Below are positions 1 to 64,000 of a stretch of DNA of 64,000 nt, in pieces; the first letter of the stretch is position 1; each line of letters opens with the position of its first letter. The notes beneath the pieces were generated by a model. It saw only the letters and a program-made list of their open reading frames with translations, searched no databases and had not been told where the DNA came from. Origin of the DNA: Planctomycetota bacterium (lineage in GTDB: Bacteria > Planctomycetota > GCA-002687715 > DRQF01); assembly GCA_011369445.1 (NCBI GenBank), contig DRQF01000120.1, positions 1-64,000 of the forward strand, written 5' to 3'. The position numbers and the translations under genes were made by a program.

Positions 1-1
1 C

Positions 2-427
2 GGCGTTGACTACTTGATTGTCGGTGCGCATGCGCTGGCGGTGCACGGACACGTCCGTGCCACAAAGGACCTGGATGTCTGGGTCCGTCCCTCGCCTGAC
101 AACGCGGCGAGGGTGCTCAAGGCTCTGTTGGCTTTTGGGGCTCCGATTCTCGATCTGACACAGGAGGATTTGGCTTCTCCGGGGGTTGTTTTCCAAATCG
201 GAGTGCCACCGGTCAGGATCGATGTGCTCACTCAGATTGATGGCGTCGAATTCGATGTCGCATGGTCGGAGAGGGTTGTTGTCACGCGGCGTGCGGGAAA
301 CGTCTATGTGCTTTCGAAACGTCTATTGATCGTGAACAAGCAGGCGAGTGGTCGGTTGCAGGACTTGGCCGATGTCGAGCGCCTTCGCGATTCCGACGGA
401 CCGGATGACGGGCTCGAGGGAGCGTGA
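2..427 (+). CDS. Nucleotidyltransferase-fold protein (standalone AbiEii/DUF6036-like), 5' end truncated by window start
   Basis: ORF open to the window edge; translation GVDYLIVGAHALAVHGHVRATKDLDVWVRPS...FGAP...QIGVPPVRIDVLTQIDG...NKQASGRLQDLADVE has the GA/G..(T/K)DLDVWV nucleotidyltransferase signature. Confidence 0.7.
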   Translation, partial: GVDYLIVGAHALAVHGHVRATKDLDVWVRPSPDNAARVLKALLAFGAPILDLTQEDLASPGVVFQIGVPPVRIDVLTQIDGVEFDVAWSERVVVTRRAGNVYVLSKRLLIVNKQASGRLQDLADVERLRDSDGPDDGLEGA

Positions 428-489
428 ATCTCGTGCCCCCATCGGGTCGGGATTCAGTCGCTGAGGAGACTGGGGGTGAGGAGGTCGGA

Positions 490-1940
490 GGGGATTGTCC
501 CGATTTCCGTTGAAACTCGGCGGCTCGGGTAGCCACTTCTGAGTCTATGCGGCGTCCTCCTTCTTGTCGATGTCCTTGAGAGTTTCGATGAGCATGGGCA
601 TGTGCTGGTAGCCGGTGATTCGTCGGAATTTCTTCTCTGCGTGAAGGAGCATCTTCGACGCCCAGCGCAGCGCCATGTCTGCGCTGCTCCACCGCTTGAC
701 GTTCCTGCAGAGTTCGCGCGTTCGAGAGAAGATGTTCTCGATCGGGTTGGTGCTTCGGAGTACCTTCCGCAATTCGTGAGGGACCTGGAGACGGTGAATC
801 GTGATTGTCTCCTCCAGGCCCTCGCGGAGGCTCGAGGCCGCCGCAGGACTCATGCTCTCGAGCTTCGCCAGGATCTTCTGCAGCTCCTTTTTGGCGTCGT
901 TGTATCGCAAAAGCCCCCATGCCGCTCGGAGCGCTCGGCGGATCCTCGCCTGTTGACCTTCGGGAAGATAGGAAAGCACATTTCGCATCTTGTGGATCTG
1001 GCAGCGCTGAATCGCCGCATGCTTGCCGAAGATGGCCTTGATCCCCTTCTTCAAAGCCTTCGCCCCGTCAATGACGAACAGACGATTGCGCTTTGGATCG
1101 AGCCCCCTGTCGATGAGATCCTCAAGCAGGGCCTTCACCACAGTGCTGTTCTCGGTCGCGCCATCCCAGATGCCCAGGACATGCTTTTTGCCCTCAGAAT
1201 CCACTCCCAGGGCCGCTACGACCAGGTAATCGTGAAACGAGATGCCGTCGATCATGATGATCGGAATGTCCAGTCCGTCCAAGGGGCGTTCCATCAAAGC
1301 GGCCAGATCCTTGGCCGTGGCCGTCTTCCAGTGGCGGCTGACCGAGCTTTTGCGAACGCCGTAGCCCTCACAGAACTCGTCAATCACCCCCTCGTAGTTG
1401 CGAGTCGACACACCACGGACGACACGGCGGACAACGTCGTCCTCCATCCGCCTATCCGCCTGAAACATCCGGTAGCGTTCCAGTTCGACCTCGCCACCAT
1501 CGACGTGACGAAGGCGGGGGCGCCGAAAGGGAACCTTCTTGCCGCTGAACACGACGTATCCATCCTCGGCTCCCCAGCGCACCGTTTCGCGTTCACGGTC
1601 ATGCTCGTAACGGCCTCCCGCACGCTGCTCAACTTCCTCGTCAATCAGAGCTTTCATGATCAAAAGGCCCGCTTCGGCAGCGATCGCCTCCACCGCTCCC
1701 TGGGTGGCGGCGAGCAGTTGCGGCATCCGAAAAGCAAGCTGAACTTCTCCTCCCCCCACGGCGATGACGCGCCCGTTCTGGGTTCCGGACTTCTTTTTCC
1801 TGGTCCTCGACTTCTTGCTGCGGTATTTCTTACTCGACACGGCGGTTCTCCATGGGTTTCCTGGTTGCGTTTGTCATTCCCAGGCTACCCGGAACCGCCG
1901 CGTTCATTTCCTCAATTCAACGGGAAGACGGACATCCCCC
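490..1940 (-). mobile_element. IS256-family insertion sequence with imperfect terminal inverted repeats
   Basis: Transposase ORF 545..1840 flanked by imperfect TIRs: left GGGGATTGTCCCGATTTCCGTTGAA...CGGCGGCTCGGGTAGCC (about 490-534), right end reverse complement GGGGATGTCCGTCTTCCCGTTGAA...GCGGCGGTTCCGGGTAGCC (about 1883-1939). Exact outer boundary and direct repeats not resolved. Confidence 0.7.
545..1840 (-). CDS. IS256/Mutator-family transposase
   Basis: 431 aa; motifs PIIMIDGISFHDYLVVAALGVDSEGKKHVLGIWDGATEN, RLFVIDGAKALKKGI...QRCQIHKMRNVLSYLP, STNPIENIFSRTR typical of IS256 DDE transposases. Confidence 0.93.
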   Translation of the reverse strand: MSSKKYRSKKSRTRKKKSGTQNGRVIAVGGGEVQLAFRMPQLLAATQGAVEAIAAEAGLLIMKALIDEEVEQRAGGRYEHDRERETVRWGAEDGYVVFSGKKVPFRRPRLRHVDGGEVELERYRMFQADRRMEDDVVRRVVRGVSTRNYEGVIDEFCEGYGVRKSSVSRHWKTATAKDLAALMERPLDGLDIPIIMIDGISFHDYLVVAALGVDSEGKKHVLGIWDGATENSTVVKALLEDLIDRGLDPKRNRLFVIDGAKALKKGIKAIFGKHAAIQRCQIHKMRNVLSYLPEGQQARIRRALRAAWGLLRYNDAKKELQKILAKLESMSPAAASSLREGLEETITIHRLQVPHELRKVLRSTNPIENIFSRTRELCRNVKRWSSADMALRWASKMLLHAEKKFRRITGYQHMPMLIETLKDIDKKEDAA

Positions 1941-2110
1941 GGGGTCGACCTTGGTAACGTGAGCGTGGCGATGTCCGAGGACGACCTGCGCGGCCTCGAT
2001 GCCCCAGTCCTCCGCGCCAGGCTCGGCTGAGTTGGCCAGAAACCACCCTAACACGTTGCCCACAAAGCACTTATAGTAGTGCACGATCTTCGGACAAATG
2101 CTTGGCCGTC
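1940..2110 (-). pseudogene. C-terminal remnant of a tyrosine recombinase/integrase, truncated at the IS right end
   Basis: Minus-strand translation ...NSAEPGAEDWGIEAAQVVLGHRHAHVTKV resembles the HSA..(R)..GIEAAQVVLGH...VTQVYAE block of tyrosine recombinases; homology ends at the IS boundary before the catalytic Tyr. Confidence 0.5.
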
Positions 2111-2130
2111 TGGTTGTCATCTCCCTGCAT

Positions 2131-2152
2131 TTATTTGCTGCGCAGCAAATAA
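2131..2152. promoter_or_regulatory. Perfect 22-bp palindrome (putative operator 1 of the AbiE-like pair)
   Basis: TTATTTGCTGC|GCAGCAAATAA, 73 bp upstream of the 2225 ATG. Confidence 0.65.
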
Positions 2153-2188
2153 GGTGTTTTCTCTTGCGCCTGGGCCAGATTTGGCGAT

Positions 2189-2206
2189 ATTTACTGTGCA
2201 GGAAAT
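2189..2206. promoter_or_regulatory. Imperfect second copy of the palindrome (putative operator 2)
   Basis: ATTTACTGTGCAGGAAAT matches ATTTGCTGCGCAGCAAAT at 15/18 positions, 56 bp downstream of copy 1, 18 bp before the ATG. Confidence 0.6.
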
Positions 2207-2224
2207 CTCATCAGGAGCTTTTCG

Positions 2225-3298
2225 ATGAGCGGAAGGCCACAAACCGAACAATCGATCGTCGAGCGTCTGCAAGATGCGCTGCGCGGCCTCCCGAGAGTAG
2301 AGGTCCGCGACTGGAGGCTCGAGCCATCTCCTGGAGATCTCCAGGGGGATGGAGTGCTCGACATCAGCGTCGCTGACCGCCACCTCTCGCTGGTGCTCGA
2401 GATCAAAAAGAGCGTTTATCCCCGCGACGTTCGGCAAGTCATAGAGCAGATGAGGCGCACCTCGCGGCAACCGAGCCATCGCCTCGCGGTCCTCGTGGCC
2501 GAGTCCATTTCGCCCGGGGCGAAGGAGCTGCTCCAGGCTGAGGAACTCGGATACTGGGACTCCGGCGGAAGCCTCTTTCTGACCGCTCCCGGCCTGTTCA
2601 TCCTGATCGAACGCCCGGCGCCCAAGTCTCTCAAGCGCACCATGCGCACGTTGTTCTCCGGCCGTCGAGCGCAGGCAATCCTCGCCATCTTGAATTCGCA
2701 TGAGGAGTGGGTCGGCGTCGCCGAGGTTGCGCGCCGGTCGGGTGTGTCGAGGCCAACGGTGTCCCAGGTGATGACCGAGCTCGAGCGACAGGGCTTCATG
2801 GACTTTCGCGGGGCCGGCCCCACGAAGGAACGACGAGTCGAATCTCCAGGAGAACTCCTCGACACCTGGGTGAAGGAATTTCCGATGCTCAGGAAAACTC
2901 ACGCGCGTCGGTTCTTCGTCCCTGGTCACAAGGCAGATCGACTCGCAGACGAGATCTCAAGGAAGCTGGAAGAGAGGGGCGTGACCTACGGACTCACTGG
3001 CCAGGCCGCCGCTCAGCGCTACGCACCGTTTCTCTCGAGCATCTCCGTGGTCACGCTCCGGATTCTTCAATCTCCCGCAGTCGAGGAAGCCATCGCCGAT
3101 CTCGGTGGACATGAGGTGGATGAAGGAGCAAACCTCGAAGTCTTCGCGACCAAGTCGGGAGATGAATTCAACTTCCGGGAGAAAGTCGACGATGTCTGGC
3201 TTTTGAGCCCGATTCAGGTCTACCTCGACCTCATGGGAAGCAAGGGGCGGTCGCAGGAACTCGCCGATCACCTTCGTCGGGAGAGGATCGGATTCTGA
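2225..3298 (+). CDS. AbiEi-like type IV antitoxin/transcriptional regulator with winged-HTH
   Basis: 357 aa; wHTH segment VGVAEVARRSGVSRPTVSQVMTELERQGFMDFRG; located immediately before an AbiEii-like nucleotidyltransferase with TGATG overlap; C-terminus WLLSPIQVYLDLMGSKGRSQELADHLRRERIGF is the typical AbiEi-family ending. Confidence 0.7.
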   Translation: MSGRPQTEQSIVERLQDALRGLPRVEVRDWRLEPSPGDLQGDGVLDISVADRHLSLVLEIKKSVYPRDVRQVIEQMRRTSRQPSHRLAVLVAESISPGAKELLQAEELGYWDSGGSLFLTAPGLFILIERPAPKSLKRTMRTLFSGRRAQAILAILNSHEEWVGVAEVARRSGVSRPTVSQVMTELERQGFMDFRGAGPTKERRVESPGELLDTWVKEFPMLRKTHARRFFVPGHKADRLADEISRKLEERGVTYGLTGQAAAQRYAPFLSSISVVTLRILQSPAVEEAIADLGGHEVDEGANLEVFATKSGDEFNFREKVDDVWLLSPIQVYLDLMGSKGRSQELADHLRRERIGF

Positions 3299-4191
3299 TG
3301 GACAAGCCTCGCACGAAAGAGGGTTACGACGACGGGATCACAGCAGAGTGCGTTCGGGTCCTCGTGACCCTGCTTCGAGGTCTCGGTCCGTGGAAGGAGT
3401 CGGTCTACCTCGTTGGTGGTTTGGCTCCGAAGTACATCATCGAGGCAGCCCCTCCGGAGGTCCCCGAGCACGCCGGGACCTTGGACGTCGATTTGGTGAT
3501 CGACCAGAAGATCTTGGAGGAGACCGAGGCCTACAAGACGCTGGAGAAAAACCTCAAGAGAATCGGGTTCGAGCGAGCGACCAACGACGCTGGCTCCAAG
3601 CTCTCCTGGCGCTGGCAGATTCGAACCGACAAGGGGCACCTGATCCTGCTGGAATTCCTCGTCGATGCGCCCGGTGTCGGCGGCGGCCGAGTCGAACCGC
3701 TGCCAGCGAAGGGGCGTCGAGTTTCGGCGCTGAACGTGCCTCACGCCTCCCTCGTTTTCGACTTCCACGGCGAGTCCATCGAAACCGCGGAGCTGCTTGG
3801 CGAGAACGGGATCGTGGAGGAACGGATCCGCCATGCCAATATCGTGAGCTTCCTCTGCTTGAAGGCCTTCGCTTTCGAAGACCGATACGAGCGCAAAGAT
3901 GCCTACGACCTCAACTACTGTCTGGAGCACGCAGCGATCGACGCAGTGACCCGCGGCTTTCGGTCAGCCCTCGAAGGCCGTCGCAGAGACGAAATCAATG
4001 CGGCCGTCGATATTCTCCGCCGACGATTCGTGGGCGCCGATCGCACACGAAGTCACCTCCTCGACGGTCCTGTGGCCGTCGCGAAGTTTGAGCTCGGGGA
4101 AGAGAATGCCTCCGAGACTCGAGAACGCCGAGTCCTTCGGCAGCGCGAGGTCAGTTCCGTGATCGCATCACTTCTCGACGAGCTGGGTTGA
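3298..4191 (+). CDS. AbiEii-like nucleotidyltransferase (putative type IV toxin partner)
   Basis: 297 aa; LVGGLAPKYIIE...HAGTLDVDLVID nucleotidyltransferase motif, KAFAFEDRYERKDAYDLNYCL helix typical of AbiEii/DUF1814-like proteins; start codon overlaps the upstream stop (TGATG). Confidence 0.7.
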   Translation: MDKPRTKEGYDDGITAECVRVLVTLLRGLGPWKESVYLVGGLAPKYIIEAAPPEVPEHAGTLDVDLVIDQKILEETEAYKTLEKNLKRIGFERATNDAGSKLSWRWQIRTDKGHLILLEFLVDAPGVGGGRVEPLPAKGRRVSALNVPHASLVFDFHGESIETAELLGENGIVEERIRHANIVSFLCLKAFAFEDRYERKDAYDLNYCLEHAAIDAVTRGFRSALEGRRRDEINAAVDILRRRFVGADRTRSHLLDGPVAVAKFELGEENASETRERRVLRQREVSSVIASLLDELG

Positions 4192-4310
4192 CACGCACGA
4201 CGTCGATGTGCTCTTCACGAGTTGGAGGTCAACCCTCGCTTTGTCGTGGCGGTGGCCGAGGACGGTCAGGGGACGCGTAAGTCACGCGCTCAGCAGGAAC
4301 ATACTAGCAG

Positions 4311-4384
4311 TGGGCGATGAGGGGCTCGAACCCCCGACCCCCTCGGTGTAAACGAGGTGCTCTAGCCAACTGAGCTAATCGCCC
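4311..4384 (-). tRNA. tRNA-Val (anticodon UAC)
   Basis: Minus strand GGGCGATTAGCTCAGTTGGCTAGAGCACCTCGTTTACACCGAGGGGGTCGGGGGTTCGAGCCCCTCATCGCCCA; complete cloverleaf with anticodon stem CCTCG/CGAGG and loop TTTACAC; no encoded CCA. Confidence 0.95.
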
Positions 4385-4572
4385 TGGAATGCGGTCGGGA
4401 GAGGTGTAGGACAGGGACGACGGGAAGTCAATGCGGAAGGGGCGCTGGAAGGGCGGGCATGGGCGGTTTTCCCGGAAATCCCCTTGACAGAAAGTCCTTG
4501 CGACGGGTAAGAATAAGAGTGTCAAAAGACGTTCTTGTTGTTGCCGAATGAATGCTGCCTGGAGAGTCAGGG

Positions 4573-5361
4573 ATGAGCGAGCGCGAGCGTAGGGTCTGCA
4601 CGGACCCATGGACCGGCGTGACCTACGAGAAGAAGGCGGGCGAGAAGGTGCCTCCGCGGGCTCATCTGACCGACGAGTGCCTCCGCCTCCTGAATCTCTA
4701 CGCGGCGTTCGAAGACCAGAGGAAACCCGGCTCCTTGGCCCGGCAACACGTCGACGCTTGCCCGAACTGCCAGAAGTACATCGCGCGGAAGGAATGGGAG
4801 CGGAAGAAGGAAGAGGAGCTCCTCTCCTCCCCCGACGTCGAAGCCCTCGTTGCGGACTACGCCAAACGCTTCCGCGTCCCCGTGTGGCAAAGACGCAAGT
4901 TCATCGCCGCGGCCTCCGTGCTCGCCCTCGGCGCCCTCGGCCTCGGTGCCAAGGCCTGGTTCGGACGCAGCGGACCCCAGCCCGTCGGCAACGGCGGTTC
5001 GCCGACGCCGCATGCGGATCGGCACGTCTTTGACGCGAACGCACGGCTTGACCGGCTGTTCAACCAAGGCGGCATCGGCGCGGTCTCTGGACACTTGGTC
5101 GGTGCTTCGGAACTCGAAACGCTCCGTGTTTTGCGGTGGATCAGCATGCGGGGGCAGACAGCTCTGATCCCCACGGTCATCCCCCTGCTATCGGACCCGC
5201 GTCTCGCGATTAGGAATGGCGCAGCGGGAACACTGTCCATTCTTCCACCTGTTCCCATCAAGCCATTCCTTCAATCCATCCGCCAAGCCGCCGCGAGCGA
5301 GACGGATGCACGGCTACGAGGATCTCTCGAACGGTTGGCGCAAAAAGTCGATGGGGCGTGA
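4573..5361 (+). CDS. Putative zinc-finger anti-sigma-like membrane protein with HEAT-like C-terminus (paralog A)
   Basis: ARQHVDACPNCQKYIARKEW (H-x3-C-x2-C), single TM (KFIAAASVLALGALGLGAKAW), HEAT-like TALIPTVIPLLSDPRLAIRNGAAGTLSIL; GGAGAG Shine-Dalgarno 7 nt before ATG 4573. Confidence 0.6.
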   Translation: MSERERRVCTDPWTGVTYEKKAGEKVPPRAHLTDECLRLLNLYAAFEDQRKPGSLARQHVDACPNCQKYIARKEWERKKEEELLSSPDVEALVADYAKRFRVPVWQRRKFIAAASVLALGALGLGAKAWFGRSGPQPVGNGGSPTPHADRHVFDANARLDRLFNQGGIGAVSGHLVGASELETLRVLRWISMRGQTALIPTVIPLLSDPRLAIRNGAAGTLSILPPVPIKPFLQSIRQAAASETDARLRGSLERLAQKVDGA

Positions 5362-5606
5362 TGTCCATCTCTGCCTCACCGGACCCTTCGGGGCGACGTA
5401 TTTGTGTCACGGTCACCGGAGGCAGCGGTGGAAGAGCCGAGGTGATCGTTGACACGCCGGGACTGGCACAACGTGTCGTCATCGATTTGGACCAGGGTGC
5501 TGGATTTCATTGCTTTTCTTTGCCCAATGGAATCAGTGACGGCGTGATCGTTAGCGGAACAGATGCTCTTGGAAACGACGCGGTCGCGCTCCTCTCGTTG
5601 CTCTAA
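5361..5606 (+). CDS. Small hypothetical protein overlapping the paralog A stop codon
   Basis: About 81 aa ORF starting at the TGATG overlap (GTG 5358 or ATG 5361): MSISASPDPSGRRICVTVTGGSGGRAEVIVDTPGLAQRVVIDLDQGAGFHCFSLP...; lies between the two zinc-finger paralogs. Confidence 0.4.
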   Translation: MSISASPDPSGRRICVTVTGGSGGRAEVIVDTPGLAQRVVIDLDQGAGFHCFSLPNGISDGVIVSGTDALGNDAVALLSLL

Positions 5607-5709
5607 GCTTTACGGCTGAGCTGCCTGACACATGTCAGTTCGCAACAACCCGTGACTCATTTCCGCCACAGGGACGAGTGAAAGCGATGAGCGTCTCTAC
5701 GGAACTAGC

Positions 5710-5745
5710 TTGACCTCCTTTCAGTGCACCTCATAATACAGTGCA
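5710..5745 (+). promoter_or_regulatory. Putative sigma70-like promoter with direct repeat CAGTGCA bracketing the -10
   Basis: TTGACC (5710-5715) N18 TAATAC (5734-5739); CAGTGCA at 5722-5728 and 5739-5745. Confidence 0.4.
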
Positions 5746-5758
5746 TTGGAGGAACGCC

Positions 5759-6568
5759 ATGAGTGGATGGGATGAGTTGGCGCGGAGTATGGGGTCGCGG
5801 AAGAGTTCGGGTGGGGTGAGGAGCGGTCGGCCGAGGCGGCCCGTCCTTTGCGATGAGTGCATTCGATTCCTGTCCATCCATTCGGCATTCGAGGATCAGA
5901 GGGAAGACGGGTCGATGGCGCGGGAGCACATCGACGGGTGCGAGGCGTGCCAGCAGTACTTCGCTTGGAAGGAGTGGAATCGGAAGCGGGAGGAGGCGTT
6001 CTACACCTCGCCCGAGGTCGTGGGGCTGGTGGAGGAATACGCCCGGCGGTTTCGTCTCCCCTTCTGGCAGCGAAGGCGGGTGCAGTTGACCGGCGGACTC
6101 CTCCTCCTCGTCGCGTGCGCCGCCCTCGTCCTCTTCCTGGCTTCCCACCGCGCCCAAGGCACGCCGCCCGTCCTCTTCATCGGGGTCACGGCAGGGGGTG
6201 GGTCGCCGACGCCGAACGTGGTCAAGGCAATCTCCGAGAGTTTCGACGGGCTCGATCGCGTCTATGTTGAAGGCGGAGTGCCGGCCATCAACAAGGTGTT
6301 CTCGGAGGGCACGACCCAGGACATCCTCGCGGCTGCGCACTGGGCGGCCGAGCGCGTGAAGACGCCCCTGATCCCAACCTTTGTCGCCGCCCTCGCGGAC
6401 GGGCGGATCGAAGTGAGAAAGGCCGCGACCGCCGCATTGATGAGAATGCCCCCCCTCACAGTCAAACCGTTCGTATCCTCGCTGTCGCAAGCTGCCAGCA
6501 TGGAACCCAATCCCCAGTTCGGAATGGTCCTTCAGTCCTTCGCGACGGAGATCTCTCGAGCTCGGTGA
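5759..6568 (+). CDS. Putative zinc-finger anti-sigma-like membrane protein with HEAT-like C-terminus (paralog B)
   Basis: AREHIDGCEACQQYFAWKEWNRKREE...LVEEYARRFRLPFWQRR, TM, HEAT-like TPLIPTFVAALADGRIEVRKAATAALMRMPPLTVKPFVSSL; clearly paralogous to 4573..5361; GGAGGA before ATG 5759. Confidence 0.6.
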   Translation: MSGWDELARSMGSRKSSGGVRSGRPRRPVLCDECIRFLSIHSAFEDQREDGSMAREHIDGCEACQQYFAWKEWNRKREEAFYTSPEVVGLVEEYARRFRLPFWQRRRVQLTGGLLLLVACAALVLFLASHRAQGTPPVLFIGVTAGGGSPTPNVVKAISESFDGLDRVYVEGGVPAINKVFSEGTTQDILAAAHWAAERVKTPLIPTFVAALADGRIEVRKAATAALMRMPPLTVKPFVSSLSQAASMEPNPQFGMVLQSFATEISRAR

Positions 6569-6609
6569 GCCAAGCCGCCAGAAGCGATCTTGGATGCCGG
6601 GCAGAAAAC

Positions 6610-6634
6610 GGGCCGAGGCGGGGTGCCTCGGCCC
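6610..6634. terminator. Hairpin between convergent genes (possible bidirectional terminator)
   Basis: GGGCCGAGGC GGGGT GCCTCGGCCC perfect 10-bp stem; no U-tract. Confidence 0.5.
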
Positions 6635-6663
6635 ATTGAGGATTCAGGGTTGGATGCGCTGGA

Positions 6664-8994
6664 TCAGAAGAGGGTCCAGGTCCCGAAGGGGATCATCATG
6701 CCGTCGCCGGCGTCGATCGCGTTCCAGATGCCCAGGGCCGGCGTGACACCGGTGGGAACCTGTTCGGCAAAGGAATCCGGACCCGTGGCACTCGTGTAGG
6801 TGCCGAGGGCGCCCACGAGACCCGTGCCCGTCCCGTCCGTGAAATTCGTGTCCGAGCCGACAGTGCTGTCGCCGTCGGTGACACCGATGATCACGTTGTG
6901 GGAGTTGCCCGCCGGGTTGCTGTCACCCAGGAAGGCCTGGTGATCGAACATGAGGGAGTTTGGTCCCAGTGCCCCGAAAGTCACCGAAGCCGTTCCCGCG
7001 GGGTTGCCCGTGGTCCAGTGGTACTGGTTGCTGAAAGACACCTGCACCGTGTTCACCGTCGTGTCCTCGGTCACGTCGATGGTGGGGCTGGGGCTTCCGA
7101 GACTGTTCGGGTTGTTGAGGTCCGACCACATCACCGCCACGCCGGGGCGGGGATTCGTGGTCGGCGTGCTCTGCCAACCCGCGAAGAACTCGGGCAAGCT
7201 CTCGCTGAAGTCCGAGCTGCTGGAACCAAAGGTCAGGTAACCATGCCCGTGGAGGAAGAAGTTCGTGTACTGCAATCCGTACAGAGAAACCGGCACGGTC
7301 AGGGTGTGCGGGAACACGTTGCCGCCGTTCGTCACGGCGTAGCTCGTGAGCACAATACCGGAGTTGACCACCGTCACCGGAACCGTGAAGGTACTGCCGT
7401 TCATGAAGATGACCTGCATGTCGTAGGTGCCGGGCGCCGGGAAAGCGGGCGTCACGATCTCGACCCCCTCGAAGTCCCGGAAGGGGCTCATCGAAGGATT
7501 GTTGGGCAACGAGAACGGTGTACTGGCGGTGCCGTCGAGGACGCCGACGACCGTGGCCGGCAGCGCGAGACCCGCCGGGTCGAAGACCACGGTTCCCTGG
7601 CCGAGCATGTCGGCGAAACCGTGGAACTTACCCACCACATGAATGACTTCCCCACCGGCCACGTCGAGGCTGTTCACGTCGACGCCCCGGACGTCATCGG
7701 GCGCCAAGGCCGACGCGGTCGCCGTATAACCCGTGTCTCCGGGAACGAGAGCCCAGGGCTGGGGCTGGAAGACGATGTTCTGCGTGTTCCAACTGTGAAT
7801 CCAGTTGTAGGCGCGAGGCGTGCCCATCCCGTCGTATCCCAACAAGGTGGCGTTCGTCTGGTTGTTGTCGTGCTCCTCGATCTGGGCGACACCCAAGCCA
7901 CCCGTGGGGTTGGCATGGAGGTCCGTGTCCGCGCCACCGCCCATGAGGGCCAGCCCGCCTGGGGTGTGGCCGATGAGCCCTGATCCGTTCTGCACGCTCG
8001 CCGTGGGATCCATCTGGACGAGGTCGATCTTGAAGTTGCCATCGTTGGCGTTGGAAAAGAGCTGATCTTGCAGCTGCAAGGTCACCTCGAACATATTCGA
8101 GTCGGTGTCGCCGAAGTGAGAAAGGCCGCCCGGCTGGACCGTGGGATCCCCGTAGGCGATGCGAACCTGGTTGCTGCTCTCCTGGTAGAGGATCTGGTTG
8201 GACGTGCCGCTCTGCCAGTCGGCCAGGAAGATCGCGATGGCCGGTTCGGCGTTCAGGAAACTCACGGCATCAATGGTGAAGCCGCCATTGGTGACAGAAC
8301 TTCCGCTCGAGAAATTCACGTAGCCGTTCGCGTTTAGGAAGACCTCCGTGTAGGCGGTTCCGTGGAAGTTGAACACCTTGCCGGAGATGAAGGGCACTTG
8401 GAACGACCCCGAAGAGGTGGGCGTCGCGATGACGATCTGCCCACCCTGGAAGTTGGCGTCGACCGCCTCGGTGTTGTCCAGGTTGAAGGGAGGCTGCGTC
8501 GGGTCCTGCACGATGCCCTGGAAAGCCGCGTGGCTGCCATCCAAAGCCGTGCCGGCCGCGAGGGAGAGGACGAACTCCGGCGGCGTACCCAGAACCGCGC
8601 TTCCCTGATTCGAAGCGAAGAAAGGATCGAGAGGGCCCACGCTCAAGCCCAGGCCATCGCCCACCAGGACGATGCCGCCGGGAACGGAGACGCCGGCCGT
8701 GCCGATGTCGATGGAACCGCCCCACGGCACGGGAAAGACGTTTCCGGTGGCAGGGCTCATCGGGCTGTAGAGGAGAAGCAACGGCACTCCGCCATTCGCA
8801 TTGGTGGCAATCCGCAGATCGAAAATACCGGGGACCGGCACGGTGACGTCGTGGTCGACGGGATCCGTCATGCTGGGCACCTCACCCTGAAGAGTGAGGG
8901 CGGCGTTCGGCCCGTTGACGTCGAACTGGGCGTTCGAAAGCGTCGTGAGCAAAAGGACAAGACCGACGCAGAGGGTCGGAATTCGGCTTCTCAT
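6664..8994 (-). CDS. Secreted protein with nidogen-like domains and an IPT/TIG-like segment
   Basis: Signal peptide MRSRIPTLCVGLVLLLTTLSNAQ; two NIDO-like blocks (FLNANGYVNFSSG...IAIFLADWQSG...; FLHGHGYLTFGSSSSDFSESLPEFFAGWQ...VAVMWSDLNN) and VRGVDVNSLDVAGGEVIHVVG IPT-like segment. Confidence 0.5.
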   Translation of the reverse strand: MRSRIPTLCVGLVLLLTTLSNAQFDVNGPNAALTLQGEVPSMTDPVDHDVTVPVPGIFDLRIATNANGGVPLLLLYSPMSPATGNVFPVPWGGSIDIGTAGVSVPGGIVLVGDGLGLSVGPLDPFFASNQGSAVLGTPPEFVLSLAAGTALDGSHAAFQGIVQDPTQPPFNLDNTEAVDANFQGGQIVIATPTSSGSFQVPFISGKVFNFHGTAYTEVFLNANGYVNFSSGSSVTNGGFTIDAVSFLNAEPAIAIFLADWQSGTSNQILYQESSNQVRIAYGDPTVQPGGLSHFGDTDSNMFEVTLQLQDQLFSNANDGNFKIDLVQMDPTASVQNGSGLIGHTPGGLALMGGGADTDLHANPTGGLGVAQIEEHDNNQTNATLLGYDGMGTPRAYNWIHSWNTQNIVFQPQPWALVPGDTGYTATASALAPDDVRGVDVNSLDVAGGEVIHVVGKFHGFADMLGQGTVVFDPAGLALPATVVGVLDGTASTPFSLPNNPSMSPFRDFEGVEIVTPAFPAPGTYDMQVIFMNGSTFTVPVTVVNSGIVLTSYAVTNGGNVFPHTLTVPVSLYGLQYTNFFLHGHGYLTFGSSSSDFSESLPEFFAGWQSTPTTNPRPGVAVMWSDLNNPNSLGSPSPTIDVTEDTTVNTVQVSFSNQYHWTTGNPAGTASVTFGALGPNSLMFDHQAFLGDSNPAGNSHNVIIGVTDGDSTVGSDTNFTDGTGTGLVGALGTYTSATGPDSFAEQVPTGVTPALGIWNAIDAGDGMMIPFGTWTLF

Positions 8995-9143
8995 GTTGAG
9001 TCTCCAATAAACCAAACGAATGGGTGACGGGTAGGCAGCGCTCTTCGAGTTTCACGCTCGGATTGGCAGCGACGCGGTCGGCCCGGTAGGATCCCCGGGA
9101 GCCTTCTGTGAATCCTGCCAAGTCCAACCCGTGGAGTCCACCC

Positions 9144-9965
9144 ATGCGTCAGGGAATGTTGCTGCTTCTGGCCCTCGTTCTCGTGCTTCCCGGCCAGCCG
9201 AATCCGCCCCATCCCAAGCTGCAGAGTACGCTGTGGGTCCAGACATCGGCCCTTTGGCCGAGTCTCTGCCGCCAAGCCTACCGGAGCGCAGAGATGCAAC
9301 TCGACGAGGCCCTCGCCGACAACTCCTGGTCGGCCATGATGGAACAGGCTTCCATGCGCGGACTTAGGACGATGCCCCCAGCATTGATCGTCGATGTCGA
9401 CGAGACCGTCCTCGACAACTCCCCCTTCCAAGCCCGCCTGATCAAGACGGGAGGCTCCTTCACCGCCGCAGCCTGGGCGGAATGGGCCGACGAGGCGAAC
9501 GCACTCCCCATCCCGGGCGCCCTGCCCTTCTTGCAAAAAGCGGCGATGCGAGGAGTTCGAGTCTTCTACGTCACCAACCGCCCCCACGAGCTCGAGGACT
9601 CCACCCGAAGAAACCTCGCCCGATGGGGCTTTCCTCTGGCGAGCGATGAAGACTGCATCCTCACCCTCGGCGAGACGCCGGAATGGGGCTCCGACAAGAC
9701 CACCCGCCGCCGTCACGTCGCCGCCAACTACCGGGTCATCTTCCTCTTCGGCGACGACCTCGGCGACTTCATTCCCCAGCCCCGACGGTCCGTGGCCGAT
9801 CGGCGCCACATGGTGGACGAGATGCAGGGGTTCTTCGGCACGCGCTGGTTCGCGTTGCCCAACCCTGTCTATGGGAGCTGGGAACGCGCCCTCGTCGGCA
9901 ACCGCCGCGTCAACGCGGAAGAACGGGAGAAGCTCCGACTGCGCGCTCTCGACGAGCGCCGCTGA
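9144..9965 (+). CDS. Acid phosphatase / 5'-nucleotidase, lipoprotein e(P4) family (HAD superfamily)
   Basis: ALIVDVDETVLDNSPFQARLI (DxDxT), VFYVTNRP, LFGDDLGDF; N-terminal signal sequence. Confidence 0.85.
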   Translation: MRQGMLLLLALVLVLPGQPNPPHPKLQSTLWVQTSALWPSLCRQAYRSAEMQLDEALADNSWSAMMEQASMRGLRTMPPALIVDVDETVLDNSPFQARLIKTGGSFTAAAWAEWADEANALPIPGALPFLQKAAMRGVRVFYVTNRPHELEDSTRRNLARWGFPLASDEDCILTLGETPEWGSDKTTRRRHVAANYRVIFLFGDDLGDFIPQPRRSVADRRHMVDEMQGFFGTRWFALPNPVYGSWERALVGNRRVNAEEREKLRLRALDERR

Positions 9966-9989
9966 CTCGGTCGGCCGCGGCTTCGTCGT

Positions 9990-10304
9990 TCACGCCCCGG
10001 CCAGCTTCTCTTCCACGCTTTGCACCTTGTCGTCCATCGACTGGTCTCGGTCGACGCGCGTTCCGAAGCGCAGTGTGGAGCTAATCCGCGGTGCCCCCAT
10101 CTCGTGAACCCGTTCATGACAGCGTTTGATCGCCGCCATGACGTCGTCCCATTCGCCCTCCACATTCGTCCCGTAGGCGTGCAGCTTGTGGGCGAGGCCC
10201 ATCTGTTGAAAAACCTTCTCGCACTCGGCCACGTAGTCCGAAACGCTCGTCCCCACACCGAGGGGAATCACGCAAAGATCCGCGATCACTTTCATCCGTC
10301 TCAT
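9990..10304 (-). CDS. MTH1187/YqgV-like thiamine-binding family protein
   Basis: 104 aa; MKVIADLCVIPLGVGTSVSDYVAECEKVFQQMGLAHKLHAYGTNVEGEWDDVMAAIKRCHERVHEMGAPRISSTLRFGTRVDR. Confidence 0.85.
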   Translation of the reverse strand: MRRMKVIADLCVIPLGVGTSVSDYVAECEKVFQQMGLAHKLHAYGTNVEGEWDDVMAAIKRCHERVHEMGAPRISSTLRFGTRVDRDQSMDDKVQSVEEKLAGA

Positions 10305-10313
10305 CCTTTGCTA

Positions 10314-11096
10314 ATGCGGTTCATGGAAGCCCGCGACATTCTCTCCCATCTTCGCACCCAAACCCTCGGGAGAACACTCCGTCTCCATGACGAGGTCGAC
10401 TCCACCAACCTGAGAGCGGTCGCCGCCATCCGGACCGGCTGCGCCGTTCACGGGGAGGTCCATATGGCTCGTAGACAAACAGCCGGACGCGGCACCGGCG
10501 AGCGGTCCTGGGATTCGGCATCGCCTGACGGGCTCTGGGCCACCCTCGTACTCCTGGAGGGTCCGCCCCTGCCCGCCCCTCTCCCCTTCTGGCCCGCTCT
10601 CGCCATCCACGACGTGCTCACCCGGGAATTCGCCGTCCCCGCCCGCCTGAAGTGGCCGAACGACGTACTCGTCCATGCGAGAAAGATCGCCGGCATCCTC
10701 GTGGAGACGACCCCCACCCCCGACGGAGGGCAAGGTTATGCGGTGGGGATGGGCGTCAATCTCCTCCAGACCGCCTTCGAAGGCGACCTCGCTGGGACCG
10801 CCACGTCCCTACGCATGGAAATCGGGCTCGATGTGCCGCCGGCGGCCTTCCTCATCTCGCTCCTCGAAGCCTTGGAAGCCTGGGAGGAACGCGACCTTCT
10901 GGATGGCTTCGTGAAGGCGTCCCGCATGCTTCTGCGCCCCCTTCGCGCCGAACGCGACGGGACATGGATCACAGCAACCCCCATCGGCATCACGAAGGAG
11001 GGTTTCTTGGAGGTGGAACGCGAGGACGGCTCCCTCGAGACCTGGGTCTCGGGCGGCGCCGTCCGCATCGATCCCGAAAGCCTCGATCAGCCCTGA
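10314..11096 (+). CDS. birA: Biotin--[acetyl-CoA-carboxylase] ligase
   Basis: LHDEVDSTNLRA, RRQTAGRGTGERSWDS, LKWPNDVLVHARKIAGILVE, VGMGVNL biotin ligase motifs; no N-terminal HTH. Confidence 0.88.
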   Translation: MRFMEARDILSHLRTQTLGRTLRLHDEVDSTNLRAVAAIRTGCAVHGEVHMARRQTAGRGTGERSWDSASPDGLWATLVLLEGPPLPAPLPFWPALAIHDVLTREFAVPARLKWPNDVLVHARKIAGILVETTPTPDGGQGYAVGMGVNLLQTAFEGDLAGTATSLRMEIGLDVPPAAFLISLLEALEAWEERDLLDGFVKASRMLLRPLRAERDGTWITATPIGITKEGFLEVEREDGSLETWVSGGAVRIDPESLDQP

Positions 11097-12094
11097 AGGA
11101 AGCGTGCCACGTCCTTCGCCGCGTAGGTCAAGATGACGTCCGCACCGGCGCGGCGGATACAAAGGTGGGATTCCATCATCACGGCCTGATGATCGAGCCA
11201 CCCCTTCTCTCCCGCCGCGATGAGCATCGCGTACTCGCCGCTCACGTGATACGCGGCGACGGGCACGGAGGAGGCCTCCTTCACCCGCCAAAGCACGTCG
11301 AGATAGGGCAGGGCCGGCTTGACCATGACCATGTCCGCGCCCTCCTCGATATCGAGGGTGAGTTCGCGCAAGGCCTCTTTCCCGTTGGCGGGATCCATCT
11401 GATAGGTCTTCTTGTCGCCGAAGCGCGGCGCCGATTCCAACGCGTCTCGGAAGGGACCGTAGAACGACGAGGCGTACTTGGCCGTGTAGGCAAGGATGCC
11501 CACATCGGTGAACCCCGCCTCGTCGAGGGATTCCCGAATGAATCCCACGCGGCCGTCCATCATGTCGGAGGGTGCCACGATGTCCGCCCCCGCTTTCGCC
11601 TGCGCGATCGCCATGGCGGCCAGCACCTCGAGGGTTTCGTCATTGACGATGACCCCATCCCGCACGATGCCGTCGTGTCCGTCGCTGGAATAGGGGTCCA
11701 TCGCCACATCCGTGATGACGGTGAGGGCGGGCGCCGCCTCCTTGAGGGCCTTGATCGTCCGCTGGAGCAGACCATCCGGGTTGGTCGACTCCGTCGCCAT
11801 GGAATCCTTCAAACTCTCGTCGATCGCAGGGAAAAGGGCCACGGCCGGGATTCCCAAGGCCTCCGCCTCCTTCACCTCTCCCACGAGCACGTCGATGCTC
11901 ATCCGTTCGACGCCCGGCATCGAGGAGATCGGTTGGCGGGTATCCTCACCGTCCACGACGAAGACCGGCCAGATGAGATTGTCCGGCGAAAGGTGCGTCT
12001 CCCGCACCATGCGACGGATGGAATCCGTGCGCCGGTTCCTCCGCGGTCGCTCCGGCAGATCCAGGACGTATTCGAGTTCGTTTTCGTCCGTCAT
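11087..12094 (-). CDS. hemB: Delta-aminolevulinic acid dehydratase (porphobilinogen synthase)
   Basis: RRMVRETHLSPDNLIWPVFVVDG, GADIVAPSDMMDGRVGFIRE, YTAKYASSFYGPFRDA, DMVMVKPALPYLD, VAAYHVSGEYAMI-type motifs. Confidence 0.95.
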   Translation of the reverse strand: MTDENELEYVLDLPERPRRNRRTDSIRRMVRETHLSPDNLIWPVFVVDGEDTRQPISSMPGVERMSIDVLVGEVKEAEALGIPAVALFPAIDESLKDSMATESTNPDGLLQRTIKALKEAAPALTVITDVAMDPYSSDGHDGIVRDGVIVNDETLEVLAAMAIAQAKAGADIVAPSDMMDGRVGFIRESLDEAGFTDVGILAYTAKYASSFYGPFRDALESAPRFGDKKTYQMDPANGKEALRELTLDIEEGADMVMVKPALPYLDVLWRVKEASSVPVAAYHVSGEYAMLIAAGEKGWLDHQAVMMESHLCIRRAGADVILTYAAKDVARFLQG

Positions 12095-12249
12095 GGCCCG
12101 TCTCCTTGGTGTCCGCCCGAGAGCGGTCGTCCTTGTCACGGCGCCCCCGACCGGCGATAACGAATCGCCCGGGGCGTCCCGGGCAAATCTGCGCCTTCCA
12201 CCCCTTCGGGTCAAGGCCGACGTTCAACTCCGCCGGGAGCCACCGCACG

Positions 12250-12909
12250 ATGACCGACAGCTCTGAGCCCCTGCGGGATGACCGACTCGTCGGAGTGGAG
12301 GACGGCCCGCAGGTGGAGATCAAGGTCAAGGGGTCCCGCTTCCTCGCTCAGGTCTTTCAGGTGATGACCGAGGCCGAGGCGAGGGAGCGATTGCGAATCA
12401 TCCGCAAGCGCTACCACGACGCCACCCACCACGGGAGCGCTTGGCGGCTCCCGCCCCCGCAAGACCCCATCGAGGCAGCGGACGACGACGGTGAGCCCTC
12501 CGGGACGACCGGTCCACCCATCCTCTTGCAACTCCGAGGGGCCGAACTCCTGGGCGCCCTGTGCATCGTCACACGGTGGTTCGGCGGCACGAAGCTCGGA
12601 ACGGGCGGGCTCGCTCGCGCGTACGGGGACGCCGCGGCACAAGCCGTCGCGGCCGCGCCCCGGACGACCCTGTGGCGCGCGCAGCAAATCCGCCTCGAGC
12701 CCTCATGGGAGGACGTGGGGGCCATCGAAGCGGTGCTGGCGCGGGAGGCTTCAAGACTCCTCAGCATCGACCGCAGCTTCGGCGAGCGCCCCGTATTCAC
12801 CCTCACGGTCCCCCTGAGTCAATGTGTCCCCATCCTCGATGCCGTCCGCCAGGCCACCGGCGCTCGCGCCCAGGCTCACCCCGGGCCTGAGTTCCTCCAC
12901 CCGGCTTAG
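12250..12909 (+). CDS. IMPACT/YigZ family protein
   Basis: VKGSRFLAQVFQVMTEAEAR..., IVTRWFGGTKLGTGGLARAYGDAAAQAV signature of UPF0029/IMPACT. Confidence 0.88.
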   Translation: MTDSSEPLRDDRLVGVEDGPQVEIKVKGSRFLAQVFQVMTEAEARERLRIIRKRYHDATHHGSAWRLPPPQDPIEAADDDGEPSGTTGPPILLQLRGAELLGALCIVTRWFGGTKLGTGGLARAYGDAAAQAVAAAPRTTLWRAQQIRLEPSWEDVGAIEAVLAREASRLLSIDRSFGERPVFTLTVPLSQCVPILDAVRQATGARAQAHPGPEFLHPA

Positions 12910-12985
12910 ACATCCTTCCCAAGTCGCCGGGATCGGATAACGTCTTCTTGTCTCACCCACCGACTCGGTCTGGAGCAGATTCGAC

Positions 12986-15229
12986 ATGACGCGCATCGTG
13001 AGTATCGGCGGGGGCCCGGGCGGGCTCTATTCCGCAATCCTCCTCAAAAAAGCCTTCCCCGAAACCACCATCGAGGTCTTCGAACGGAATGCACCGGACG
13101 ACACCTTCGGGTGGGGCGTCGTTTTCTCAGACGAAACGCTACAGGCCTTCGAAGAGGAAGACCCTGAGAGCTATCGGAGCATCACGGAGAGCTTCATCCA
13201 CTGGACGGACATCGACACGTTCCACAGGGGCGAGCACGTTCGATCCACGGGCCACGGGTTCTCGGGACTCTCCCGCCAGCGGCTACTAACGATCCTGCAG
13301 GATCGCGCCCAGGACCTCGGCGTGGCCATCCACTTCAAAACGGAGATCGACTCTCTCGACGAGGTGGGCGAAGCCGATCTGCTCATCGCGGCCGACGGCG
13401 TCAACAGTTTCATCCGCGAACGGTACGCGGACAGCTTCCGCCCCACCGTCGACTGGCGGAAATGCCGGTTCTCCTGGCTGGGCACCAACAAGCCCCTCGA
13501 AGCCTTCACGTTCATCTTCAAGCGGAACGAACACGGGCTTTTCCGCGTCCACGCCTACCCCTTCCAGGAGGGTCTCGGTACGTGGATTGTGGAATGCACG
13601 GAAGACACCTGGAAGAACGCCGGCCTGGACAAGGTCGACGACGAAGGCACGGTGAAGTACTGCGAGGACCTCTTCGCCGAGGAGTTGGACGGACACCATC
13701 TGCTGGCGAACCGTTCCATCTGGCGTCGCTTTCCCACAATCACCTGCGAGAACTGGCGGCACGGCAACGTCGTTCTTCTGGGTGACGCGGTCCACACCGC
13801 CCACTTCTCCATCGGCTCGGGCACGAAGCTCGCCATGGAGGATGCCGTAGCGCTCCGCGATGCCCTCGTGACCCACGGGATGAACGACATAGCCCGCACG
13901 CTGGATGCCTACCAGGAGGCTCGACGCGTGGACGTCATCAAGGTGCAAAAGGCTGCCGACACGAGTCTCAAGTGGTTCGAGAACACCGAGCGCTACGAGG
14001 AGCAGCCGATCCTCCAGTTCACCTTCAACCTCATGACGCGCTCCAAGAAGATCACCTGGGACAACCTCGCCCTGAGGGACCCGGATCTCGTCGCCAAAGT
14101 GGCGGAGTGGTTTCGCGAATCGCAGGGCGCGCCCCGCACGAGCGAGGGCAAGGCGCCCGAACCCGTCTTCACACCCTACTCCATTGGCGCCTTGAAGCTG
14201 GTCAATCGGGTCGTCGTGAGCCCGATGTGCCAGTACTCCGCAGACGAGGGAGTCCCCAACGACTGGCATCGCATCCACTACGGCGAGCTCGCTCTTGGTG
14301 GAGCGGGCCTCATCATGACCGAGATGACCAACGTCTCGCCCGAAGGGCGAATCACGCTGGGTTGCGCGGGCCTTTGGAACGAGACCCAGGAGAGGGCGTG
14401 GAAGCAGATCGTGGACTTCGCTCACGCCCACGCGAAAGGTCGCATCGGGATTCAGTTGGCCCACGCCGGCCGCAAGGGTTCCGCGCACCTGCCATGGGAA
14501 AAAGAGGACACACCGCTTGGCCCCGATGAGGGCGCATGGACGACGCTCGGCCCGAGTTCGCTTTCCTGGGACGATGGATGGCCAGCGCCCAAGGAGATGG
14601 ATCGCTCCGACATGGACCGCGTCCGCGACGATTTCGTCGCCGCCGCTGAACGCGCTCAGCGCGCGGGCTTCGATCTCATCGAGTTGCACATGGCCCACGG
14701 CTACCTGCTCTCGAGCTTCCTCTCACCGCTTTCCAACCGTCGAACGGACGAGTACGGAGGCTCCCTGGCCAATCGGATGCGCTATCCCCTGGAGGTCTTC
14801 CGCGCCGTGCGCGCCGCCTGGCCCGAGGAGAAGCCCCTCATCGTACGGGTCACGGCGAGCGACTGGCACGCGGACGGCCAGACGGTGGAAGACACCGTCC
14901 AGATCGCCCTCGCCTTGAAAGAGGCGGGCTGCGCCCTGCTCGACGTCTCCAGCGGCGGCAACGCGCCGGATTCCGCTCCCATCTACGGACGGATGTATCA
15001 GGTCCCCTTCGCCGAACAGATCGCTCATGACACGGGCATTCCCGTCATGGCGGTAGGCGCCATCCTGGGCGCCGATCACGCGAACACCATCCTCGCGGCG
15101 GGGCGGGCCCACCTATGCGCCATGGCCAGACCCCACCTGCGCGACCCCCATCTCACCCTCAACGCCGCGAATCGTTACGAGTTCCCGGATCAGTTCTGGC
15201 CGCCCCAGTACGTCCGGGGCAGGATTTGA
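12986..15229 (+). CDS. Bifunctional FAD monooxygenase / OYE-type oxidoreductase, 2-aminobenzoyl-CoA monooxygenase/reductase-like (or salicylyl-CoA 5-hydroxylase-like)
   Basis: N-terminal IGGGPGGLYSAILLKKAFP and NVVLLGDAVHTAHFSIGSGTKLAMEDA; C-terminal old-yellow-enzyme NRVVVSPMCQYSA...GIQLAHAGRKGS...DLIELHMAHGYLLSSFLSPLSNRRTDEYGGS; 747 aa fusion. Confidence 0.85.
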   Translation: MTRIVSIGGGPGGLYSAILLKKAFPETTIEVFERNAPDDTFGWGVVFSDETLQAFEEEDPESYRSITESFIHWTDIDTFHRGEHVRSTGHGFSGLSRQRLLTILQDRAQDLGVAIHFKTEIDSLDEVGEADLLIAADGVNSFIRERYADSFRPTVDWRKCRFSWLGTNKPLEAFTFIFKRNEHGLFRVHAYPFQEGLGTWIVECTEDTWKNAGLDKVDDEGTVKYCEDLFAEELDGHHLLANRSIWRRFPTITCENWRHGNVVLLGDAVHTAHFSIGSGTKLAMEDAVALRDALVTHGMNDIARTLDAYQEARRVDVIKVQKAADTSLKWFENTERYEEQPILQFTFNLMTRSKKITWDNLALRDPDLVAKVAEWFRESQGAPRTSEGKAPEPVFTPYSIGALKLVNRVVVSPMCQYSADEGVPNDWHRIHYGELALGGAGLIMTEMTNVSPEGRITLGCAGLWNETQERAWKQIVDFAHAHAKGRIGIQLAHAGRKGSAHLPWEKEDTPLGPDEGAWTTLGPSSLSWDDGWPAPKEMDRSDMDRVRDDFVAAAERAQRAGFDLIELHMAHGYLLSSFLSPLSNRRTDEYGGSLANRMRYPLEVFRAVRAAWPEEKPLIVRVTASDWHADGQTVEDTVQIALALKEAGCALLDVSSGGNAPDSAPIYGRMYQVPFAEQIAHDTGIPVMAVGAILGADHANTILAAGRAHLCAMARPHLRDPHLTLNAANRYEFPDQFWPPQYVRGRI

Positions 15230-15313
15230 CCCCGGAAATCCCGGCACCCCCGCTGACAAGGTCGCCTCTCCCGTGGTATGAAGGAGCGGGATCGAGGTGG
15301 AGACGAACAAACG

Positions 15314-16852
15314 ATGTGGAATTGGATACAGGAATGTCCCTGGCAGGCCATCTTCTTGGCCTTCGGGATTCTCATTGTCGTGGTCGCCATCCGCGACATT
15401 TTTTTCGCGTCCAAAAAGCACGCCATCCGGCACAACTTCCCTGTGGTGGGAAACCTGCGCTATTGGTTGGAGACCATCGGACCGGAGCTTCGCCAGTATT
15501 GGGTCGCCAACGATCGTGAGGAGTTGCCCTTCAACCGAAGTGAGCGATCCTGGATCTACGCCTCCGCGAAGAACCAGAACAAGAACTTCGGATTCGGCAC
15601 TGCGGAGCAGATCTATTCCACCGGCTATCCCATCATCAAGCAGGCCGAGTTCCCCTTTCCCGAATCCAAGGCCCACCATGCGAACGGCGACACGACCGCC
15701 ATCCCCTGCGTCAAGGTCATGGGACAATCACACAACCGCAAACGCCCATGGCGACCGCCATCGATCGTCAACATATCGGCCATGTCGTTCGGGTCTCTCG
15801 GTTATCGAGCGATTTCCTCGCTGAATCGGGGAGCGAAGGAGGCTGGCTGCTACCACAACACCGGTGAAGGCGGACTCAGTCCCTACCACCTCTTGGGTGC
15901 CGACGTGGTCTGGCAAATCGGCACGGGATACTTCGGGGCTCGTGACGAGAACGGCCGCTTTTCCCTCGAGAAGGTTGCGGACACCGTCGAGAAACATCCC
16001 CAGGTGCGCGCCATCGAGATCAAGCTCTCCCAAGGGGCGAAACCCGGAAAGGGCGGCATCCTTCCTGGAGCGAAAGTCACAGCGGAGATCGCGGCCATCC
16101 GGCACATCCCGGAAGGCCAAGACTGCATCTCCCCCAATGCCCACGTCGAGTTCGAAAACGTGGACGAGCTCATCACCTTCGTCGAGAAGATCGCCAAGCG
16201 AACCGGTCTACCCGTCGGCATCAAGTCGGCGATCGGCAAGCTCGATTTCTGGCACGATCTGGCGGCTCAGATGAAAGAGCGCGGCGAAGGGCCCGACTAC
16301 ATCGCCATCGATGGTGGAGAAGGCGGCACCGGCGCGGCACCCTTGACCTTCGCCGACCACGTCTCGCTGCCATTCAAGATCGGGTTCGAGCGGGTCTATC
16401 GGATCTTCCAGGCGGCCGAGGTATCCAAGGACATCGTCTGGATCGGAGCCGGCAAGTTGGGTTTCCCCGACCGCGCCCTCATCGCGCTGGCCATGGGCTG
16501 CGACATGGTCTACGTGGCCCGGGAAGCGATGATCGCCATCGGCTGCATCCAGGCTCAGAAATGCCACACGGGTCACTGCCCCGTCGGCGTCGCCACTCAG
16601 AACAAGTGGCTCCAGGCGGGCTTGAACATCGAAGACAAGTCCAGGCGTTTCGCCAACTACGTCAAGAGCTTCCGCAAAGAACTTCTGACCCTGGCGCATG
16701 CGTGCGGCTACGAGCATCCCGCCGACGTGACCGGCCGGGACATCGAGTTCAGCACCGGGGTCAATCAATTCACGAACCTGGAGGACCTCATGGGCTACAA
16801 GAAGGATCGCTTCGGCCCCATCTCCATGAGCGATCTCACCCCCGTGGACTGA
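15314..16852 (+). CDS. FMN-binding glutamate synthase family protein
   Basis: NISAMSFGSLGYRAISSLNRGAKEAGCYHNTGEGGLSPYH, DYIAIDGGEGGTGAAPLTFADHVSLP, QAQKCHTGHCPVGVATQ; N-terminal TM. Confidence 0.92.
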   Translation: MWNWIQECPWQAIFLAFGILIVVVAIRDIFFASKKHAIRHNFPVVGNLRYWLETIGPELRQYWVANDREELPFNRSERSWIYASAKNQNKNFGFGTAEQIYSTGYPIIKQAEFPFPESKAHHANGDTTAIPCVKVMGQSHNRKRPWRPPSIVNISAMSFGSLGYRAISSLNRGAKEAGCYHNTGEGGLSPYHLLGADVVWQIGTGYFGARDENGRFSLEKVADTVEKHPQVRAIEIKLSQGAKPGKGGILPGAKVTAEIAAIRHIPEGQDCISPNAHVEFENVDELITFVEKIAKRTGLPVGIKSAIGKLDFWHDLAAQMKERGEGPDYIAIDGGEGGTGAAPLTFADHVSLPFKIGFERVYRIFQAAEVSKDIVWIGAGKLGFPDRALIALAMGCDMVYVAREAMIAIGCIQAQKCHTGHCPVGVATQNKWLQAGLNIEDKSRRFANYVKSFRKELLTLAHACGYEHPADVTGRDIEFSTGVNQFTNLEDLMGYKKDRFGPISMSDLTPVD

Positions 16853-16944
16853 GGCTTACCTTCATTTCCTCTCGCCGATGCGCAGGTCGGTGTGAGACCC
16901 CGGACAAACTGGGAGCGTCGCGGCGAGCGGTCCGGGTAGGACTC

Positions 16945-19326
16945 TCATTGCATCTTCTCTTCCAGCACGAGACGCAGGTCGCCCTGTTGGCCGGAGACGA
17001 AAGTGGGAGGCTCGCCAACGAGGTGCCAGCGTGTGATCCGAATTCTGGCCGTGGGGGTCGCGGCTTTCGTCATCGCGAAGGCCCGCACCGTGCAGAAGCG
17101 CCCTTCCTCCACCCAGATCTCGAAGTGTCCCGCCGCATCCGTCTCCGCCGAGGACTGGGTCGTCACGGACGCCATGCCGCTTGGGGTGATCGTCTCCGCC
17201 GCGATGGACACCCGAACGCCCGGAAAGATGCTCCCATCCTCGTGGACCGTGACACCGCGGACGAGAACGGTCCGGGGAAGATGGACGGTCACCTTCTTCG
17301 TTTCGCCGGCCTTCAGGGTCACCTTCATGCGCTCGCCGCCCGCCACGTCGAGGCTGTAGCTCCCGGCCGGAATGTCCTTGAAGCGGAAACGCCCCTCCAC
17401 GTCCGTCCGTGAGGAAAGGATCTCGCCCTGCGATCCCGACATCCAACGCCGCGACCCGGAGGGCGCCACGACCCCCTCGGGGCGCAAAGCGACCCTGAGC
17501 CCCGTGCCTAGGGTCCCGTCGCCTCGCAGCACCCTGCCCTCGCATGAGGCGCCCCGACCGAGCTCGAGTATGAGATCGGCGGGGACGGGCTTTTGGGCGA
17601 GGTCCAGGGCAACCTCCGCCTTCGACTTGAAATCAGGATGCGCCGCCTCGACGACGATGTCCTTCATGGAGGGCACCGAACCCAGCTCGAAGGCCCCGGC
17701 CTCGTCGCTCAGGACAGGCATTCGCAATCCGAGGCGCGCCTTCACGCTCCCCCAGAGCTCCGACTTCGCTCGAAAACTCACCGTCGCTCCAGAGACCGGT
17801 TCCCCGCCGGGGCCGACCACGCGCCCCCGGAGCCTCACCCCGGGCTCCATCAGCACGTCGACGCCTTCCCGAATCTCCCCGGGACGAAGACGCTTCGTGT
17901 CGTCATCCCCGTTCGTCGTGCTCTCGAGGAAGCCCGCGAGGTAGGCGACAGGGTCTCCGCGATACTCCGCCACGTAGTCCGGATGGGTCGCCGTGACGAC
18001 GAAGAAACCCGCTGGAACGTGCTCGACCCGGTAGAAGCCCCGCGCATCTGTCTGGACGGGAAGCGATCGCCCCTTCAAGCCGATGGCCTGGGGGCTCACG
18101 ACGACGACTTCGGCCCCCTCGATGGGCGCGAGCGTCCCCTTTGCGAGAACGCGTCCCTCCAGGGTCGCACCCCCGAACATCTTCAGATCCACGAGTTCGC
18201 GCTCCCCGTTGCGGTCCGCATCGAGCAGCCGAATCCCAGGGTTCAGGCGCGTTCGCGCCCCGTCGCCGATATCCAGGGTGTAACGCTCCGCGATGGCACC
18301 GATCACCAGGTCCCCGGTCGAGGGCACACCGTGCAGAACGTACGAACCATCTTCTCCGCTTCGGGTGGAAAGATACGCCGGGAACATCCGCTCCTTGATG
18401 TCGACCAAAGCATAGACGACGACGTTGGCGAGACCCTCATTCGTGCTCCCATCGAAAACCCGTCCGAAGACCTCCGCTTCAGGCCGCAACGTGAAGGAGT
18501 GGGGAGGGTTCGCCCCTGGCCGCAGGACGAGAATCCCCGTCCCCGTGACACCGTAGCCCTCGGCCGTCAACGTCCCTGAGAAAATGCTGGGTTCGAGGTC
18601 CTCGAACACAAAACGCCCCTTCTCATTCGTGATCTCCTGGTAGGTGCGAAGGAGGGGAGCATGTCCGATCGCCACATCGAGAAGCTCCACCCTCACCCCG
18701 GGCACAGGTGAGCCGTCCGGGGAAACCACCGTTCCTTCGAAGCGTACCCCAGGAAGAAGAGCGATTTCGATATGCCGCCTTGAGAGTTCCCGCAAGATGC
18801 GGAAGGCCTCGGCGAAACGGCGACCGTAGCCCTTGGCACGGACGAGAACCGTGTAGTCTCCCGGCGCCACGTCGTCGAAACGAAACCCTCCCTGGTGGTC
18901 CGTCGTCGTGGTCGCGAGCGGTTGATTGGTGGCTCGAAGCATCGTCAGGTCCGTCACGACGTTCACGTCGTTCGGGTCCGTAGCGACGACGGAGGGCAGA
19001 AGGGCCACGCTGGCTCCCGAGATGGACGTCGAGGTCGCCTTGTCTCGAACGCGGCCCAAGATGACCGATCCACTCGGCGCGTCGGGCGCAACCGTCGCAG
19101 GTTCCCGGTCCTCGGAGCGGCCCGCCTCGTGCGCGGGAGTCCGCTCGGTTCTCGTCTCGTAGACGGGTTTTCGCCGCACGAGGTCCTTGCCCGGCGAGGT
19201 GTCATCCACCGCCCCCGCAGGGCCCTCATCCATCACGTCGGACTCCGCCTCGTCCGACAAGAACAGATACAAACAGGCCGAAATCAGAACGACCGCGAGC
19301 CCCAAGATCACCGTGGAAAGCTTCAT
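16945..19326 (-). CDS. Membrane-anchored carboxypeptidase-regulatory-like (CarboxypepD_reg) multidomain protein, paralog 1
   Basis: N-terminal TM then repeats of GRV.D..T...I.GA.V.....G.F......P.GDYTVLVRAKGYG type beta-sandwich modules. Confidence 0.7.
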   Translation of the reverse strand: MKLSTVILGLAVVLISACLYLFLSDEAESDVMDEGPAGAVDDTSPGKDLVRRKPVYETRTERTPAHEAGRSEDREPATVAPDAPSGSVILGRVRDKATSTSISGASVALLPSVVATDPNDVNVVTDLTMLRATNQPLATTTTDHQGGFRFDDVAPGDYTVLVRAKGYGRRFAEAFRILRELSRRHIEIALLPGVRFEGTVVSPDGSPVPGVRVELLDVAIGHAPLLRTYQEITNEKGRFVFEDLEPSIFSGTLTAEGYGVTGTGILVLRPGANPPHSFTLRPEAEVFGRVFDGSTNEGLANVVVYALVDIKERMFPAYLSTRSGEDGSYVLHGVPSTGDLVIGAIAERYTLDIGDGARTRLNPGIRLLDADRNGERELVDLKMFGGATLEGRVLAKGTLAPIEGAEVVVVSPQAIGLKGRSLPVQTDARGFYRVEHVPAGFFVVTATHPDYVAEYRGDPVAYLAGFLESTTNGDDDTKRLRPGEIREGVDVLMEPGVRLRGRVVGPGGEPVSGATVSFRAKSELWGSVKARLGLRMPVLSDEAGAFELGSVPSMKDIVVEAAHPDFKSKAEVALDLAQKPVPADLILELGRGASCEGRVLRGDGTLGTGLRVALRPEGVVAPSGSRRWMSGSQGEILSSRTDVEGRFRFKDIPAGSYSLDVAGGERMKVTLKAGETKKVTVHLPRTVLVRGVTVHEDGSIFPGVRVSIAAETITPSGMASVTTQSSAETDAAGHFEIWVEEGRFCTVRAFAMTKAATPTARIRITRWHLVGEPPTFVSGQQGDLRLVLEEKMQ

Positions 19327-19366
19327 GCCGTCTCCTCCTCCCTACTCCCGCCGCGGTGCGCTCGGA

Positions 19367-21763
19367 TCACTTCCGAACAAGCACGACCCGAACACCCTTT
19401 TCACCCGCCGCGACGACCTGGGGAGGCTTCGGCGTCGTCCACCTGATGCTCCGCTTCTGGCCGTCCTCGTCGATGTCCGTCTGCGTTGCACGGGCTTCAA
19501 GGGTGTATCGGGCGCCGTCCGACACGGCGATCTCGAAGTGTCCTTCCGCGTCGCTGTACGCCACGCCGCCACCGTTGCGAGGACGATCGGATTCGACGGC
19601 ACCGCTGCCCGGAACGACTCTCGCTCTCACCCGAACGTGCGAGAACGGTGACCCGTCCTCATGGAGCGTCATGCCTTCGATGATGACCTCGCGCACGAGT
19701 CGCAACTCCTCCGTACGCTCCTCACCCGCGGCGAGTTCGATCGTCATCACCCGTTTCGAAACAGCGATCACGGAATACTTTCCTGCCGGAATGCGCTCGA
19801 TCCGGAAGCGCCCCGCGTCGTCCGTCCGCGCCTCGAGCTTGCGCACCGGACGCACCGAGCCACCGAGCCCCAGAAACCCTCCGCCGCGCCGGTCGGTCGG
19901 CACCAACTCCACGAGGGTTTTCGCCATGGCCGTTCCGTCGCTGTCGTAGGCCACCCCCTTGAACACGGCTCCTTCGCCCAGACGGAGCGTCACCTCGGGA
20001 GGCGCCTCGTCGCCGCTCAAGTCCAAGATCTCCCGGCCGGAGGACACGAACCGCGGGTGTGTCGCCACCACCTCCACCTTCTTGTGGCGGGGCACGGAGA
20101 CGAGTTCGAAGCGACCCTCGGCGTCGGTCGTGAAAGGGGTCCCCCTCCCGAGCACGGACCGGGCCATCGCGTCACGTCCGTCCCCCGACAGGAACTCGAT
20201 CGTCGCACCAGCCACGGGCGCTCCCGTTCCGTCCACGACTCGCCCGAGAATCCTCCTCCCCCTTTGCATGACGACATCGACGGCGTCGCGGACCTCCCCC
20301 GGTTCAAGAGGTCGATCACGGCCCTCCTTGGTCTTCCTGGTCGCCATGAGGCCGCCGAAGAATCCCCCTTTCAGACCGAAGACCGCCCTGACGAAGTCGG
20401 GGTGCGAAGCCATGACCATGAAGGAGCCGGCGGGCACCCCCTTGATCTCATACCGGCCGTTCTCATCGCTCGTCACGGGCCCTGTCCTCAGGACCGTGCC
20501 GATGCTGTTGGGGCTGATCACAGTGACTTCAGCCCCCGCGATGGGCGTCAGGCTTCCCTCGGCGAGAATCCTCCCAGAAACCGTCGCTCCCCCGACCATG
20601 GGGAGATCGACGAGATCGCGTTCGCCGTTCCGGTCCTTCTCAGCGAGTTGAATGCCAGGGATGCCGCGCTTGTCCGTCGGATTCTCAATCTTCAAACCGT
20701 ACCCCTCGCTCCGCGCCCCAAGAATCAGGTCGCCCTCCCTGGGAAGGCCTCGGAGGGAATAGGCGCCGTCCTTGCCGCTCCGCGTCTCCACGTAAGCCGG
20801 GAACCCGCGGCTGTCCTTGAATTCGGCCATCGCGTACACGAGAGCCCCCTCGAGCCCTTTGCCGGTCGACACGTCAAAGACGCGACCGAACACCTCGGCT
20901 TCCGGGGCAAGGACATACACCTTCGGTTCCCCCTGGGCTTCACCGGCCGTCAGGCGAAATTGCCCCATTCCCGTCGCGCCGTAGCCCTTCGCCACGAGGG
21001 ATCCGGTGTACCGCCCGGGGCCCAGATCCGTGAACTCGAAGCGCCCCTTCTCGTTCGTGGTCGTCTGGTAGGTGCGCAGAACCCTCAACTGCGCCCGCCC
21101 CCGATCGAACAGGCTCACTTGGACGCTCGGAACGGGAAGCCCCTCCGGGTTATGCACGATTCCTTTGAAGGTGACTGCCGGCTCCAAACGGACTTCCAAA
21201 CCCGTGACCTCGCCCCCTTGGGACAGTCGAAAGGAATCGGAGAATCGACGCCCGAAGCCTTCAGCCCGGACCAAGACGGTATAGTCGCCGGGCTCAGCCT
21301 GTTGAATGTGGAACACGCCCTCGTCATCCGTCGTGGCCACGGTGATGGGGTGGTTGGGCGCCTGAGTGGTGCGAAACAACTCCGCCAAATCGAGTGACAT
21401 GAAGCTTTCCACCACCGAGCTGCGCAACAGACCGACCTTGGCTCCCATGATCGGTCGCCCGTCTTCTTTCTTCAAGACTCTCCCGCTGATGGCGGGATGA
21501 AGATCCCTCTCCGCACGCTCCGGATCGGGAGCCCCTTCGGAGCTCTCCTCTCCATCTTCCGAGATCGCCGACTCCGTCGAGTGGTCTGCGTCCGCACCCC
21601 GATGCCGTCGAACCGCCTCGGTCCGATCCGCCTCGACGGAATCCGACGTGGTCGCGGGTCCCACCACATCGGTTTCCTCGTCCCCCATGAAGAAGAAGAG
21701 AAATCCGGCCACCAGGGCCAAGGCTAGGCCCAGGAGCAACAAGGTCAGCGGGGAAGCTTTCAT
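19367..21763 (-). CDS. Membrane-anchored carboxypeptidase-regulatory-like multidomain protein, paralog 2
   Basis: Same architecture and conserved blocks as 16945..19326 (e.g. PGDYTVLVRAEGFGRRFSDSFRL; TYQTTTNEKGRFEFTDL; AEVFGRVFDVSTGKGLEGALVYA). Confidence 0.7.
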   Translation of the reverse strand: MKASPLTLLLLGLALALVAGFLFFFMGDEETDVVGPATTSDSVEADRTEAVRRHRGADADHSTESAISEDGEESSEGAPDPERAERDLHPAISGRVLKKEDGRPIMGAKVGLLRSSVVESFMSLDLAELFRTTQAPNHPITVATTDDEGVFHIQQAEPGDYTVLVRAEGFGRRFSDSFRLSQGGEVTGLEVRLEPAVTFKGIVHNPEGLPVPSVQVSLFDRGRAQLRVLRTYQTTTNEKGRFEFTDLGPGRYTGSLVAKGYGATGMGQFRLTAGEAQGEPKVYVLAPEAEVFGRVFDVSTGKGLEGALVYAMAEFKDSRGFPAYVETRSGKDGAYSLRGLPREGDLILGARSEGYGLKIENPTDKRGIPGIQLAEKDRNGERDLVDLPMVGGATVSGRILAEGSLTPIAGAEVTVISPNSIGTVLRTGPVTSDENGRYEIKGVPAGSFMVMASHPDFVRAVFGLKGGFFGGLMATRKTKEGRDRPLEPGEVRDAVDVVMQRGRRILGRVVDGTGAPVAGATIEFLSGDGRDAMARSVLGRGTPFTTDAEGRFELVSVPRHKKVEVVATHPRFVSSGREILDLSGDEAPPEVTLRLGEGAVFKGVAYDSDGTAMAKTLVELVPTDRRGGGFLGLGGSVRPVRKLEARTDDAGRFRIERIPAGKYSVIAVSKRVMTIELAAGEERTEELRLVREVIIEGMTLHEDGSPFSHVRVRARVVPGSGAVESDRPRNGGGVAYSDAEGHFEIAVSDGARYTLEARATQTDIDEDGQKRSIRWTTPKPPQVVAAGEKGVRVVLVRK

Positions 21764-21879
21764 GGTCCTGACTCCTTCTCTACCCATGGGCGTGAACCGA
21801 TTCGTCCCCCAAGACCCGCTATTCTCGACCTTCGTCCGATGATCGGGTAACCTCGGGAGGTCATGAGGGAGCGCCGAGG

Positions 21880-22695
21880 ATGAAATGTCGATTCTGGGGA
21901 ACCCGAGGCAGCGTTCCCGTTTCGGGGCCCCAGTACATGGAATTCGGAGGCAATACGCCATGCCTCCAGCTGACCACCCAAGGATGCCCCGAACCGATCA
22001 TTCTGGACAGCGGAACGGGAATCCGAGAGTTCGGCCAGCATTATATGACCCACCGAACGGAAGTCGGCGACACGATTCACCTTTTTCTGACGCACGCCCA
22101 CTGGGACCACATTCAGGGATTTCCATTTTTTATTCCGGCCTACGTCCCCGGCGTCAACCTGCACATCTACTGCACGAAGAAGGCGAAGGATTTTCTCTCC
22201 GGCCAGATGACCGCTCCCTACTTTCCCGTGGGAATGGATGTGATGATGGCGTCCTTCCACTTTCATGAGCTGGCCCAGGGCGACGAGATGCAGTTGGGAG
22301 ACGTTCGCATCCGGTGGATTCCTCTCCCCCACCCCCAGGAATCCACGGGGTTCCGCATTGACGACGGCGCACGCTCCCTTGTTTTCGCAACCGACACCGA
22401 ACATCCCGCCGAGGGGCTCAACGAACAGTTGGTGGGCCTTGCGAGAAACACCGACGTGCTCATCTATGACGCCCAGTATACGCCCGACGAATACGAGGCA
22501 GGGAAACAGGGATGGGGCCACTCGACGTTTCACCAGGGTGCGGAAGTCGCGAAGGCGTCCGCCGCGGAGCGGCTGATCTTGTTCAGCCACGACCCGAGTC
22601 ACGACGACGCCGCTTGCCGCGCCATCGAGACCTCATGTCAGGAAGAATTCCCCAACACCTGGTCCGCCCGGCAAGGCATCCAAATCGAGATCTGA
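21880..22695 (+). CDS. MBL-fold metallo-hydrolase
   Basis: MKCRFWGTRGSVPVSG...TPCLQL, FLTHAHWDHIQGFPFF (HxHxDH variant), LVFATDTEH, LILFSHDPSHDD. Confidence 0.85.
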   Translation: MKCRFWGTRGSVPVSGPQYMEFGGNTPCLQLTTQGCPEPIILDSGTGIREFGQHYMTHRTEVGDTIHLFLTHAHWDHIQGFPFFIPAYVPGVNLHIYCTKKAKDFLSGQMTAPYFPVGMDVMMASFHFHELAQGDEMQLGDVRIRWIPLPHPQESTGFRIDDGARSLVFATDTEHPAEGLNEQLVGLARNTDVLIYDAQYTPDEYEAGKQGWGHSTFHQGAEVAKASAAERLILFSHDPSHDDAACRAIETSCQEEFPNTWSARQGIQIEI

Positions 22696-22777
22696 GGCCC
22701 GGGAAAGCGCTGATTCTGGACACGCGGGGCAGCCATCGGCCATAATGTCCGCGTCGTCAACTCAAGGAAACTCGCCC

Positions 22778-23854
22778 ATGAATCGCTTGGCCGGTCTCAT
22801 CATCGCTCTCGTTGCAGCCTCGTGCGTCCCATCCACAGCCCAGGTCTGCATCAACCCCAATGACGTGCTGCTCTCGAATGACAACCTACCGGCCGTGCCC
22901 AGCGGTGCCACACCGGTCTCTGTCATCCAGGGCTTGGGCAACGGCGAAGCCGCCGCAGCCGTTTTCGACACGACGGGACTCAGCACGCAGGGCGTCAAGG
23001 TCAATCTCGCCGCCGTGGGGTACATGAACGTGGTGGGAACGAACGGCATTCAGGCTGCCGTGAACCTGCAGATCTACGACGGCGTCACCTTCGACGCGGC
23101 GGGCGTGCCGACACTGGGCTCCCTCGCCTTCGACTACGCCAGCGCCACGGGATCGAATCTCCAGCTCACCAGCCACGCCATCAACACGACGGATTTGAGC
23201 GCCTTCAACGTCACGGTCACGAGTGGAAAACTCGTCGTGGCCTGGTCCATGGTCTTCAACACCGGAGCGCCCCAGACGAACTTCGCCACGGACAACAGCG
23301 CCATCCAGTTCACCTGCAACCCGTCCGTCACCCCGCTCCAGAAGAATCTCATCTTCATCCAAGGCCAAGGCTGGCGGGACGCGGCTCTCGCCACGGTCCA
23401 GGGAATTCCCCTGTGCCCCGTCTTCTATTCGGGCAATTGGATCATCCGGGCCTGCGTCGAACCCATGGTCAACCCCACCCAGATTCTCATCTCCGGCAGT
23501 CCGACCACCGCGGGGGGCTTCGTCAACGTGACCTTCAACTCGCCCAATCATCCGGGCCAGTTCTATTTCGGCGCCCCCGCCTTCACGGCCAACATGGGCT
23601 CGCCCACGGTCTACGGCACGTTCCCTCTCGACTTCGACCCGCTCCTGCAGGCCTACCTCCAGTTCCCCGTCGAAGCCTCGCAGGTCTTTTTCAACTTCAA
23701 CGGGAACCTCGGCCCCACAGGCACGGCACCGGGAATCATCTTCATTCCGCCGACGACGCCGCCTCTCAGCTTCCTCGTCGCCTTCATCGTGATGGATCCG
23801 ACACTCTCCTTCTTCGAGGGGATCTCTTCGCCCGCCACGATTCAGGTTCTCTGA
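22778..23854 (+). CDS. Secreted protein of unknown function
   Basis: Signal peptide MNRLAGLIIALVAASCVPSTAQ; no recognised domain. Confidence 0.55.
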   Translation: MNRLAGLIIALVAASCVPSTAQVCINPNDVLLSNDNLPAVPSGATPVSVIQGLGNGEAAAAVFDTTGLSTQGVKVNLAAVGYMNVVGTNGIQAAVNLQIYDGVTFDAAGVPTLGSLAFDYASATGSNLQLTSHAINTTDLSAFNVTVTSGKLVVAWSMVFNTGAPQTNFATDNSAIQFTCNPSVTPLQKNLIFIQGQGWRDAALATVQGIPLCPVFYSGNWIIRACVEPMVNPTQILISGSPTTAGGFVNVTFNSPNHPGQFYFGAPAFTANMGSPTVYGTFPLDFDPLLQAYLQFPVEASQVFFNFNGNLGPTGTAPGIIFIPPTTPPLSFLVAFIVMDPTLSFFEGISSPATIQVL

Positions 23855-23869
23855 CTCGATCCCAAAAGT

Positions 23870-23891
23870 CGCCCCCTTGTCACGGGGGGCG
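23870..23891 (+). terminator. Intergenic hairpin (weak terminator candidate)
   Basis: CGCCCCC TTGTCACG GGGGGCG 7-bp stem, no U-tract. Confidence 0.3.
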
Positions 23892-23911
23892 GCTCCGTAT
23901 CCAATCCCCCC

Positions 23912-26900
23912 ATGAGCCATCGCTTCGTTCGCGGCGGGATTCTCCGCACCGCTTTTCTTCTTCTGCTCCTCGCCTCGGTGCGAGCACAGGTCATTTCCAA
24001 AACCGCGCAGCCGGGTCGCACGGAAGACCGACTGCGCTCGCCGCTTCGCTCCGCGGATTCGGCGCTGAAGTCGGGAGATGAGCCGGAGGCACGACGCCAT
24101 CTTCTGAACGCTCTGGCCATCGCCCCGTTCAACGCCGCCGTCCTCGAGAGGCTCCTCACCCTTGGCGTCAAGACGTCAGCTGGACGTCATCTGTGGGCGC
24201 TGCGCCACGCGGCCCTCCTCGTCGATGCCGGTGGCAAGCTCAGGATTCCCACGAAGACCAAAAAACTGTTCCCCTCCAAGGACCCCTGGCCGAAGCGACT
24301 CGCACTCGCCCGCGCACAGGCCGTCTTCGCCGTCGAACGCCTTCTCGGCAAGAAGACACCGAACGGCCGGGGAGCGGATGCCTCCAACCTACTGCGAGCG
24401 TGGGCCGCGCCGCTCGTCCGGTTCCTCCTCGAGGATTCTCCCCAACTTCTGAACGCGCAAGCCCGCAGGCTGAACGAAGCGCTCGCAGTCACGGTCCCTC
24501 ATCGTTCGCAGGTGATCGACGACCTTCTCGCCGTCGCTGAAAACCCCAACGACCCGGAAAGCGCTCTCGAGGCAGGACGTATTCTCAGAGGATTCGCCAG
24601 CCAGGCGGCACAAAAGGATCTTGAGGGCCGGCCCGCTCCCAAGCTTCCCACGCGACTCGCGCAGCGCGCCGCGGCCGCGGTCGATCGATCGCGCAAGGTG
24701 TTGGCCGCGGAGGATGGCGCACCGCTGACCGTGGAGAAACTGAGGGCCATGTCCCCCGCGGAGCGAGACGCATTCACCGCCGCTCACGCCACGCCCGCCC
24801 ACCCCGGCCGAGCTGTTTCTCCGAACGGTCTCTACCTCGTCGAGACGCCCTGTGGGTTCGAGACCCTCCTCGGCGTGGCCTCGACCATCGAGAAGCATCA
24901 CCGGCGGTTGGTCAAGTGGTATGGCCGCGACCCCTTCGAGGGACAGAGTGGAACGATTCGAGTCGTCACGACCACCGACGAGTTGGAGCGCGAAGGCGCC
25001 CCCTATTGGTGGGCGGGCGGCTTCCAGGGAGGCGACGTGACCACCGTCCGCTTCACGGTCAGTTCCATCGAGTCCCTGGGCCATACCCTGACTCACGAAC
25101 TCACCCATCGTTTCGACGGCGCCCTTTTTCCAGGACAGCCCGCTTGGCTGGCGGAAGGGAAGGCCACGTGGACGGGAAGCGCGTATGCAGGAACCGACTC
25201 CAAGTCCTTCGTCGACAACTACGCCAACTTCGGATCGATGGAGACGGCGCTGCGAAAGGGCTACGGCAACCCGAAGAAGCTGAGGAAGCTCCTCGAAGGT
25301 CACCCGGAGGACTACCGTGACAACTATCCCGTGGGGCACGCCCTGTTCGTCTATCTGAACACTTGGGAGGATAACGGTGGACCTGTCTTCAGGAAGCGCT
25401 TCCAGGAGTTCATGAGCAACCCGCGGAAGATGCGCGGCCAGCCGTTTCCCTGGTTCACGAATCGCTTCTGCGACGGGAAAGACGGGCGACCGGAAGACTT
25501 CGACGCCTTCGCCGAAGGCTTCGCCAAGTTCATTGGTGGCTTCTACTGGCTCAACAGAAAACCTTGGACCGAGCGCTACGCCGCACGGGCCGGCAAGAGC
25601 CCCCCGAGGCCACGGGTCTACGATCCCCCCACGTGGCCCACGGACCGCTCTCGGGCCGAGCCCTTTTTCGGAACCGGTCACGCCGCCGCCGCCGCCCGAC
25701 TGTTCGACCGCCTGGGCAACAATGACGCCGCATTGCGCGCCCACCTGTTTGCCTTCGCCGTCGACGGCCCCGCAGAGGTGCGTTTGGAGCGACTGGCGGA
25801 CCTTCTTGCCCAGGCACGCAAGGAGCCGCTGGCATGGTTTGCGCGCACCCTTCTTCGGCGAGGCTGGCCGGACAATCACGATCGCATTCCACCCATCAAG
25901 GGCGCCATTCCCAGCAAGCTCGTGGGTCTCCACCGCCTGCTGGGGGAGGCGGCGGCGGCCCACCGGGAGATGGGGCTGTCCCGGGTCGAAGCCCGACTGC
26001 TGGCCGAGCAGGCGGAGTTCGCGGAGTTTCTCGGGTTCGACCGCCCGAAGGCGGACATGCGTCCGCCCGCCATGGACAAGGGGGCCCACCCTTACGTCCG
26101 TCCGGCGCGCGCCCTCGATCTCTACGGGTGGAAAGAGGACCGCCTCGTCGGATACGACAAGTTCCGTGTCAAGGGTCTGTGGTACGTCGCCCGCGACGGG
26201 ACGCTGCACGTGGGTCGCAGAAAGCCCCGCAAGGCGACGGGGAGCTTCGATCCTCGTGCGCACGAACGGCAGATTTTCGTGCGGACGCCTGTTCCTCTCG
26301 ACGGTGTGCGGTCCCGCATCGAGCTGGACATCCGGTTCACGACCTCATTCGTCTCCGGAGCGGTCATCTTGGGATACGAACGGCGAGACCGCGCCATCAC
26401 GTTTCATTTCACGGCGGGCGACTACATGGTGGGGATCGGGCAGAAGAAGTCCCCTCCCGCCTTCGAGACCGTCCGATGGTCGCTGCGCGGCGGATGGATC
26501 CGCGAAGGAGGGCTCCGCCGGGAGGCCCCCGGGGGACGCTTCGAGTTCGGCGGTGCGAAGCCCAACTTTCATCTCCGCCTGGACCTGGACGGCGCGGAGG
26601 TGGCGGCCTACATCGACGGCAGATGGGTGGGCACCTACCGCACCGGGGACGGACGCCCCATCACGGGCCCCCTCGGATTCGCCACCAGCTTCGGCGCCTT
26701 CGCCGTCACCCGTGCGACCCACCAGCGCTTCGATCGCTATCGAGCGCTCGGGTGGCCGAATCCCCTCCCCGCCGGGCTCGATCTTGCAAAGGACGGCACG
26801 GAGACGATGGATCGTCTCCTCAATCGACGGGTGAAAGGGCTCCCTTCTTCGCCCCAGGGCGCCCTCGTGATCTGGATCCCCAGAACCGAGGACGACGACG

Positions 26901-27259
26901 GGGAGTTGGACGTACGGGACATTGTCACGTCTGCCCGCTTCACCTGGGAAGGCATCCGGGCAGACCTGCCTCGTTTCCGTCTCCCCCAACCCGTCTACAT
27001 GGTCCTTCCGGGTGATCTCCCGGCGGACGCCAGCCAGGAACTCGCCGCGTCCTTGGGCGCCCCGGACCGCCTCCACTTCTTCAGCCATCATCGACGCCAC
27101 TACATCTTCGATCTGAAGCGACCGAATATGCCCGCCGACCCCATGCCGGTTCTCATGTTCATCGACGATGCGGGCTGTCTTCGCCTCGCGGACATCTACG
27201 TCGTGGGCAGAGAGGACCTGCCTCCCAACTTCCGCACCTGGTGTCGAGTCCACCGATGA
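23912..27259 (+). CDS. Large secreted gluzincin-like metallopeptidase with LamG/3-keto-disaccharide-hydrolase-like C-terminal region
   Basis: Signal peptide; SLGHTLTHELTHRFDGALFPGQPAWLAEGKATW (HExxH plus downstream E); C-terminal SRIELDIRFTTSFVSGAVILGYE...FHLRLDLDGAEVAAYIDGRWVGTYRTGDGRPITGPLGFATSFG beta-sandwich-like. Confidence 0.6.
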   Translation: MSHRFVRGGILRTAFLLLLLASVRAQVISKTAQPGRTEDRLRSPLRSADSALKSGDEPEARRHLLNALAIAPFNAAVLERLLTLGVKTSAGRHLWALRHAALLVDAGGKLRIPTKTKKLFPSKDPWPKRLALARAQAVFAVERLLGKKTPNGRGADASNLLRAWAAPLVRFLLEDSPQLLNAQARRLNEALAVTVPHRSQVIDDLLAVAENPNDPESALEAGRILRGFASQAAQKDLEGRPAPKLPTRLAQRAAAAVDRSRKVLAAEDGAPLTVEKLRAMSPAERDAFTAAHATPAHPGRAVSPNGLYLVETPCGFETLLGVASTIEKHHRRLVKWYGRDPFEGQSGTIRVVTTTDELEREGAPYWWAGGFQGGDVTTVRFTVSSIESLGHTLTHELTHRFDGALFPGQPAWLAEGKATWTGSAYAGTDSKSFVDNYANFGSMETALRKGYGNPKKLRKLLEGHPEDYRDNYPVGHALFVYLNTWEDNGGPVFRKRFQEFMSNPRKMRGQPFPWFTNRFCDGKDGRPEDFDAFAEGFAKFIGGFYWLNRKPWTERYAARAGKSPPRPRVYDPPTWPTDRSRAEPFFGTGHAAAAARLFDRLGNNDAALRAHLFAFAVDGPAEVRLERLADLLAQARKEPLAWFARTLLRRGWPDNHDRIPPIKGAIPSKLVGLHRLLGEAAAAHREMGLSRVEARLLAEQAEFAEFLGFDRPKADMRPPAMDKGAHPYVRPARALDLYGWKEDRLVGYDKFRVKGLWYVARDGTLHVGRRKPRKATGSFDPRAHERQIFVRTPVPLDGVRSRIELDIRFTTSFVSGAVILGYERRDRAITFHFTAGDYMVGIGQKKSPPAFETVRWSLRGGWIREGGLRREAPGGRFEFGGAKPNFHLRLDLDGAEVAAYIDGRWVGTYRTGDGRPITGPLGFATSFGAFAVTRATHQRFDRYRALGWPNPLPAGLDLAKDGTETMDRLLNRRVKGLPSSPQGALVIWIPRTEDDDGELDVRDIVTSARFTWEGIRADLPRFRLPQPVYMVLPGDLPADASQELAASLGAPDRLHFFSHHRRHYIFDLKRPNMPADPMPVLMFIDDAGCLRLADIYVVGREDLPPNFRTWCRVHR

Positions 27260-28224
27260 AAGGCACCGCGCCGGAATTATCCGTCGTACTCACCGTCGTG
27301 GAAGGCCCCACTCAGACCCGCCGCTGCCTCGAGGCGCTGCGGAGTCAGACCGATCCCCCCGAGATGGAAATCCTCGTCCCCTGGGACGCCTCCATCGCCG
27401 AGGTGGCGACATGGGATGAGCCGGGGCTCCGATGCATCGAGATCAGCGATGCGCCGCCCCTCGATCGACCGGACGACGAGGACACGCGCCACGTCCTCTA
27501 CGATCTTCGACGATCCGCAGGTCTTCGCGCGGCGGCGGCTCCGCGTGTTGCGATCCTCGAGGACCGCGGCGTGCCCACTCCGACCTGGGCACGCGCCATG
27601 GTGAACACCCTCGATCAGACCGGCGCCGCCGCCGTCGGCGGCGCGATACGGTGCGGAGTCTCCACCCGTTGGGCGCGGGCTGTGTATCTGTTGGACTTCG
27701 GAGACTATGCACCTTCTTTCGACGAGCATCCCACGGTCTCCCTCAGCGACACGAACGTGGTCTACCGCCGGGACGCCCTGGAGCGCGTTCGCGGCGCCTG
27801 GGAGAATCGGTACCACGAACCGGACGTCCACGGGGCGCTCACGCAACAGGGCGAGATCCTTCTTCTTTCTCCCGTTCCCATCGTCGTTCAGCAGCGTACG
27901 GACCTGAGTCTCGATCGCGTCCTGCGGGAGCGCGTGGCCTGGGGACGCCTTTACGGGTCCCTCCTCGCCCGTGACCGAAGCACGGCCTGGAGGCTTCTGC
28001 GGGCTGCCGCGTCGGCAGTTGTCCTGCCGGTGCTCCTCCCCCTCCGGGTGCTGCGTCGCGAAGGCAAGCGAGGACGCATGGAAAGCGCCTTCGGCCTTCT
28101 CCCCTGGCTCTTTCTCGCCGCCGCGGCCTGGGCCATGGGCGAATCGATGGGCTTGGGTAGCCCCGCCTCAACTTCGCATCCCGGCGCGACCGATGAACCC
28201 CTTGGAGAGGAAAACCCCGCATGA
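27256..28224 (+). CDS. Glycosyltransferase family 2-like protein with C-terminal TM
   Basis: ELSVVLTVVEGPTQTRRCLEALRSQTDPPEMEILVP..., ALVLEDRGVP-type segment, C-terminal hydrophobic helices; ATGA overlap with upstream stop. Confidence 0.65.
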   Translation: MKGTAPELSVVLTVVEGPTQTRRCLEALRSQTDPPEMEILVPWDASIAEVATWDEPGLRCIEISDAPPLDRPDDEDTRHVLYDLRRSAGLRAAAAPRVAILEDRGVPTPTWARAMVNTLDQTGAAAVGGAIRCGVSTRWARAVYLLDFGDYAPSFDEHPTVSLSDTNVVYRRDALERVRGAWENRYHEPDVHGALTQQGEILLLSPVPIVVQQRTDLSLDRVLRERVAWGRLYGSLLARDRSTAWRLLRAAASAVVLPVLLPLRVLRREGKRGRMESAFGLLPWLFLAAAAWAMGESMGLGSPASTSHPGATDEPLGEENPA

Positions 28225-29123
28225 ACGCCGAAACACCGCCCGGCGACGCCCCCGTGCCAGTGCTGACGGTGGTGATCCCCGCCTACAACGAGGAAGATGC
28301 TCTCGGCCCGGAGGTCGACCACATCGCGAGCGTGCTTTCCGAGGCGGGAATCACTCACGAGATCATCGTCGTCGACGACGGGTCCACCGATGGCACGGCG
28401 GAAGCCGCACGCACGAAGAGCTGCACACTCATTCGCCTGCCACGCAATCACGGCTACGGCGCCGCCCTCAAGAAAGGGATTGCCGCCGCACGGTCGGAGT
28501 TGGTCGCGATCACGGACGCCGACGGCACCTATCCGGCGGAAGCTCTGCCCGAGATGGTCCGCCTGGCGGGGGAATACGACATGGTCGTGGGAGCGCGCAC
28601 GGGCGGAAACGTCCACATCCCCATGGTGCGTCGTCCGGCGAAATGGTTTCTCAGGAAGTTGGCGTCCTGGCTCTCGGGCTTCAAGATCCCTGATCTGAAC
28701 AGCGGACTTCGCGTCATCCGCCGGTCCCTCGTCCGCCGCTACGCCCACATCCTTCCCCAGGGTTTCTCCTTCACGACCACCATTTCCCTCGCCCTTCTCT
28801 GCAACGGATTCAGCGTCAAGTATCTGCCCATCGACTATCGGCGTCGCATCGGGGATTCCAAGATCCGCGCGGGACACGCCTGGGATTTCCTGCTCCTCAT
28901 CCTTCGGGTGATGGTGCTCTTCAATCCATTGAAGGTCTTCCTCCCCATGGGCGCGCTGGCATTCCTCGTGGGACTCGCCAAGTTCGTCTACGACGTCACG
29001 AAGCAGGACCTCTCGGAGAGCGCCGTCATGTGTCTGCTCACGGCGATCCTCCTTTGGGCCATCGGATTGCTCGCCGATCAGAACGCCCGGCTGGGGCTCG
29101 ACCGAGAAGCATGGCCCAGGTAG
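28221..29123 (+). CDS. GT2 family dolichyl/polyprenyl-phosphate sugar synthase-like glycosyltransferase
   Basis: LTVVIPAYNEEDALGPEV...HEIIVVDDGSTDGTAEAA...LPRNHGYGAALKKGI...ITDADGTYP; C-terminal TM pair; ATGA overlap with upstream stop. Confidence 0.88.
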   Translation: MNAETPPGDAPVPVLTVVIPAYNEEDALGPEVDHIASVLSEAGITHEIIVVDDGSTDGTAEAARTKSCTLIRLPRNHGYGAALKKGIAAARSELVAITDADGTYPAEALPEMVRLAGEYDMVVGARTGGNVHIPMVRRPAKWFLRKLASWLSGFKIPDLNSGLRVIRRSLVRRYAHILPQGFSFTTTISLALLCNGFSVKYLPIDYRRRIGDSKIRAGHAWDFLLLILRVMVLFNPLKVFLPMGALAFLVGLAKFVYDVTKQDLSESAVMCLLTAILLWAIGLLADQNARLGLDREAWPR

Positions 29124-30076
29124 GCCCCCCAGAAGTCTCCCGCCGCCGCCTGCGGATCGCGATTCGAGTTCTCGTCAGCGCGGCTCTCCTCGTCCTCGTC
29201 TTCCAGCTCGTCGAGCCGAAGCACCTCCTCGCGGCTCTTCGGCGCTGTTCTGTCACCGCGTGGACCCTCTCCCTGCTCGCCTTCGTCCTCCTCCACATGG
29301 CATCCGCCATGAAGTGGAGGCTCTTTCTCTCCCTGGCGGGCGTGAAGCTCACGGCGGGCGACGCCCTTTCCTGTTACGCCGCCGGTCTTTTCGCGAACCT
29401 CTGCCTGCCTTCCCTTCTGGGCGGCGACGTGGTGCGCGCGGGCCTGCTCTTCTCGAAGGGTCACAGGCCCTCCAGGCTGGTGGTGGCGGGATTGGCCGAC
29501 CGCCTCTCGGACATCCTGGCCTTGGGCCTCCTCATCCTCCTTGGCGCGGGATTCTCCTGGGGAGCCCTCCCACGAGAACTCGTGGAGAGCCGATGGACCC
29601 TGGCACTCCTCCCCCTCATCGCCCTCAGTGCGCTCGTCGCGGCATTTGTTCTCTTGGGCCGTCTCCCGTACCGGCGGCTCCCGAGATCGGCGGCGAAACC
29701 GCTTTTGGGCCTCGCCAAGGGGGCACGAACGCTCGCCCGTCGACCAGGTCTCGCCGCGGCCGGACTCGCAGTCAGTCTGACCCTCCAGACGGGTTTCGTT
29801 CTCGTCAATCTCGGGCTCGGCCGGGCTCTCGGCATGAGTCTCTCCAACGGGTTGTGGTTTCTCCTCTGGCCCCTCGCAAAGGTGGCCGCCATGGCGCCCC
29901 TGAGTCTGGGCGGCCTGGGTGTGCGGGAGGCGGCCTTCGCGGCCCTCACATCCGTCTTCGGGGACTCCAGGCTCGCCGTCGCGGAATCGCTGGTCTGGGA
30001 GTCGATCCTCTTCGCGGGCGGTCTCGTCGGCGGGCTGTTTTTCCTGATACGGCCGCCGAAGGAGCGAGCGTCGTGA
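29111..30076 (+). CDS. Lysylphosphatidylglycerol synthase TM region/flippase-like (UPF0104, YbhN/AglD-like) protein
   Basis: Polytopic; SAMKWRLFLSLAGVKLTAGDALSCYAAGLFANLCLPSLLGGDVVRAGLL, PLSLGGLGVREAAFAAL motifs; overlaps upstream gene. Confidence 0.8.
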   Translation: MAQVGPPEVSRRRLRIAIRVLVSAALLVLVFQLVEPKHLLAALRRCSVTAWTLSLLAFVLLHMASAMKWRLFLSLAGVKLTAGDALSCYAAGLFANLCLPSLLGGDVVRAGLLFSKGHRPSRLVVAGLADRLSDILALGLLILLGAGFSWGALPRELVESRWTLALLPLIALSALVAAFVLLGRLPYRRLPRSAAKPLLGLAKGARTLARRPGLAAAGLAVSLTLQTGFVLVNLGLGRALGMSLSNGLWFLLWPLAKVAAMAPLSLGGLGVREAAFAALTSVFGDSRLAVAESLVWESILFAGGLVGGLFFLIRPPKERAS

Positions 30077-31497
30077 GCCGAGAGCGCAAAGATTTCCTCC
30101 TCCTCCTCGTCCTCGCCGCCGTCGTGCGCATCCCGGGGCTCGACACGGGTCTGTGGTTCGACGAAATCCAGATGGGTGCCGAACTCCTGGGGCGCTCCTT
30201 CCGGGACCTGCTTACCGCCTACCCCTCCGACAACAATCACCCTGGCTACACCTGGTTGGCGTGGCTGAGCACGCACCTTTTCGGCGGCGCCCCCTGGGTC
30301 GTTCGGCTTCCGGCCTACGTGGCGGGCGTTTTCTCCCCCTTCGCTCTTTATCGCTTCATCCGTCGCGTCGACCAGCGGGAGACGGCCCTCACGGCCGCGG
30401 TGCTCCTGGCCATCTCCAGCCACGCGGTCATGTTTTCGCAGAACGCGCGGGGCTACAGTGCCCTCCTTCTCCTCACGATCCTCGCCACCGACACGTACCA
30501 CAAGCTCGTAACCGAGAACGATCGCAGGGCTGGGTTCCCCTACGCCTTGAAGGTGGGGCTCGCCACCTGGTTCCACACAACGGCCGTCTTCGTGGCCCTC
30601 GGCCACGCCCTCGTCGCCCTTCCAAGGTGCCTGCGCCGCAAGACGTACCACCCCCTCGCGGCGCTGGTCGGTGCGGGATTCGTCTCTCTCTTGCTGCATG
30701 CTCCGATCCTTCGCCCCATGTGGCAGTTCTTCTCCGCGGCCGAAACGGGGCGCGGAGATTGGGACTGGACACGCCCCTTCTGGGCTTTGCAGGAGTCCCT
30801 CCAAAGCTTCGGCGTGCCGCTTTGGGCCGTCGTGCCGGCCCTGGCCGCGGGGTTTTTCACCTTCGTCTTGGGGCTTCGACATCTGGCACGGCTCGACCGC
30901 CCTCTTCCCGCACTGCTCTTCCTGCCGCCCGTCCTCGGGGGGACCTTCCTCGTCCTTGCCGGCCGCAACCTCTGGCCCCGGTTCTTCTTCTTCGCGACCG
31001 GGTTCTTCTTGTGGGCCTCCGTGACAGGCATCGACGCCCTGGCTCGGATGACGGCCCGCGCCCTCGGTCGCGCCCACCTCGCACCGGTGCTGAGGCGGGG
31101 CGCCCTCGTTCTCATGGGGGTTATCCTCGCGTGGAGGCTTCCCGCGGTCTGGACCCTCCCGAAACAGGACTACGTCGGAGCCCTGAGCGCCGTCCGCGCA
31201 CGCGCGGCGGATGGAGATCTCATCGGCGCAGCAGGCCTCGCCGTCCTGCCGTACCAAGCGTATTACGACGAGAAACTTCCCGAGATCACGGGACGCAACA
31301 TCAGCGAGATCGCATCCCACCTGGCGCCAAAAAGATCGCTGTGGGTCCTCACCACTTTCCCCGTGTTCACCGAGAGCAAAGACCCCGAGCTCGCGCGGTG
31401 GCTTTCCACGCATGCTCGCCTCGTCGCGCGGCGCCGGGGACTGATCGGCGGCGGGGACATCCTCATCTACCGGGTGTCGTCGCCCCCGGGCAGATAG
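30073..31497 (+). CDS. Glycosyltransferase family 39-like (dolichyl-phosphate-mannose protein mannosyltransferase-type) membrane protein
   Basis: VRIPGLDTGLWFDEIQMGAEL...DNNHPGYTWLAWLSTHLFGGAPWVVRLPAYVAG; polytopic; GTG start in a GTGA overlap with the upstream stop. Confidence 0.78.
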   Translation: MSRERKDFLLLLVLAAVVRIPGLDTGLWFDEIQMGAELLGRSFRDLLTAYPSDNNHPGYTWLAWLSTHLFGGAPWVVRLPAYVAGVFSPFALYRFIRRVDQRETALTAAVLLAISSHAVMFSQNARGYSALLLLTILATDTYHKLVTENDRRAGFPYALKVGLATWFHTTAVFVALGHALVALPRCLRRKTYHPLAALVGAGFVSLLLHAPILRPMWQFFSAAETGRGDWDWTRPFWALQESLQSFGVPLWAVVPALAAGFFTFVLGLRHLARLDRPLPALLFLPPVLGGTFLVLAGRNLWPRFFFFATGFFLWASVTGIDALARMTARALGRAHLAPVLRRGALVLMGVILAWRLPAVWTLPKQDYVGALSAVRARAADGDLIGAAGLAVLPYQAYYDEKLPEITGRNISEIASHLAPKRSLWVLTTFPVFTESKDPELARWLSTHARLVARRRGLIGGGDILIYRVSSPPGR

Positions 31498-32957
31498 AGG
31501 AAAACCCCCACGGCATCGTCCAGCCAGACAAAGCGGGCGAGGGTGCGGCCGGCGGTGATGCGGCGCAGCACCGCCTTCGAGACTCCGAACCTTCGGGGAT
31601 CCACCTTGCGCGTGACGAGGACCACACCGCGGCCATCGTCGGGGGGAATGTCCGCGGGCGGGACGGCTCGGACCTTTGGCGCCAGAAGTTTCCAGACCTC
31701 GATGGGGTCATAATGCCCGGGCTGCCGCATCAGTGCGGTGTAGTGGACATCGTCCCCCGCCCCCCATTCACGGGCGAGGTTGACAGCGCCCCGCAGATCC
31801 TCTCTGGGACGTCCCGCGACCTGCCCGGCAGCCATCAGTCCCAAGGCGCCAAGGAGGAGGAGCATCGTCGTGCGTCGGCGCGCCTTTGGACTGCCTTCGA
31901 TCAGAACGGCGACCAGGACGGCCCAAACCCAGGCCACGGTCGCGAAGTACTGGACGGGAAGCCGTTTCCAGACCTCGACGGACGCCACGGCGGTGAGCAC
32001 AAAGCCGAGGAAGCCTGTCGAGAGGATCGCCAACAGCCCCCGTTCGCCCGGAAGGCGACGACCACGCAGAAGATCACGGCCGGCGCGAACGAGGAATAGC
32101 AGCATCACCGCCCAGCCGGCGGCCACCAGTCCGAAACCGAGGCCCCCCAGCCCTCGGAGCGACGGCGTCAAGACACGGGGCGCCCCCTGAAGGAGCTGAG
32201 GCAGCACACTGGGCGTTGCGGGCGCGGACTCGACGGAGGCGCCGGGTGTGGCGTGCTCATTGCGAAAAAACCTGGAGGGGTCGTGGAGGAGCCAACTCTC
32301 TGACGTGAAGATCCAGGGCAGAAAGAGCAGGACGCCTGTGCCCCCCGCGAGCATGAGTCGCTGCAGCGAAAGAACGCCTCGCGGACGGCTCAGTAATCTC
32401 GCGGCGCCCAGCGCCACGACGGGGACCGCCATCAGGTAGTGCACGTAGAGACCGCAAGCCACCGCGCCGGCGAAGACGGCCATTCGAATCCTCTCCGAGC
32501 CCCGTTTGCCGAGTCCCGCCCAAAGGGCGATGACCGCGAAAACCTGGAGCCAAGCGTAGGGTCTGAGCTCGACGCCGTAGCGGATCTGGAAGGGGGCCAA
32601 AAGCAGGGTCGCCGCGAGCGCCATGAGGGCCGCGCGGCCGAATCCCCACTGCCGAAGGAGATCCACGAGAAAGGGAATCGCCAAGAGGCCTGTCACAAGC
32701 GGGATCCATCGCAAGGACTCGACGGAGCCGCTCCCCCACGGCATCAGCGCGATGTAGAAGAGGGGAGCGTGCACGTCATGGCGAATCAACTCGATGAGGT
32801 CTCCCACACCCGCCTGGCGCGCCAACTGCATCGTGTGGAGTTCGTCCAGCCACACGCTCTTTCCGGCCTCGACGACACGAGCAAGAACCCCTGCCACCAC
32901 GGCCGCGACCGCGAAGCTGAATGGAACCCGATTCCTTGTCCTCGGCGCGGTCACCAC
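31467..32957 (-). CDS. Glycosyltransferase family 39-like membrane protein (second paralog)
   Basis: AGKSVWLDELHTMQLARQAGVGDLIELIRHDVHAPLFYIALMPW...SLRWIPLVTGLLAIPFLVDLL; polytopic; GTGGTGA start overlapping the Nif3 stop; 3' end overlaps 30073..31497 by 31 bp convergently. Confidence 0.72.
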   Translation of the reverse strand: MVTAPRTRNRVPFSFAVAAVVAGVLARVVEAGKSVWLDELHTMQLARQAGVGDLIELIRHDVHAPLFYIALMPWGSGSVESLRWIPLVTGLLAIPFLVDLLRQWGFGRAALMALAATLLLAPFQIRYGVELRPYAWLQVFAVIALWAGLGKRGSERIRMAVFAGAVACGLYVHYLMAVPVVALGAARLLSRPRGVLSLQRLMLAGGTGVLLFLPWIFTSESWLLHDPSRFFRNEHATPGASVESAPATPSVLPQLLQGAPRVLTPSLRGLGGLGFGLVAAGWAVMLLFLVRAGRDLLRGRRLPGERGLLAILSTGFLGFVLTAVASVEVWKRLPVQYFATVAWVWAVLVAVLIEGSPKARRRTTMLLLLGALGLMAAGQVAGRPREDLRGAVNLAREWGAGDDVHYTALMRQPGHYDPIEVWKLLAPKVRAVPPADIPPDDGRGVVLVTRKVDPRRFGVSKAVLRRITAGRTLARFVWLDDAVGVFLYLPGGDDTR

Positions 32958-34069
32958 GTCTTCAGGGGACTCTCGTCCCGTCGCGAGACCACCCACCGGA
33001 CGCGCCTCTCGCAAGCCTCCTCCAGCCGAGATCGAAAGTGCCGCAGATAGCCTCGCTCCGTATGGGTGTGCTCACTGAGAACCACGTGGATTCCCCGCTC
33101 GGTGGCGGCAAGAACATCATGATGACGCATCTCTCCGGTCAACCACAGATCGGCGGAAACACCTGTGAGCATCGAGCCCCCGGCGCCCGCGCACAACGCC
33201 ACGGTCGAGATCTTCCGAGCCCCCAGCGGGGACTCCGCAACGCGAAGATGGGAGAGTCCCAGGTGCTCCTTCACGCGTCGCACCACGGTGGAAAGGGTCA
33301 CGGGTCGGGCGAGTCGAACGAGGCGGCCTGCGCCCACGTCCTCTCTCGGGCGAGCGCTGAGCTCGTAGATATCGAAGGCCGGTTCTTCGTAGGGATGCAC
33401 CCTTCGGATGACGCGCACGGCCTCGTTCACCGCCCTTCTCGGCATCACCATCTCTAAGCGCACCTCGTCCACCTCCTCGAGGCGCTCCGGTTGCCCCACG
33501 GCGGGACGGCATTCCGGAGCTCCGCGAAACGAACCCGTCCCTTCGACGCCGAAGGAGCAAAGATCGTAGAGCCCGATCCGTCCCAAGCCCACGTCTCCCA
33601 GAGCCTCCCTCAGGGCGGGAACAACCCTTCTCGGGGTGAAGACGACGAGTTTCATCTCTTGCCCCTGTGGATGCTCCGATAGTGGAATCAGGGGTTCCGA
33701 CTTCGCCTTGGGAAACGCCTCCACGAGCCAATCGTTGATCCCTCCCGGCGCCGCATCGAGGGCCGTATGAGGGGAGTAGACCGAGATCCCCTTTTCGACC
33801 AAGGTCAGGGCGACCCCCTCTTTCGGGACGTCGCGACGCAGAGCCGCCAGCGGCTCGAAGATGAAGGGGTGATACGAGACGACGGCTTCCGCGCCGGCCT
33901 CCACGACCTCATCAGCGACGGCACGGGTGAGGTCGATGGTGAGATAGGCCTGACGAATCCGACGCTTCCGTCCCTCGATTTGAACCCCCACCTTGTCCCA
34001 GCTCTCAGCAAAGCGGAGAGGAGCCAGCGATTCCAGGACGGCGATCCATTCTTTCCACGACATGCTCAT
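32951..34069 (-). CDS. Nif3-like dinuclear metal center hexameric protein
   Basis: LAPLRFAESWDKVGVQIEG, VVSYHPFIFEPL, VYSPHTALDAAPGGINDWL, ALCAGAGGSMLTGVSADLWLTGEMRHHDVLAA, LSEHTHTERGYL. Confidence 0.92.
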   Translation of the reverse strand: MSMSWKEWIAVLESLAPLRFAESWDKVGVQIEGRKRRIRQAYLTIDLTRAVADEVVEAGAEAVVSYHPFIFEPLAALRRDVPKEGVALTLVEKGISVYSPHTALDAAPGGINDWLVEAFPKAKSEPLIPLSEHPQGQEMKLVVFTPRRVVPALREALGDVGLGRIGLYDLCSFGVEGTGSFRGAPECRPAVGQPERLEEVDEVRLEMVMPRRAVNEAVRVIRRVHPYEEPAFDIYELSARPREDVGAGRLVRLARPVTLSTVVRRVKEHLGLSHLRVAESPLGARKISTVALCAGAGGSMLTGVSADLWLTGEMRHHDVLAATERGIHVVLSEHTHTERGYLRHFRSRLEEACERRVRWVVSRRDESPLKTW

Positions 34070-34151
34070 GGCTGCACCTTGGCCACGAAGCGACAGCGGG
34101 TCAAGACCGCGGCATGGGCCAGGCGTCGAAACGTCGCTAAGCTCCCCCACC

Positions 34152-34802
34152 ATGAAGCGGAAGATCATCCAGGGACTCGAATGCCGCTGGGAGGTGGCCG
34201 CCGGTTGGGAGGAGCCGCTGGGCGTCTGGGTGCCCGTGGATCAGGATTCCCTCCTGGCCGAGTTGGAGGGCGATACCTTCGAGCGCACCGACGAAAAGAT
34301 GCCGTACTTCGCCACCCTTTGGCCCACCGCCCATCGCTTGGCACGAAAGGTCGCGAAAGGGCCTTCACTGGAGGGCCTTCGCGTGCTGGATCTCGGCTGC
34401 GGGGTGGGACTCGTGGGGTTGGCGGCCGCCCGACAAGGGGCGCACGTGACGTTCCTCGACTGGGAGAGCCGCGCCCTCGCCCTCGTGGACGACGCCGCAC
34501 GGGAAAACGGCCTCCACGTGGAGAGAATGGTGGCTGCGGATTGGCGCGATCCCCCCGACCTCCCCCTCTTCGATGTGATCCTCGCCGCCGACGTCCTCTA
34601 CGAGACCCGCAACCTGAAACCCGTGGGCGAGTTCATTCGAACCCACCTGGCCCCCGGAGGCACGGCCTGGGTTGCCGACCCGGGACGCCCGCAGGCCAGA
34701 GGTTTTCCGGTGGCGGCGAGAGAATCAGGGCTCGAGGTGGAGGTGACGGAGGAGGACGGGCGACCGACGTTCCGTATCACTCCGGCCGAGCCCGCCCCCT
34801 GA
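34152..34802 (+). CDS. SAM-dependent methyltransferase (METTL-like, Rossmann fold)
   Basis: LRVLDLGCGVGLVGLAAARQGAHVTFLDWESRALALVDDAARENG; FDVILAADVLYE. Confidence 0.82.
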   Translation: MKRKIIQGLECRWEVAAGWEEPLGVWVPVDQDSLLAELEGDTFERTDEKMPYFATLWPTAHRLARKVAKGPSLEGLRVLDLGCGVGLVGLAAARQGAHVTFLDWESRALALVDDAARENGLHVERMVAADWRDPPDLPLFDVILAADVLYETRNLKPVGEFIRTHLAPGGTAWVADPGRPQARGFPVAARESGLEVEVTEEDGRPTFRITPAEPAP

Positions 34803-34805
34803 CCC

Positions 34806-37478
34806 TCAGATCATGAGAGGATCGATCTTGTCCGGGTCGATGTCGGATTCCGCGATCGCGCGACGCACCTCATCGGGTTCGCCCTCTCCGCAGCGAACGA
34901 AAGCTTCGAGGGACGCCACGACGATGCTCTCGGTATCCACCTCGAAGTGCCGGCGAAGTGCTTCCCGCGTATCGCTCATCCCGTAGCCGTCTGTTCCCAA
35001 CGGAATGAACACACCGTCCACCCAGCGGACGATCTGTTCCGGCACCATCTTCATGTAGTCGCTGGCCGCGACGATGGGTCCGTCGATCTCAGCCAGGCAC
35101 CTCTCGAGATAACTGACGCGCCTCTCCTCTGCGGGATGAAGACGGTTCCATCGCTCACATTCGAGGGCCTCCTTGCGCAACTGCTGATAGCTCGTGGCGC
35201 TCCAGACGTCGACACGCGCGTCGTGTTTTTTCTCGAGAATGTCGGCAGCCTCGAGGGCGTGATTGAGAATCGTGTCGCTCCCGAACAGATGCAGACGACG
35301 TCCCTCGTTCTTCGTCGAAGCGCGATAGCGGTAGAGCCCTTTCAAGATGCCCTCCTCGATGCCGTCTCCTTCCGGCATCGCGGGCATCTCGTAGTTCTCG
35401 TTCTGCACCGTGATGTAGTAGAAGATGTCCTCGTTATTCTCGTACATCCTCCGCATTCCATCCTTCACGATGACCGCAATCTCGTACGCGAATGCCGGAT
35501 CGTAAGCCATGACGTTCGGCACGGTGGTAGCGAGCAGGTGGCTGTGACCGTCCTCGTGCTGAAGTCCCTCGCCATTCAGAGTCGTTCGACCGGCCGTGGC
35601 CCCCACGAGGAACCCCCGGCCTCGAATGTCGCCCAACGCCCAGATGAGGTCGCCGATCCTCTGGAACCCGAACATGGAGTAGAAGATGAAAAACGGGATC
35701 GTGGGTTGGCCGTGCGTGGCATAGGAGGTCGCGGCGGCCGTGAACGAGCTCATGGCGCCCGCCTCGGTGATGCCCTCCTCGAGGATCTGGCCGTCCGGCA
35801 TCTCCCGGTAGTACAGCAGCATGTTGCGGTCGATGGGCTCGTACCTCTGCCCCCCCGCCGCATAGATTCCTATCATGCGGAAGAGGGGATCCATGCCGAA
35901 GGTCCTGGCCTCGTCGGGGACGATGGGAACGAGACGGCGCCCGACCTTCTTGTCCTTCAACAGCTTGGTCAACAAGCGGACGAAGGCCATGGTCGTCGAA
36001 ACCCCGCGCCCCGGACGCCCGCCTGCACGAAACTCCTCGTAGACGTCCTCATCGGGAAGGTCGATGGGAACGGCCCATTGAGAGCGCCGCTCCGGTACGA
36101 ATCCGCCAAGTGCGATGCGGCGATCCCTGAGATACCGGACCTCAGGGCTGTTCTCGCCCGGGTGGAAAAACGGCGCGTCGATGAGTTCAGAATCTTCGAT
36201 CGGCAGCCGCAGGCGATCTCGGAAGATCTTGAGCTGCTCCACCGTGAGTTTCTTCATCTGGTGGGTGACGTTGCTGGCCTCGAACCCTTCCCCCAAGGTC
36301 CAACCCTTGACGGTATGGGCCAAGATGCAGGTGGGAGCGTCCTCGGACGTCGTCGCCATCTTGTAGGCCGCATTGATCTTCGCAGCGTCATGTCCGCCGC
36401 GGCGCAGGCGAAGGATCCTCTCGTCACTGATTCCTTCGATGCATTTCAGCATCCGTGGGTCCTGTGCGAAGAAGCGCTCACGGGTGTAGCTTCCCGATTC
36501 CGTGCCGTACTTCTGCCACTCCCCATCGACGACACGATTGAGAGCGTCCACGAGGATGCCTTCTTTGTCCTTCGCAAAGATCGGGTCCCAGTCGCGCCCC
36601 CAGATCACCTTGATCACCTGCCATCCGGCGCCGCGGAAGACCCGCTCCAGCTCCTGGATGATCTTGCCGTTGCCGCGCACCGGGCCGTCGAGGCGCTGGA
36701 GGTTGCAATTGATGACGAAGGTCAGGTTATTCAGTTTCTCCCTGGCCGCGATGGAAAGCGAGCCCAGGGATTCCGGCTCGTCCGATTCCCCGTCTCCCAT
36801 GAAACACCACACCCTCTGGTTCGAGGTGTCCTTGATGCCCCGGGCCAGAAGGTAGCGATTGAAACGCGCCTGGTAGATGGCCGTGAGGGGACCGATGCCC
36901 ATGGAGACAGTGGGAAACTCCCAGAAATCCGGCATGAGCCTCGGGTGCGGGTAGGACGAGAGCCCCCGACCACGCTCGACCTCCCTGCGGAAATGTTCGA
37001 GTTGGTCCGCGGACAGTCGCCCCTCGAGAAAAGCCCGCGCGTAGATTCCCGGTGCGCCGTGTCCCTGGATGAAGATCTGATCTCCGCCGCCGGGAGCGTC
37101 CTTGCCTCGGAAGTAGTGGTGGAAGCCTACATCGTAGAGAGTCGCTGACGAGGCGTAGGTGGACATGTGTCCACCGATTCCCGGAAACAATTTGTTCGCC
37201 CGGGCCACCATGACGGCGGCATTCCAGCGGTTGATCCGCCGGATGCGGCGTTCGAGTTCCTCATCGCCCGGATACGGCGGGTCGTCCTCAGGAGGAATCG
37301 TGTTCACATAGTCCGTATTGAGAATGTTGGGCGGCACGGCCCCGCGGTTTCGCGCCTCCTCGATGAGCTTGGACAAAAGGAACCTCCCCCGGGGGGTTCC
37401 GTCGTGCTCCAGAACGGCCTCGAAGGCCTCCAACCATTCCTGGGTCTCGGCCGGGTCAATATCGTGATGATCCTGCAT
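34806..37478 (-). CDS. aceE: Pyruvate dehydrogenase E1 component, homodimeric type
   Basis: QGHGAPGIYARAFLEGRLSADQLEHFRREV, VWCFMGDGESDEPESLGSLSIAAREKLNNLTFVINCNLQRLDGPVRGNGKIIQELE, EGLQHEDGHSHLLATTVPN; GGAGGTGGAG before ATG. Confidence 0.97.
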   Translation of the reverse strand: MQDHHDIDPAETQEWLEAFEAVLEHDGTPRGRFLLSKLIEEARNRGAVPPNILNTDYVNTIPPEDDPPYPGDEELERRIRRINRWNAAVMVARANKLFPGIGGHMSTYASSATLYDVGFHHYFRGKDAPGGGDQIFIQGHGAPGIYARAFLEGRLSADQLEHFRREVERGRGLSSYPHPRLMPDFWEFPTVSMGIGPLTAIYQARFNRYLLARGIKDTSNQRVWCFMGDGESDEPESLGSLSIAAREKLNNLTFVINCNLQRLDGPVRGNGKIIQELERVFRGAGWQVIKVIWGRDWDPIFAKDKEGILVDALNRVVDGEWQKYGTESGSYTRERFFAQDPRMLKCIEGISDERILRLRRGGHDAAKINAAYKMATTSEDAPTCILAHTVKGWTLGEGFEASNVTHQMKKLTVEQLKIFRDRLRLPIEDSELIDAPFFHPGENSPEVRYLRDRRIALGGFVPERRSQWAVPIDLPDEDVYEEFRAGGRPGRGVSTTMAFVRLLTKLLKDKKVGRRLVPIVPDEARTFGMDPLFRMIGIYAAGGQRYEPIDRNMLLYYREMPDGQILEEGITEAGAMSSFTAAATSYATHGQPTIPFFIFYSMFGFQRIGDLIWALGDIRGRGFLVGATAGRTTLNGEGLQHEDGHSHLLATTVPNVMAYDPAFAYEIAVIVKDGMRRMYENNEDIFYYITVQNENYEMPAMPEGDGIEEGILKGLYRYRASTKNEGRRLHLFGSDTILNHALEAADILEKKHDARVDVWSATSYQQLRKEALECERWNRLHPAEERRVSYLERCLAEIDGPIVAASDYMKMVPEQIVRWVDGVFIPLGTDGYGMSDTREALRRHFEVDTESIVVASLEAFVRCGEGEPDEVRRAIAESDIDPDKIDPLMI

Positions 37479-37523
37479 CTCCACCTCCGCGCGCATCATA
37501 TCCGGCGGGGCTTCCCCCGCAAC

Positions 37524-38336
37524 TCATGGGCCCAGCACTCTTTCCATGAGCGCGAGCAATCCATCGGGGTTGTCCACATGCAGCCAATGCCCGGCATCAG
37601 CCAAGAGATGGCGAGAGACGTGAGGAAGCCCACTCAGCCCGGCCATCCGTTCCACCTCGGCCGGAGACCAACGGTCGCTGTCCACGGCACGCACGAGGTC
37701 GAAGTGCACTCCCGCCGGTGGCGCCTCCAGAAGGTCGAACTCGTCCCTCGACCAGTAGTCCGCAAGGAGCGCTCGAATGCCCTCGGGGTCGAAGGACCAG
37801 GTCCAACGGCCGACTCCGTCCTTCTTCAGATTCGTCGACATCCAGCCGGCGAGGCTCTTCGAGAAACCCTTCGCGCGAAGGTTCTCCGCCACTTCGCTCC
37901 TGCGCTCCACGGGCACAGGAATCGCGGAGACGGCTTCGATCACCCGCGCCACTTCCGACGTCCCCCTCGCGTCCTCCGGTACCGCGCTCAGTGGACAGTC
38001 GAGAATCAAGACGCGCTCGAGTCCGCGAGGCCCACGTCGCGCGTACTCCATGGCCACCTTGCCGCCGAAAGAGTGTCCGGCGACGGCGTTCACGCCGACG
38101 CCGAGTTCCGCCAGGTCTCGGGCCGCGGTGGAGAGAGTATGCGGAGGGGGAGCACCAAGTGACTGACCGTGATTTCTGAGGTCCACCGTGAGGACACGCC
38201 ACCCGGGCAGGTCATCGACGAGGCGGCGCGCAAAACTCCGCCAGTTTCGAAGGTTTCCCATGATGCCGTGCAGCACGAGCAGCACCTTGGGCGCACTCGG
38301 GTCCCCAACCCATTCGTGATTGAGCCGAAATTCCAT
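37524..38336 (-). CDS. Alpha/beta hydrolase (YbfF-like esterase)
   Basis: LLVLHGIMGNLRNWRSFARRL, VDLRNHGQSLG, AVAGHSFGGKVAMEYA, catalytic His region DAGHWLHVDNPDGLLALM. Confidence 0.87.
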   Translation of the reverse strand: MEFRLNHEWVGDPSAPKVLLVLHGIMGNLRNWRSFARRLVDDLPGWRVLTVDLRNHGQSLGAPPPHTLSTAARDLAELGVGVNAVAGHSFGGKVAMEYARRGPRGLERVLILDCPLSAVPEDARGTSEVARVIEAVSAIPVPVERRSEVAENLRAKGFSKSLAGWMSTNLKKDGVGRWTWSFDPEGIRALLADYWSRDEFDLLEAPPAGVHFDLVRAVDSDRWSPAEVERMAGLSGLPHVSRHLLADAGHWLHVDNPDGLLALMERVLGP

Positions 38337-38338
38337 CC

Positions 38339-40990
38339 TCAGGATGCCGGGTGCAGCGACTTGATGGTTCGATCGACGATGTCCTCGACGTTTCTGGACA
38401 GCCCGGGACGCGCGCGGAGTTTCTCCAACCGGGCGGCGGCTTTCTCGCGAAGGTCATCCGGCGTCCTCGCCGCCGAAGAGAACGTCGCAGCCAGACGGGC
38501 GGCCAGTTGCGGATTCGTCTCGTCCAGCCGTTCGACCCATTCTCCGAGAAGCTCATACCCGGACCCGTCGGGGGCGTGGAAGTGGATCGGCGTCCGAGCA
38601 AATGCTCCGAGAAGCGCTCGAACCTTGTTCGGGTTCTTGACATCGAAGCACGGGTGGTTCGCCAACCTGCGCACGTCGGCGGCGCGCCCCGGCAACTCGC
38701 AGGAGGCCTGGATGGCAAACCACTTGTTCATCACCAAGGACTCGTGACGCCACCGCTCCTCGAAGAGCGCCAGAGCCCGCGCCCGCTCCGGAACGTCGTA
38801 TTGGGCGAGAACCCCCAGCGCCGCCATCTCGTCGGTCATGTTGGATGCGGATTCGAGCTGCGAATAGGCGGCCCGCACACCCCACGCCTCGTCGGCTGCG
38901 GCGGCGAGGGCCAAAGCCGTGTTCTTCAGACGTCGCCGGGCGCGCGCCCGGGGTTCGATGGAAAACGCGTCGCGTCCCAATTCCTCGTAGAGGGACACCA
39001 GCCGATCGTGCAGATGCGCCCCCAAGGTGGCTCGCATGCGCCTGCGCGACGCGTGGACTTCCTTTACATAGTGTCGCGGCATCTGCTCCGCCACCCAGGT
39101 TTCTCCCGGAAGAATGAGCATCACCGCCTGGAGATCAGGGTCCTCATCGAGTTCGAGAACGGGCCCCAGCGCTTCGGGCACCGGAGTGAAGTCGGGGCCC
39201 GCGGCCTTCCCGGCTCGTCGCGCCTCCACGTCCTCGATCATGAGTCGAAGAGCCAGCTCCTGCCCCGCGTCCCAGCGGTTGAAGCCGTCCGAGTCGTGAG
39301 CGACCCGAAACGCCAGATCCGATGTCGACGTCTCCATCTCGAGACGCACGGGCGCGGAGAACCCCCTCATGAGGGACGGAACGCTCCCCTGCGGGATACC
39401 CTCGAGAGTCCAGGAGGCCTTCTCGTCGTCCAGAATGAGGACACGAGTTCCCGGAGCCCGAGGCTCCTCCCCTTTCAGGGTCAAGGGTAGATCTTCGCCG
39501 TCCGGTCCGAGGAATCCGATGGCGAGAGGGATCTCGACCGGCCGTTTTTCCGGCTGTCCCGGCGTCGGGGCCGTGGACTGGCTCACATCGATGACCGCCA
39601 CGTTCTCCCCGGCGTGGAGACGCACGCAGGCCCGAACTCTTGGCGTCCCCGCCTGCTCATACCAACGGAAGAACTCACCGAAGTCACGGCCCGAGGCGTC
39701 TTCGATCGCACGCACGAAGTCCTCGCAGGTGACCGCGCAACCATCATGGCGCTCGAAGTAGAGGTCGGTCCCCTTGCGAAAGGTCTCGGGGCCCACGATG
39801 TTGCGGATCATGCGGATGATCTCCGCCCCTTTCTCGTAGACCGTCGATGTGTAGAAGTTGTCGATGTCGCGGTAGGACGCAGGCCTGACCGGATGAGCCA
39901 AAGGCCCCGCGTCCTCCGAGAACTGGTGGCTGCGCAGGAACGAAACCTGCTCGATCCGCTGGACCGAAGGCGAAGCCGTCGCCTCCATGAACGACTGCTC
40001 ACGGAAAACCGTGAAGCCCTCCTTCAGACTCAGTTGGAACCAGTCCCTGAGGGTGACGCGATTACCGCTCCAGTTGTGGAAGTATTCGTGTCCGACGACC
40101 CGTTCGATGTTCTGATAGTCGAAGTCGGTGGCGACGCGGGGATCGGCGAAGATGAGAGCGGCGTTGAAGATGTTGAGCCCCTTGTTCTCCATCGCTCCGA
40201 AGTTGAAGTCATCGACGGCCACGATCATGAAGAGGTCGAGATCGTACTCGCGACCGTAGGCTTCCTCGTCCCACCTCATGGCTCGCTGAAGCGACGCCAT
40301 GGCATGCCCCAGCCTGTCCTCATGCCCCGGCGAGCAGTAGATGCGCAGCGTGACCTTGCGACCGCTGCAGGTGGTGAACTCGTCCTCGATAAACCCCAGA
40401 TCTCCGGCGACGAGAGCGAAGAGGTAACAGGGTTTCGGATGGGGGTCCTCCCAGACGGCTTCATGGCGACCGCCTGTGAGTTCGCCGGTCCGAACCGGAT
40501 TCCCGTTGGAGAGAAGAACGGGGAAACGGCTCCGATCCGCCTCGATGCGCACCTTGAACCGGGTGAGGACATCCGGACGGTCGAGGAAGGGAGTGATCTT
40601 ACGAAACCCCTCCGCCTCGCATTGGGTACAAAGAGTTCCGCCGCTCTCGTAGAGGCCCTCGAGGGTGAGATTCTCCGCTGGCCGAAATCGGGTTTCAGCC
40701 TTCAGGGTGAAGGAGCGGGGAGGAGACGTGATGAGCACCGCATCCTCTTCCGCCACGTATTCATTCTCGGTCAGAGCACGGCCGTCGATCCATAGGGATC
40801 GAAGAGTTCGAGGCGCCGCATCCAGGCGGAGCGCTCGAACCTCCTCGCCGACACGCTCGTACGGAACGCGACTTGTCACGATGACCTCGTCGCCACGAAC
40901 GTCGAAGTCGAGCTCGACCGTCCCCACCTTCCATTCGGGAGGGGCATAGTCCGCCAGACGAATCTCTAATCTTCGGTCGTCGTCACTCAC
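38339..40990 (-). CDS. pepN: Aminopeptidase N (M1 family, PepN type)
   Basis: GAMENKGLNIFN, VVGHEYFHNWSGNRVTLRDWFQLSLKEGFTVFREQ (HExxH-x18-E); GTG start at 40990, the longer ORF upstream is read-through of non-homologous frame. Confidence 0.95.
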   Translation of the reverse strand: MSDDDRRLEIRLADYAPPEWKVGTVELDFDVRGDEVIVTSRVPYERVGEEVRALRLDAAPRTLRSLWIDGRALTENEYVAEEDAVLITSPPRSFTLKAETRFRPAENLTLEGLYESGGTLCTQCEAEGFRKITPFLDRPDVLTRFKVRIEADRSRFPVLLSNGNPVRTGELTGGRHEAVWEDPHPKPCYLFALVAGDLGFIEDEFTTCSGRKVTLRIYCSPGHEDRLGHAMASLQRAMRWDEEAYGREYDLDLFMIVAVDDFNFGAMENKGLNIFNAALIFADPRVATDFDYQNIERVVGHEYFHNWSGNRVTLRDWFQLSLKEGFTVFREQSFMEATASPSVQRIEQVSFLRSHQFSEDAGPLAHPVRPASYRDIDNFYTSTVYEKGAEIIRMIRNIVGPETFRKGTDLYFERHDGCAVTCEDFVRAIEDASGRDFGEFFRWYEQAGTPRVRACVRLHAGENVAVIDVSQSTAPTPGQPEKRPVEIPLAIGFLGPDGEDLPLTLKGEEPRAPGTRVLILDDEKASWTLEGIPQGSVPSLMRGFSAPVRLEMETSTSDLAFRVAHDSDGFNRWDAGQELALRLMIEDVEARRAGKAAGPDFTPVPEALGPVLELDEDPDLQAVMLILPGETWVAEQMPRHYVKEVHASRRRMRATLGAHLHDRLVSLYEELGRDAFSIEPRARARRRLKNTALALAAAADEAWGVRAAYSQLESASNMTDEMAALGVLAQYDVPERARALALFEERWRHESLVMNKWFAIQASCELPGRAADVRRLANHPCFDVKNPNKVRALLGAFARTPIHFHAPDGSGYELLGEWVERLDETNPQLAARLAATFSSAARTPDDLREKAAARLEKLRARPGLSRNVEDIVDRTIKSLHPAS

Positions 40991-41004
40991 GGCTGCACTC
41001 TCGC

Positions 41005-42720
41005 TCAGAACGTCACCTGAGCCTGCATGTACAGCAAGACCGCGGGATCGGAGCCTGCGAATTGATAGGTCGGCACAATGAAGAGTCCCGGCTGTCCAGG
41101 AACCGAAATCAAATCGGCGTCGAGGTTGTCGCTCGGGAAGAACACCGAGAGATTCGCGGTGAACAGAACATTCGCCGAATGCTGCCAGTTCGCGTACAGA
41201 TCGACCTCGTAGCCGTAGTTGTGGCTGGTGTAGAAGTCGTACTCCTCGTTGTCGATGTACCCCCCGATGACGGTGGCGCCGAACTGAAGATCCGGCTCTG
41301 GCCAGAACGTCACGCCGAGCTTCCAAAGGACGGAGTTGGACAGCGGGAAGATGTCCATGTTGCCGAAGCGGGACGCCCACGTTCCGTGGGTTCCCACGAA
41401 GAGCGGACTGAACCCGACCTCGTTCGTCTCGCCTCCTTCGGTCCAACGGAAGCCCGCATGAAGGGTGAATCGCCACTCACCGTCGAAGCGGTACGAGAAG
41501 AATCCCTCGCCCGCGAAAGCGGTGTAGTCCTCCTCCTGAAAGGCGACCAGCGCGGGAGACAACCCTCCCACCGTGTTGACCCCGCGAATGTTCCGCCCTC
41601 CGGTGCCCGTCTGAACGGCCAACTCCACGGAGGCCCAGAAGCTTTCCGAACTCTCGTAGAATCCCTCGCGAAGAGCCTCGTCACCCGCCCAGAAACGCAT
41701 ACCGATGGTGTGGAATCGGCCGAAGATCAACTGGGACTGGGTGCGCTCGGAAAGGAAGTTCGTACCGAACGTCGCCGGCCCGAGAACACTGTCGTCGCGA
41801 CTCTCGAAGAACACCCAATAGAGTTCGATCGTCACCGGGTCCAACGCCTCGAAGTTGAAGGTGTTGTACAAGCCGACCATCCACTCCTGATCCTTCGAAA
41901 TCGTCGGTCCCAGTCCGTTGATGGTGGCCGCGAAGAAATCCCTGGGGTCCGCCTCGACGGCGTAGAAGAGCGAGGCTTGCCATTCCCCGAGGTCCGCGTC
42001 GAAACGGACGGAATCATGGGTCAGGCCGGCGAAGAAATCGTCGGATCCAAGGAGGAATTGATTCCCATAGACGAGCTCTTGACGTCCGGCCCGCAGAAAG
42101 GTGTTCTCGCCGCCGTTGAAGAGGTCCGCCAGCTCGAGATAACCCTGATAGAGTTTCAAGTCGTCGAGCGGGTCCCGGATCTCCGAGCCGATCCGCGTGG
42201 ACGTCTCGAGAACGCTGTTGTTGTTGAAACGGCCGACCGCCTGAATCTCGAAGACGGTTCGGACGTTCTCCGTGAATCGAAAGTCCATGCCGAGGCGGAA
42301 ACGGCCGTCCGCGTAGATCCCCTGATCGTCCAGTCCATCGTTCAACGTGACGACGTTCTTCGAATAGAGCATGCGCGCCCGCGCCTCACCGTAGAACGTG
42401 AGGGTCTGCGCCACCTCGCCGAATGAGCCGACGCCCGTCCCGATGGGCAATTCCTCGTCCTGAAGAATGCTGTTGATGTGGGTCTCGAGACCTCGATCCG
42501 TTGTCGCCCCGCTCTCGATCTCTTCCAGGCGACCTTCCAACCTGGCGATCTGAGCTCGGTCCGCGGCGCGCTCTGCGCGCGTCTTCAGCAGCTCCGATTC
42601 CAAACGATCGATCTTGGCCTTCAGGTTCTCGTAGTTCTCCTGTCCGTACGCCCTCGGTCCGAGCAGCAACGTCGTGAGGAGGAGCACCCCCACTGCAAGA
42701 CGACTTTGAGACATGAACAT
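41005..42720 (-). CDS. Outer-membrane porin-like beta-barrel with N-terminal coiled coil (alginate-export-like)
   Basis: Signal peptide, coiled-coil ENLKAKIDRLESELLKTRAERAADRAQIARLEGRLEEIE, then beta-barrel-like FYGEARARMLYSKN...LRAGRQELVYGNQFLLGSDDFFAGLTHDSVRFD, terminal aromatic F. Confidence 0.72.
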   Translation of the reverse strand: MFMSQSRLAVGVLLLTTLLLGPRAYGQENYENLKAKIDRLESELLKTRAERAADRAQIARLEGRLEEIESGATTDRGLETHINSILQDEELPIGTGVGSFGEVAQTLTFYGEARARMLYSKNVVTLNDGLDDQGIYADGRFRLGMDFRFTENVRTVFEIQAVGRFNNNSVLETSTRIGSEIRDPLDDLKLYQGYLELADLFNGGENTFLRAGRQELVYGNQFLLGSDDFFAGLTHDSVRFDADLGEWQASLFYAVEADPRDFFAATINGLGPTISKDQEWMVGLYNTFNFEALDPVTIELYWVFFESRDDSVLGPATFGTNFLSERTQSQLIFGRFHTIGMRFWAGDEALREGFYESSESFWASVELAVQTGTGGRNIRGVNTVGGLSPALVAFQEEDYTAFAGEGFFSYRFDGEWRFTLHAGFRWTEGGETNEVGFSPLFVGTHGTWASRFGNMDIFPLSNSVLWKLGVTFWPEPDLQFGATVIGGYIDNEEYDFYTSHNYGYEVDLYANWQHSANVLFTANLSVFFPSDNLDADLISVPGQPGLFIVPTYQFAGSDPAVLLYMQAQVTF

Positions 42721-42955
42721 CCCCTTTTTCTTTCAATCCCTGCGCGATGGTTCTTCGGTCCTTCGCTGACGAGCATAAACCCATAGAAGACGCGATGGCA
42801 AGAGGTTACTCTCAGACTCACGACCTTTGGCGGATCATTTCCAAGCCAGCGGGTTGTCGAGAACACGCGCCAGGGGTCGCAAGGCGCCCTTGCCGCTGTA
42901 TCCGGCCTCCAGGGACGGCGGCTGGGAGCCGATAGAAACCGAGGAGGCTGACCGG

Positions 42956-45900
42956 GTGGATCCAAACTTGGAGTCGGGTCAAATCGTCGGCGATCGCTAC
43001 GTCGTCGGGAAAAGGCTCGAAAAATCTCGGAACGGGACGACCTATTCCGCGCGAGACCGCGTCCGGAAGGGGGAGAGGGTCCGTTTGCGAGTTTTCGTGG
43101 ACGAGGACTCATCCGACCCTGCACAGTCGATCCGCCATGAGCAGGAACTCGCACGCGCCGTGCCCCCTATCGCCGGGATCGTCGTCGCCCGTGAGGTCGG
43201 GGCCGATGGCACCCTGGTCTGGCGGGCCACGGAGTGGCGAGACGGCCACGACCTGAGAGTGCTTGCCGCCAAGGAAGGCGCCGTGCCCGTCGCCACGGCG
43301 GTCGACATCGGCCTCAAGCTCGCCCGCATCGTCGCCCAACTTCATCGCCTCGGCATCGCGCATTTGGGGCTCGACCTCCAGACCATCCATGTCGGGCAAG
43401 GCGGCGACGGGATCTGGATCGACGGCGAACGTTTCTGGCGAGCCCTCGACGGGAGTCAAGATTCGCCCTACCGGCGCGACACGAGCCGCGCTCCGGAATA
43501 CGCGACGCCGGATTCGGTTCCGGATGCGCGCACCGACGTCTTCGACATGAGCTGCCTGCTCACGAGGCTCATCATGGGGATGACGGAGAACGTGGCGGAT
43601 TCCGACCTGGAACGCTGCGATCCCGACGCCACCGTCCGATCCGAACCCCTCCCCCACAGGCTCCTCCAACTCCTGGAGAGAAGCCGGAGCGCCGACCTCT
43701 CGCAGCGGCCCAAGGACGCCGACGCTTTCTTGGAGGAACTGAGCCTCATCCACGATGAATTCTCCATCGCTGCCACGCGGACGATCCAAGCCATTCGACT
43801 GGACGGCGGCGACGACAACGCGACCGTTCTCACCAGCGGCGTCACGAGGACATCAGGTCCTGGTTCCTCCGGGTCGACCGGCAGTCTCAGCCAATCCGAC
43901 TTCGGGGGCGACCAGCCCTTCGAGATCGAATCCGTTCTCGGGCGAGGCGGGATGGGCGTCGTCTACCTGGCGCGCGACAAGAAGCTCGATCGCAAGGTAG
44001 CGATCAAGCTCCATGAGATCACCCAGATCGACGCGGAGAACGGCGAGGACTCCCTCGTGCGGGAAGCGCGCATGATGGCCCGCCTTCCCGTTCATCCCAA
44101 CGTCGTGGCCGTGTTCGCCGCCGACGAACTCGTCGACGGACGCCTCTACGTCGTGATGGAGTACATTGAAGGGGGCTCTCTTCACGGCGAGCTCCGTCGC
44201 GACCCCAAGATGACTTTCGATCGATTCCAACGGATCGCCCGAGATATCTGCGCGGGAGTCGCGCATGCCCATTCGCACGGATTGGTCCACAAGGACATCA
44301 AGCCCGCCAACGTGATGGTCGCCGCGGACGGGCGCCACAAAATCGCCGACTTCGGCATTGCTCATGCCCTCCAGAAGACGGGAATGATGGGCGACGGTGG
44401 CGGGACGGTCTCCGGGACGCCCGCCTACATGTCGCCGGAGCAATTCGAGAATCAGAAGCTCAAGCCGACTTCCGACGTCTACGCCATCGGGTGCCTCCTC
44501 TACGAGCTCGCCAGCGGAGCCCCGCCATTCACCGGTCGCGACGTGTGGCGACAGCATTTCTTCGACCAACCGCGCCCTTTGAGGTTCCGCTTCGAGAGCC
44601 CCGTGAACGACGAGATCGAGCGGATCATCATGAAGGCCCTCTCGAAGGACCCGAAAGAACGCTACGAGGATGCGGGGGCCCTCGGAGCCGCCCTTGCGAG
44701 AACATTCGCCAAGGCCTCCTCGGGGGAAACCGCTTCCGCGATCGCCCCGAAGGCAGGCCATACAACAGCAGAGATGGCGCCCCGTTCTCGGGGGCTCCGC
44801 GTCATCAACTACGGCATCATCGTCCTCGCCGTGGCACTGGCCGGAGTCCTCGTCTTCAAGTCCTTGAACGGGACTCCCGACGCCGTGGGCGGCACGATCC
44901 ATGTCATGGTCGGCGACACCGAGCTCGCCGACCGTAGGGATGTTCAGCTGAACTCGCTCTCCGAGCTGCGGATTCGCCTCGAACCCGGAGAAATCCTCCA
45001 TGAGGCCCTCTGGACAGCCGGTGCGACGACGCTCACCCTTGCCACGCGCACCGACCACGACGGAGTCATCACGCTCTGCGACCCTCTGGGTTCCTTCACC
45101 GAGGGGGTCGTTTCACTTCGATTCGGGGCCGACGGCGAGGCCGTGAAGGAAGATCGGCTGAAGGTCACGGCAAAACCCTGGACGCCTCCGGACTCGCTGG
45201 TCGAATCCGCGGAAGCTCTTCTCGCGGCAGACCTGTCGTCCAGCCCTCCGGCCGAACTCGAGACCCGCCAGCGGAAGCTGGAGACATTGAATGAGGAGGT
45301 CCAGACTCTTCTGGCCGCTCGCCTGCATAAGGAGCACCCCCTCGAGGATCGCTTGAAGTCGGCGTTGGAGACCACGCGCTCATTGCTCGCGGAACGTTCC
45401 ACCTCCCCCGTCCTCCGCATCGATGGTCCAGGGTTCTCGGGCCAACCCGAGGACGAATGGGGGCTGGTCACTTTGGACGACGTCACGATTCGCGTCGAAG
45501 CCCCCCGAGAGGGCCTGCAAGTCTCGGCCGAGCTGAACGACGAGCCCCTCTCGGTCAAAGCGTCGGGAGGCGCGTTTCGCATCTCCAAGCCCTCCAAGCC
45601 CGTCGACTCCGGAACTCTGGTCTTGACCGCCACGGATCGTTGGGGGAACCGAACACGCCTCGAACTGCACATTCGCGCCCTACCCTTCACGCCGCCGAAG
45701 ACGCTCCTGCGAAGCCGCGATGCCATTTTCGACTGCTTACGACGAGGCGACCTGGAAGAGGCCGAGTCCGGGCTCCTCGCCTTGGAAGCCGCCTGGAAGA
45801 AAGCGACCGACGGCGTCCTCAACCCTTCGGCCATCGACACGACCCCCCTCGAAGAAGTGCGTCGCGCGGTCACCGCCGCCCGTGATCGGAAGGAGCGCAT

Positions 45901-47554
45901 GAAGTTCCCGCCCCGGATCCAGGCCTCGGTGGCGGGACGGCCCGTGGCTCAGGACGAGCAGGTGGAGGTCGACTGCCTCGCCGACATTGCCCTTGCGATC
46001 GAGGCCCCCAACGACCTCGCTAGGTGGACGGCCACCTACGAGGGAGAAGTGGTTGGGGAAGGCGAGTCCCCGAACACGGTCAAGCTTCGGGAACCGGCCG
46101 CACCCGCCCGCGTCGGGGAACTCGTCGTCAAAGCGACGGACAAACTGGGGATCGAGACCGCTTTGCGTCTCACCGTGATCGGCCGCCCATTTCAGCTCCC
46201 CGAGGCGGCCGCGACCCGACTCGAAAAGATCCGTGGAGACATCGAATCCGGAGATCTGGACGCCGCATCCGAAGCGCTGGAGGCGCTCGATCTCGAGCTT
46301 CACGTGGCTCTAAAAACCCGCCTGAATCGGGATTCCACGCCGTTGGCGGCCCTGAAATCGCTGCGGACGGAACTCGAAGCCAAGCGCCAAAGCTCCCGTC
46401 GGGTCCCACGGATCTTGTGCGCCGGTCCCCAGGGGCCTCTCGAAAACGGAAGCGTCGTGACAGTGCGTGGTCTCGAGGATTTGGAAATCCGCCTGGACTG
46501 TCAGGGAAACCCCTTGGAGTTCCAAGTCACGTGGAATGGCGAACCCCTGGAGGCCCAACGGGACGGCGCCTGGCTGCGTCTGGGCAACCCGCCCCAGCCC
46601 GCCGCACGAGGGACTTTGACGGTCATGCTGAAGGACGCCCGCCATCGCTCCGTCAGCGCATCTTGGAGCGTCATCGGCAAGCCGTTCTCCCTTTCCACCC
46701 TCACCCGTCAAGAACTGAGCGCGGTCGTGCCCCTCCTCGCTCAACGCCGGGACCTCCGTCGCGTGGTCACCACCCTGGAGCGGCTCCAACGGACCGAAGG
46801 GGACCTCCGCGCGAAGTTCCTGAACCGTCAGCCCTCGGACCTCGCGGCGATCACGGACAGGCTGCGTGACGCACGCAAACTGCTGGCGGAAGCGAAGGCC
46901 ACGCCAACGCCCCAACCGATTACCCCGCGGCCAGTCATCCCCAGGCCGCAGCTCAAGGGGCCCAGCGCCACCCACGCAGGGCTTCGATTCATTCGAGTCA
47001 ACGTGTCCGGCCGACCGCTTTACGTCTGCGACCGGGAGCTTCCATGGGGCGCCTTCGCGTCCTGGTGGGCCGCGAACGGGAGTCGGTTCAACAGTCGAGG
47101 AGTGACGCCCAAGGCCGCCCGCATTCCCGTGACCGGAATCAAGGCCGAGGCCTTCCAGGCTTTCGCCCGCTCGATCGGCGCGCGCATTCCCACCCGGCGC
47201 GAATGGGAGACCTTCGCCGACGCGAAGAGTGGATCGAAGCGCTATCTGCAGGCCTACCCGGACGTGCGCTCCCCCAACTGCAACTCCCGCGTCTTCAATC
47301 CCCGGCGCCTCGGACGGGGGCGCAGGAAGAAACTCTCCCTGAAGCTCGCCGACGACCCGAAGTACGGCGGACATGGGCTCAATGGCTCCTTCTTCCATTT
47401 GGCCGGGAACGTGAGCGAGATTGTCAAAGGACCAGGCGGTCGATGGCAGCTCATGGGGTCCTCGTACAAATCGAAGACGACCCCACCCCTCGGCGCCCGT
47501 GTCTACGAGGGCCCGAAACCCGACGTGGGTGTCCGACTCGTCATCGACGGATAG
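42956..47554 (+). CDS. Giant Ser/Thr protein kinase: degenerate kinase + active kinase + TM + Ig-like/helical repeats + FGE-sulfatase-like domain
   Basis: GTG start with GAGGAGG SD; pseudokinase (HLGLDLQTIHV, IDGERF), active kinase (VLGRGGMGVVYLARD..VAIK, HKDIKPANVMV, DFGIA, GTPAYMSPEQ), TM YGIIVLAVALAGVLVF, C-terminal GLNGSFFHLAGNVSEIV. Confidence 0.88.
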   Translation: MDPNLESGQIVGDRYVVGKRLEKSRNGTTYSARDRVRKGERVRLRVFVDEDSSDPAQSIRHEQELARAVPPIAGIVVAREVGADGTLVWRATEWRDGHDLRVLAAKEGAVPVATAVDIGLKLARIVAQLHRLGIAHLGLDLQTIHVGQGGDGIWIDGERFWRALDGSQDSPYRRDTSRAPEYATPDSVPDARTDVFDMSCLLTRLIMGMTENVADSDLERCDPDATVRSEPLPHRLLQLLERSRSADLSQRPKDADAFLEELSLIHDEFSIAATRTIQAIRLDGGDDNATVLTSGVTRTSGPGSSGSTGSLSQSDFGGDQPFEIESVLGRGGMGVVYLARDKKLDRKVAIKLHEITQIDAENGEDSLVREARMMARLPVHPNVVAVFAADELVDGRLYVVMEYIEGGSLHGELRRDPKMTFDRFQRIARDICAGVAHAHSHGLVHKDIKPANVMVAADGRHKIADFGIAHALQKTGMMGDGGGTVSGTPAYMSPEQFENQKLKPTSDVYAIGCLLYELASGAPPFTGRDVWRQHFFDQPRPLRFRFESPVNDEIERIIMKALSKDPKERYEDAGALGAALARTFAKASSGETASAIAPKAGHTTAEMAPRSRGLRVINYGIIVLAVALAGVLVFKSLNGTPDAVGGTIHVMVGDTELADRRDVQLNSLSELRIRLEPGEILHEALWTAGATTLTLATRTDHDGVITLCDPLGSFTEGVVSLRFGADGEAVKEDRLKVTAKPWTPPDSLVESAEALLAADLSSSPPAELETRQRKLETLNEEVQTLLAARLHKEHPLEDRLKSALETTRSLLAERSTSPVLRIDGPGFSGQPEDEWGLVTLDDVTIRVEAPREGLQVSAELNDEPLSVKASGGAFRISKPSKPVDSGTLVLTATDRWGNRTRLELHIRALPFTPPKTLLRSRDAIFDCLRRGDLEEAESGLLALEAAWKKATDGVLNPSAIDTTPLEEVRRAVTAARDRKERMKFPPRIQASVAGRPVAQDEQVEVDCLADIALAIEAPNDLARWTATYEGEVVGEGESPNTVKLREPAAPARVGELVVKATDKLGIETALRLTVIGRPFQLPEAAATRLEKIRGDIESGDLDAASEALEALDLELHVALKTRLNRDSTPLAALKSLRTELEAKRQSSRRVPRILCAGPQGPLENGSVVTVRGLEDLEIRLDCQGNPLEFQVTWNGEPLEAQRDGAWLRLGNPPQPAARGTLTVMLKDARHRSVSASWSVIGKPFSLSTLTRQELSAVVPLLAQRRDLRRVVTTLERLQRTEGDLRAKFLNRQPSDLAAITDRLRDARKLLAEAKATPTPQPITPRPVIPRPQLKGPSATHAGLRFIRVNVSGRPLYVCDRELPWGAFASWWAANGSRFNSRGVTPKAARIPVTGIKAEAFQAFARSIGARIPTRREWETFADAKSGSKRYLQAYPDVRSPNCNSRVFNPRRLGRGRRKKLSLKLADDPKYGGHGLNGSFFHLAGNVSEIVKGPGGRWQLMGSSYKSKTTPPLGARVYEGPKPDVGVRLVIDG

Positions 47555-47653
47555 CTCGCTCATTCGCCCCGCCTCACAAGGCCCACCGCGGCCCCCGCTC
47601 CAGGTGAAGGGAAACCCCATCTGGTGAGTATCACTCTCCAACGGAGACTTCCG

Positions 47654-50608
47654 ATGCGACTGATGACAAGATTCCTCGTTCTCGCGTTGCTGCTCAGCGG
47701 CACGCAAGAAGGCTCGGGACAAAGGCCGGCTCCCCACGGGGCCTTCGACACCTCGGAGCGGCAAGCCGCCTGGGAGAGGCACCGCGAGCTTCAAGCGGCA
47801 CAGCCCTTCAAGGGACTTGTCTGGCGCAGCGTCGGTCCCGTCATCCAGGGCGGGCGCGTCGTCGACGTGGCCTTCGTGCCGGGGCAACCGGGCCGTTTCT
47901 ACGCCGCCTACGCCACGGGTGGACTCTGGCGCACCGATGACAACGGTCAGTCCTTTCGCCCCCTCTTCGATCATGAGGCGACCACGGTCCTCGGCGCCGT
48001 CGCGACGGACCCCTCCCATCCCGATCGGGTTTGGGTCGGAACAGGAGAATCCAACTCGTCACGCTCCTCGTACGGGGGCATGGGGGTCTATCGATCCGAT
48101 GACGCCGGCAGGACCTGGACGGCGGTCGGCCTCGCGGACACGGACCGCATCGGACGCATCGTCGTCGATCCCGAGAACGGCGACAGGGTGTTCGTCGCGG
48201 GGCTTGGCAAGCTGTACACACAAGGCGGACGCCGAGGCGTCTTTCGAACGACCGACGGCGGAAGGACCTGGGAACACGTCCTCCAGACGACGGGTATGAC
48301 CGGAGCCATCGATCTCGTCATCGATCCCACGAACTCGAAAGTCGTCTATGCCGCGACCTGGGAGAGGTCGCGCCGCCCCTGGGATTTCATCGAGGGCGGG
48401 AACGGCTCTGGAATCTGGAAGTCCACGGATGGTGGAACCACCTGGAAGCGCCTCGAAGGCGGGCTTCCCCGTGGAGAGAACGTCGGACGTATCGGCCTCG
48501 CTCTTTGTGCGTCACGGCCAAGAACGCTTTATTGCTGCATCGACAACCAGGCCCCCCTCCCCGAGGACGAGATCGATCTCGGGGGCAATCCTTTGTCCGT
48601 CCGACGCGTCCGCGCGATGACGACGGAGGAGTTTCTCGAGTTCGGCGTCGATCGCATCGAGGGATTCCTCCGCGGAAACGATTTCCACCCCGACCTGGAT
48701 GCGGAAACCCTCATCGAGAAGCTGAAGAAGCAAGAGATCACCCTGAAGGACGTCCTCGACGACATCCAGGACGGAAACGCCGCGCTGTTCGACACGACGA
48801 TTCGCGGACTCGAGGTCTGGCGAAGCGACGACGCCGGGGAACACTGGACGCGAACCCACGAGAAGCCACTCGATGGCGTCGTGAACACCTACGGCTACTA
48901 CTTCGGACAGATCCGCGTCGCTCCCTCGGACCCGGAAACCGTCATCACCGTGGGGGTGCCCATGATCAAGTCGACCGACGGCGGGAAGACCTGGTCCTCC
49001 ATCCAGGGGGACGGCATGCATGTCGATCATCACGCCATCTGGATCGACCCCCACGACCCTCGCCACATCCTGGGGGGCAACGACGGCGGGTTGGATGTGA
49101 CCTTTGACGGAGGGGAGCACTGGGATTCCCTCGACGCACAGGCGGTGGGGCAGTTCTATACCGTGGAGCTGGACGATGCGAAGCCCTACAACATCTACGG
49201 AGGGTTGCAGGACAACGGCATCTTGAAGGGATCGTCACGGTCCGATCCACAGCGGGGTCCGCGTTGGACCCGGGTGGGCGGCGGAGACGGCATGTACGTC
49301 CGCATCGACGTCCGCGACGGCAAGACCATCTACTTCGGGTCCCAGTTCGGTCACTATCGGCGCCGTGGTCCGGACGGAGGCCACGAGATCCGCCCGCGAG
49401 ACCGGCTGAAGGAATCGGCGCTTCGCTACAACTGGGCCACCCCCATCCTGCTTTCGCCCCACACGCCGGAAATCGTCTACTTCGGTGCCAACAAACTCTT
49501 CCGATCGATGGATCGAGGCGAATCGTGGGCCGCCATCAGCCCGGACCTCAGCCGCTCTCCGCACCGAGGCGACGTGCCCTTCGCCACCTTGACGGCGGTC
49601 GATGAATCGACACTCCAGGTGGGCCGCCTATGGGCCGGGACCGACGACGGTCAGATCTGGACCAGCAAGGACGCCGGCCTGACCTGGGACGACGTCGGAG
49701 CGGGACTCCCGAGGGATCGGTGGGTGAGCCGGCTGGTGGCTTCCCGCTATGCGAAGGGCCGCTGCTACGTAACTCTCAACGGCTACCGCGACGACGACGG
49801 CACCCCCTATGTCTACGTGACGGAAGACAACGGCCGAACCTGGCGAAGCTTGGCGCAGGGGCTGCCCGGGGAAGCGGTCAACGTCATCCGAGAGGACCCC
49901 CTCGAGGAGGACATTCTCTATGTGGGGACCGACCGAGGGGTCTACGTGTCCCTAGATAGAGGGGAAAGCTGGATGGGGCTGGGCATGGGGCTCCCCTCCG
50001 TGCCGGTCCACGACCTGAAGGTCCATCGCCGGGAGCGGGAGTTGGTGGCCGCCACCCACGGACGCAGCGTCTGGATTCTCGACATCCTGCCCGTCCAGGA
50101 TTCCAAGGACGTGGCCGACGCGACGGTCCATGTCTACCCTGTCGAGGACCGAACCTTCTCGAGAGGCTGGCGGAGGCGTCCCTCGCGCTGGCGTTCCTCG
50201 AGATCCCGTGACCCCGAAATGAAGATCACGTACTGGGCGAAGGAAGCGGGTGACGCCGTCTTCGAACTCCAAGATCGGGACGGACGGGTCTATCGCCGCA
50301 TTCCTCTCGTGGCCAAGCGGGGCGTGAACGTCTTCACTTGGGATCTCAAGGTCGACGAGAAACCCGCCTTGGCGGCCGAACAGGAGCGGCTTGAGAAGAA
50401 TCCCCCGAAGACGCGCGAGGGCATCCGGGAGAAGATGCCCGTCCAAGAAGCCTTGAGGCTGGGTTGGCCACTCTACGCTCAGCCGGGCTCCTACCGAATC
50501 GTCGTTCGAATCGGCGACGCCCAGGCCTCGACGGACTTCAAGATGAAGGCGCCATCCTCCCGACGCTCTTCCAAGAAGAAGAAGGAGAAGATTCGAGGCA
50601 AGCGCTGA
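47654..50608 (+). CDS. Secreted VPS10/sortilin-like BNR-repeat beta-propeller protein
   Basis: Repeated Asp-box motifs (YRSDDAGRTW, FRTTDGGRTW, WKSTDGGTTW, IKSTDGGKTW, WTSKDAGLTW), signal peptide MTRFLVLALLLSG. Confidence 0.85.
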   Translation: MRLMTRFLVLALLLSGTQEGSGQRPAPHGAFDTSERQAAWERHRELQAAQPFKGLVWRSVGPVIQGGRVVDVAFVPGQPGRFYAAYATGGLWRTDDNGQSFRPLFDHEATTVLGAVATDPSHPDRVWVGTGESNSSRSSYGGMGVYRSDDAGRTWTAVGLADTDRIGRIVVDPENGDRVFVAGLGKLYTQGGRRGVFRTTDGGRTWEHVLQTTGMTGAIDLVIDPTNSKVVYAATWERSRRPWDFIEGGNGSGIWKSTDGGTTWKRLEGGLPRGENVGRIGLALCASRPRTLYCCIDNQAPLPEDEIDLGGNPLSVRRVRAMTTEEFLEFGVDRIEGFLRGNDFHPDLDAETLIEKLKKQEITLKDVLDDIQDGNAALFDTTIRGLEVWRSDDAGEHWTRTHEKPLDGVVNTYGYYFGQIRVAPSDPETVITVGVPMIKSTDGGKTWSSIQGDGMHVDHHAIWIDPHDPRHILGGNDGGLDVTFDGGEHWDSLDAQAVGQFYTVELDDAKPYNIYGGLQDNGILKGSSRSDPQRGPRWTRVGGGDGMYVRIDVRDGKTIYFGSQFGHYRRRGPDGGHEIRPRDRLKESALRYNWATPILLSPHTPEIVYFGANKLFRSMDRGESWAAISPDLSRSPHRGDVPFATLTAVDESTLQVGRLWAGTDDGQIWTSKDAGLTWDDVGAGLPRDRWVSRLVASRYAKGRCYVTLNGYRDDDGTPYVYVTEDNGRTWRSLAQGLPGEAVNVIREDPLEEDILYVGTDRGVYVSLDRGESWMGLGMGLPSVPVHDLKVHRRERELVAATHGRSVWILDILPVQDSKDVADATVHVYPVEDRTFSRGWRRRPSRWRSSRSRDPEMKITYWAKEAGDAVFELQDRDGRVYRRIPLVAKRGVNVFTWDLKVDEKPALAAEQERLEKNPPKTREGIREKMPVQEALRLGWPLYAQPGSYRIVVRIGDAQASTDFKMKAPSSRRSSKKKKEKIRGKR

Positions 50609-50614
50609 GCCCTA

Positions 50615-50635
50615 CCCGCGCCGTGACGGCGCGGG
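50615..50635. terminator. Hairpin between convergent genes
   Basis: CCCGCGCCG TGA CGGCGCGGG perfect 9-bp stem; no U-tract. Confidence 0.45.
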
Positions 50636-50648
50636 GCGCCTCCCCTGT

Positions 50649-50921
50649 TCAGAGGTTGGACTGAATCGAAGTCGCCACCTTGTCGTTCATGAAGGTGACG
50701 GTGATGCTCTTGTCCCCGTCCTTCCAAACCTCGACCTTGCCCGAGGCGATGCCCTGCACGCCCGCGGACTTCGTGTCGTCGGGGCTTCCGAGGATCGCGT
50801 GGACCTCGTCCACGGTCATCCCCGTCTTGATCTTGTCGAAGTTCTCGCGGGTGACCTTGGTACCGCAGGCGAAGACGAACATGAGGGTGAGGAGGACGAG
50901 AAAGCGGGCGAGAGGTTTCAT
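50649..50921 (-). CDS. Small lipoprotein, SmpA/OmlA- or DUF3862-like
   Basis: MKPLARFLVLLTLMFVFACGTKVTRENFDKIKTGMTVDEVHAILGSPDD; lipobox FVFAC and BLIP/SmpA-like IKTGMT..EV..ILG.P. Confidence 0.75.
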   Translation of the reverse strand: MKPLARFLVLLTLMFVFACGTKVTRENFDKIKTGMTVDEVHAILGSPDDTKSAGVQGIASGKVEVWKDGDKSITVTFMNDKVATSIQSNL

Positions 50922-51031
50922 GGTGTGCATCCTTGTTCGGTTTGGGATCGGGTTGGCCGGCAAGTATGGACGTTTCCGGAAGGCCTCGAAAGGGGCTGGG
51001 GCGAGGCGACGACTTGTCCCCACTTCCCCCT

Positions 51032-51049
51032 ACTGTCAGGATCGACAGT
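51032..51049. promoter_or_regulatory. SOS/LexA box upstream of lexA
   Basis: ACTGT CAGGATCG ACAGT (CTGT-N8-ACAG) embedded in a 10-bp inverted repeat CCCTACTGTC/GACAGTAGGG; 17 bp before lexA ATG. Confidence 0.85.
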
Positions 51050-51065
51050 AGGGAGATTCCATGTC

Positions 51066-51701
51066 ATGTCTGAATCCTCCATCGATCTGACGCCGGGACA
51101 GCAGCGGGTTCTCGATTTCATCCTAGCCTTCCAAAAACGGGAGGGCTTTCCGCCCACCCATGCGGAGATCGCACGGGGTCTCGGCTTTCGTTCCATCAAC
51201 GCGGCCAGCGAGCACGTCCGACGACTCCGTCGCAAGGGAGTCATCGACTACTCCTCGGGGCTCGCGCGAAGCATCCGAGTGATGGCCGCCGGCGCAGCCC
51301 CCTCGTCGCCCCGTGGACTTCCTCTGATCGGCTCCGTGGCGGCGGGGCAGCCCCTCCTCGCCGAGGAGAACGTCGAGACCCACCTGGATCTGAATCCCGC
51401 CCTTTTCCGACCCCGCGCCGACTACTTCTTGCGAGTCCGCGGCGACTCCATGATCGAAGCGGGCATCCGTCCGGGCGACCTCGTGGCCGTCCATCGGCAG
51501 GCGGACATTCGCGAGGGCCAGGTGGCGGTCATCCGCATCGGAGACGAGGTCACCTTGAAGCGTTGGCGGCGACGGGGCCGCAAAGTTCTTCTCGAGCCGG
51601 CCAACCGTCGTCTGTCTCCCATCGAAGTGGATCTCCGTACCCAGGACGTGGCCATCGAGGGACTTCTCGTGGGACTGCTCCGCCTGGGCATGGACGCCTG
51701 A
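51066..51701 (+). CDS. lexA: LexA repressor
   Basis: LTPGQQRVLDFILAFQKREGFPPTHAEIARGLGFRSINAASEHVRRLRRKGVI wHTH; VAAG cleavage site; RVRGDSMIEAGI (Ser) and VTLKRW (Lys). Confidence 0.96.
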   Translation: MSESSIDLTPGQQRVLDFILAFQKREGFPPTHAEIARGLGFRSINAASEHVRRLRRKGVIDYSSGLARSIRVMAAGAAPSSPRGLPLIGSVAAGQPLLAEENVETHLDLNPALFRPRADYFLRVRGDSMIEAGIRPGDLVAVHRQADIREGQVAVIRIGDEVTLKRWRRRGRKVLLEPANRRLSPIEVDLRTQDVAIEGLLVGLLRLGMDA

Positions 51702-51705
51702 CGCG

Positions 51706-52472
51706 TGAAACCTCTCATGGGAACCCGAGCCTCCTCTCTCGCCGAACTTCGAAGTCTTCTACGGAGCAGGGAGGGGGACGCACCTTGCTCCCGTCGTTCC
51801 ACCGGCCATGGGGATCTCGACCGAAGACTGCGCGGGGGGTTTCTCGTGGGCGCCTTGAACGAGATCCTGCTCCCCGATCATCCCACGGGCATCATGGAAG
51901 CGCTTCTTCCCCTCCTCCGTCCCGATCCCAACGAGGAGGAGCCCCGTTTTTCCGCATGGATCCACCCTCGATGGCTCCCCTATCCCGTCGCCCTGGCCCA
52001 GGCCCATCTCCCCTTGGATCGCCTCCTTCTGGTGCGCCCGCGCCATGAGAACGATCAGCTTTGGGCCATGGAGAAAATCCTCCGCTCCGGCCTCTGCGCC
52101 ACCCTGGTGAGCCGTCTTCCCGCCGCCACGCCGGATCGGATCCTCCGCCGTCTGCAACTGGCCGCGAAGGAAGGCCGCACCCTCGTGCTTCTCTGCCGCC
52201 CCCAGGCGGCCGTCCGCTGCCCCTCTCCCGCTCCTCTTCGCTTGGTGGCCGCCTCCTCCCGTCCGACGCCGCCTCCCCATGTTCGCACCGTGGAGGTGAC
52301 GGTGGCCAAATCCCGGAACCTCCCTCCGCCCCCTCCCTTCTCTCTCAGCTGGCCTGTCCACGATACTGTCATTCTGAACAGTTATGCTGTCTTGAGAACT
52401 GTTCATGATGACAGCAGGAACATCCGAAACCTGGCTCAGCCTTCGATGGGTGGAGCCCCCATCAACCCCTGA
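51706..52472 (+). CDS. imuA: ImuA-like (RecA-fold) mutasome protein with degenerate P-loop
   Basis: Located between lexA and imuB; GHGDLDRRLRGGFLVGALNEILLPDHPTGIMEALLPLL..., WIHPRWLPYPVALAQAHLPLDRLLLVRP...WAMEKILRSGLCATLVSRLP are ImuA/SulA-like blocks; start codon uncertain. Confidence 0.75.
52365..52382. promoter_or_regulatory. LexA box A inside 3' end of imuA
   Basis: ACTGT CATTCTGA ACAGT, same CTGT-N8-ACAG architecture as the lexA box. Confidence 0.75.
52398..52415. promoter_or_regulatory. LexA box B overlapping the imuB start region
   Basis: ACTGT TCATGATG ACAGC, CTGT-N8-ACAG core intact; 33 bp from box A. Confidence 0.65.
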
Positions 52473-53751
52473 AGGGACAGGAGAGAAGCTCCAGCGCCGT
52501 GCGGAAGCCCTCTTCCGTTTCAGTCCGGATTTGGCGGTGGACCCCTGGGCACGCCATCCCGCCCTCCTTTTGGAGGTTCGGCGCACGGCCGTTCACTTCC
52601 AAGGCCTGGCCGCCATGCGAAAAGAGATCCTCGAGGTCTGTCGCGAAGCGGATGGAAGCGCCCCCCTGTCCGCCCTGGCGCCCTACCCCGCGGCAGCCTC
52701 CGTCCTCTCCCATCCCCGGTCCGCGACACCGACAAAGCCCCCCTCCGGGGACGTACCTCTCCCCCAACGTCTCCGCGCGCTTCCCCTGGAGGTACTCGAT
52801 CCGACTCCCACCGTCGCGAACGATCTCCACCTTTTAGGGCTGAGTACGTTGGGCGATCTGGAAGCCCTTCCCTCCCGGGACCTCGCCCGCCGCTCGGGAG
52901 AGGAGCTGACCGAGGCCTTGGACCGCATCTTCGGAAGACATCGCCCCCCTCTCCCGCGTCTCCATCCCAGGGTGGCTTTCCGGGAAAGTCTCTCCTGGTG
53001 GCCTCCTCGCACCGACATCGCTCCTCTTCTCTTCGCCGCCAAGCGACTTTTCGATCGGGCGGAGAAAGCCTTGCGACGTCGGGGAGAGGGGCTGGTGGAA
53101 GCCGAAGTGATCCTCTTCATGCCGGAGACGAAAACGACCCAATCCCTTCTCGTGCGACCGACCCGCCCCACCGCCTCCGCCGACCATCTTCTGCGCATCC
53201 TGCAACACCGCCTGGAGCCCTTGGAACTCGCGGGACCGGTGGACCGGTTGGAACTTCGTTTCCGACGCCGGGAACGCCTCCGTCCCGCCCAGGGGCTTCT
53301 CTTCGAAGAGGACATCGAACGGGCCTGGAGCGAAGAGACCATGCTCCTGTTGGACCATCTGAGCGCTCGCTTGGGCGCGGAAAACCTCGGTACTCCCCAA
53401 CTCGTCGCCGATCACCGTCCGGAGTGCGCCTGGAGTCTCGGCCCCCCCGGCGCGACGTCTCCCGACCCCGTCACCGCCCCCACCGGACGACGTCCTCTCT
53501 CCCTCCACGCGAAACCTCTTCCCCTGGATCTCGAAAGCGACGATGCCGGGCATCCCCGCCGGATTCTTCGCGGCGAGGAGCGAGGCCCGGTCAGCGTCCT
53601 TGGCGGTCCGGAGGTGATCGAAAGCGGATGGTGGGACGGTCGGGATGTTCGTCGCGGTTACTTCGAGATCGCCACGGGAAGCGGGGCCCGGTGGTGGATC
53701 TTTCGAGACCTTCGCAGCGGCTTTTGGTTTCGCCACGGAGTCTTCGACTGA
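52405..53751 (+). CDS. imuB: ImuB-like non-catalytic Y-family polymerase homolog
   Basis: 448 aa; Y-family core (VANDLHLLGLSTLGDLEALPSRDLARRSGEELTEALDRIFGRHRPPL, SLSWWPPRTDIAPLLFAAKRLFDRAEKALRRRG) without catalytic Asp motif; QGLLF clamp motif; between imuA and dnaE2. Confidence 0.88.
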   Translation: MMTAGTSETWLSLRWVEPPSTPEGTGEKLQRRAEALFRFSPDLAVDPWARHPALLLEVRRTAVHFQGLAAMRKEILEVCREADGSAPLSALAPYPAAASVLSHPRSATPTKPPSGDVPLPQRLRALPLEVLDPTPTVANDLHLLGLSTLGDLEALPSRDLARRSGEELTEALDRIFGRHRPPLPRLHPRVAFRESLSWWPPRTDIAPLLFAAKRLFDRAEKALRRRGEGLVEAEVILFMPETKTTQSLLVRPTRPTASADHLLRILQHRLEPLELAGPVDRLELRFRRRERLRPAQGLLFEEDIERAWSEETMLLLDHLSARLGAENLGTPQLVADHRPECAWSLGPPGATSPDPVTAPTGRRPLSLHAKPLPLDLESDDAGHPRRILRGEERGPVSVLGGPEVIESGWWDGRDVRRGYFEIATGSGARWWIFRDLRSGFWFRHGVFD

Positions 53752-56700
53752 TGCCCGAGTTCAGCGAACCGAAGGAACACGTCCATCCGAAGCAACGATG
53801 CGGAAACGATGAGCCGGCGAGACCGGGGACGTCCACCTCGCCCGTCCCTCCTCCCGCAGACGCCCTCCCTCCCTATGCCGAACTTCACGCCCTCAGCAAC
53901 TTCACCTTCCTCGAAGGCGCTTCCCATCCCGAAGAGTTGGTGGAACGGGCCGCCGCCCTGGGCTATGAAGCCCTCGCTCTCACGGACCGCGTCTCACTCG
54001 CGGGCATCGTGCGCGCCCATGTGGCGGCCAAGGAACACGGTCTGCCTCTCGTCGTGGGCTCGGAGATCCAGGTCGAGGATCTCTCCGCACGCCTCGTTCT
54101 TCTGGCTCCCGACCGCCCTGGCTACGCAAAACTCTCCCGGCTGATCACTCTGGGCCGTCGCCGCGCCGCCAAGGGCGCCTTCCGACTCTTCCGCGAGGAT
54201 CTGACGGATCACGGGCCTGGGCTCTTCGCCATCGCCGTGCCGCCCCCCCAGGTTCTACTCCCCGACACTCCCACCTCCGCCCGGAGGAGATTCACCGAAG
54301 AGCTCCTCTTTCTCGGCCGCGTCTTCGGGCCGGGAGCCTTTCTGGGACTCACGCTCGACCACAGGCAATGCCAGGCCTCCGTCTGGGCGCGCTCGGAAAA
54401 GATGGAAGCCCACACGGGACTCCCTCTGGTGGCCCTCGGCGGTATCGAGGCGCACCATCCCGCCCGTCGTCGTCTCCGAGACGTCCTCACCGCCATCCGC
54501 TGGAACATGAAGGTGGAGGATCTGGGGCAGCGACTTCCCCAAAACCTCCGGTGGATGCGACGACGCGAAGTCCTGGCCCGACTCTTCGCCCGGCGGCCGG
54601 ACGTCCTCACCCGCACCGCGGCCATCGCTCGGTCCTGCCGCTTCTCCCTGGACACCTTGCGCTATGAATACCCGAGGGAGGTCCGAGAACGGGACCTGCG
54701 CACCCTCACCTACGAAGGGGCATGCGAGCGCTACCCCGAAGGCGTCCCTCCCGAGGTGGAACGCCTTCTCGAACACGAACTCGCTCTCATCGAGGAGATG
54801 CAATACGAGAGCTACTTCCTCACCGTCTACGACCTGGTGCGATTCGCCCGGTCCCGAGGCATCCTCTGCCAGGGACGAGGCAGCGCCGCCAATTCGGCCG
54901 TCTGCTATTGCCTGGGAATCACCGCGGTCGACCCCGATCGCTTCGATCTTCTCTTCGAGCGATTCATCTCCAAGGACCGCCACGAACCTCCGGATATCGA
55001 CGTGGACTTCGAACACGAGCGACGGGAAGAGGTCCTCCAATACGTCTATGAACGCTATGGTCGCGAGCGAGCGGCCCTCGCGGCCACGGTGATCACCTAT
55101 CGGGGTAAAAGCGCCGTTCGCGACGTGGGGCGTGTCCTCGGTCTACCCGCCTGGCAGGTAGATCACCTGGCGAAGGGGCTCCATTACTGGGACGGGAAGC
55201 GTCTCACGAACGAGCAACTCGAGGCGGCGGGCCTCGATCCCTCGGAGCCCCGAATTCGAAGAGTCGCGGAACTCGCCGGAGAGATCCTCGGCTTCCCCCG
55301 ACATCTCTCCCAGCACGTGGGCGGCATGGTGATCACCGAAGGGCGTCTGGACGAACTCGTGCCCATCGAGAACGCCGCCATGGAGGGACGAAGCGTCATT
55401 CAATGGGACAAGGACGACTTGGACGCCCTGGGGCTCCTCAAGGTGGACTGTCTCTCACTCGGCATGCTCACCGCCATCTCCAAGGCGTTTCGACTCATCG
55501 AGGAGATCCGAGGGCGCACTTGGGACCTGGCCTCCATTCCCGCCGAAGTCCCCGCCGTCTATGACATGGCCTCCCGGGGCGATACCGTCGGCGTCTTCCA
55601 GATCGAAAGCCGGGCGCAGATGGCCATGCTTCCCCGCTTCCGTCCCCGCAACTTCTATGACCTCGTCATCGAAGTGGCCATCGTACGCCCCGGCCCGATC
55701 CAGGGCGGCATGGTTCATCCCTACCTACGGCGCCGCCGGGGCGAGGAGAAAGTCAGCTACCCCTCAAAGGCCCTGCGTTCCGTCCTCGAGAAGACCCTCG
55801 GGGTTCCCATCTTCCAAGAACAGGTGATGAAGCTCGCCGTGGTGGCGGCGGGGTTCACTCCCGGCGAGGCGGATCAACTTCGAAGGGCCATGGGAGCCTG
55901 GAGGCGCCCGGGTCTCATCGACGCCTTCCATGAGAAGCTCATCCGCGGCATGCGGGAGCGAGGCTACGAGGACGACTTCGCCGAGGCCGTCTTCCAGCAG
56001 ATCCGCGGCTTCGGCGAATACGGTTTCCCGGAGAGTCACGCGGCGAGCTTCGCGCTCCTCACCTATGTCTCTTTGTGGTTGAAGCGTTTCGAGCCGGCGG
56101 CTTTCCTCTGCGCTGTTTTGAACAGTCTTCCCATGGGGTTTTATGGCCCTGCCCAACTCATCGCGGACGCACGTCGACACGGCGTCCCCGTCCTCCCCGT
56201 GGACGTCCTTGCCAGTTCCCTCGATGCGACCCTTGAGCGCCCCGAAGATCAAGACATCGAGGACGGGAGCCGTTGGAAAAGATCTCTTCCTCCCTCGCAA
56301 TGGGGACGAGGCGGCCCGGCTGTGCGTCTGGGCTTTCGCAGCCTTCAGGGATTTCCCCTCGCGGCCGGGGAGCGCTTGATCCAGGCCCGCAAGGTGGCGC
56401 CCTTTCGATCCGTGGACGACTGCAGGCGCCGCGCGGGACTGGATCGCCGTGCGGCGCGCATCCTGGCGGAAACGGGCGCCCTACGCACTCTCGAGGAAAA
56501 TCGCCGTGGAGCGGTCTGGGAGGCGGCCTTCCCTGTCGAATCCCGTCCTCTCTTCGAAGATCGATACGGCGCCCCCCCGACCTTCCCGCCGGTCTCCCCC
56601 ATCGAGGAGGTTCTCGCCGATTACCGCAACATGGGACTCTCCTTGAAGGCTCATCCCATGGCTCTTCTCCGCGAGGAACTTCGAGCCCAAGGCGTCCTCG

Positions 56701-57014
56701 GCAGCCGGGACCTCGCGGACGTCCCCCAGGGCGCCGTCGTCGCGGTAGCGGGGATTGCCATCTGTCGTCAGCGACCGGCCACGGCCTCCGGCGTGATGTT
56801 CATCACCTTGGAAGATGAAGACGGCTTCCTCAACGCCATCGTCCGTCGCAAGGACCAGGAGCGCTTCCGCGGCCCCCTCCAGGGCGGGCCTCTCCTCCTC
56901 CTCAAGGGCACCGTCGAACGCTCTGAAGGCACGAGCCATCTTTTGACTGGCTTTATCGAGGACTGGAGCCACCTCATTCGGGGTCTCGTCCACAGATCCA
57001 GGGATTTTCACTGA
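53751..57014 (+). CDS. dnaE2: Error-prone DNA polymerase III alpha subunit
   Basis: PHP N-terminus YAELHALSNFTFLEGASHPEELVERA, QGRGSAANSAVCYCLGITAVDP, HEPPDIDVDFEHERREEVLQYVYERYG, IQWDKDDLDALGLLKVDCLSLGML; TGATG overlap with imuB. Confidence 0.95.
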   Translation: MPEFSEPKEHVHPKQRCGNDEPARPGTSTSPVPPPADALPPYAELHALSNFTFLEGASHPEELVERAAALGYEALALTDRVSLAGIVRAHVAAKEHGLPLVVGSEIQVEDLSARLVLLAPDRPGYAKLSRLITLGRRRAAKGAFRLFREDLTDHGPGLFAIAVPPPQVLLPDTPTSARRRFTEELLFLGRVFGPGAFLGLTLDHRQCQASVWARSEKMEAHTGLPLVALGGIEAHHPARRRLRDVLTAIRWNMKVEDLGQRLPQNLRWMRRREVLARLFARRPDVLTRTAAIARSCRFSLDTLRYEYPREVRERDLRTLTYEGACERYPEGVPPEVERLLEHELALIEEMQYESYFLTVYDLVRFARSRGILCQGRGSAANSAVCYCLGITAVDPDRFDLLFERFISKDRHEPPDIDVDFEHERREEVLQYVYERYGRERAALAATVITYRGKSAVRDVGRVLGLPAWQVDHLAKGLHYWDGKRLTNEQLEAAGLDPSEPRIRRVAELAGEILGFPRHLSQHVGGMVITEGRLDELVPIENAAMEGRSVIQWDKDDLDALGLLKVDCLSLGMLTAISKAFRLIEEIRGRTWDLASIPAEVPAVYDMASRGDTVGVFQIESRAQMAMLPRFRPRNFYDLVIEVAIVRPGPIQGGMVHPYLRRRRGEEKVSYPSKALRSVLEKTLGVPIFQEQVMKLAVVAAGFTPGEADQLRRAMGAWRRPGLIDAFHEKLIRGMRERGYEDDFAEAVFQQIRGFGEYGFPESHAASFALLTYVSLWLKRFEPAAFLCAVLNSLPMGFYGPAQLIADARRHGVPVLPVDVLASSLDATLERPEDQDIEDGSRWKRSLPPSQWGRGGPAVRLGFRSLQGFPLAAGERLIQARKVAPFRSVDDCRRRAGLDRRAARILAETGALRTLEENRRGAVWEAAFPVESRPLFEDRYGAPPTFPPVSPIEEVLADYRNMGLSLKAHPMALLREELRAQGVLGSRDLADVPQGAVVAVAGIAICRQRPATASGVMFITLEDEDGFLNAIVRRKDQERFRGPLQGGPLLLLKGTVERSEGTSHLLTGFIEDWSHLIRGLVHRSRDFH

Positions 57015-57214
57015 CACCGGGAAAGTCGGAAGAAAATCACCATTCCAGCCGTTGGACTCGAAGCGGGCCCCGCCCCGCGCTAACCTGACGTGAAACTCGT
57101 TCGGGCACTTCTCGACTCGCGCGTCCCCACGGGGGGCCGCCTTCCGGCCGTCTTCGGATGCGGATTGCAAATAGACGCGTCGGGGAAGCCTCGACGCCAA
57201 GATAAGGTCAAGAC

Positions 57215-58270
57215 ATGAAACTCATTCTCACCGCAGTCCTCCTGCTCGGGAGCCTCCTTCCTCTCTCTCTCAATGCCCAGGAGGAGAACGCCACCTGGTA
57301 CCCCGACTTCGACAAGGCCGTCGCGGCCGCCAAGGCGAGGAACCTCGACCTTCTGGTCGATTTCACGGGATCCGACTGGTGCATCTGGTGCAAACGCCTC
57401 CATGACGAGGTCTTCTCCAAGGAAGCCTTCCTGAACAACGTCCAGAACAAGTACATCCTCGTCGCTCTCGACTTCCCCCGTTCCGACGAAGCCAAGGCGA
57501 AGGTCCCCAATCCGGCCCGCAACCAGGAGCTCTCCGAGAAGTACGGCATCCAGGGCTTCCCCACGGTCCTTCTCATGACGCCGGACGGCGAGGTCTTCGG
57601 TCGCACCGGCTACCAGAAAGGCGGCCCCGAGAAGTACGTCGAGCATCTCGACAGCCTCGCCAAGTCCGGCAAGGCCGCTCTCGAAGCCGCCAAGAAGCTC
57701 CCGGCCGAATACGACGCCGCCGACGAGGCGGGCAAGCCCGCCGTGCTGGAGAAAGCCTTCGCGCTCCTCGCCACGATGAAGGCGGATAGCCCCGGCATCC
57801 GTATCATCGCCAAACTCGCCAAGAAGGCCTTCACCCTCGACCCCAAGAACGAAAAGGGACTCAAGGCCAAGGCCACGATGGCGCTCCTTTCCGCAGGTCA
57901 AGTCGACGATGACGTCTCCGCCGCCGCAAAGGAGCTCGACCCCAAGAACGAAAAGGGCATGCTCGAGAAGGTCGTCTACCAGCAGATGAATTCGGTCTCG
58001 AACTTGGACCAGCTCAAGGAGGCCGTGAAGTCCATCGAAGCCCTCATGGCTCTCGGCCCCATCAAGGACAAGGAGGTGGAAAAGGAGCTCTGCGTCAATG
58101 CGGCGTTCTGGAGCTTCCAGCACCTGAAGGACACCGAGAAAGCCAAGAAGTTCGGCGCGCGTGCGCGCGAGCTCACCGGCGACGATCCCCGCTTCGCACG
58201 CCTTTGGAAGATGATCTTCGGCGACGAAGGGAAGAAGGGCGACGACGGCAAGGGCTCTGACGACAACTGA
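57215..58270 (+). CDS. Secreted thioredoxin-family protein with C-terminal TPR-like helical region
   Basis: Signal peptide; LLVDFTGSDWCIWCKRLHDEVFS (CxxC), YGIQGFPTVLLMTPDG. Confidence 0.85.
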   Translation: MKLILTAVLLLGSLLPLSLNAQEENATWYPDFDKAVAAAKARNLDLLVDFTGSDWCIWCKRLHDEVFSKEAFLNNVQNKYILVALDFPRSDEAKAKVPNPARNQELSEKYGIQGFPTVLLMTPDGEVFGRTGYQKGGPEKYVEHLDSLAKSGKAALEAAKKLPAEYDAADEAGKPAVLEKAFALLATMKADSPGIRIIAKLAKKAFTLDPKNEKGLKAKATMALLSAGQVDDDVSAAAKELDPKNEKGMLEKVVYQQMNSVSNLDQLKEAVKSIEALMALGPIKDKEVEKELCVNAAFWSFQHLKDTEKAKKFGARARELTGDDPRFARLWKMIFGDEGKKGDDGKGSDDN

Positions 58271-58284
58271 TCCCGGCCATTTCG

Positions 58285-58317
58285 AAGCGGCGTCGAGGTG
58301 ACCCCTTGACGCCGCTT
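58285..58317. terminator. Rho-independent-like terminator between convergent genes
   Basis: AAGCGGCGTC gaggtgacccctt GACGCCGCTT followed by TTCTATT. Confidence 0.6.
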
Positions 58318-58319
58318 TT

Positions 58320-59459
58320 CTATTCCAGGCTTCCCCTCCAACGCGGATGCTTCGTCGACATGTCGAAGGCGCAGGTCGGCGGCGCTTTTCTCGAACCCTC
58401 GAGAACCGAAGCGATCCAAGACTCGAGCTTCAGGACCACCATTTTCCGCCGCAATCGCCCCTGCATGTCGCGATTGAGGATCGTGGGGACGCTGTTCGTC
58501 GTCACGATCTCGTCCAGAAACGGCTTGAAGAGGTTCTCGCGACATTCATCGGACGAGTAGAAGTGGGTCACCGCGAACACGACCCGCCGCGGATTCCCCT
58601 CTCGAATGCGCCGGCAGCATTCCAGAATGGTTCCGCCCGTCCTCACCATGTCATCCACGATCAGGACATCTCGCCCGGCCACATCGTCCATGCCGCAGGG
58701 GCTTTCCTCGGCGACCGTCGAGGTCACCCGCCGCTCATCGGTCCTCACCTTGGCGAGCTGCAGAAGGCCCGCGTCGGGGAGACCAAGAGCCGACCGCACC
58801 TCCTCGGCAAACCCCGCAGCGCCCTCGTCCGGCGCGCAGATCACGACGCTCCTGCCGTTGTCGCCAGTCTCGATCACGTCGGAGCTTCGTAGGTACTGGG
58901 CAAACACAGGGGCCGGAGAGAGGTTCTCATAGCCCCCATCAAGAGCCTCATCGAATTCAGCCCCCACGGACGCCGAGTGGTTGTGAACGGTCATCACCCG
59001 ATCCACGCCCGCCAGAGACAGCGCCTGAGCGTAGAGCCTGGCCGAGAAGGGCTGACCATCGAACTTCGAGAAGTCACGCTCGTCTCGAGGAAAGTCCGTC
59101 CGCCCCTGGTCCGGACGAGCCCCTCGGTCTTGGGCGCTGTAGAACAGGTCCGGCTCGACGAGAATGACGCGCTCGGCGCCGTTGTCCTTCGCGCTGCGCG
59201 CTACCAGGAGAGTGCGCATGGCCAAAGCGTCTCTCGAAAGCCAAGCCGACGCCGTCGACACGACGACGACATGGCGGCCCGCGAGACCGTACCCCGGGCG
59301 ATGTCCCCCCTCTCCGATGAAGCGAGGGCAAAACTCACCATTGGCGAAGTTCTTGAGAGAGATGACGTCCGAGATGTCATCGCGCTGACCGAGAAAACGT
59401 CCGACGTCGATGGCGAAGGGGTCGTCCGACTCGGTGCCGACTACGAGAAAGGGTTTCAT
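58320..59459 (-). CDS. Divergent ribose-phosphate pyrophosphokinase (Prs)-like protein
   Basis: SLKNFANGEFCPRF, DLFYSAQDRGARPDQGR, GQPFSARLYAQALSLAGVDRVMTVHNHS, VLIVDDMVRTGGTILE. Confidence 0.82.
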   Translation of the reverse strand: MKPFLVVGTESDDPFAIDVGRFLGQRDDISDVISLKNFANGEFCPRFIGEGGHRPGYGLAGRHVVVVSTASAWLSRDALAMRTLLVARSAKDNGAERVILVEPDLFYSAQDRGARPDQGRTDFPRDERDFSKFDGQPFSARLYAQALSLAGVDRVMTVHNHSASVGAEFDEALDGGYENLSPAPVFAQYLRSSDVIETGDNGRSVVICAPDEGAAGFAEEVRSALGLPDAGLLQLAKVRTDERRVTSTVAEESPCGMDDVAGRDVLIVDDMVRTGGTILECCRRIREGNPRRVVFAVTHFYSSDECRENLFKPFLDEIVTTNSVPTILNRDMQGRLRRKMVVLKLESWIASVLEGSRKAPPTCAFDMSTKHPRWRGSLE

Positions 59460-59491
59460 ACCCCCTTTGTATCACGGGTCGCCCGAGGTCG

Positions 59492-60913
59492 TCAGCGAAT
59501 GTGGCGAACGAGGGAATCTTCGAGAGGGCGGTCCGCGTCGGCTCGCTTGATACTCACAATGAGGCCGTTCGGCACCCGCCGACCGAGGTATTCCACCCGC
59601 AACCGGTGCCAACCCGGCTCGAGAAGGAGGGTCTCGTGGGCGAGCTTATCCTTCCTGCGGGGCGATTCATCCAGAATGCGCACGCCGTCGACCCAGAGGC
59701 GAAAACCCTGCTCGAACACCACCATGAAAGTGTAGTGCCCTCCCTTGGCAATGGGAATCCAGCCCCGCCAATCGCCTACGAATCCGCGAGCCGGAATCCC
59801 GCGGGCGGGAGCCGACCACCGCCATTGGCCTCGAATCCGCCGTTCGGTCCTGGTGACCACCGCTCGAGGATCTGAGAGAGACCGATAGGTTGCTTTCCAC
59901 CCGGGGACGAGACGTCCGGATTTCTCCTGTCGCTGCCCCTCCTCATCGACACGGGCCTGCAAGGCCTTCCAATGCGGGGGTCGCATCAGCGTGGCCATCA
60001 ACAGGGCGCGATAGTCGCTCTTGGCCCCCTTGGAGTCCGCGAGAGAGTCCAGAATCCGAAGGGTCTTCTCATAGTCCCCGGCTTTCAACCCGGCGAGGGC
60101 CCGGTTCCAGGAGAGGGCCGCATCGTCCCCGAGATACGCGCCGGCCTTCTTGAACCATTTCGACGCAGCGTTGTGGTCGCCTCGCTCCCCGTGGATGATG
60201 CCCAGATTGAGCATGGCCTCCGCGAGATGGGGCCACAGTTCGAGGGCGGCCAGGAATCGTTTCTCCGCCTCGGCGCTCCGTCCGGCGTGCCAGAGGATGA
60301 ACCCCTCGTTGTTGAGAAGGTGCGCCACCACCGCACGATCATCGAGAGGAGAGAGATAGGCGCCTGACTCAGCGCCCTTCTTCGTCGTCACTCTCTTGGC
60401 GTAGAAGCGGTCGGATCGAAATCGCCCTCCCTCGGTGGTCTCGATGTTGAAATGGTGGCCCCCCTCCTCCCAGCGCAGAAAGACGTGACGGGGAACGGCG
60501 ACCAGGTGCACCGGCAGTTTCAATCGGCGGGAGACAGAGAGGATCATGGCGGAAAGCGAAAGGCAGTAGCCCTCGCGACTCGCCAGCACGCTGCCCAGAT
60601 AGAAGGCCTCGGGGGAGGTGAGGTCCGGCGTCGACGAGAACAGCTTTTCCTGGAAGAAATAACGCGCCAAAGCGCTGGCCCGTTCCTCGGGGCGGACAAG
60701 CCCCTTCAGTCGCCGCCCCAATTCGAGCTGAAAGACATCCAGATCGGCGCGCGCCCGGCCCTCATGAAACTCGGGGCGGGCTTTCTTCGCCAGGGTGAGA
60801 AGAACGTGACGCAGGTCGGGCGCCTGGCCTGCGAGCGACCGAGAAACGCCCGCGCACAGAAGCAAGATGACAGCCGCGACGCCAATCCGCCGCGGCTGTC
60901 GATCAGAACTCAT
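59492..60913 (-). CDS. Secreted SirB1/transglutaminase-like + TPR + PA14-like protein
   Basis: ASREGYCLSLSAMILSVSRRLKLPVHLVAVPRHVFLRWEEGGHHFNIETTEGG (Cys/His/Asp-type TGase-like), TPR block, C-terminal GDWRGWIPIAKGGHYTFMVVFEQGFRLWVDGVRILDE (PA14-like). Confidence 0.72.
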   Translation of the reverse strand: MSSDRQPRRIGVAAVILLLCAGVSRSLAGQAPDLRHVLLTLAKKARPEFHEGRARADLDVFQLELGRRLKGLVRPEERASALARYFFQEKLFSSTPDLTSPEAFYLGSVLASREGYCLSLSAMILSVSRRLKLPVHLVAVPRHVFLRWEEGGHHFNIETTEGGRFRSDRFYAKRVTTKKGAESGAYLSPLDDRAVVAHLLNNEGFILWHAGRSAEAEKRFLAALELWPHLAEAMLNLGIIHGERGDHNAASKWFKKAGAYLGDDAALSWNRALAGLKAGDYEKTLRILDSLADSKGAKSDYRALLMATLMRPPHWKALQARVDEEGQRQEKSGRLVPGWKATYRSLSDPRAVVTRTERRIRGQWRWSAPARGIPARGFVGDWRGWIPIAKGGHYTFMVVFEQGFRLWVDGVRILDESPRRKDKLAHETLLLEPGWHRLRVEYLGRRVPNGLIVSIKRADADRPLEDSLVRHIR

Positions 60914-60921
60914 GGCTGGAC

Positions 60922-61302
60922 TCAGAGAGCCTTGGCCAATTCGAGCAGGTTGTCGATGTGTTGTCCGGTCAGTCGAATGTCGTAACCCAGAACCTCGACC
61001 TGGTTCCTCTCGCGGCCACGGAACACGCGAAACTGTTGCGGTGTCAAGACGCCCGCCGCCGCGGCGACGAACTCATGGGCATGCATCTCGTGCGCCTTGC
61101 AGCCCAACTCGCGATGGGACTTCGCCCACTTGACCTTGAAGGTATGGGCGTACTCAGCAATCTCGCTCCGCTGAGCGGGTGTGAGTTGCATTTTCCTCAG
61201 CTTCTGCTGCGCGAGGAGAAACTCCTCGGAATGGCAGAGCTTGCCCGCCATCAGGAACACGACGCCGAGCAGCGCCAAGGTGGTCACGGAACGTTTCAAC
61301 AT
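60922..61302 (-). CDS. Small secreted/anchored protein of unknown function
   Basis: MLKRSVTTLALLGVVFLMAGKLCHSEEFLLAQQKLRKMQLTPAQRSEIAEYAHTFKVKWAKSHRELGCKAHEMHAHEFVAAAAGVLTPQQFRVFRGRERN; Spy/LTXXQ-like flavour. Confidence 0.5.
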   Translation of the reverse strand: MLKRSVTTLALLGVVFLMAGKLCHSEEFLLAQQKLRKMQLTPAQRSEIAEYAHTFKVKWAKSHRELGCKAHEMHAHEFVAAAAGVLTPQQFRVFRGRERNQVEVLGYDIRLTGQHIDNLLELAKAL

Positions 61303-61441
61303 GGGCCGGTCTCCTTTTTCTAACGATGGTTATCGTCCCACGGGGGGGGCCCCGAGTCCAGGACAATTTCATGGGCGCCGCCAGTGCATTTCAGACGACG
61401 GCGGGAGCGAAACAACGATCCCCTCCTGACGGTCTCGGGCC

Positions 61442-61942
61442 TCAGCGGCCACTCTCCGCCAACTTGTCCAGCAGCGTCTGCAGGGCCTCGGCCTGCATGC
61501 CGAGCATTTCGTTCTTGGTCTTCAAAGCCTTCATACGAACGTCCCCCGCGGGAACCTTCGCGTCCGTGAGCTTGCGATACTCGGCCTTCGTGCGTTTCCA
61601 CTCGGCCTTCAGATTCTCGAGCGCTTTCACAAGGACGGCCTTGTCGGCGGCCTTGTCGCCGGTCAGTTTCACCCCCGCCAAATCCAAGGCGTCGCTCTTC
61701 TTGGCAGCCCCGGGACGCCTCATCAAATCGTCGATGAGCCCACCCGCCCCCTGTTTCGTCTTCGACGGGGAAGCGACAGGTTTCGACTCGCCCTTGGATT
61801 CCGTGTCGGAAGCGGTCTTGGAGGATGAATCCTCGACTTCGTTGGGCGAATTCGGGTTCGCCTCGTCCTTCGCGGTGCAGCCCACGCCGCAGCAGATCAG
61901 CAAGACAACGAGCGCGAGGCCGTACAAACTTGACTTGTTCAC
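61442..61942 (-). CDS. Lipoprotein of unknown function
   Basis: VNKSSLYGLALVVLLICCGVGCTAKDEANPN lipobox; GTG start at 61942 with GGAGACGGGA upstream; C-terminal helical region. Confidence 0.6.
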   Translation of the reverse strand: MNKSSLYGLALVVLLICCGVGCTAKDEANPNSPNEVEDSSSKTASDTESKGESKPVASPSKTKQGAGGLIDDLMRRPGAAKKSDALDLAGVKLTGDKAADKAVLVKALENLKAEWKRTKAEYRKLTDAKVPAGDVRMKALKTKNEMLGMQAEALQTLLDKLAESGR

Positions 61943-62023
61943 TTCCCGTCTCCTCCGGTTCTTGCCCAACAGGACGACTGGGAATCGGAAAGGTTCCAAA
62001 CTTATCTCTGAGCTTTTCTGGAT

Positions 62024-63856
62024 TCAGCGCGTGGAAAGCACCATCCGACCGTGCTCGGGGTCGTTCTCCATGCGGAACTTGGAGAGGAAATCCATTCCCA
62101 AAAGCCCCTTTTGTCCGAGGCCCGGAAGATCTCCCACGATGACCGACAGCCCGGTGACCTCGAGGGGGCCGAGCCCGAGCGCGCGGGTCGGGGTGTAGGG
62201 AAGAATGCGCTCGCTTCCAGCCGTCTTGACCTTGACCTTCGGGATGCGATTCGAAAGATCGAGTCCCGCCCTGCGGGCCAGCCCGACCGGCACCATCGTG
62301 CTCGTCGCTCCCGTGTCGAGGATGAAATCTCCCCCGACTCCGTTCACCGTCACCTGAACGACGACACTGCGGGAGCCTGGTGGATAGTCGATCAGCATGC
62401 GCCCCGGCCCAGCCGTGAATCGCTCCGCCCGGCGAATCTCCGGCCAGAGGACCTCGGCGAGGGAGCCGTCGAGGTTCATGGCTTCCCGGTACGCCTCAAT
62501 CGCCCCTTGGTAGTCCCGCAGGCGCAAAAGGAGGTCTCCCTCGAGGCGCGCCAACTCTCCGCTGAGGACGCCCAGCGCCCGCGCCCCATCGACGACATCC
62601 AGGGATGAACGGATCCTCCCCGACTTCGCGAGTTCCTTCGCCCAGGAGAGATGGAGCTCGGCGAGGGGTTCACGGATGTCGCCGTGGCCCTCGGGATCGT
62701 CTCGTTGCGCATCAAGAGCCTCCGAGACCGCGCGAGCAAAGTCCCGGAGGGCCCGGGCGGCCCGCATGCGTTCCCAGTGGAAGTCGCCGTCATTCGGAAA
62801 GTCGCCGAGGGCCTCGTCCAACCAGAGAGCTCGCCGGCGCGCGGCCCGCGCCAACGGTGCCGCGTCGAGCCTCGCCCAGTGGCACTCACGCATCTCCTCG
62901 CCCACCGACTCGCGCAGACCCGGATCCCGGGCGAGCGCGTCCCGGTACGAAACAAGGGCGTCGCCGTAGCGACGGTAAGCCTTCAGGCGTCTGGCGCGAG
63001 CGAGGTGACCCGCCGCGGTTTCATCGAAGAAGAGACGCTTGAACTCGACGAGAGACATGTCGGTCCTCTCGAATTGCTCCAGGTTGGCGGCGCCGACAGG
63101 AAGAAAGGATTCCCCGGCCACCGCCGCGCCTTCCGGCGGGACGAGCCCCAAGAGCCGATCGAACCGGTCGAAGACCGCGCCCCCGGCCGCGCCGCATCCC
63201 CGCACGTCGAGAACCCCCACGGCAAGACCCAGTTTCTCGTCATAGGAGGTCTCGATCCATTCCGTGGGGACACCCTCGGCGCGGCCCGCACCCCGCACCC
63301 AAACGCCCACGGGTGGCGAGGGAGCCGTCCCCGCCAGTTCCACCACGTCGCCCATCACCGGCCCGACGACGGCCAACCGAAGAGTCCGAGAACGCCCGAG
63401 CACCTTCAACGCACCCACGGCACGCCCCTGCTCGTCGACCAGACCGACCGCACCATCGATGAGAACCTGAGGAACCAGCCATCCGGCGGCCCCAAGCATC
63501 TCGACGCGCACCGGAACCCCCACACCCTCGCGGAGGCGTCTCCCGTCCGCGCCGACCGAAGCCAAGGGCACCACGGCAGGGCGCCTCGGGGAGGGGTCTT
63601 CCTTTCCCTCAGGCCGAGGACTCTCGGCCACCGGACTCTCCTTCTCCACCGGCGCGGTCCTTGGCTCCAAGAGTGGGTCGGGAGCCTCTGTTGTCTCCTG
63701 AAAGTCCTTCACCGGAGGCAACATGGCGTCTCCCTGCTCCTCATCGGAAGGCTCTGGGGCGGTCATCCGACCCAGGAGAAACCCCACCCCCAGGAGCAGA
63801 ACGGACCCCAAGACCATGAAGAGAGCTTTCCTTGGCATCGACTTATCCGTACTCAT
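62024..63856 (-). CDS. Membrane-anchored clan-AA aspartic protease (retropepsin-like) with TPR region and degenerate trypsin-like region
   Basis: N-terminal TM; VNGVGGDFILDTGATSTMVPVGLARRAGLDL...KGLLGMDFLSKFRM; TPR-like GDALVSYRDALARDPGL; GCGAAGGAVFDRFDRLLGLVPPEG. Confidence 0.75.
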   Translation of the reverse strand: MSTDKSMPRKALFMVLGSVLLLGVGFLLGRMTAPEPSDEEQGDAMLPPVKDFQETTEAPDPLLEPRTAPVEKESPVAESPRPEGKEDPSPRRPAVVPLASVGADGRRLREGVGVPVRVEMLGAAGWLVPQVLIDGAVGLVDEQGRAVGALKVLGRSRTLRLAVVGPVMGDVVELAGTAPSPPVGVWVRGAGRAEGVPTEWIETSYDEKLGLAVGVLDVRGCGAAGGAVFDRFDRLLGLVPPEGAAVAGESFLPVGAANLEQFERTDMSLVEFKRLFFDETAAGHLARARRLKAYRRYGDALVSYRDALARDPGLRESVGEEMRECHWARLDAAPLARAARRRALWLDEALGDFPNDGDFHWERMRAARALRDFARAVSEALDAQRDDPEGHGDIREPLAELHLSWAKELAKSGRIRSSLDVVDGARALGVLSGELARLEGDLLLRLRDYQGAIEAYREAMNLDGSLAEVLWPEIRRAERFTAGPGRMLIDYPPGSRSVVVQVTVNGVGGDFILDTGATSTMVPVGLARRAGLDLSNRIPKVKVKTAGSERILPYTPTRALGLGPLEVTGLSVIVGDLPGLGQKGLLGMDFLSKFRMENDPEHGRMVLSTR

Positions 63857-64000
63857 CCTCCCTCGTCCCTCCGACCGAGCAGGATACCTTCCGAGAGATG
63901 AAAACTCGAAAGATTTGACACGGTAGGCCTCCACGGGGAAGATACACATCGCCCTTCATTTGCAGATCGTTAGGTCGAGAGGGTTCCATCGTGGGCGCCC

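Follow-up and report, generated by a model that had tools for sequence, protein, structure and literature searches.

Does a bacterial receptor carry, in one chain, a degenerate kinase domain joined to an intact one, and if so, what might the degenerate domain do for its partner? This question is raised by a gene in the window, by which we mean the whole 64,000-nucleotide stretch of the planctomycete contig that was analysed. The gene is a single unbroken ORF on the forward strand that runs from a GTG at 42956 to a stop at 47554. We favour this GTG as the start because a GAGGAGG motif is found 8 nt upstream of it; an alternative start, a TTG at 42827 (129 nt upstream of the GTG), is possible and is not needed. 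The encoded protein is laid out as a degenerate kinase, a linker, a canonical kinase, a transmembrane (TM) helix, four repeats and an FGE fold, with a Ser/Thr-rich juxtamembrane stretch between the live kinase and the TM helix, and Pfam recognizes domains of the Pkinase and FGE types only. The cytoplasmic Pkinase domain, the one TM and the C-terminal FGE-fold domain that define STK-TM-FGE receptors were all found in it. Together, the sequence and the structural models indicate a receptor Ser/Thr kinase of planctomycetes that spans the membrane once and has a predicted cytoplasmic pseudokinase-kinase tandem.

Table 1. Features of the predicted receptor gene, in positions of the window (aa, residues of the encoded protein).
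Feature	Position	Strand	Basis
Complete gene, predicted giant single-pass receptor, 1,532 aa	42956..47554	+	ORF and translation
Shine-Dalgarno-like GAGGAGG, 8 nt ahead of GTG	42941..42947	+	Sequence
Predicted pseudokinase domain, aa 11-265	42986..43750	+	Held-out HMM, PknB match, AF2, Foldseek, residue table
Gly/Ser/Thr-rich linker joining both kinase domains, ~50 residues	43751..43915	+	Sequence
Canonical Ser/Thr kinase domain, aa 322-570	43916..44707	+	Pfam Pkinase, own-genome profile, residue table
Single transmembrane helix, aa 616-634 (VINYGIIVLAVALAGVLVF)	44801..44857	+	Hydropathy
Extracytoplasmic repeat R1, divergent	44888..45397	+	Best z 4.7, to R3
Extracytoplasmic repeat R2	45398..45892	+	z 17.5 to R3
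Extracytoplasmic repeat R3	45893..46396	+	AF2 and Foldseek
Extracytoplasmic repeat R4	46397..46927	+	z 9.7 to R3, 11.2 to R2
FGE/EgtB-fold C-terminal domain	46952..47551 (Pfam match 47102-47425)	+	Pfam PF03781

The initial annotation had called for profile and structural comparison of the N-terminal region, and both identified it as kinase-like. The match to the Pfam Pkinase model was weak (16 bits, below the cut-off). A planctomycete kinase-domain HMM, built with every window sequence held out, matched residues 13-263 with 86 bits (E=3.5e-24), and phmmer aligned residues 11-234 with M. tuberculosis PknB from the PDB (E=1.3e-6). The AF2 model of this domain was a complete bilobal kinase (pLDDT 77, pTM 0.75) in which the activation segment, residues 163-186, was disordered. 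Foldseek placed the model nearest, among PDB structures, to mycobacterial PknA/PknB and staphylococcal PknB (E 3.6e-14 for PknA/PknB, probability 1.00, TM-score ~0.7). Since the model covers the N-terminal domain alone and was computed with ten aligned kinase domains as input, it counts as supporting, non-independent evidence. These findings indicate that the N-terminal domain is genuinely homologous to kinases across both of its lobes.

The residues of this domain were then set against the alignment columns that do not vary among 73 canonical kinase domains in our collection. The loss of hallmarks that had been annotated before was borne out, with VRLRV, HLGLDLQTIHV and IDGERF all present as quoted. 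The Gly-loop is lost and reads EKSRNG, and the beta3 Lys is replaced by R45 (VRLRV, aa 42). In the catalytic loop (HLGLDLQTIHV, aa 136), HRD has become HLG (136-138), with G138 in place of the catalytic Asp, while the Lys is D140, the Pro is Leu and the Asn is T143. At the DFG position (IDGERF, aa 155) the motif reads D156-E-R, with the Gly lost and the Asp (D156) kept. On the other hand, the alphaC Glu (E62) is kept, as are the fold-supporting HRD-His H136, the APE Glu E181, the alphaF Asp D194 and the C-lobe Arg R251. The same pattern extends over four planctomycete pseudokinase domains, that of the window and three others, in which 15 of 16 fold-supporting residues are kept (the sole change being Glu to Asp) and the catalytic Lys, Asp and Asn are mostly lost. 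The coding character of the degenerate and the live domain is alike (GC3 of 0.80 and 0.81, respectively). Judged from its residues and its model, the first domain is a kinase fold without the residues required for phosphotransfer, and it is predicted to be dead.

The second kinase had been described as intact, and this description agrees with its motifs (GRGGMG, VAIK, HKDIKPAN, DFG and GTPAYMSPEQ) and with a complete catalytic set consisting of G329-G334, K351, E370, HKD 445-447, K449, N452, DFG 465-467 and the APE Glu E495. The sole deviation is a Lys for the Arg of HRD, giving HKD; HKDIKPAN is a signature of Ser/Thr kinases. This domain was matched by Pfam Pkinase (3e-55, which is the score of the whole protein) and by the kinase profile of its own genome (4.3e-104), and the second kinase is apparently active.

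Beyond the kinases, the single TM and the approximately four repeats of the initial annotation were both recovered. Hydropathy gave one strong peak, at residues 616-634 (KD 2.55), and the four repeats, each pairing an Ig-like part with a helical bundle, span residues 645-1324; R2, R3 and R4 match one another significantly (z 10-17 relative to shuffled sequences), and R1 is weaker. The AF2 model of R3, run with the remaining repeats aligned, showed an eight-strand Ig/FnIII-like sandwich and, after it, a bundle of three helices (pLDDT 90, pTM 0.77), and Foldseek matched the beta part alone, to FnIII-like modules and to the BT4663 periplasmic sensor. As for the C-terminus, annotated as FGE-sulfatase-like, the fold was upheld and the enzyme was not. 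The PF03781 match at residues 1383-1490 scored 26.9 bits against a cut-off of 23.3, and the nearest PDB sequences are of the EgtB type (E 0.035). However, cysteines are absent after residue 1442, that is, from the last 90 residues, including the motif region 1474-1532, and an identity as formylglycine-generating enzyme was rejected because the catalytic cysteines of the C-terminal half of the domain are missing. For the same reason we regard the domain as an FGE fold that serves as a binding module, from which formylglycine-generating activity is not expected, and we infer that it binds a ligand or a cell-surface component.

The genes flanking the receptor look functionally unrelated to it, and no obvious signalling neighbour was seen among them. 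An ORF of 571 aa (41005-42720, reverse strand) diverges from the receptor gene; it is coiled-coil-like at its N-terminus, porin-like and beta-rich, and has no Pfam match. On the same strand as the receptor, 69 nt past its stop, lies a gene for a sortilin/VPS10-BNR repeat protein of 994 aa (47624-50608, forward strand). An M1 aminopeptidase is also encoded nearby, and LexA and DNA polymerase III alpha follow further downstream. From this arrangement the receptor gene looks stand-alone, possibly co-transcribed with that of the VPS10 protein.

About 44 kinase domains were found in the genome to which the window belongs (from 47 profile matches, some of which are split or lie at the end of a contig), and three of its ORFs are tandem kinases: the window protein (dead-live), C140 (live-live) and C263 (live-dead). 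The C140 protein (L096, 1,798 aa) has two live kinases, a TM and an FGE-like tail that lies under Pfam detection, and both kinases are also live in its orthologue from a sister genus (L109). In the C263 tandem (L097; G000:C263, 2850-6644, reverse strand) the second kinase reads HGRLCPAH, VSMR and GFG; the protein has no TM of its own, and a separate TM-Ig-repeat gene comes next (668-2764, reverse strand). An orthologous two-gene locus is present in G002:C819, from the family to which the window genome belongs (L123; 3-1484 and 1679-3757, forward strand), where the second kinase is equally dead (HGRLTPSC, DFG lost) and HGRL again replaces HRDL. In G001:C159 (L124; 3-497 and 530-2770, forward strand) the tail end of another C263-type tandem, its DFG likewise gone, precedes a TM-Ig-repeat gene, so that the downstream gene is common to all three loci.

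Three genera from another family of the order, CPC9 (G011), ARS1434 (G010) and RBC034 (G008), encode kinase-kinase-TM-Ig-FGE proteins of 1,957-2,034 aa (L098, L103 and L104) that have the same domain order as the window protein and in which both kinases are intact (HRDLAPDN and HRDLKPAN). The orthologues of the C263 tandem in these genera are intact, and, own-family G002 aside, the dead second kinase of C263 matches their live second kinases best. In the kinase tree, moreover, the first kinase of C263 joins the first kinases of these intact tandems at 100/99. Because the dead state is common to the family while the orthologues in G011, G010 and G008 are intact, an ancestral tandem of two live kinases became live-dead in the C263 lineage, probably on a single occasion, and the dead domain was then retained across genera.

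The L098 gene is one of three consecutive genes (G011:C45, 5043-15438, reverse strand) that encode the kinase-kinase-TM-Ig-FGE protein of 2,034 aa, a TM-Ig-repeat protein and an FHA-TM protein, and this array looks like a signalling module. The TM-Ig-repeat ORF (a 998-aa frame) shares the Ig and helical repeat of the window protein; it is the only one to do so, and an ectodomain in common with the intact tandem receptors themselves was rejected. Single-kinase giants of 1,834-2,141 aa are encoded in four genomes (L105-L108; G010:C9, G004:C3, G009:C74 and G006:C24). Their conserved C-terminus resembles, in sequence, an extracellular solute-binding protein of family 5, and in the kinase tree their kinase and the first kinase of the intact tandems are sisters (94/82).

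The initial annotation had left it to homologues of the same domain order to tell whether the degeneration of the first kinase is conserved, and by this comparison the degeneration is specific to the window protein, since the catalytic domain at that position is an ordinary one in the proteins of this architecture from other genera. Searches of 98 relatives, of 392 Planctomycetota genomes (profile) and of GTDB gave no orthologue of the window protein in which conservation of the dead state could be seen; scanning GTDB with the pseudokinase alone (84,980 species) confirmed no relative, and a viral collection returned two distant kinases only. A profile of five planctomycete pseudokinase domains revealed no further pseudokinase family over the 392 genomes, its own members scoring above 318 bits and the next matches, at ~208 bits, being generic-kinase-like by their overall look.

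Two more proteins with dead kinases were seen elsewhere in the phylum. L009 (G047:C611, 1453-3366, reverse strand) is a soluble dead-live tandem of 638 aa, with HRHLHPGN, VRIL and GFG in its first kinase and HRDLTPAN and DFG in its second, and is apparently independent of the window protein. L007/L099 (G068:C77) is an FHA-pseudokinase-TM protein (HGALELRSVML), and the window pseudokinase has its best single match there (32% identity, E 1e-15). In the kinase tree the window pseudokinase, on a branch of length 2.26, is placed with L007 and L012, a weakly supported grouping of long branches, and neither window kinase groups with the kinase-kinase-TM-Ig-FGE clades, the branches again being long. 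Since the window pair, the C263 tandem and L009 are each dead/live, the phylum appears to have given rise to such tandems at least three times, and we regard dead/live pairs as a recurrent outcome of kinase-domain tandems there and not as one inherited family.

Pseudokinase-kinase tandems are known mainly from eukaryotes (the JAKs and the plant tandem kinases). In JAK/TYK2 the JH2 pseudokinase is followed by the active kinase JH1 in one chain, and JH2 regulates JH1. The JAK-type order proposed for the window protein is indeed present: as in JAK, the pseudokinase comes before the kinase within a single chain, at the cytoplasmic side of a receptor system. In contrast to JAK, however, the window kinases are of the bacterial PknB-like Ser/Thr type and are covalently joined to a TM and an ectodomain, and the tyrosine-type JH1, the FERM and the SH2 of JAK all have no counterpart. 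Because the tree ties the tandems neither to one another nor to JAK, "JAK-like" is to be read as analogous only: by sequence, the likeness is one of layout, of independent origin and without kinship. The plant tandem kinase-pseudokinase proteins of the WTK1/Yr15 family also have two kinase domains, one of them predicted to be dead, but unlike the window protein they are plant immune proteins, mostly without an ectodomain (PMC6170490).

Among bacteria, FGE-like (DUF323) domains on kinases were noted as early as 2005 (PMC1262709). According to a survey that counts kinases by their K-D-D sites, Planctomycetota commonly have receptors of the STK-TM-FGE type; among accessory domains, the sulfatase-modifying-factor domain ranks third in abundance there and is mostly periplasmic in single-span STKs (PMC11032199). 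The window protein shares with these receptors the cytoplasmic Pkinase, the one TM and the periplasmic sulfatase-modifying-factor domain, and differs from them by the addition of a pseudokinase and an Ig/helical stalk. Single degenerate kinases are ordinary in the phylum, since K-D-D sites are present in 525 of the 610 putative STKs of Ca. Uabimicrobium and thus lacking in about 85; a tandem with a dead domain is not described in the passages of the survey that were read (PMC11032199). The bacterial pseudokinase families named in a 2025 review (ActPs1-3, GLW, CP1 and DLHK, including MviN) likewise have Ser/Thr kinase folds that have lost their catalytic motifs. The window pseudokinase, however, has HLG for HRD and not the GLW motif, and the word "tandem" is absent from the review, whose passages that were read describe no pseudokinase-kinase chain (PMC12599244). 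In the open-access literature, we found no description of bacterial dead/live tandem-kinase receptors.

How the two kinases might work together can be pictured as follows. Repeats R1-R4 would form a stalk with the FGE-fold tip binding a ligand or a cell-surface component, and a rearrangement driven by ligand or by clustering would be relayed via the TM to the live kinase, beside which the dead kinase would be kept by the linker of ~50 Ser/Thr/Gly-rich residues. The dead kinase could then act as a non-catalytic cis regulator that either restrains the live kinase or shapes an activating dimer and docks substrates, in the style of JH2 on JH1. That the dead domain regulates the live kinase in cis is argued here from analogy, and we see the chances of this as evenly balanced. 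It is favoured by the retention of fold-supporting residues alongside the loss of catalytic ones, by the completeness of the live kinase, by the recurrence of the tandem architecture in the order and by the family-wide retention of the dead second kinase in the C263 locus. Nonetheless, in C263 the dead domain follows the live one and the protein has no TM of its own, and the mechanism there may differ. The lack of an orthologue of the window protein in the genomes searched also speaks against this reading, as does the tree, in which the window tandem is not tied to the other tandems (long branch, weak support).

The position of the C263 dead domain would also fit a position-independent role, in which the dead domain serves for docking or as a scaffold that brings in substrates, partners of the FHA type or another receptor, or that mediates dimerisation, with no direct control of the state of the kinase. 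Non-catalytic bacterial kinase folds that act in this way include the MviN pseudokinase dimer and EssB/YukC, according to the 2025 review (PMC12599244), and the L007/L099 protein is a planctomycete example of an FHA domain and a pseudokinase in one chain. Yet no docking surface is singled out by the sequence of the dead domain and none of the neighbouring genes is an obvious signalling partner for it, and we hold a pure docking role to be rather unlikely. The first domain could alternatively be the decaying relic of a once-active kinase that stays in frame merely because the downstream part is needed, as might be suggested by the related tandem receptors with two intact kinases, by the length of the window pseudokinase branch and by the lack of a second species with a window-type dead domain among those searched. 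Decay is nevertheless improbable in our estimation, since the catalytic residues are lost and the fold-supporting ones kept, the domain is modelled by AF2 as a complete kinase with both lobes, the GC3 equals that of the live domain and the analogous C263 dead domain is retained across genera. Kinase-fold proteins without the HRD Asp can have other activities, and the retained E62 and D156 would, with Arg45, leave room for nucleotide binding or another transferase chemistry; with the Gly-loop, the beta3 Lys, the Asn and the DFG Gly all lost, such a non-canonical activity seems very improbable. Cis-regulation by the dead domain is the reading that we prefer.

The STK receptor type was already known; what is added here are the independent recurrences of dead/live pairs and the retained live-dead sister tandem of C263. 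The bacterial tandems give a natural series, made up of pairs of live kinases, pairs whose first member is dead and pairs whose second member is dead and has stayed so across genera, and this series allows a test, in simple recombinant bacterial proteins, of whether a duplicated kinase becomes a regulator before it loses catalysis. We tentatively suggest, while regarding it as open to considerable doubt, that Planctomycetota may possess a counterpart of JAK-type signalling, in which (trans)membrane-linked Ser/Thr kinases would be under the cis-allosteric control of a pseudokinase and which would have evolved repeatedly and independently through the death of one member of a tandem.
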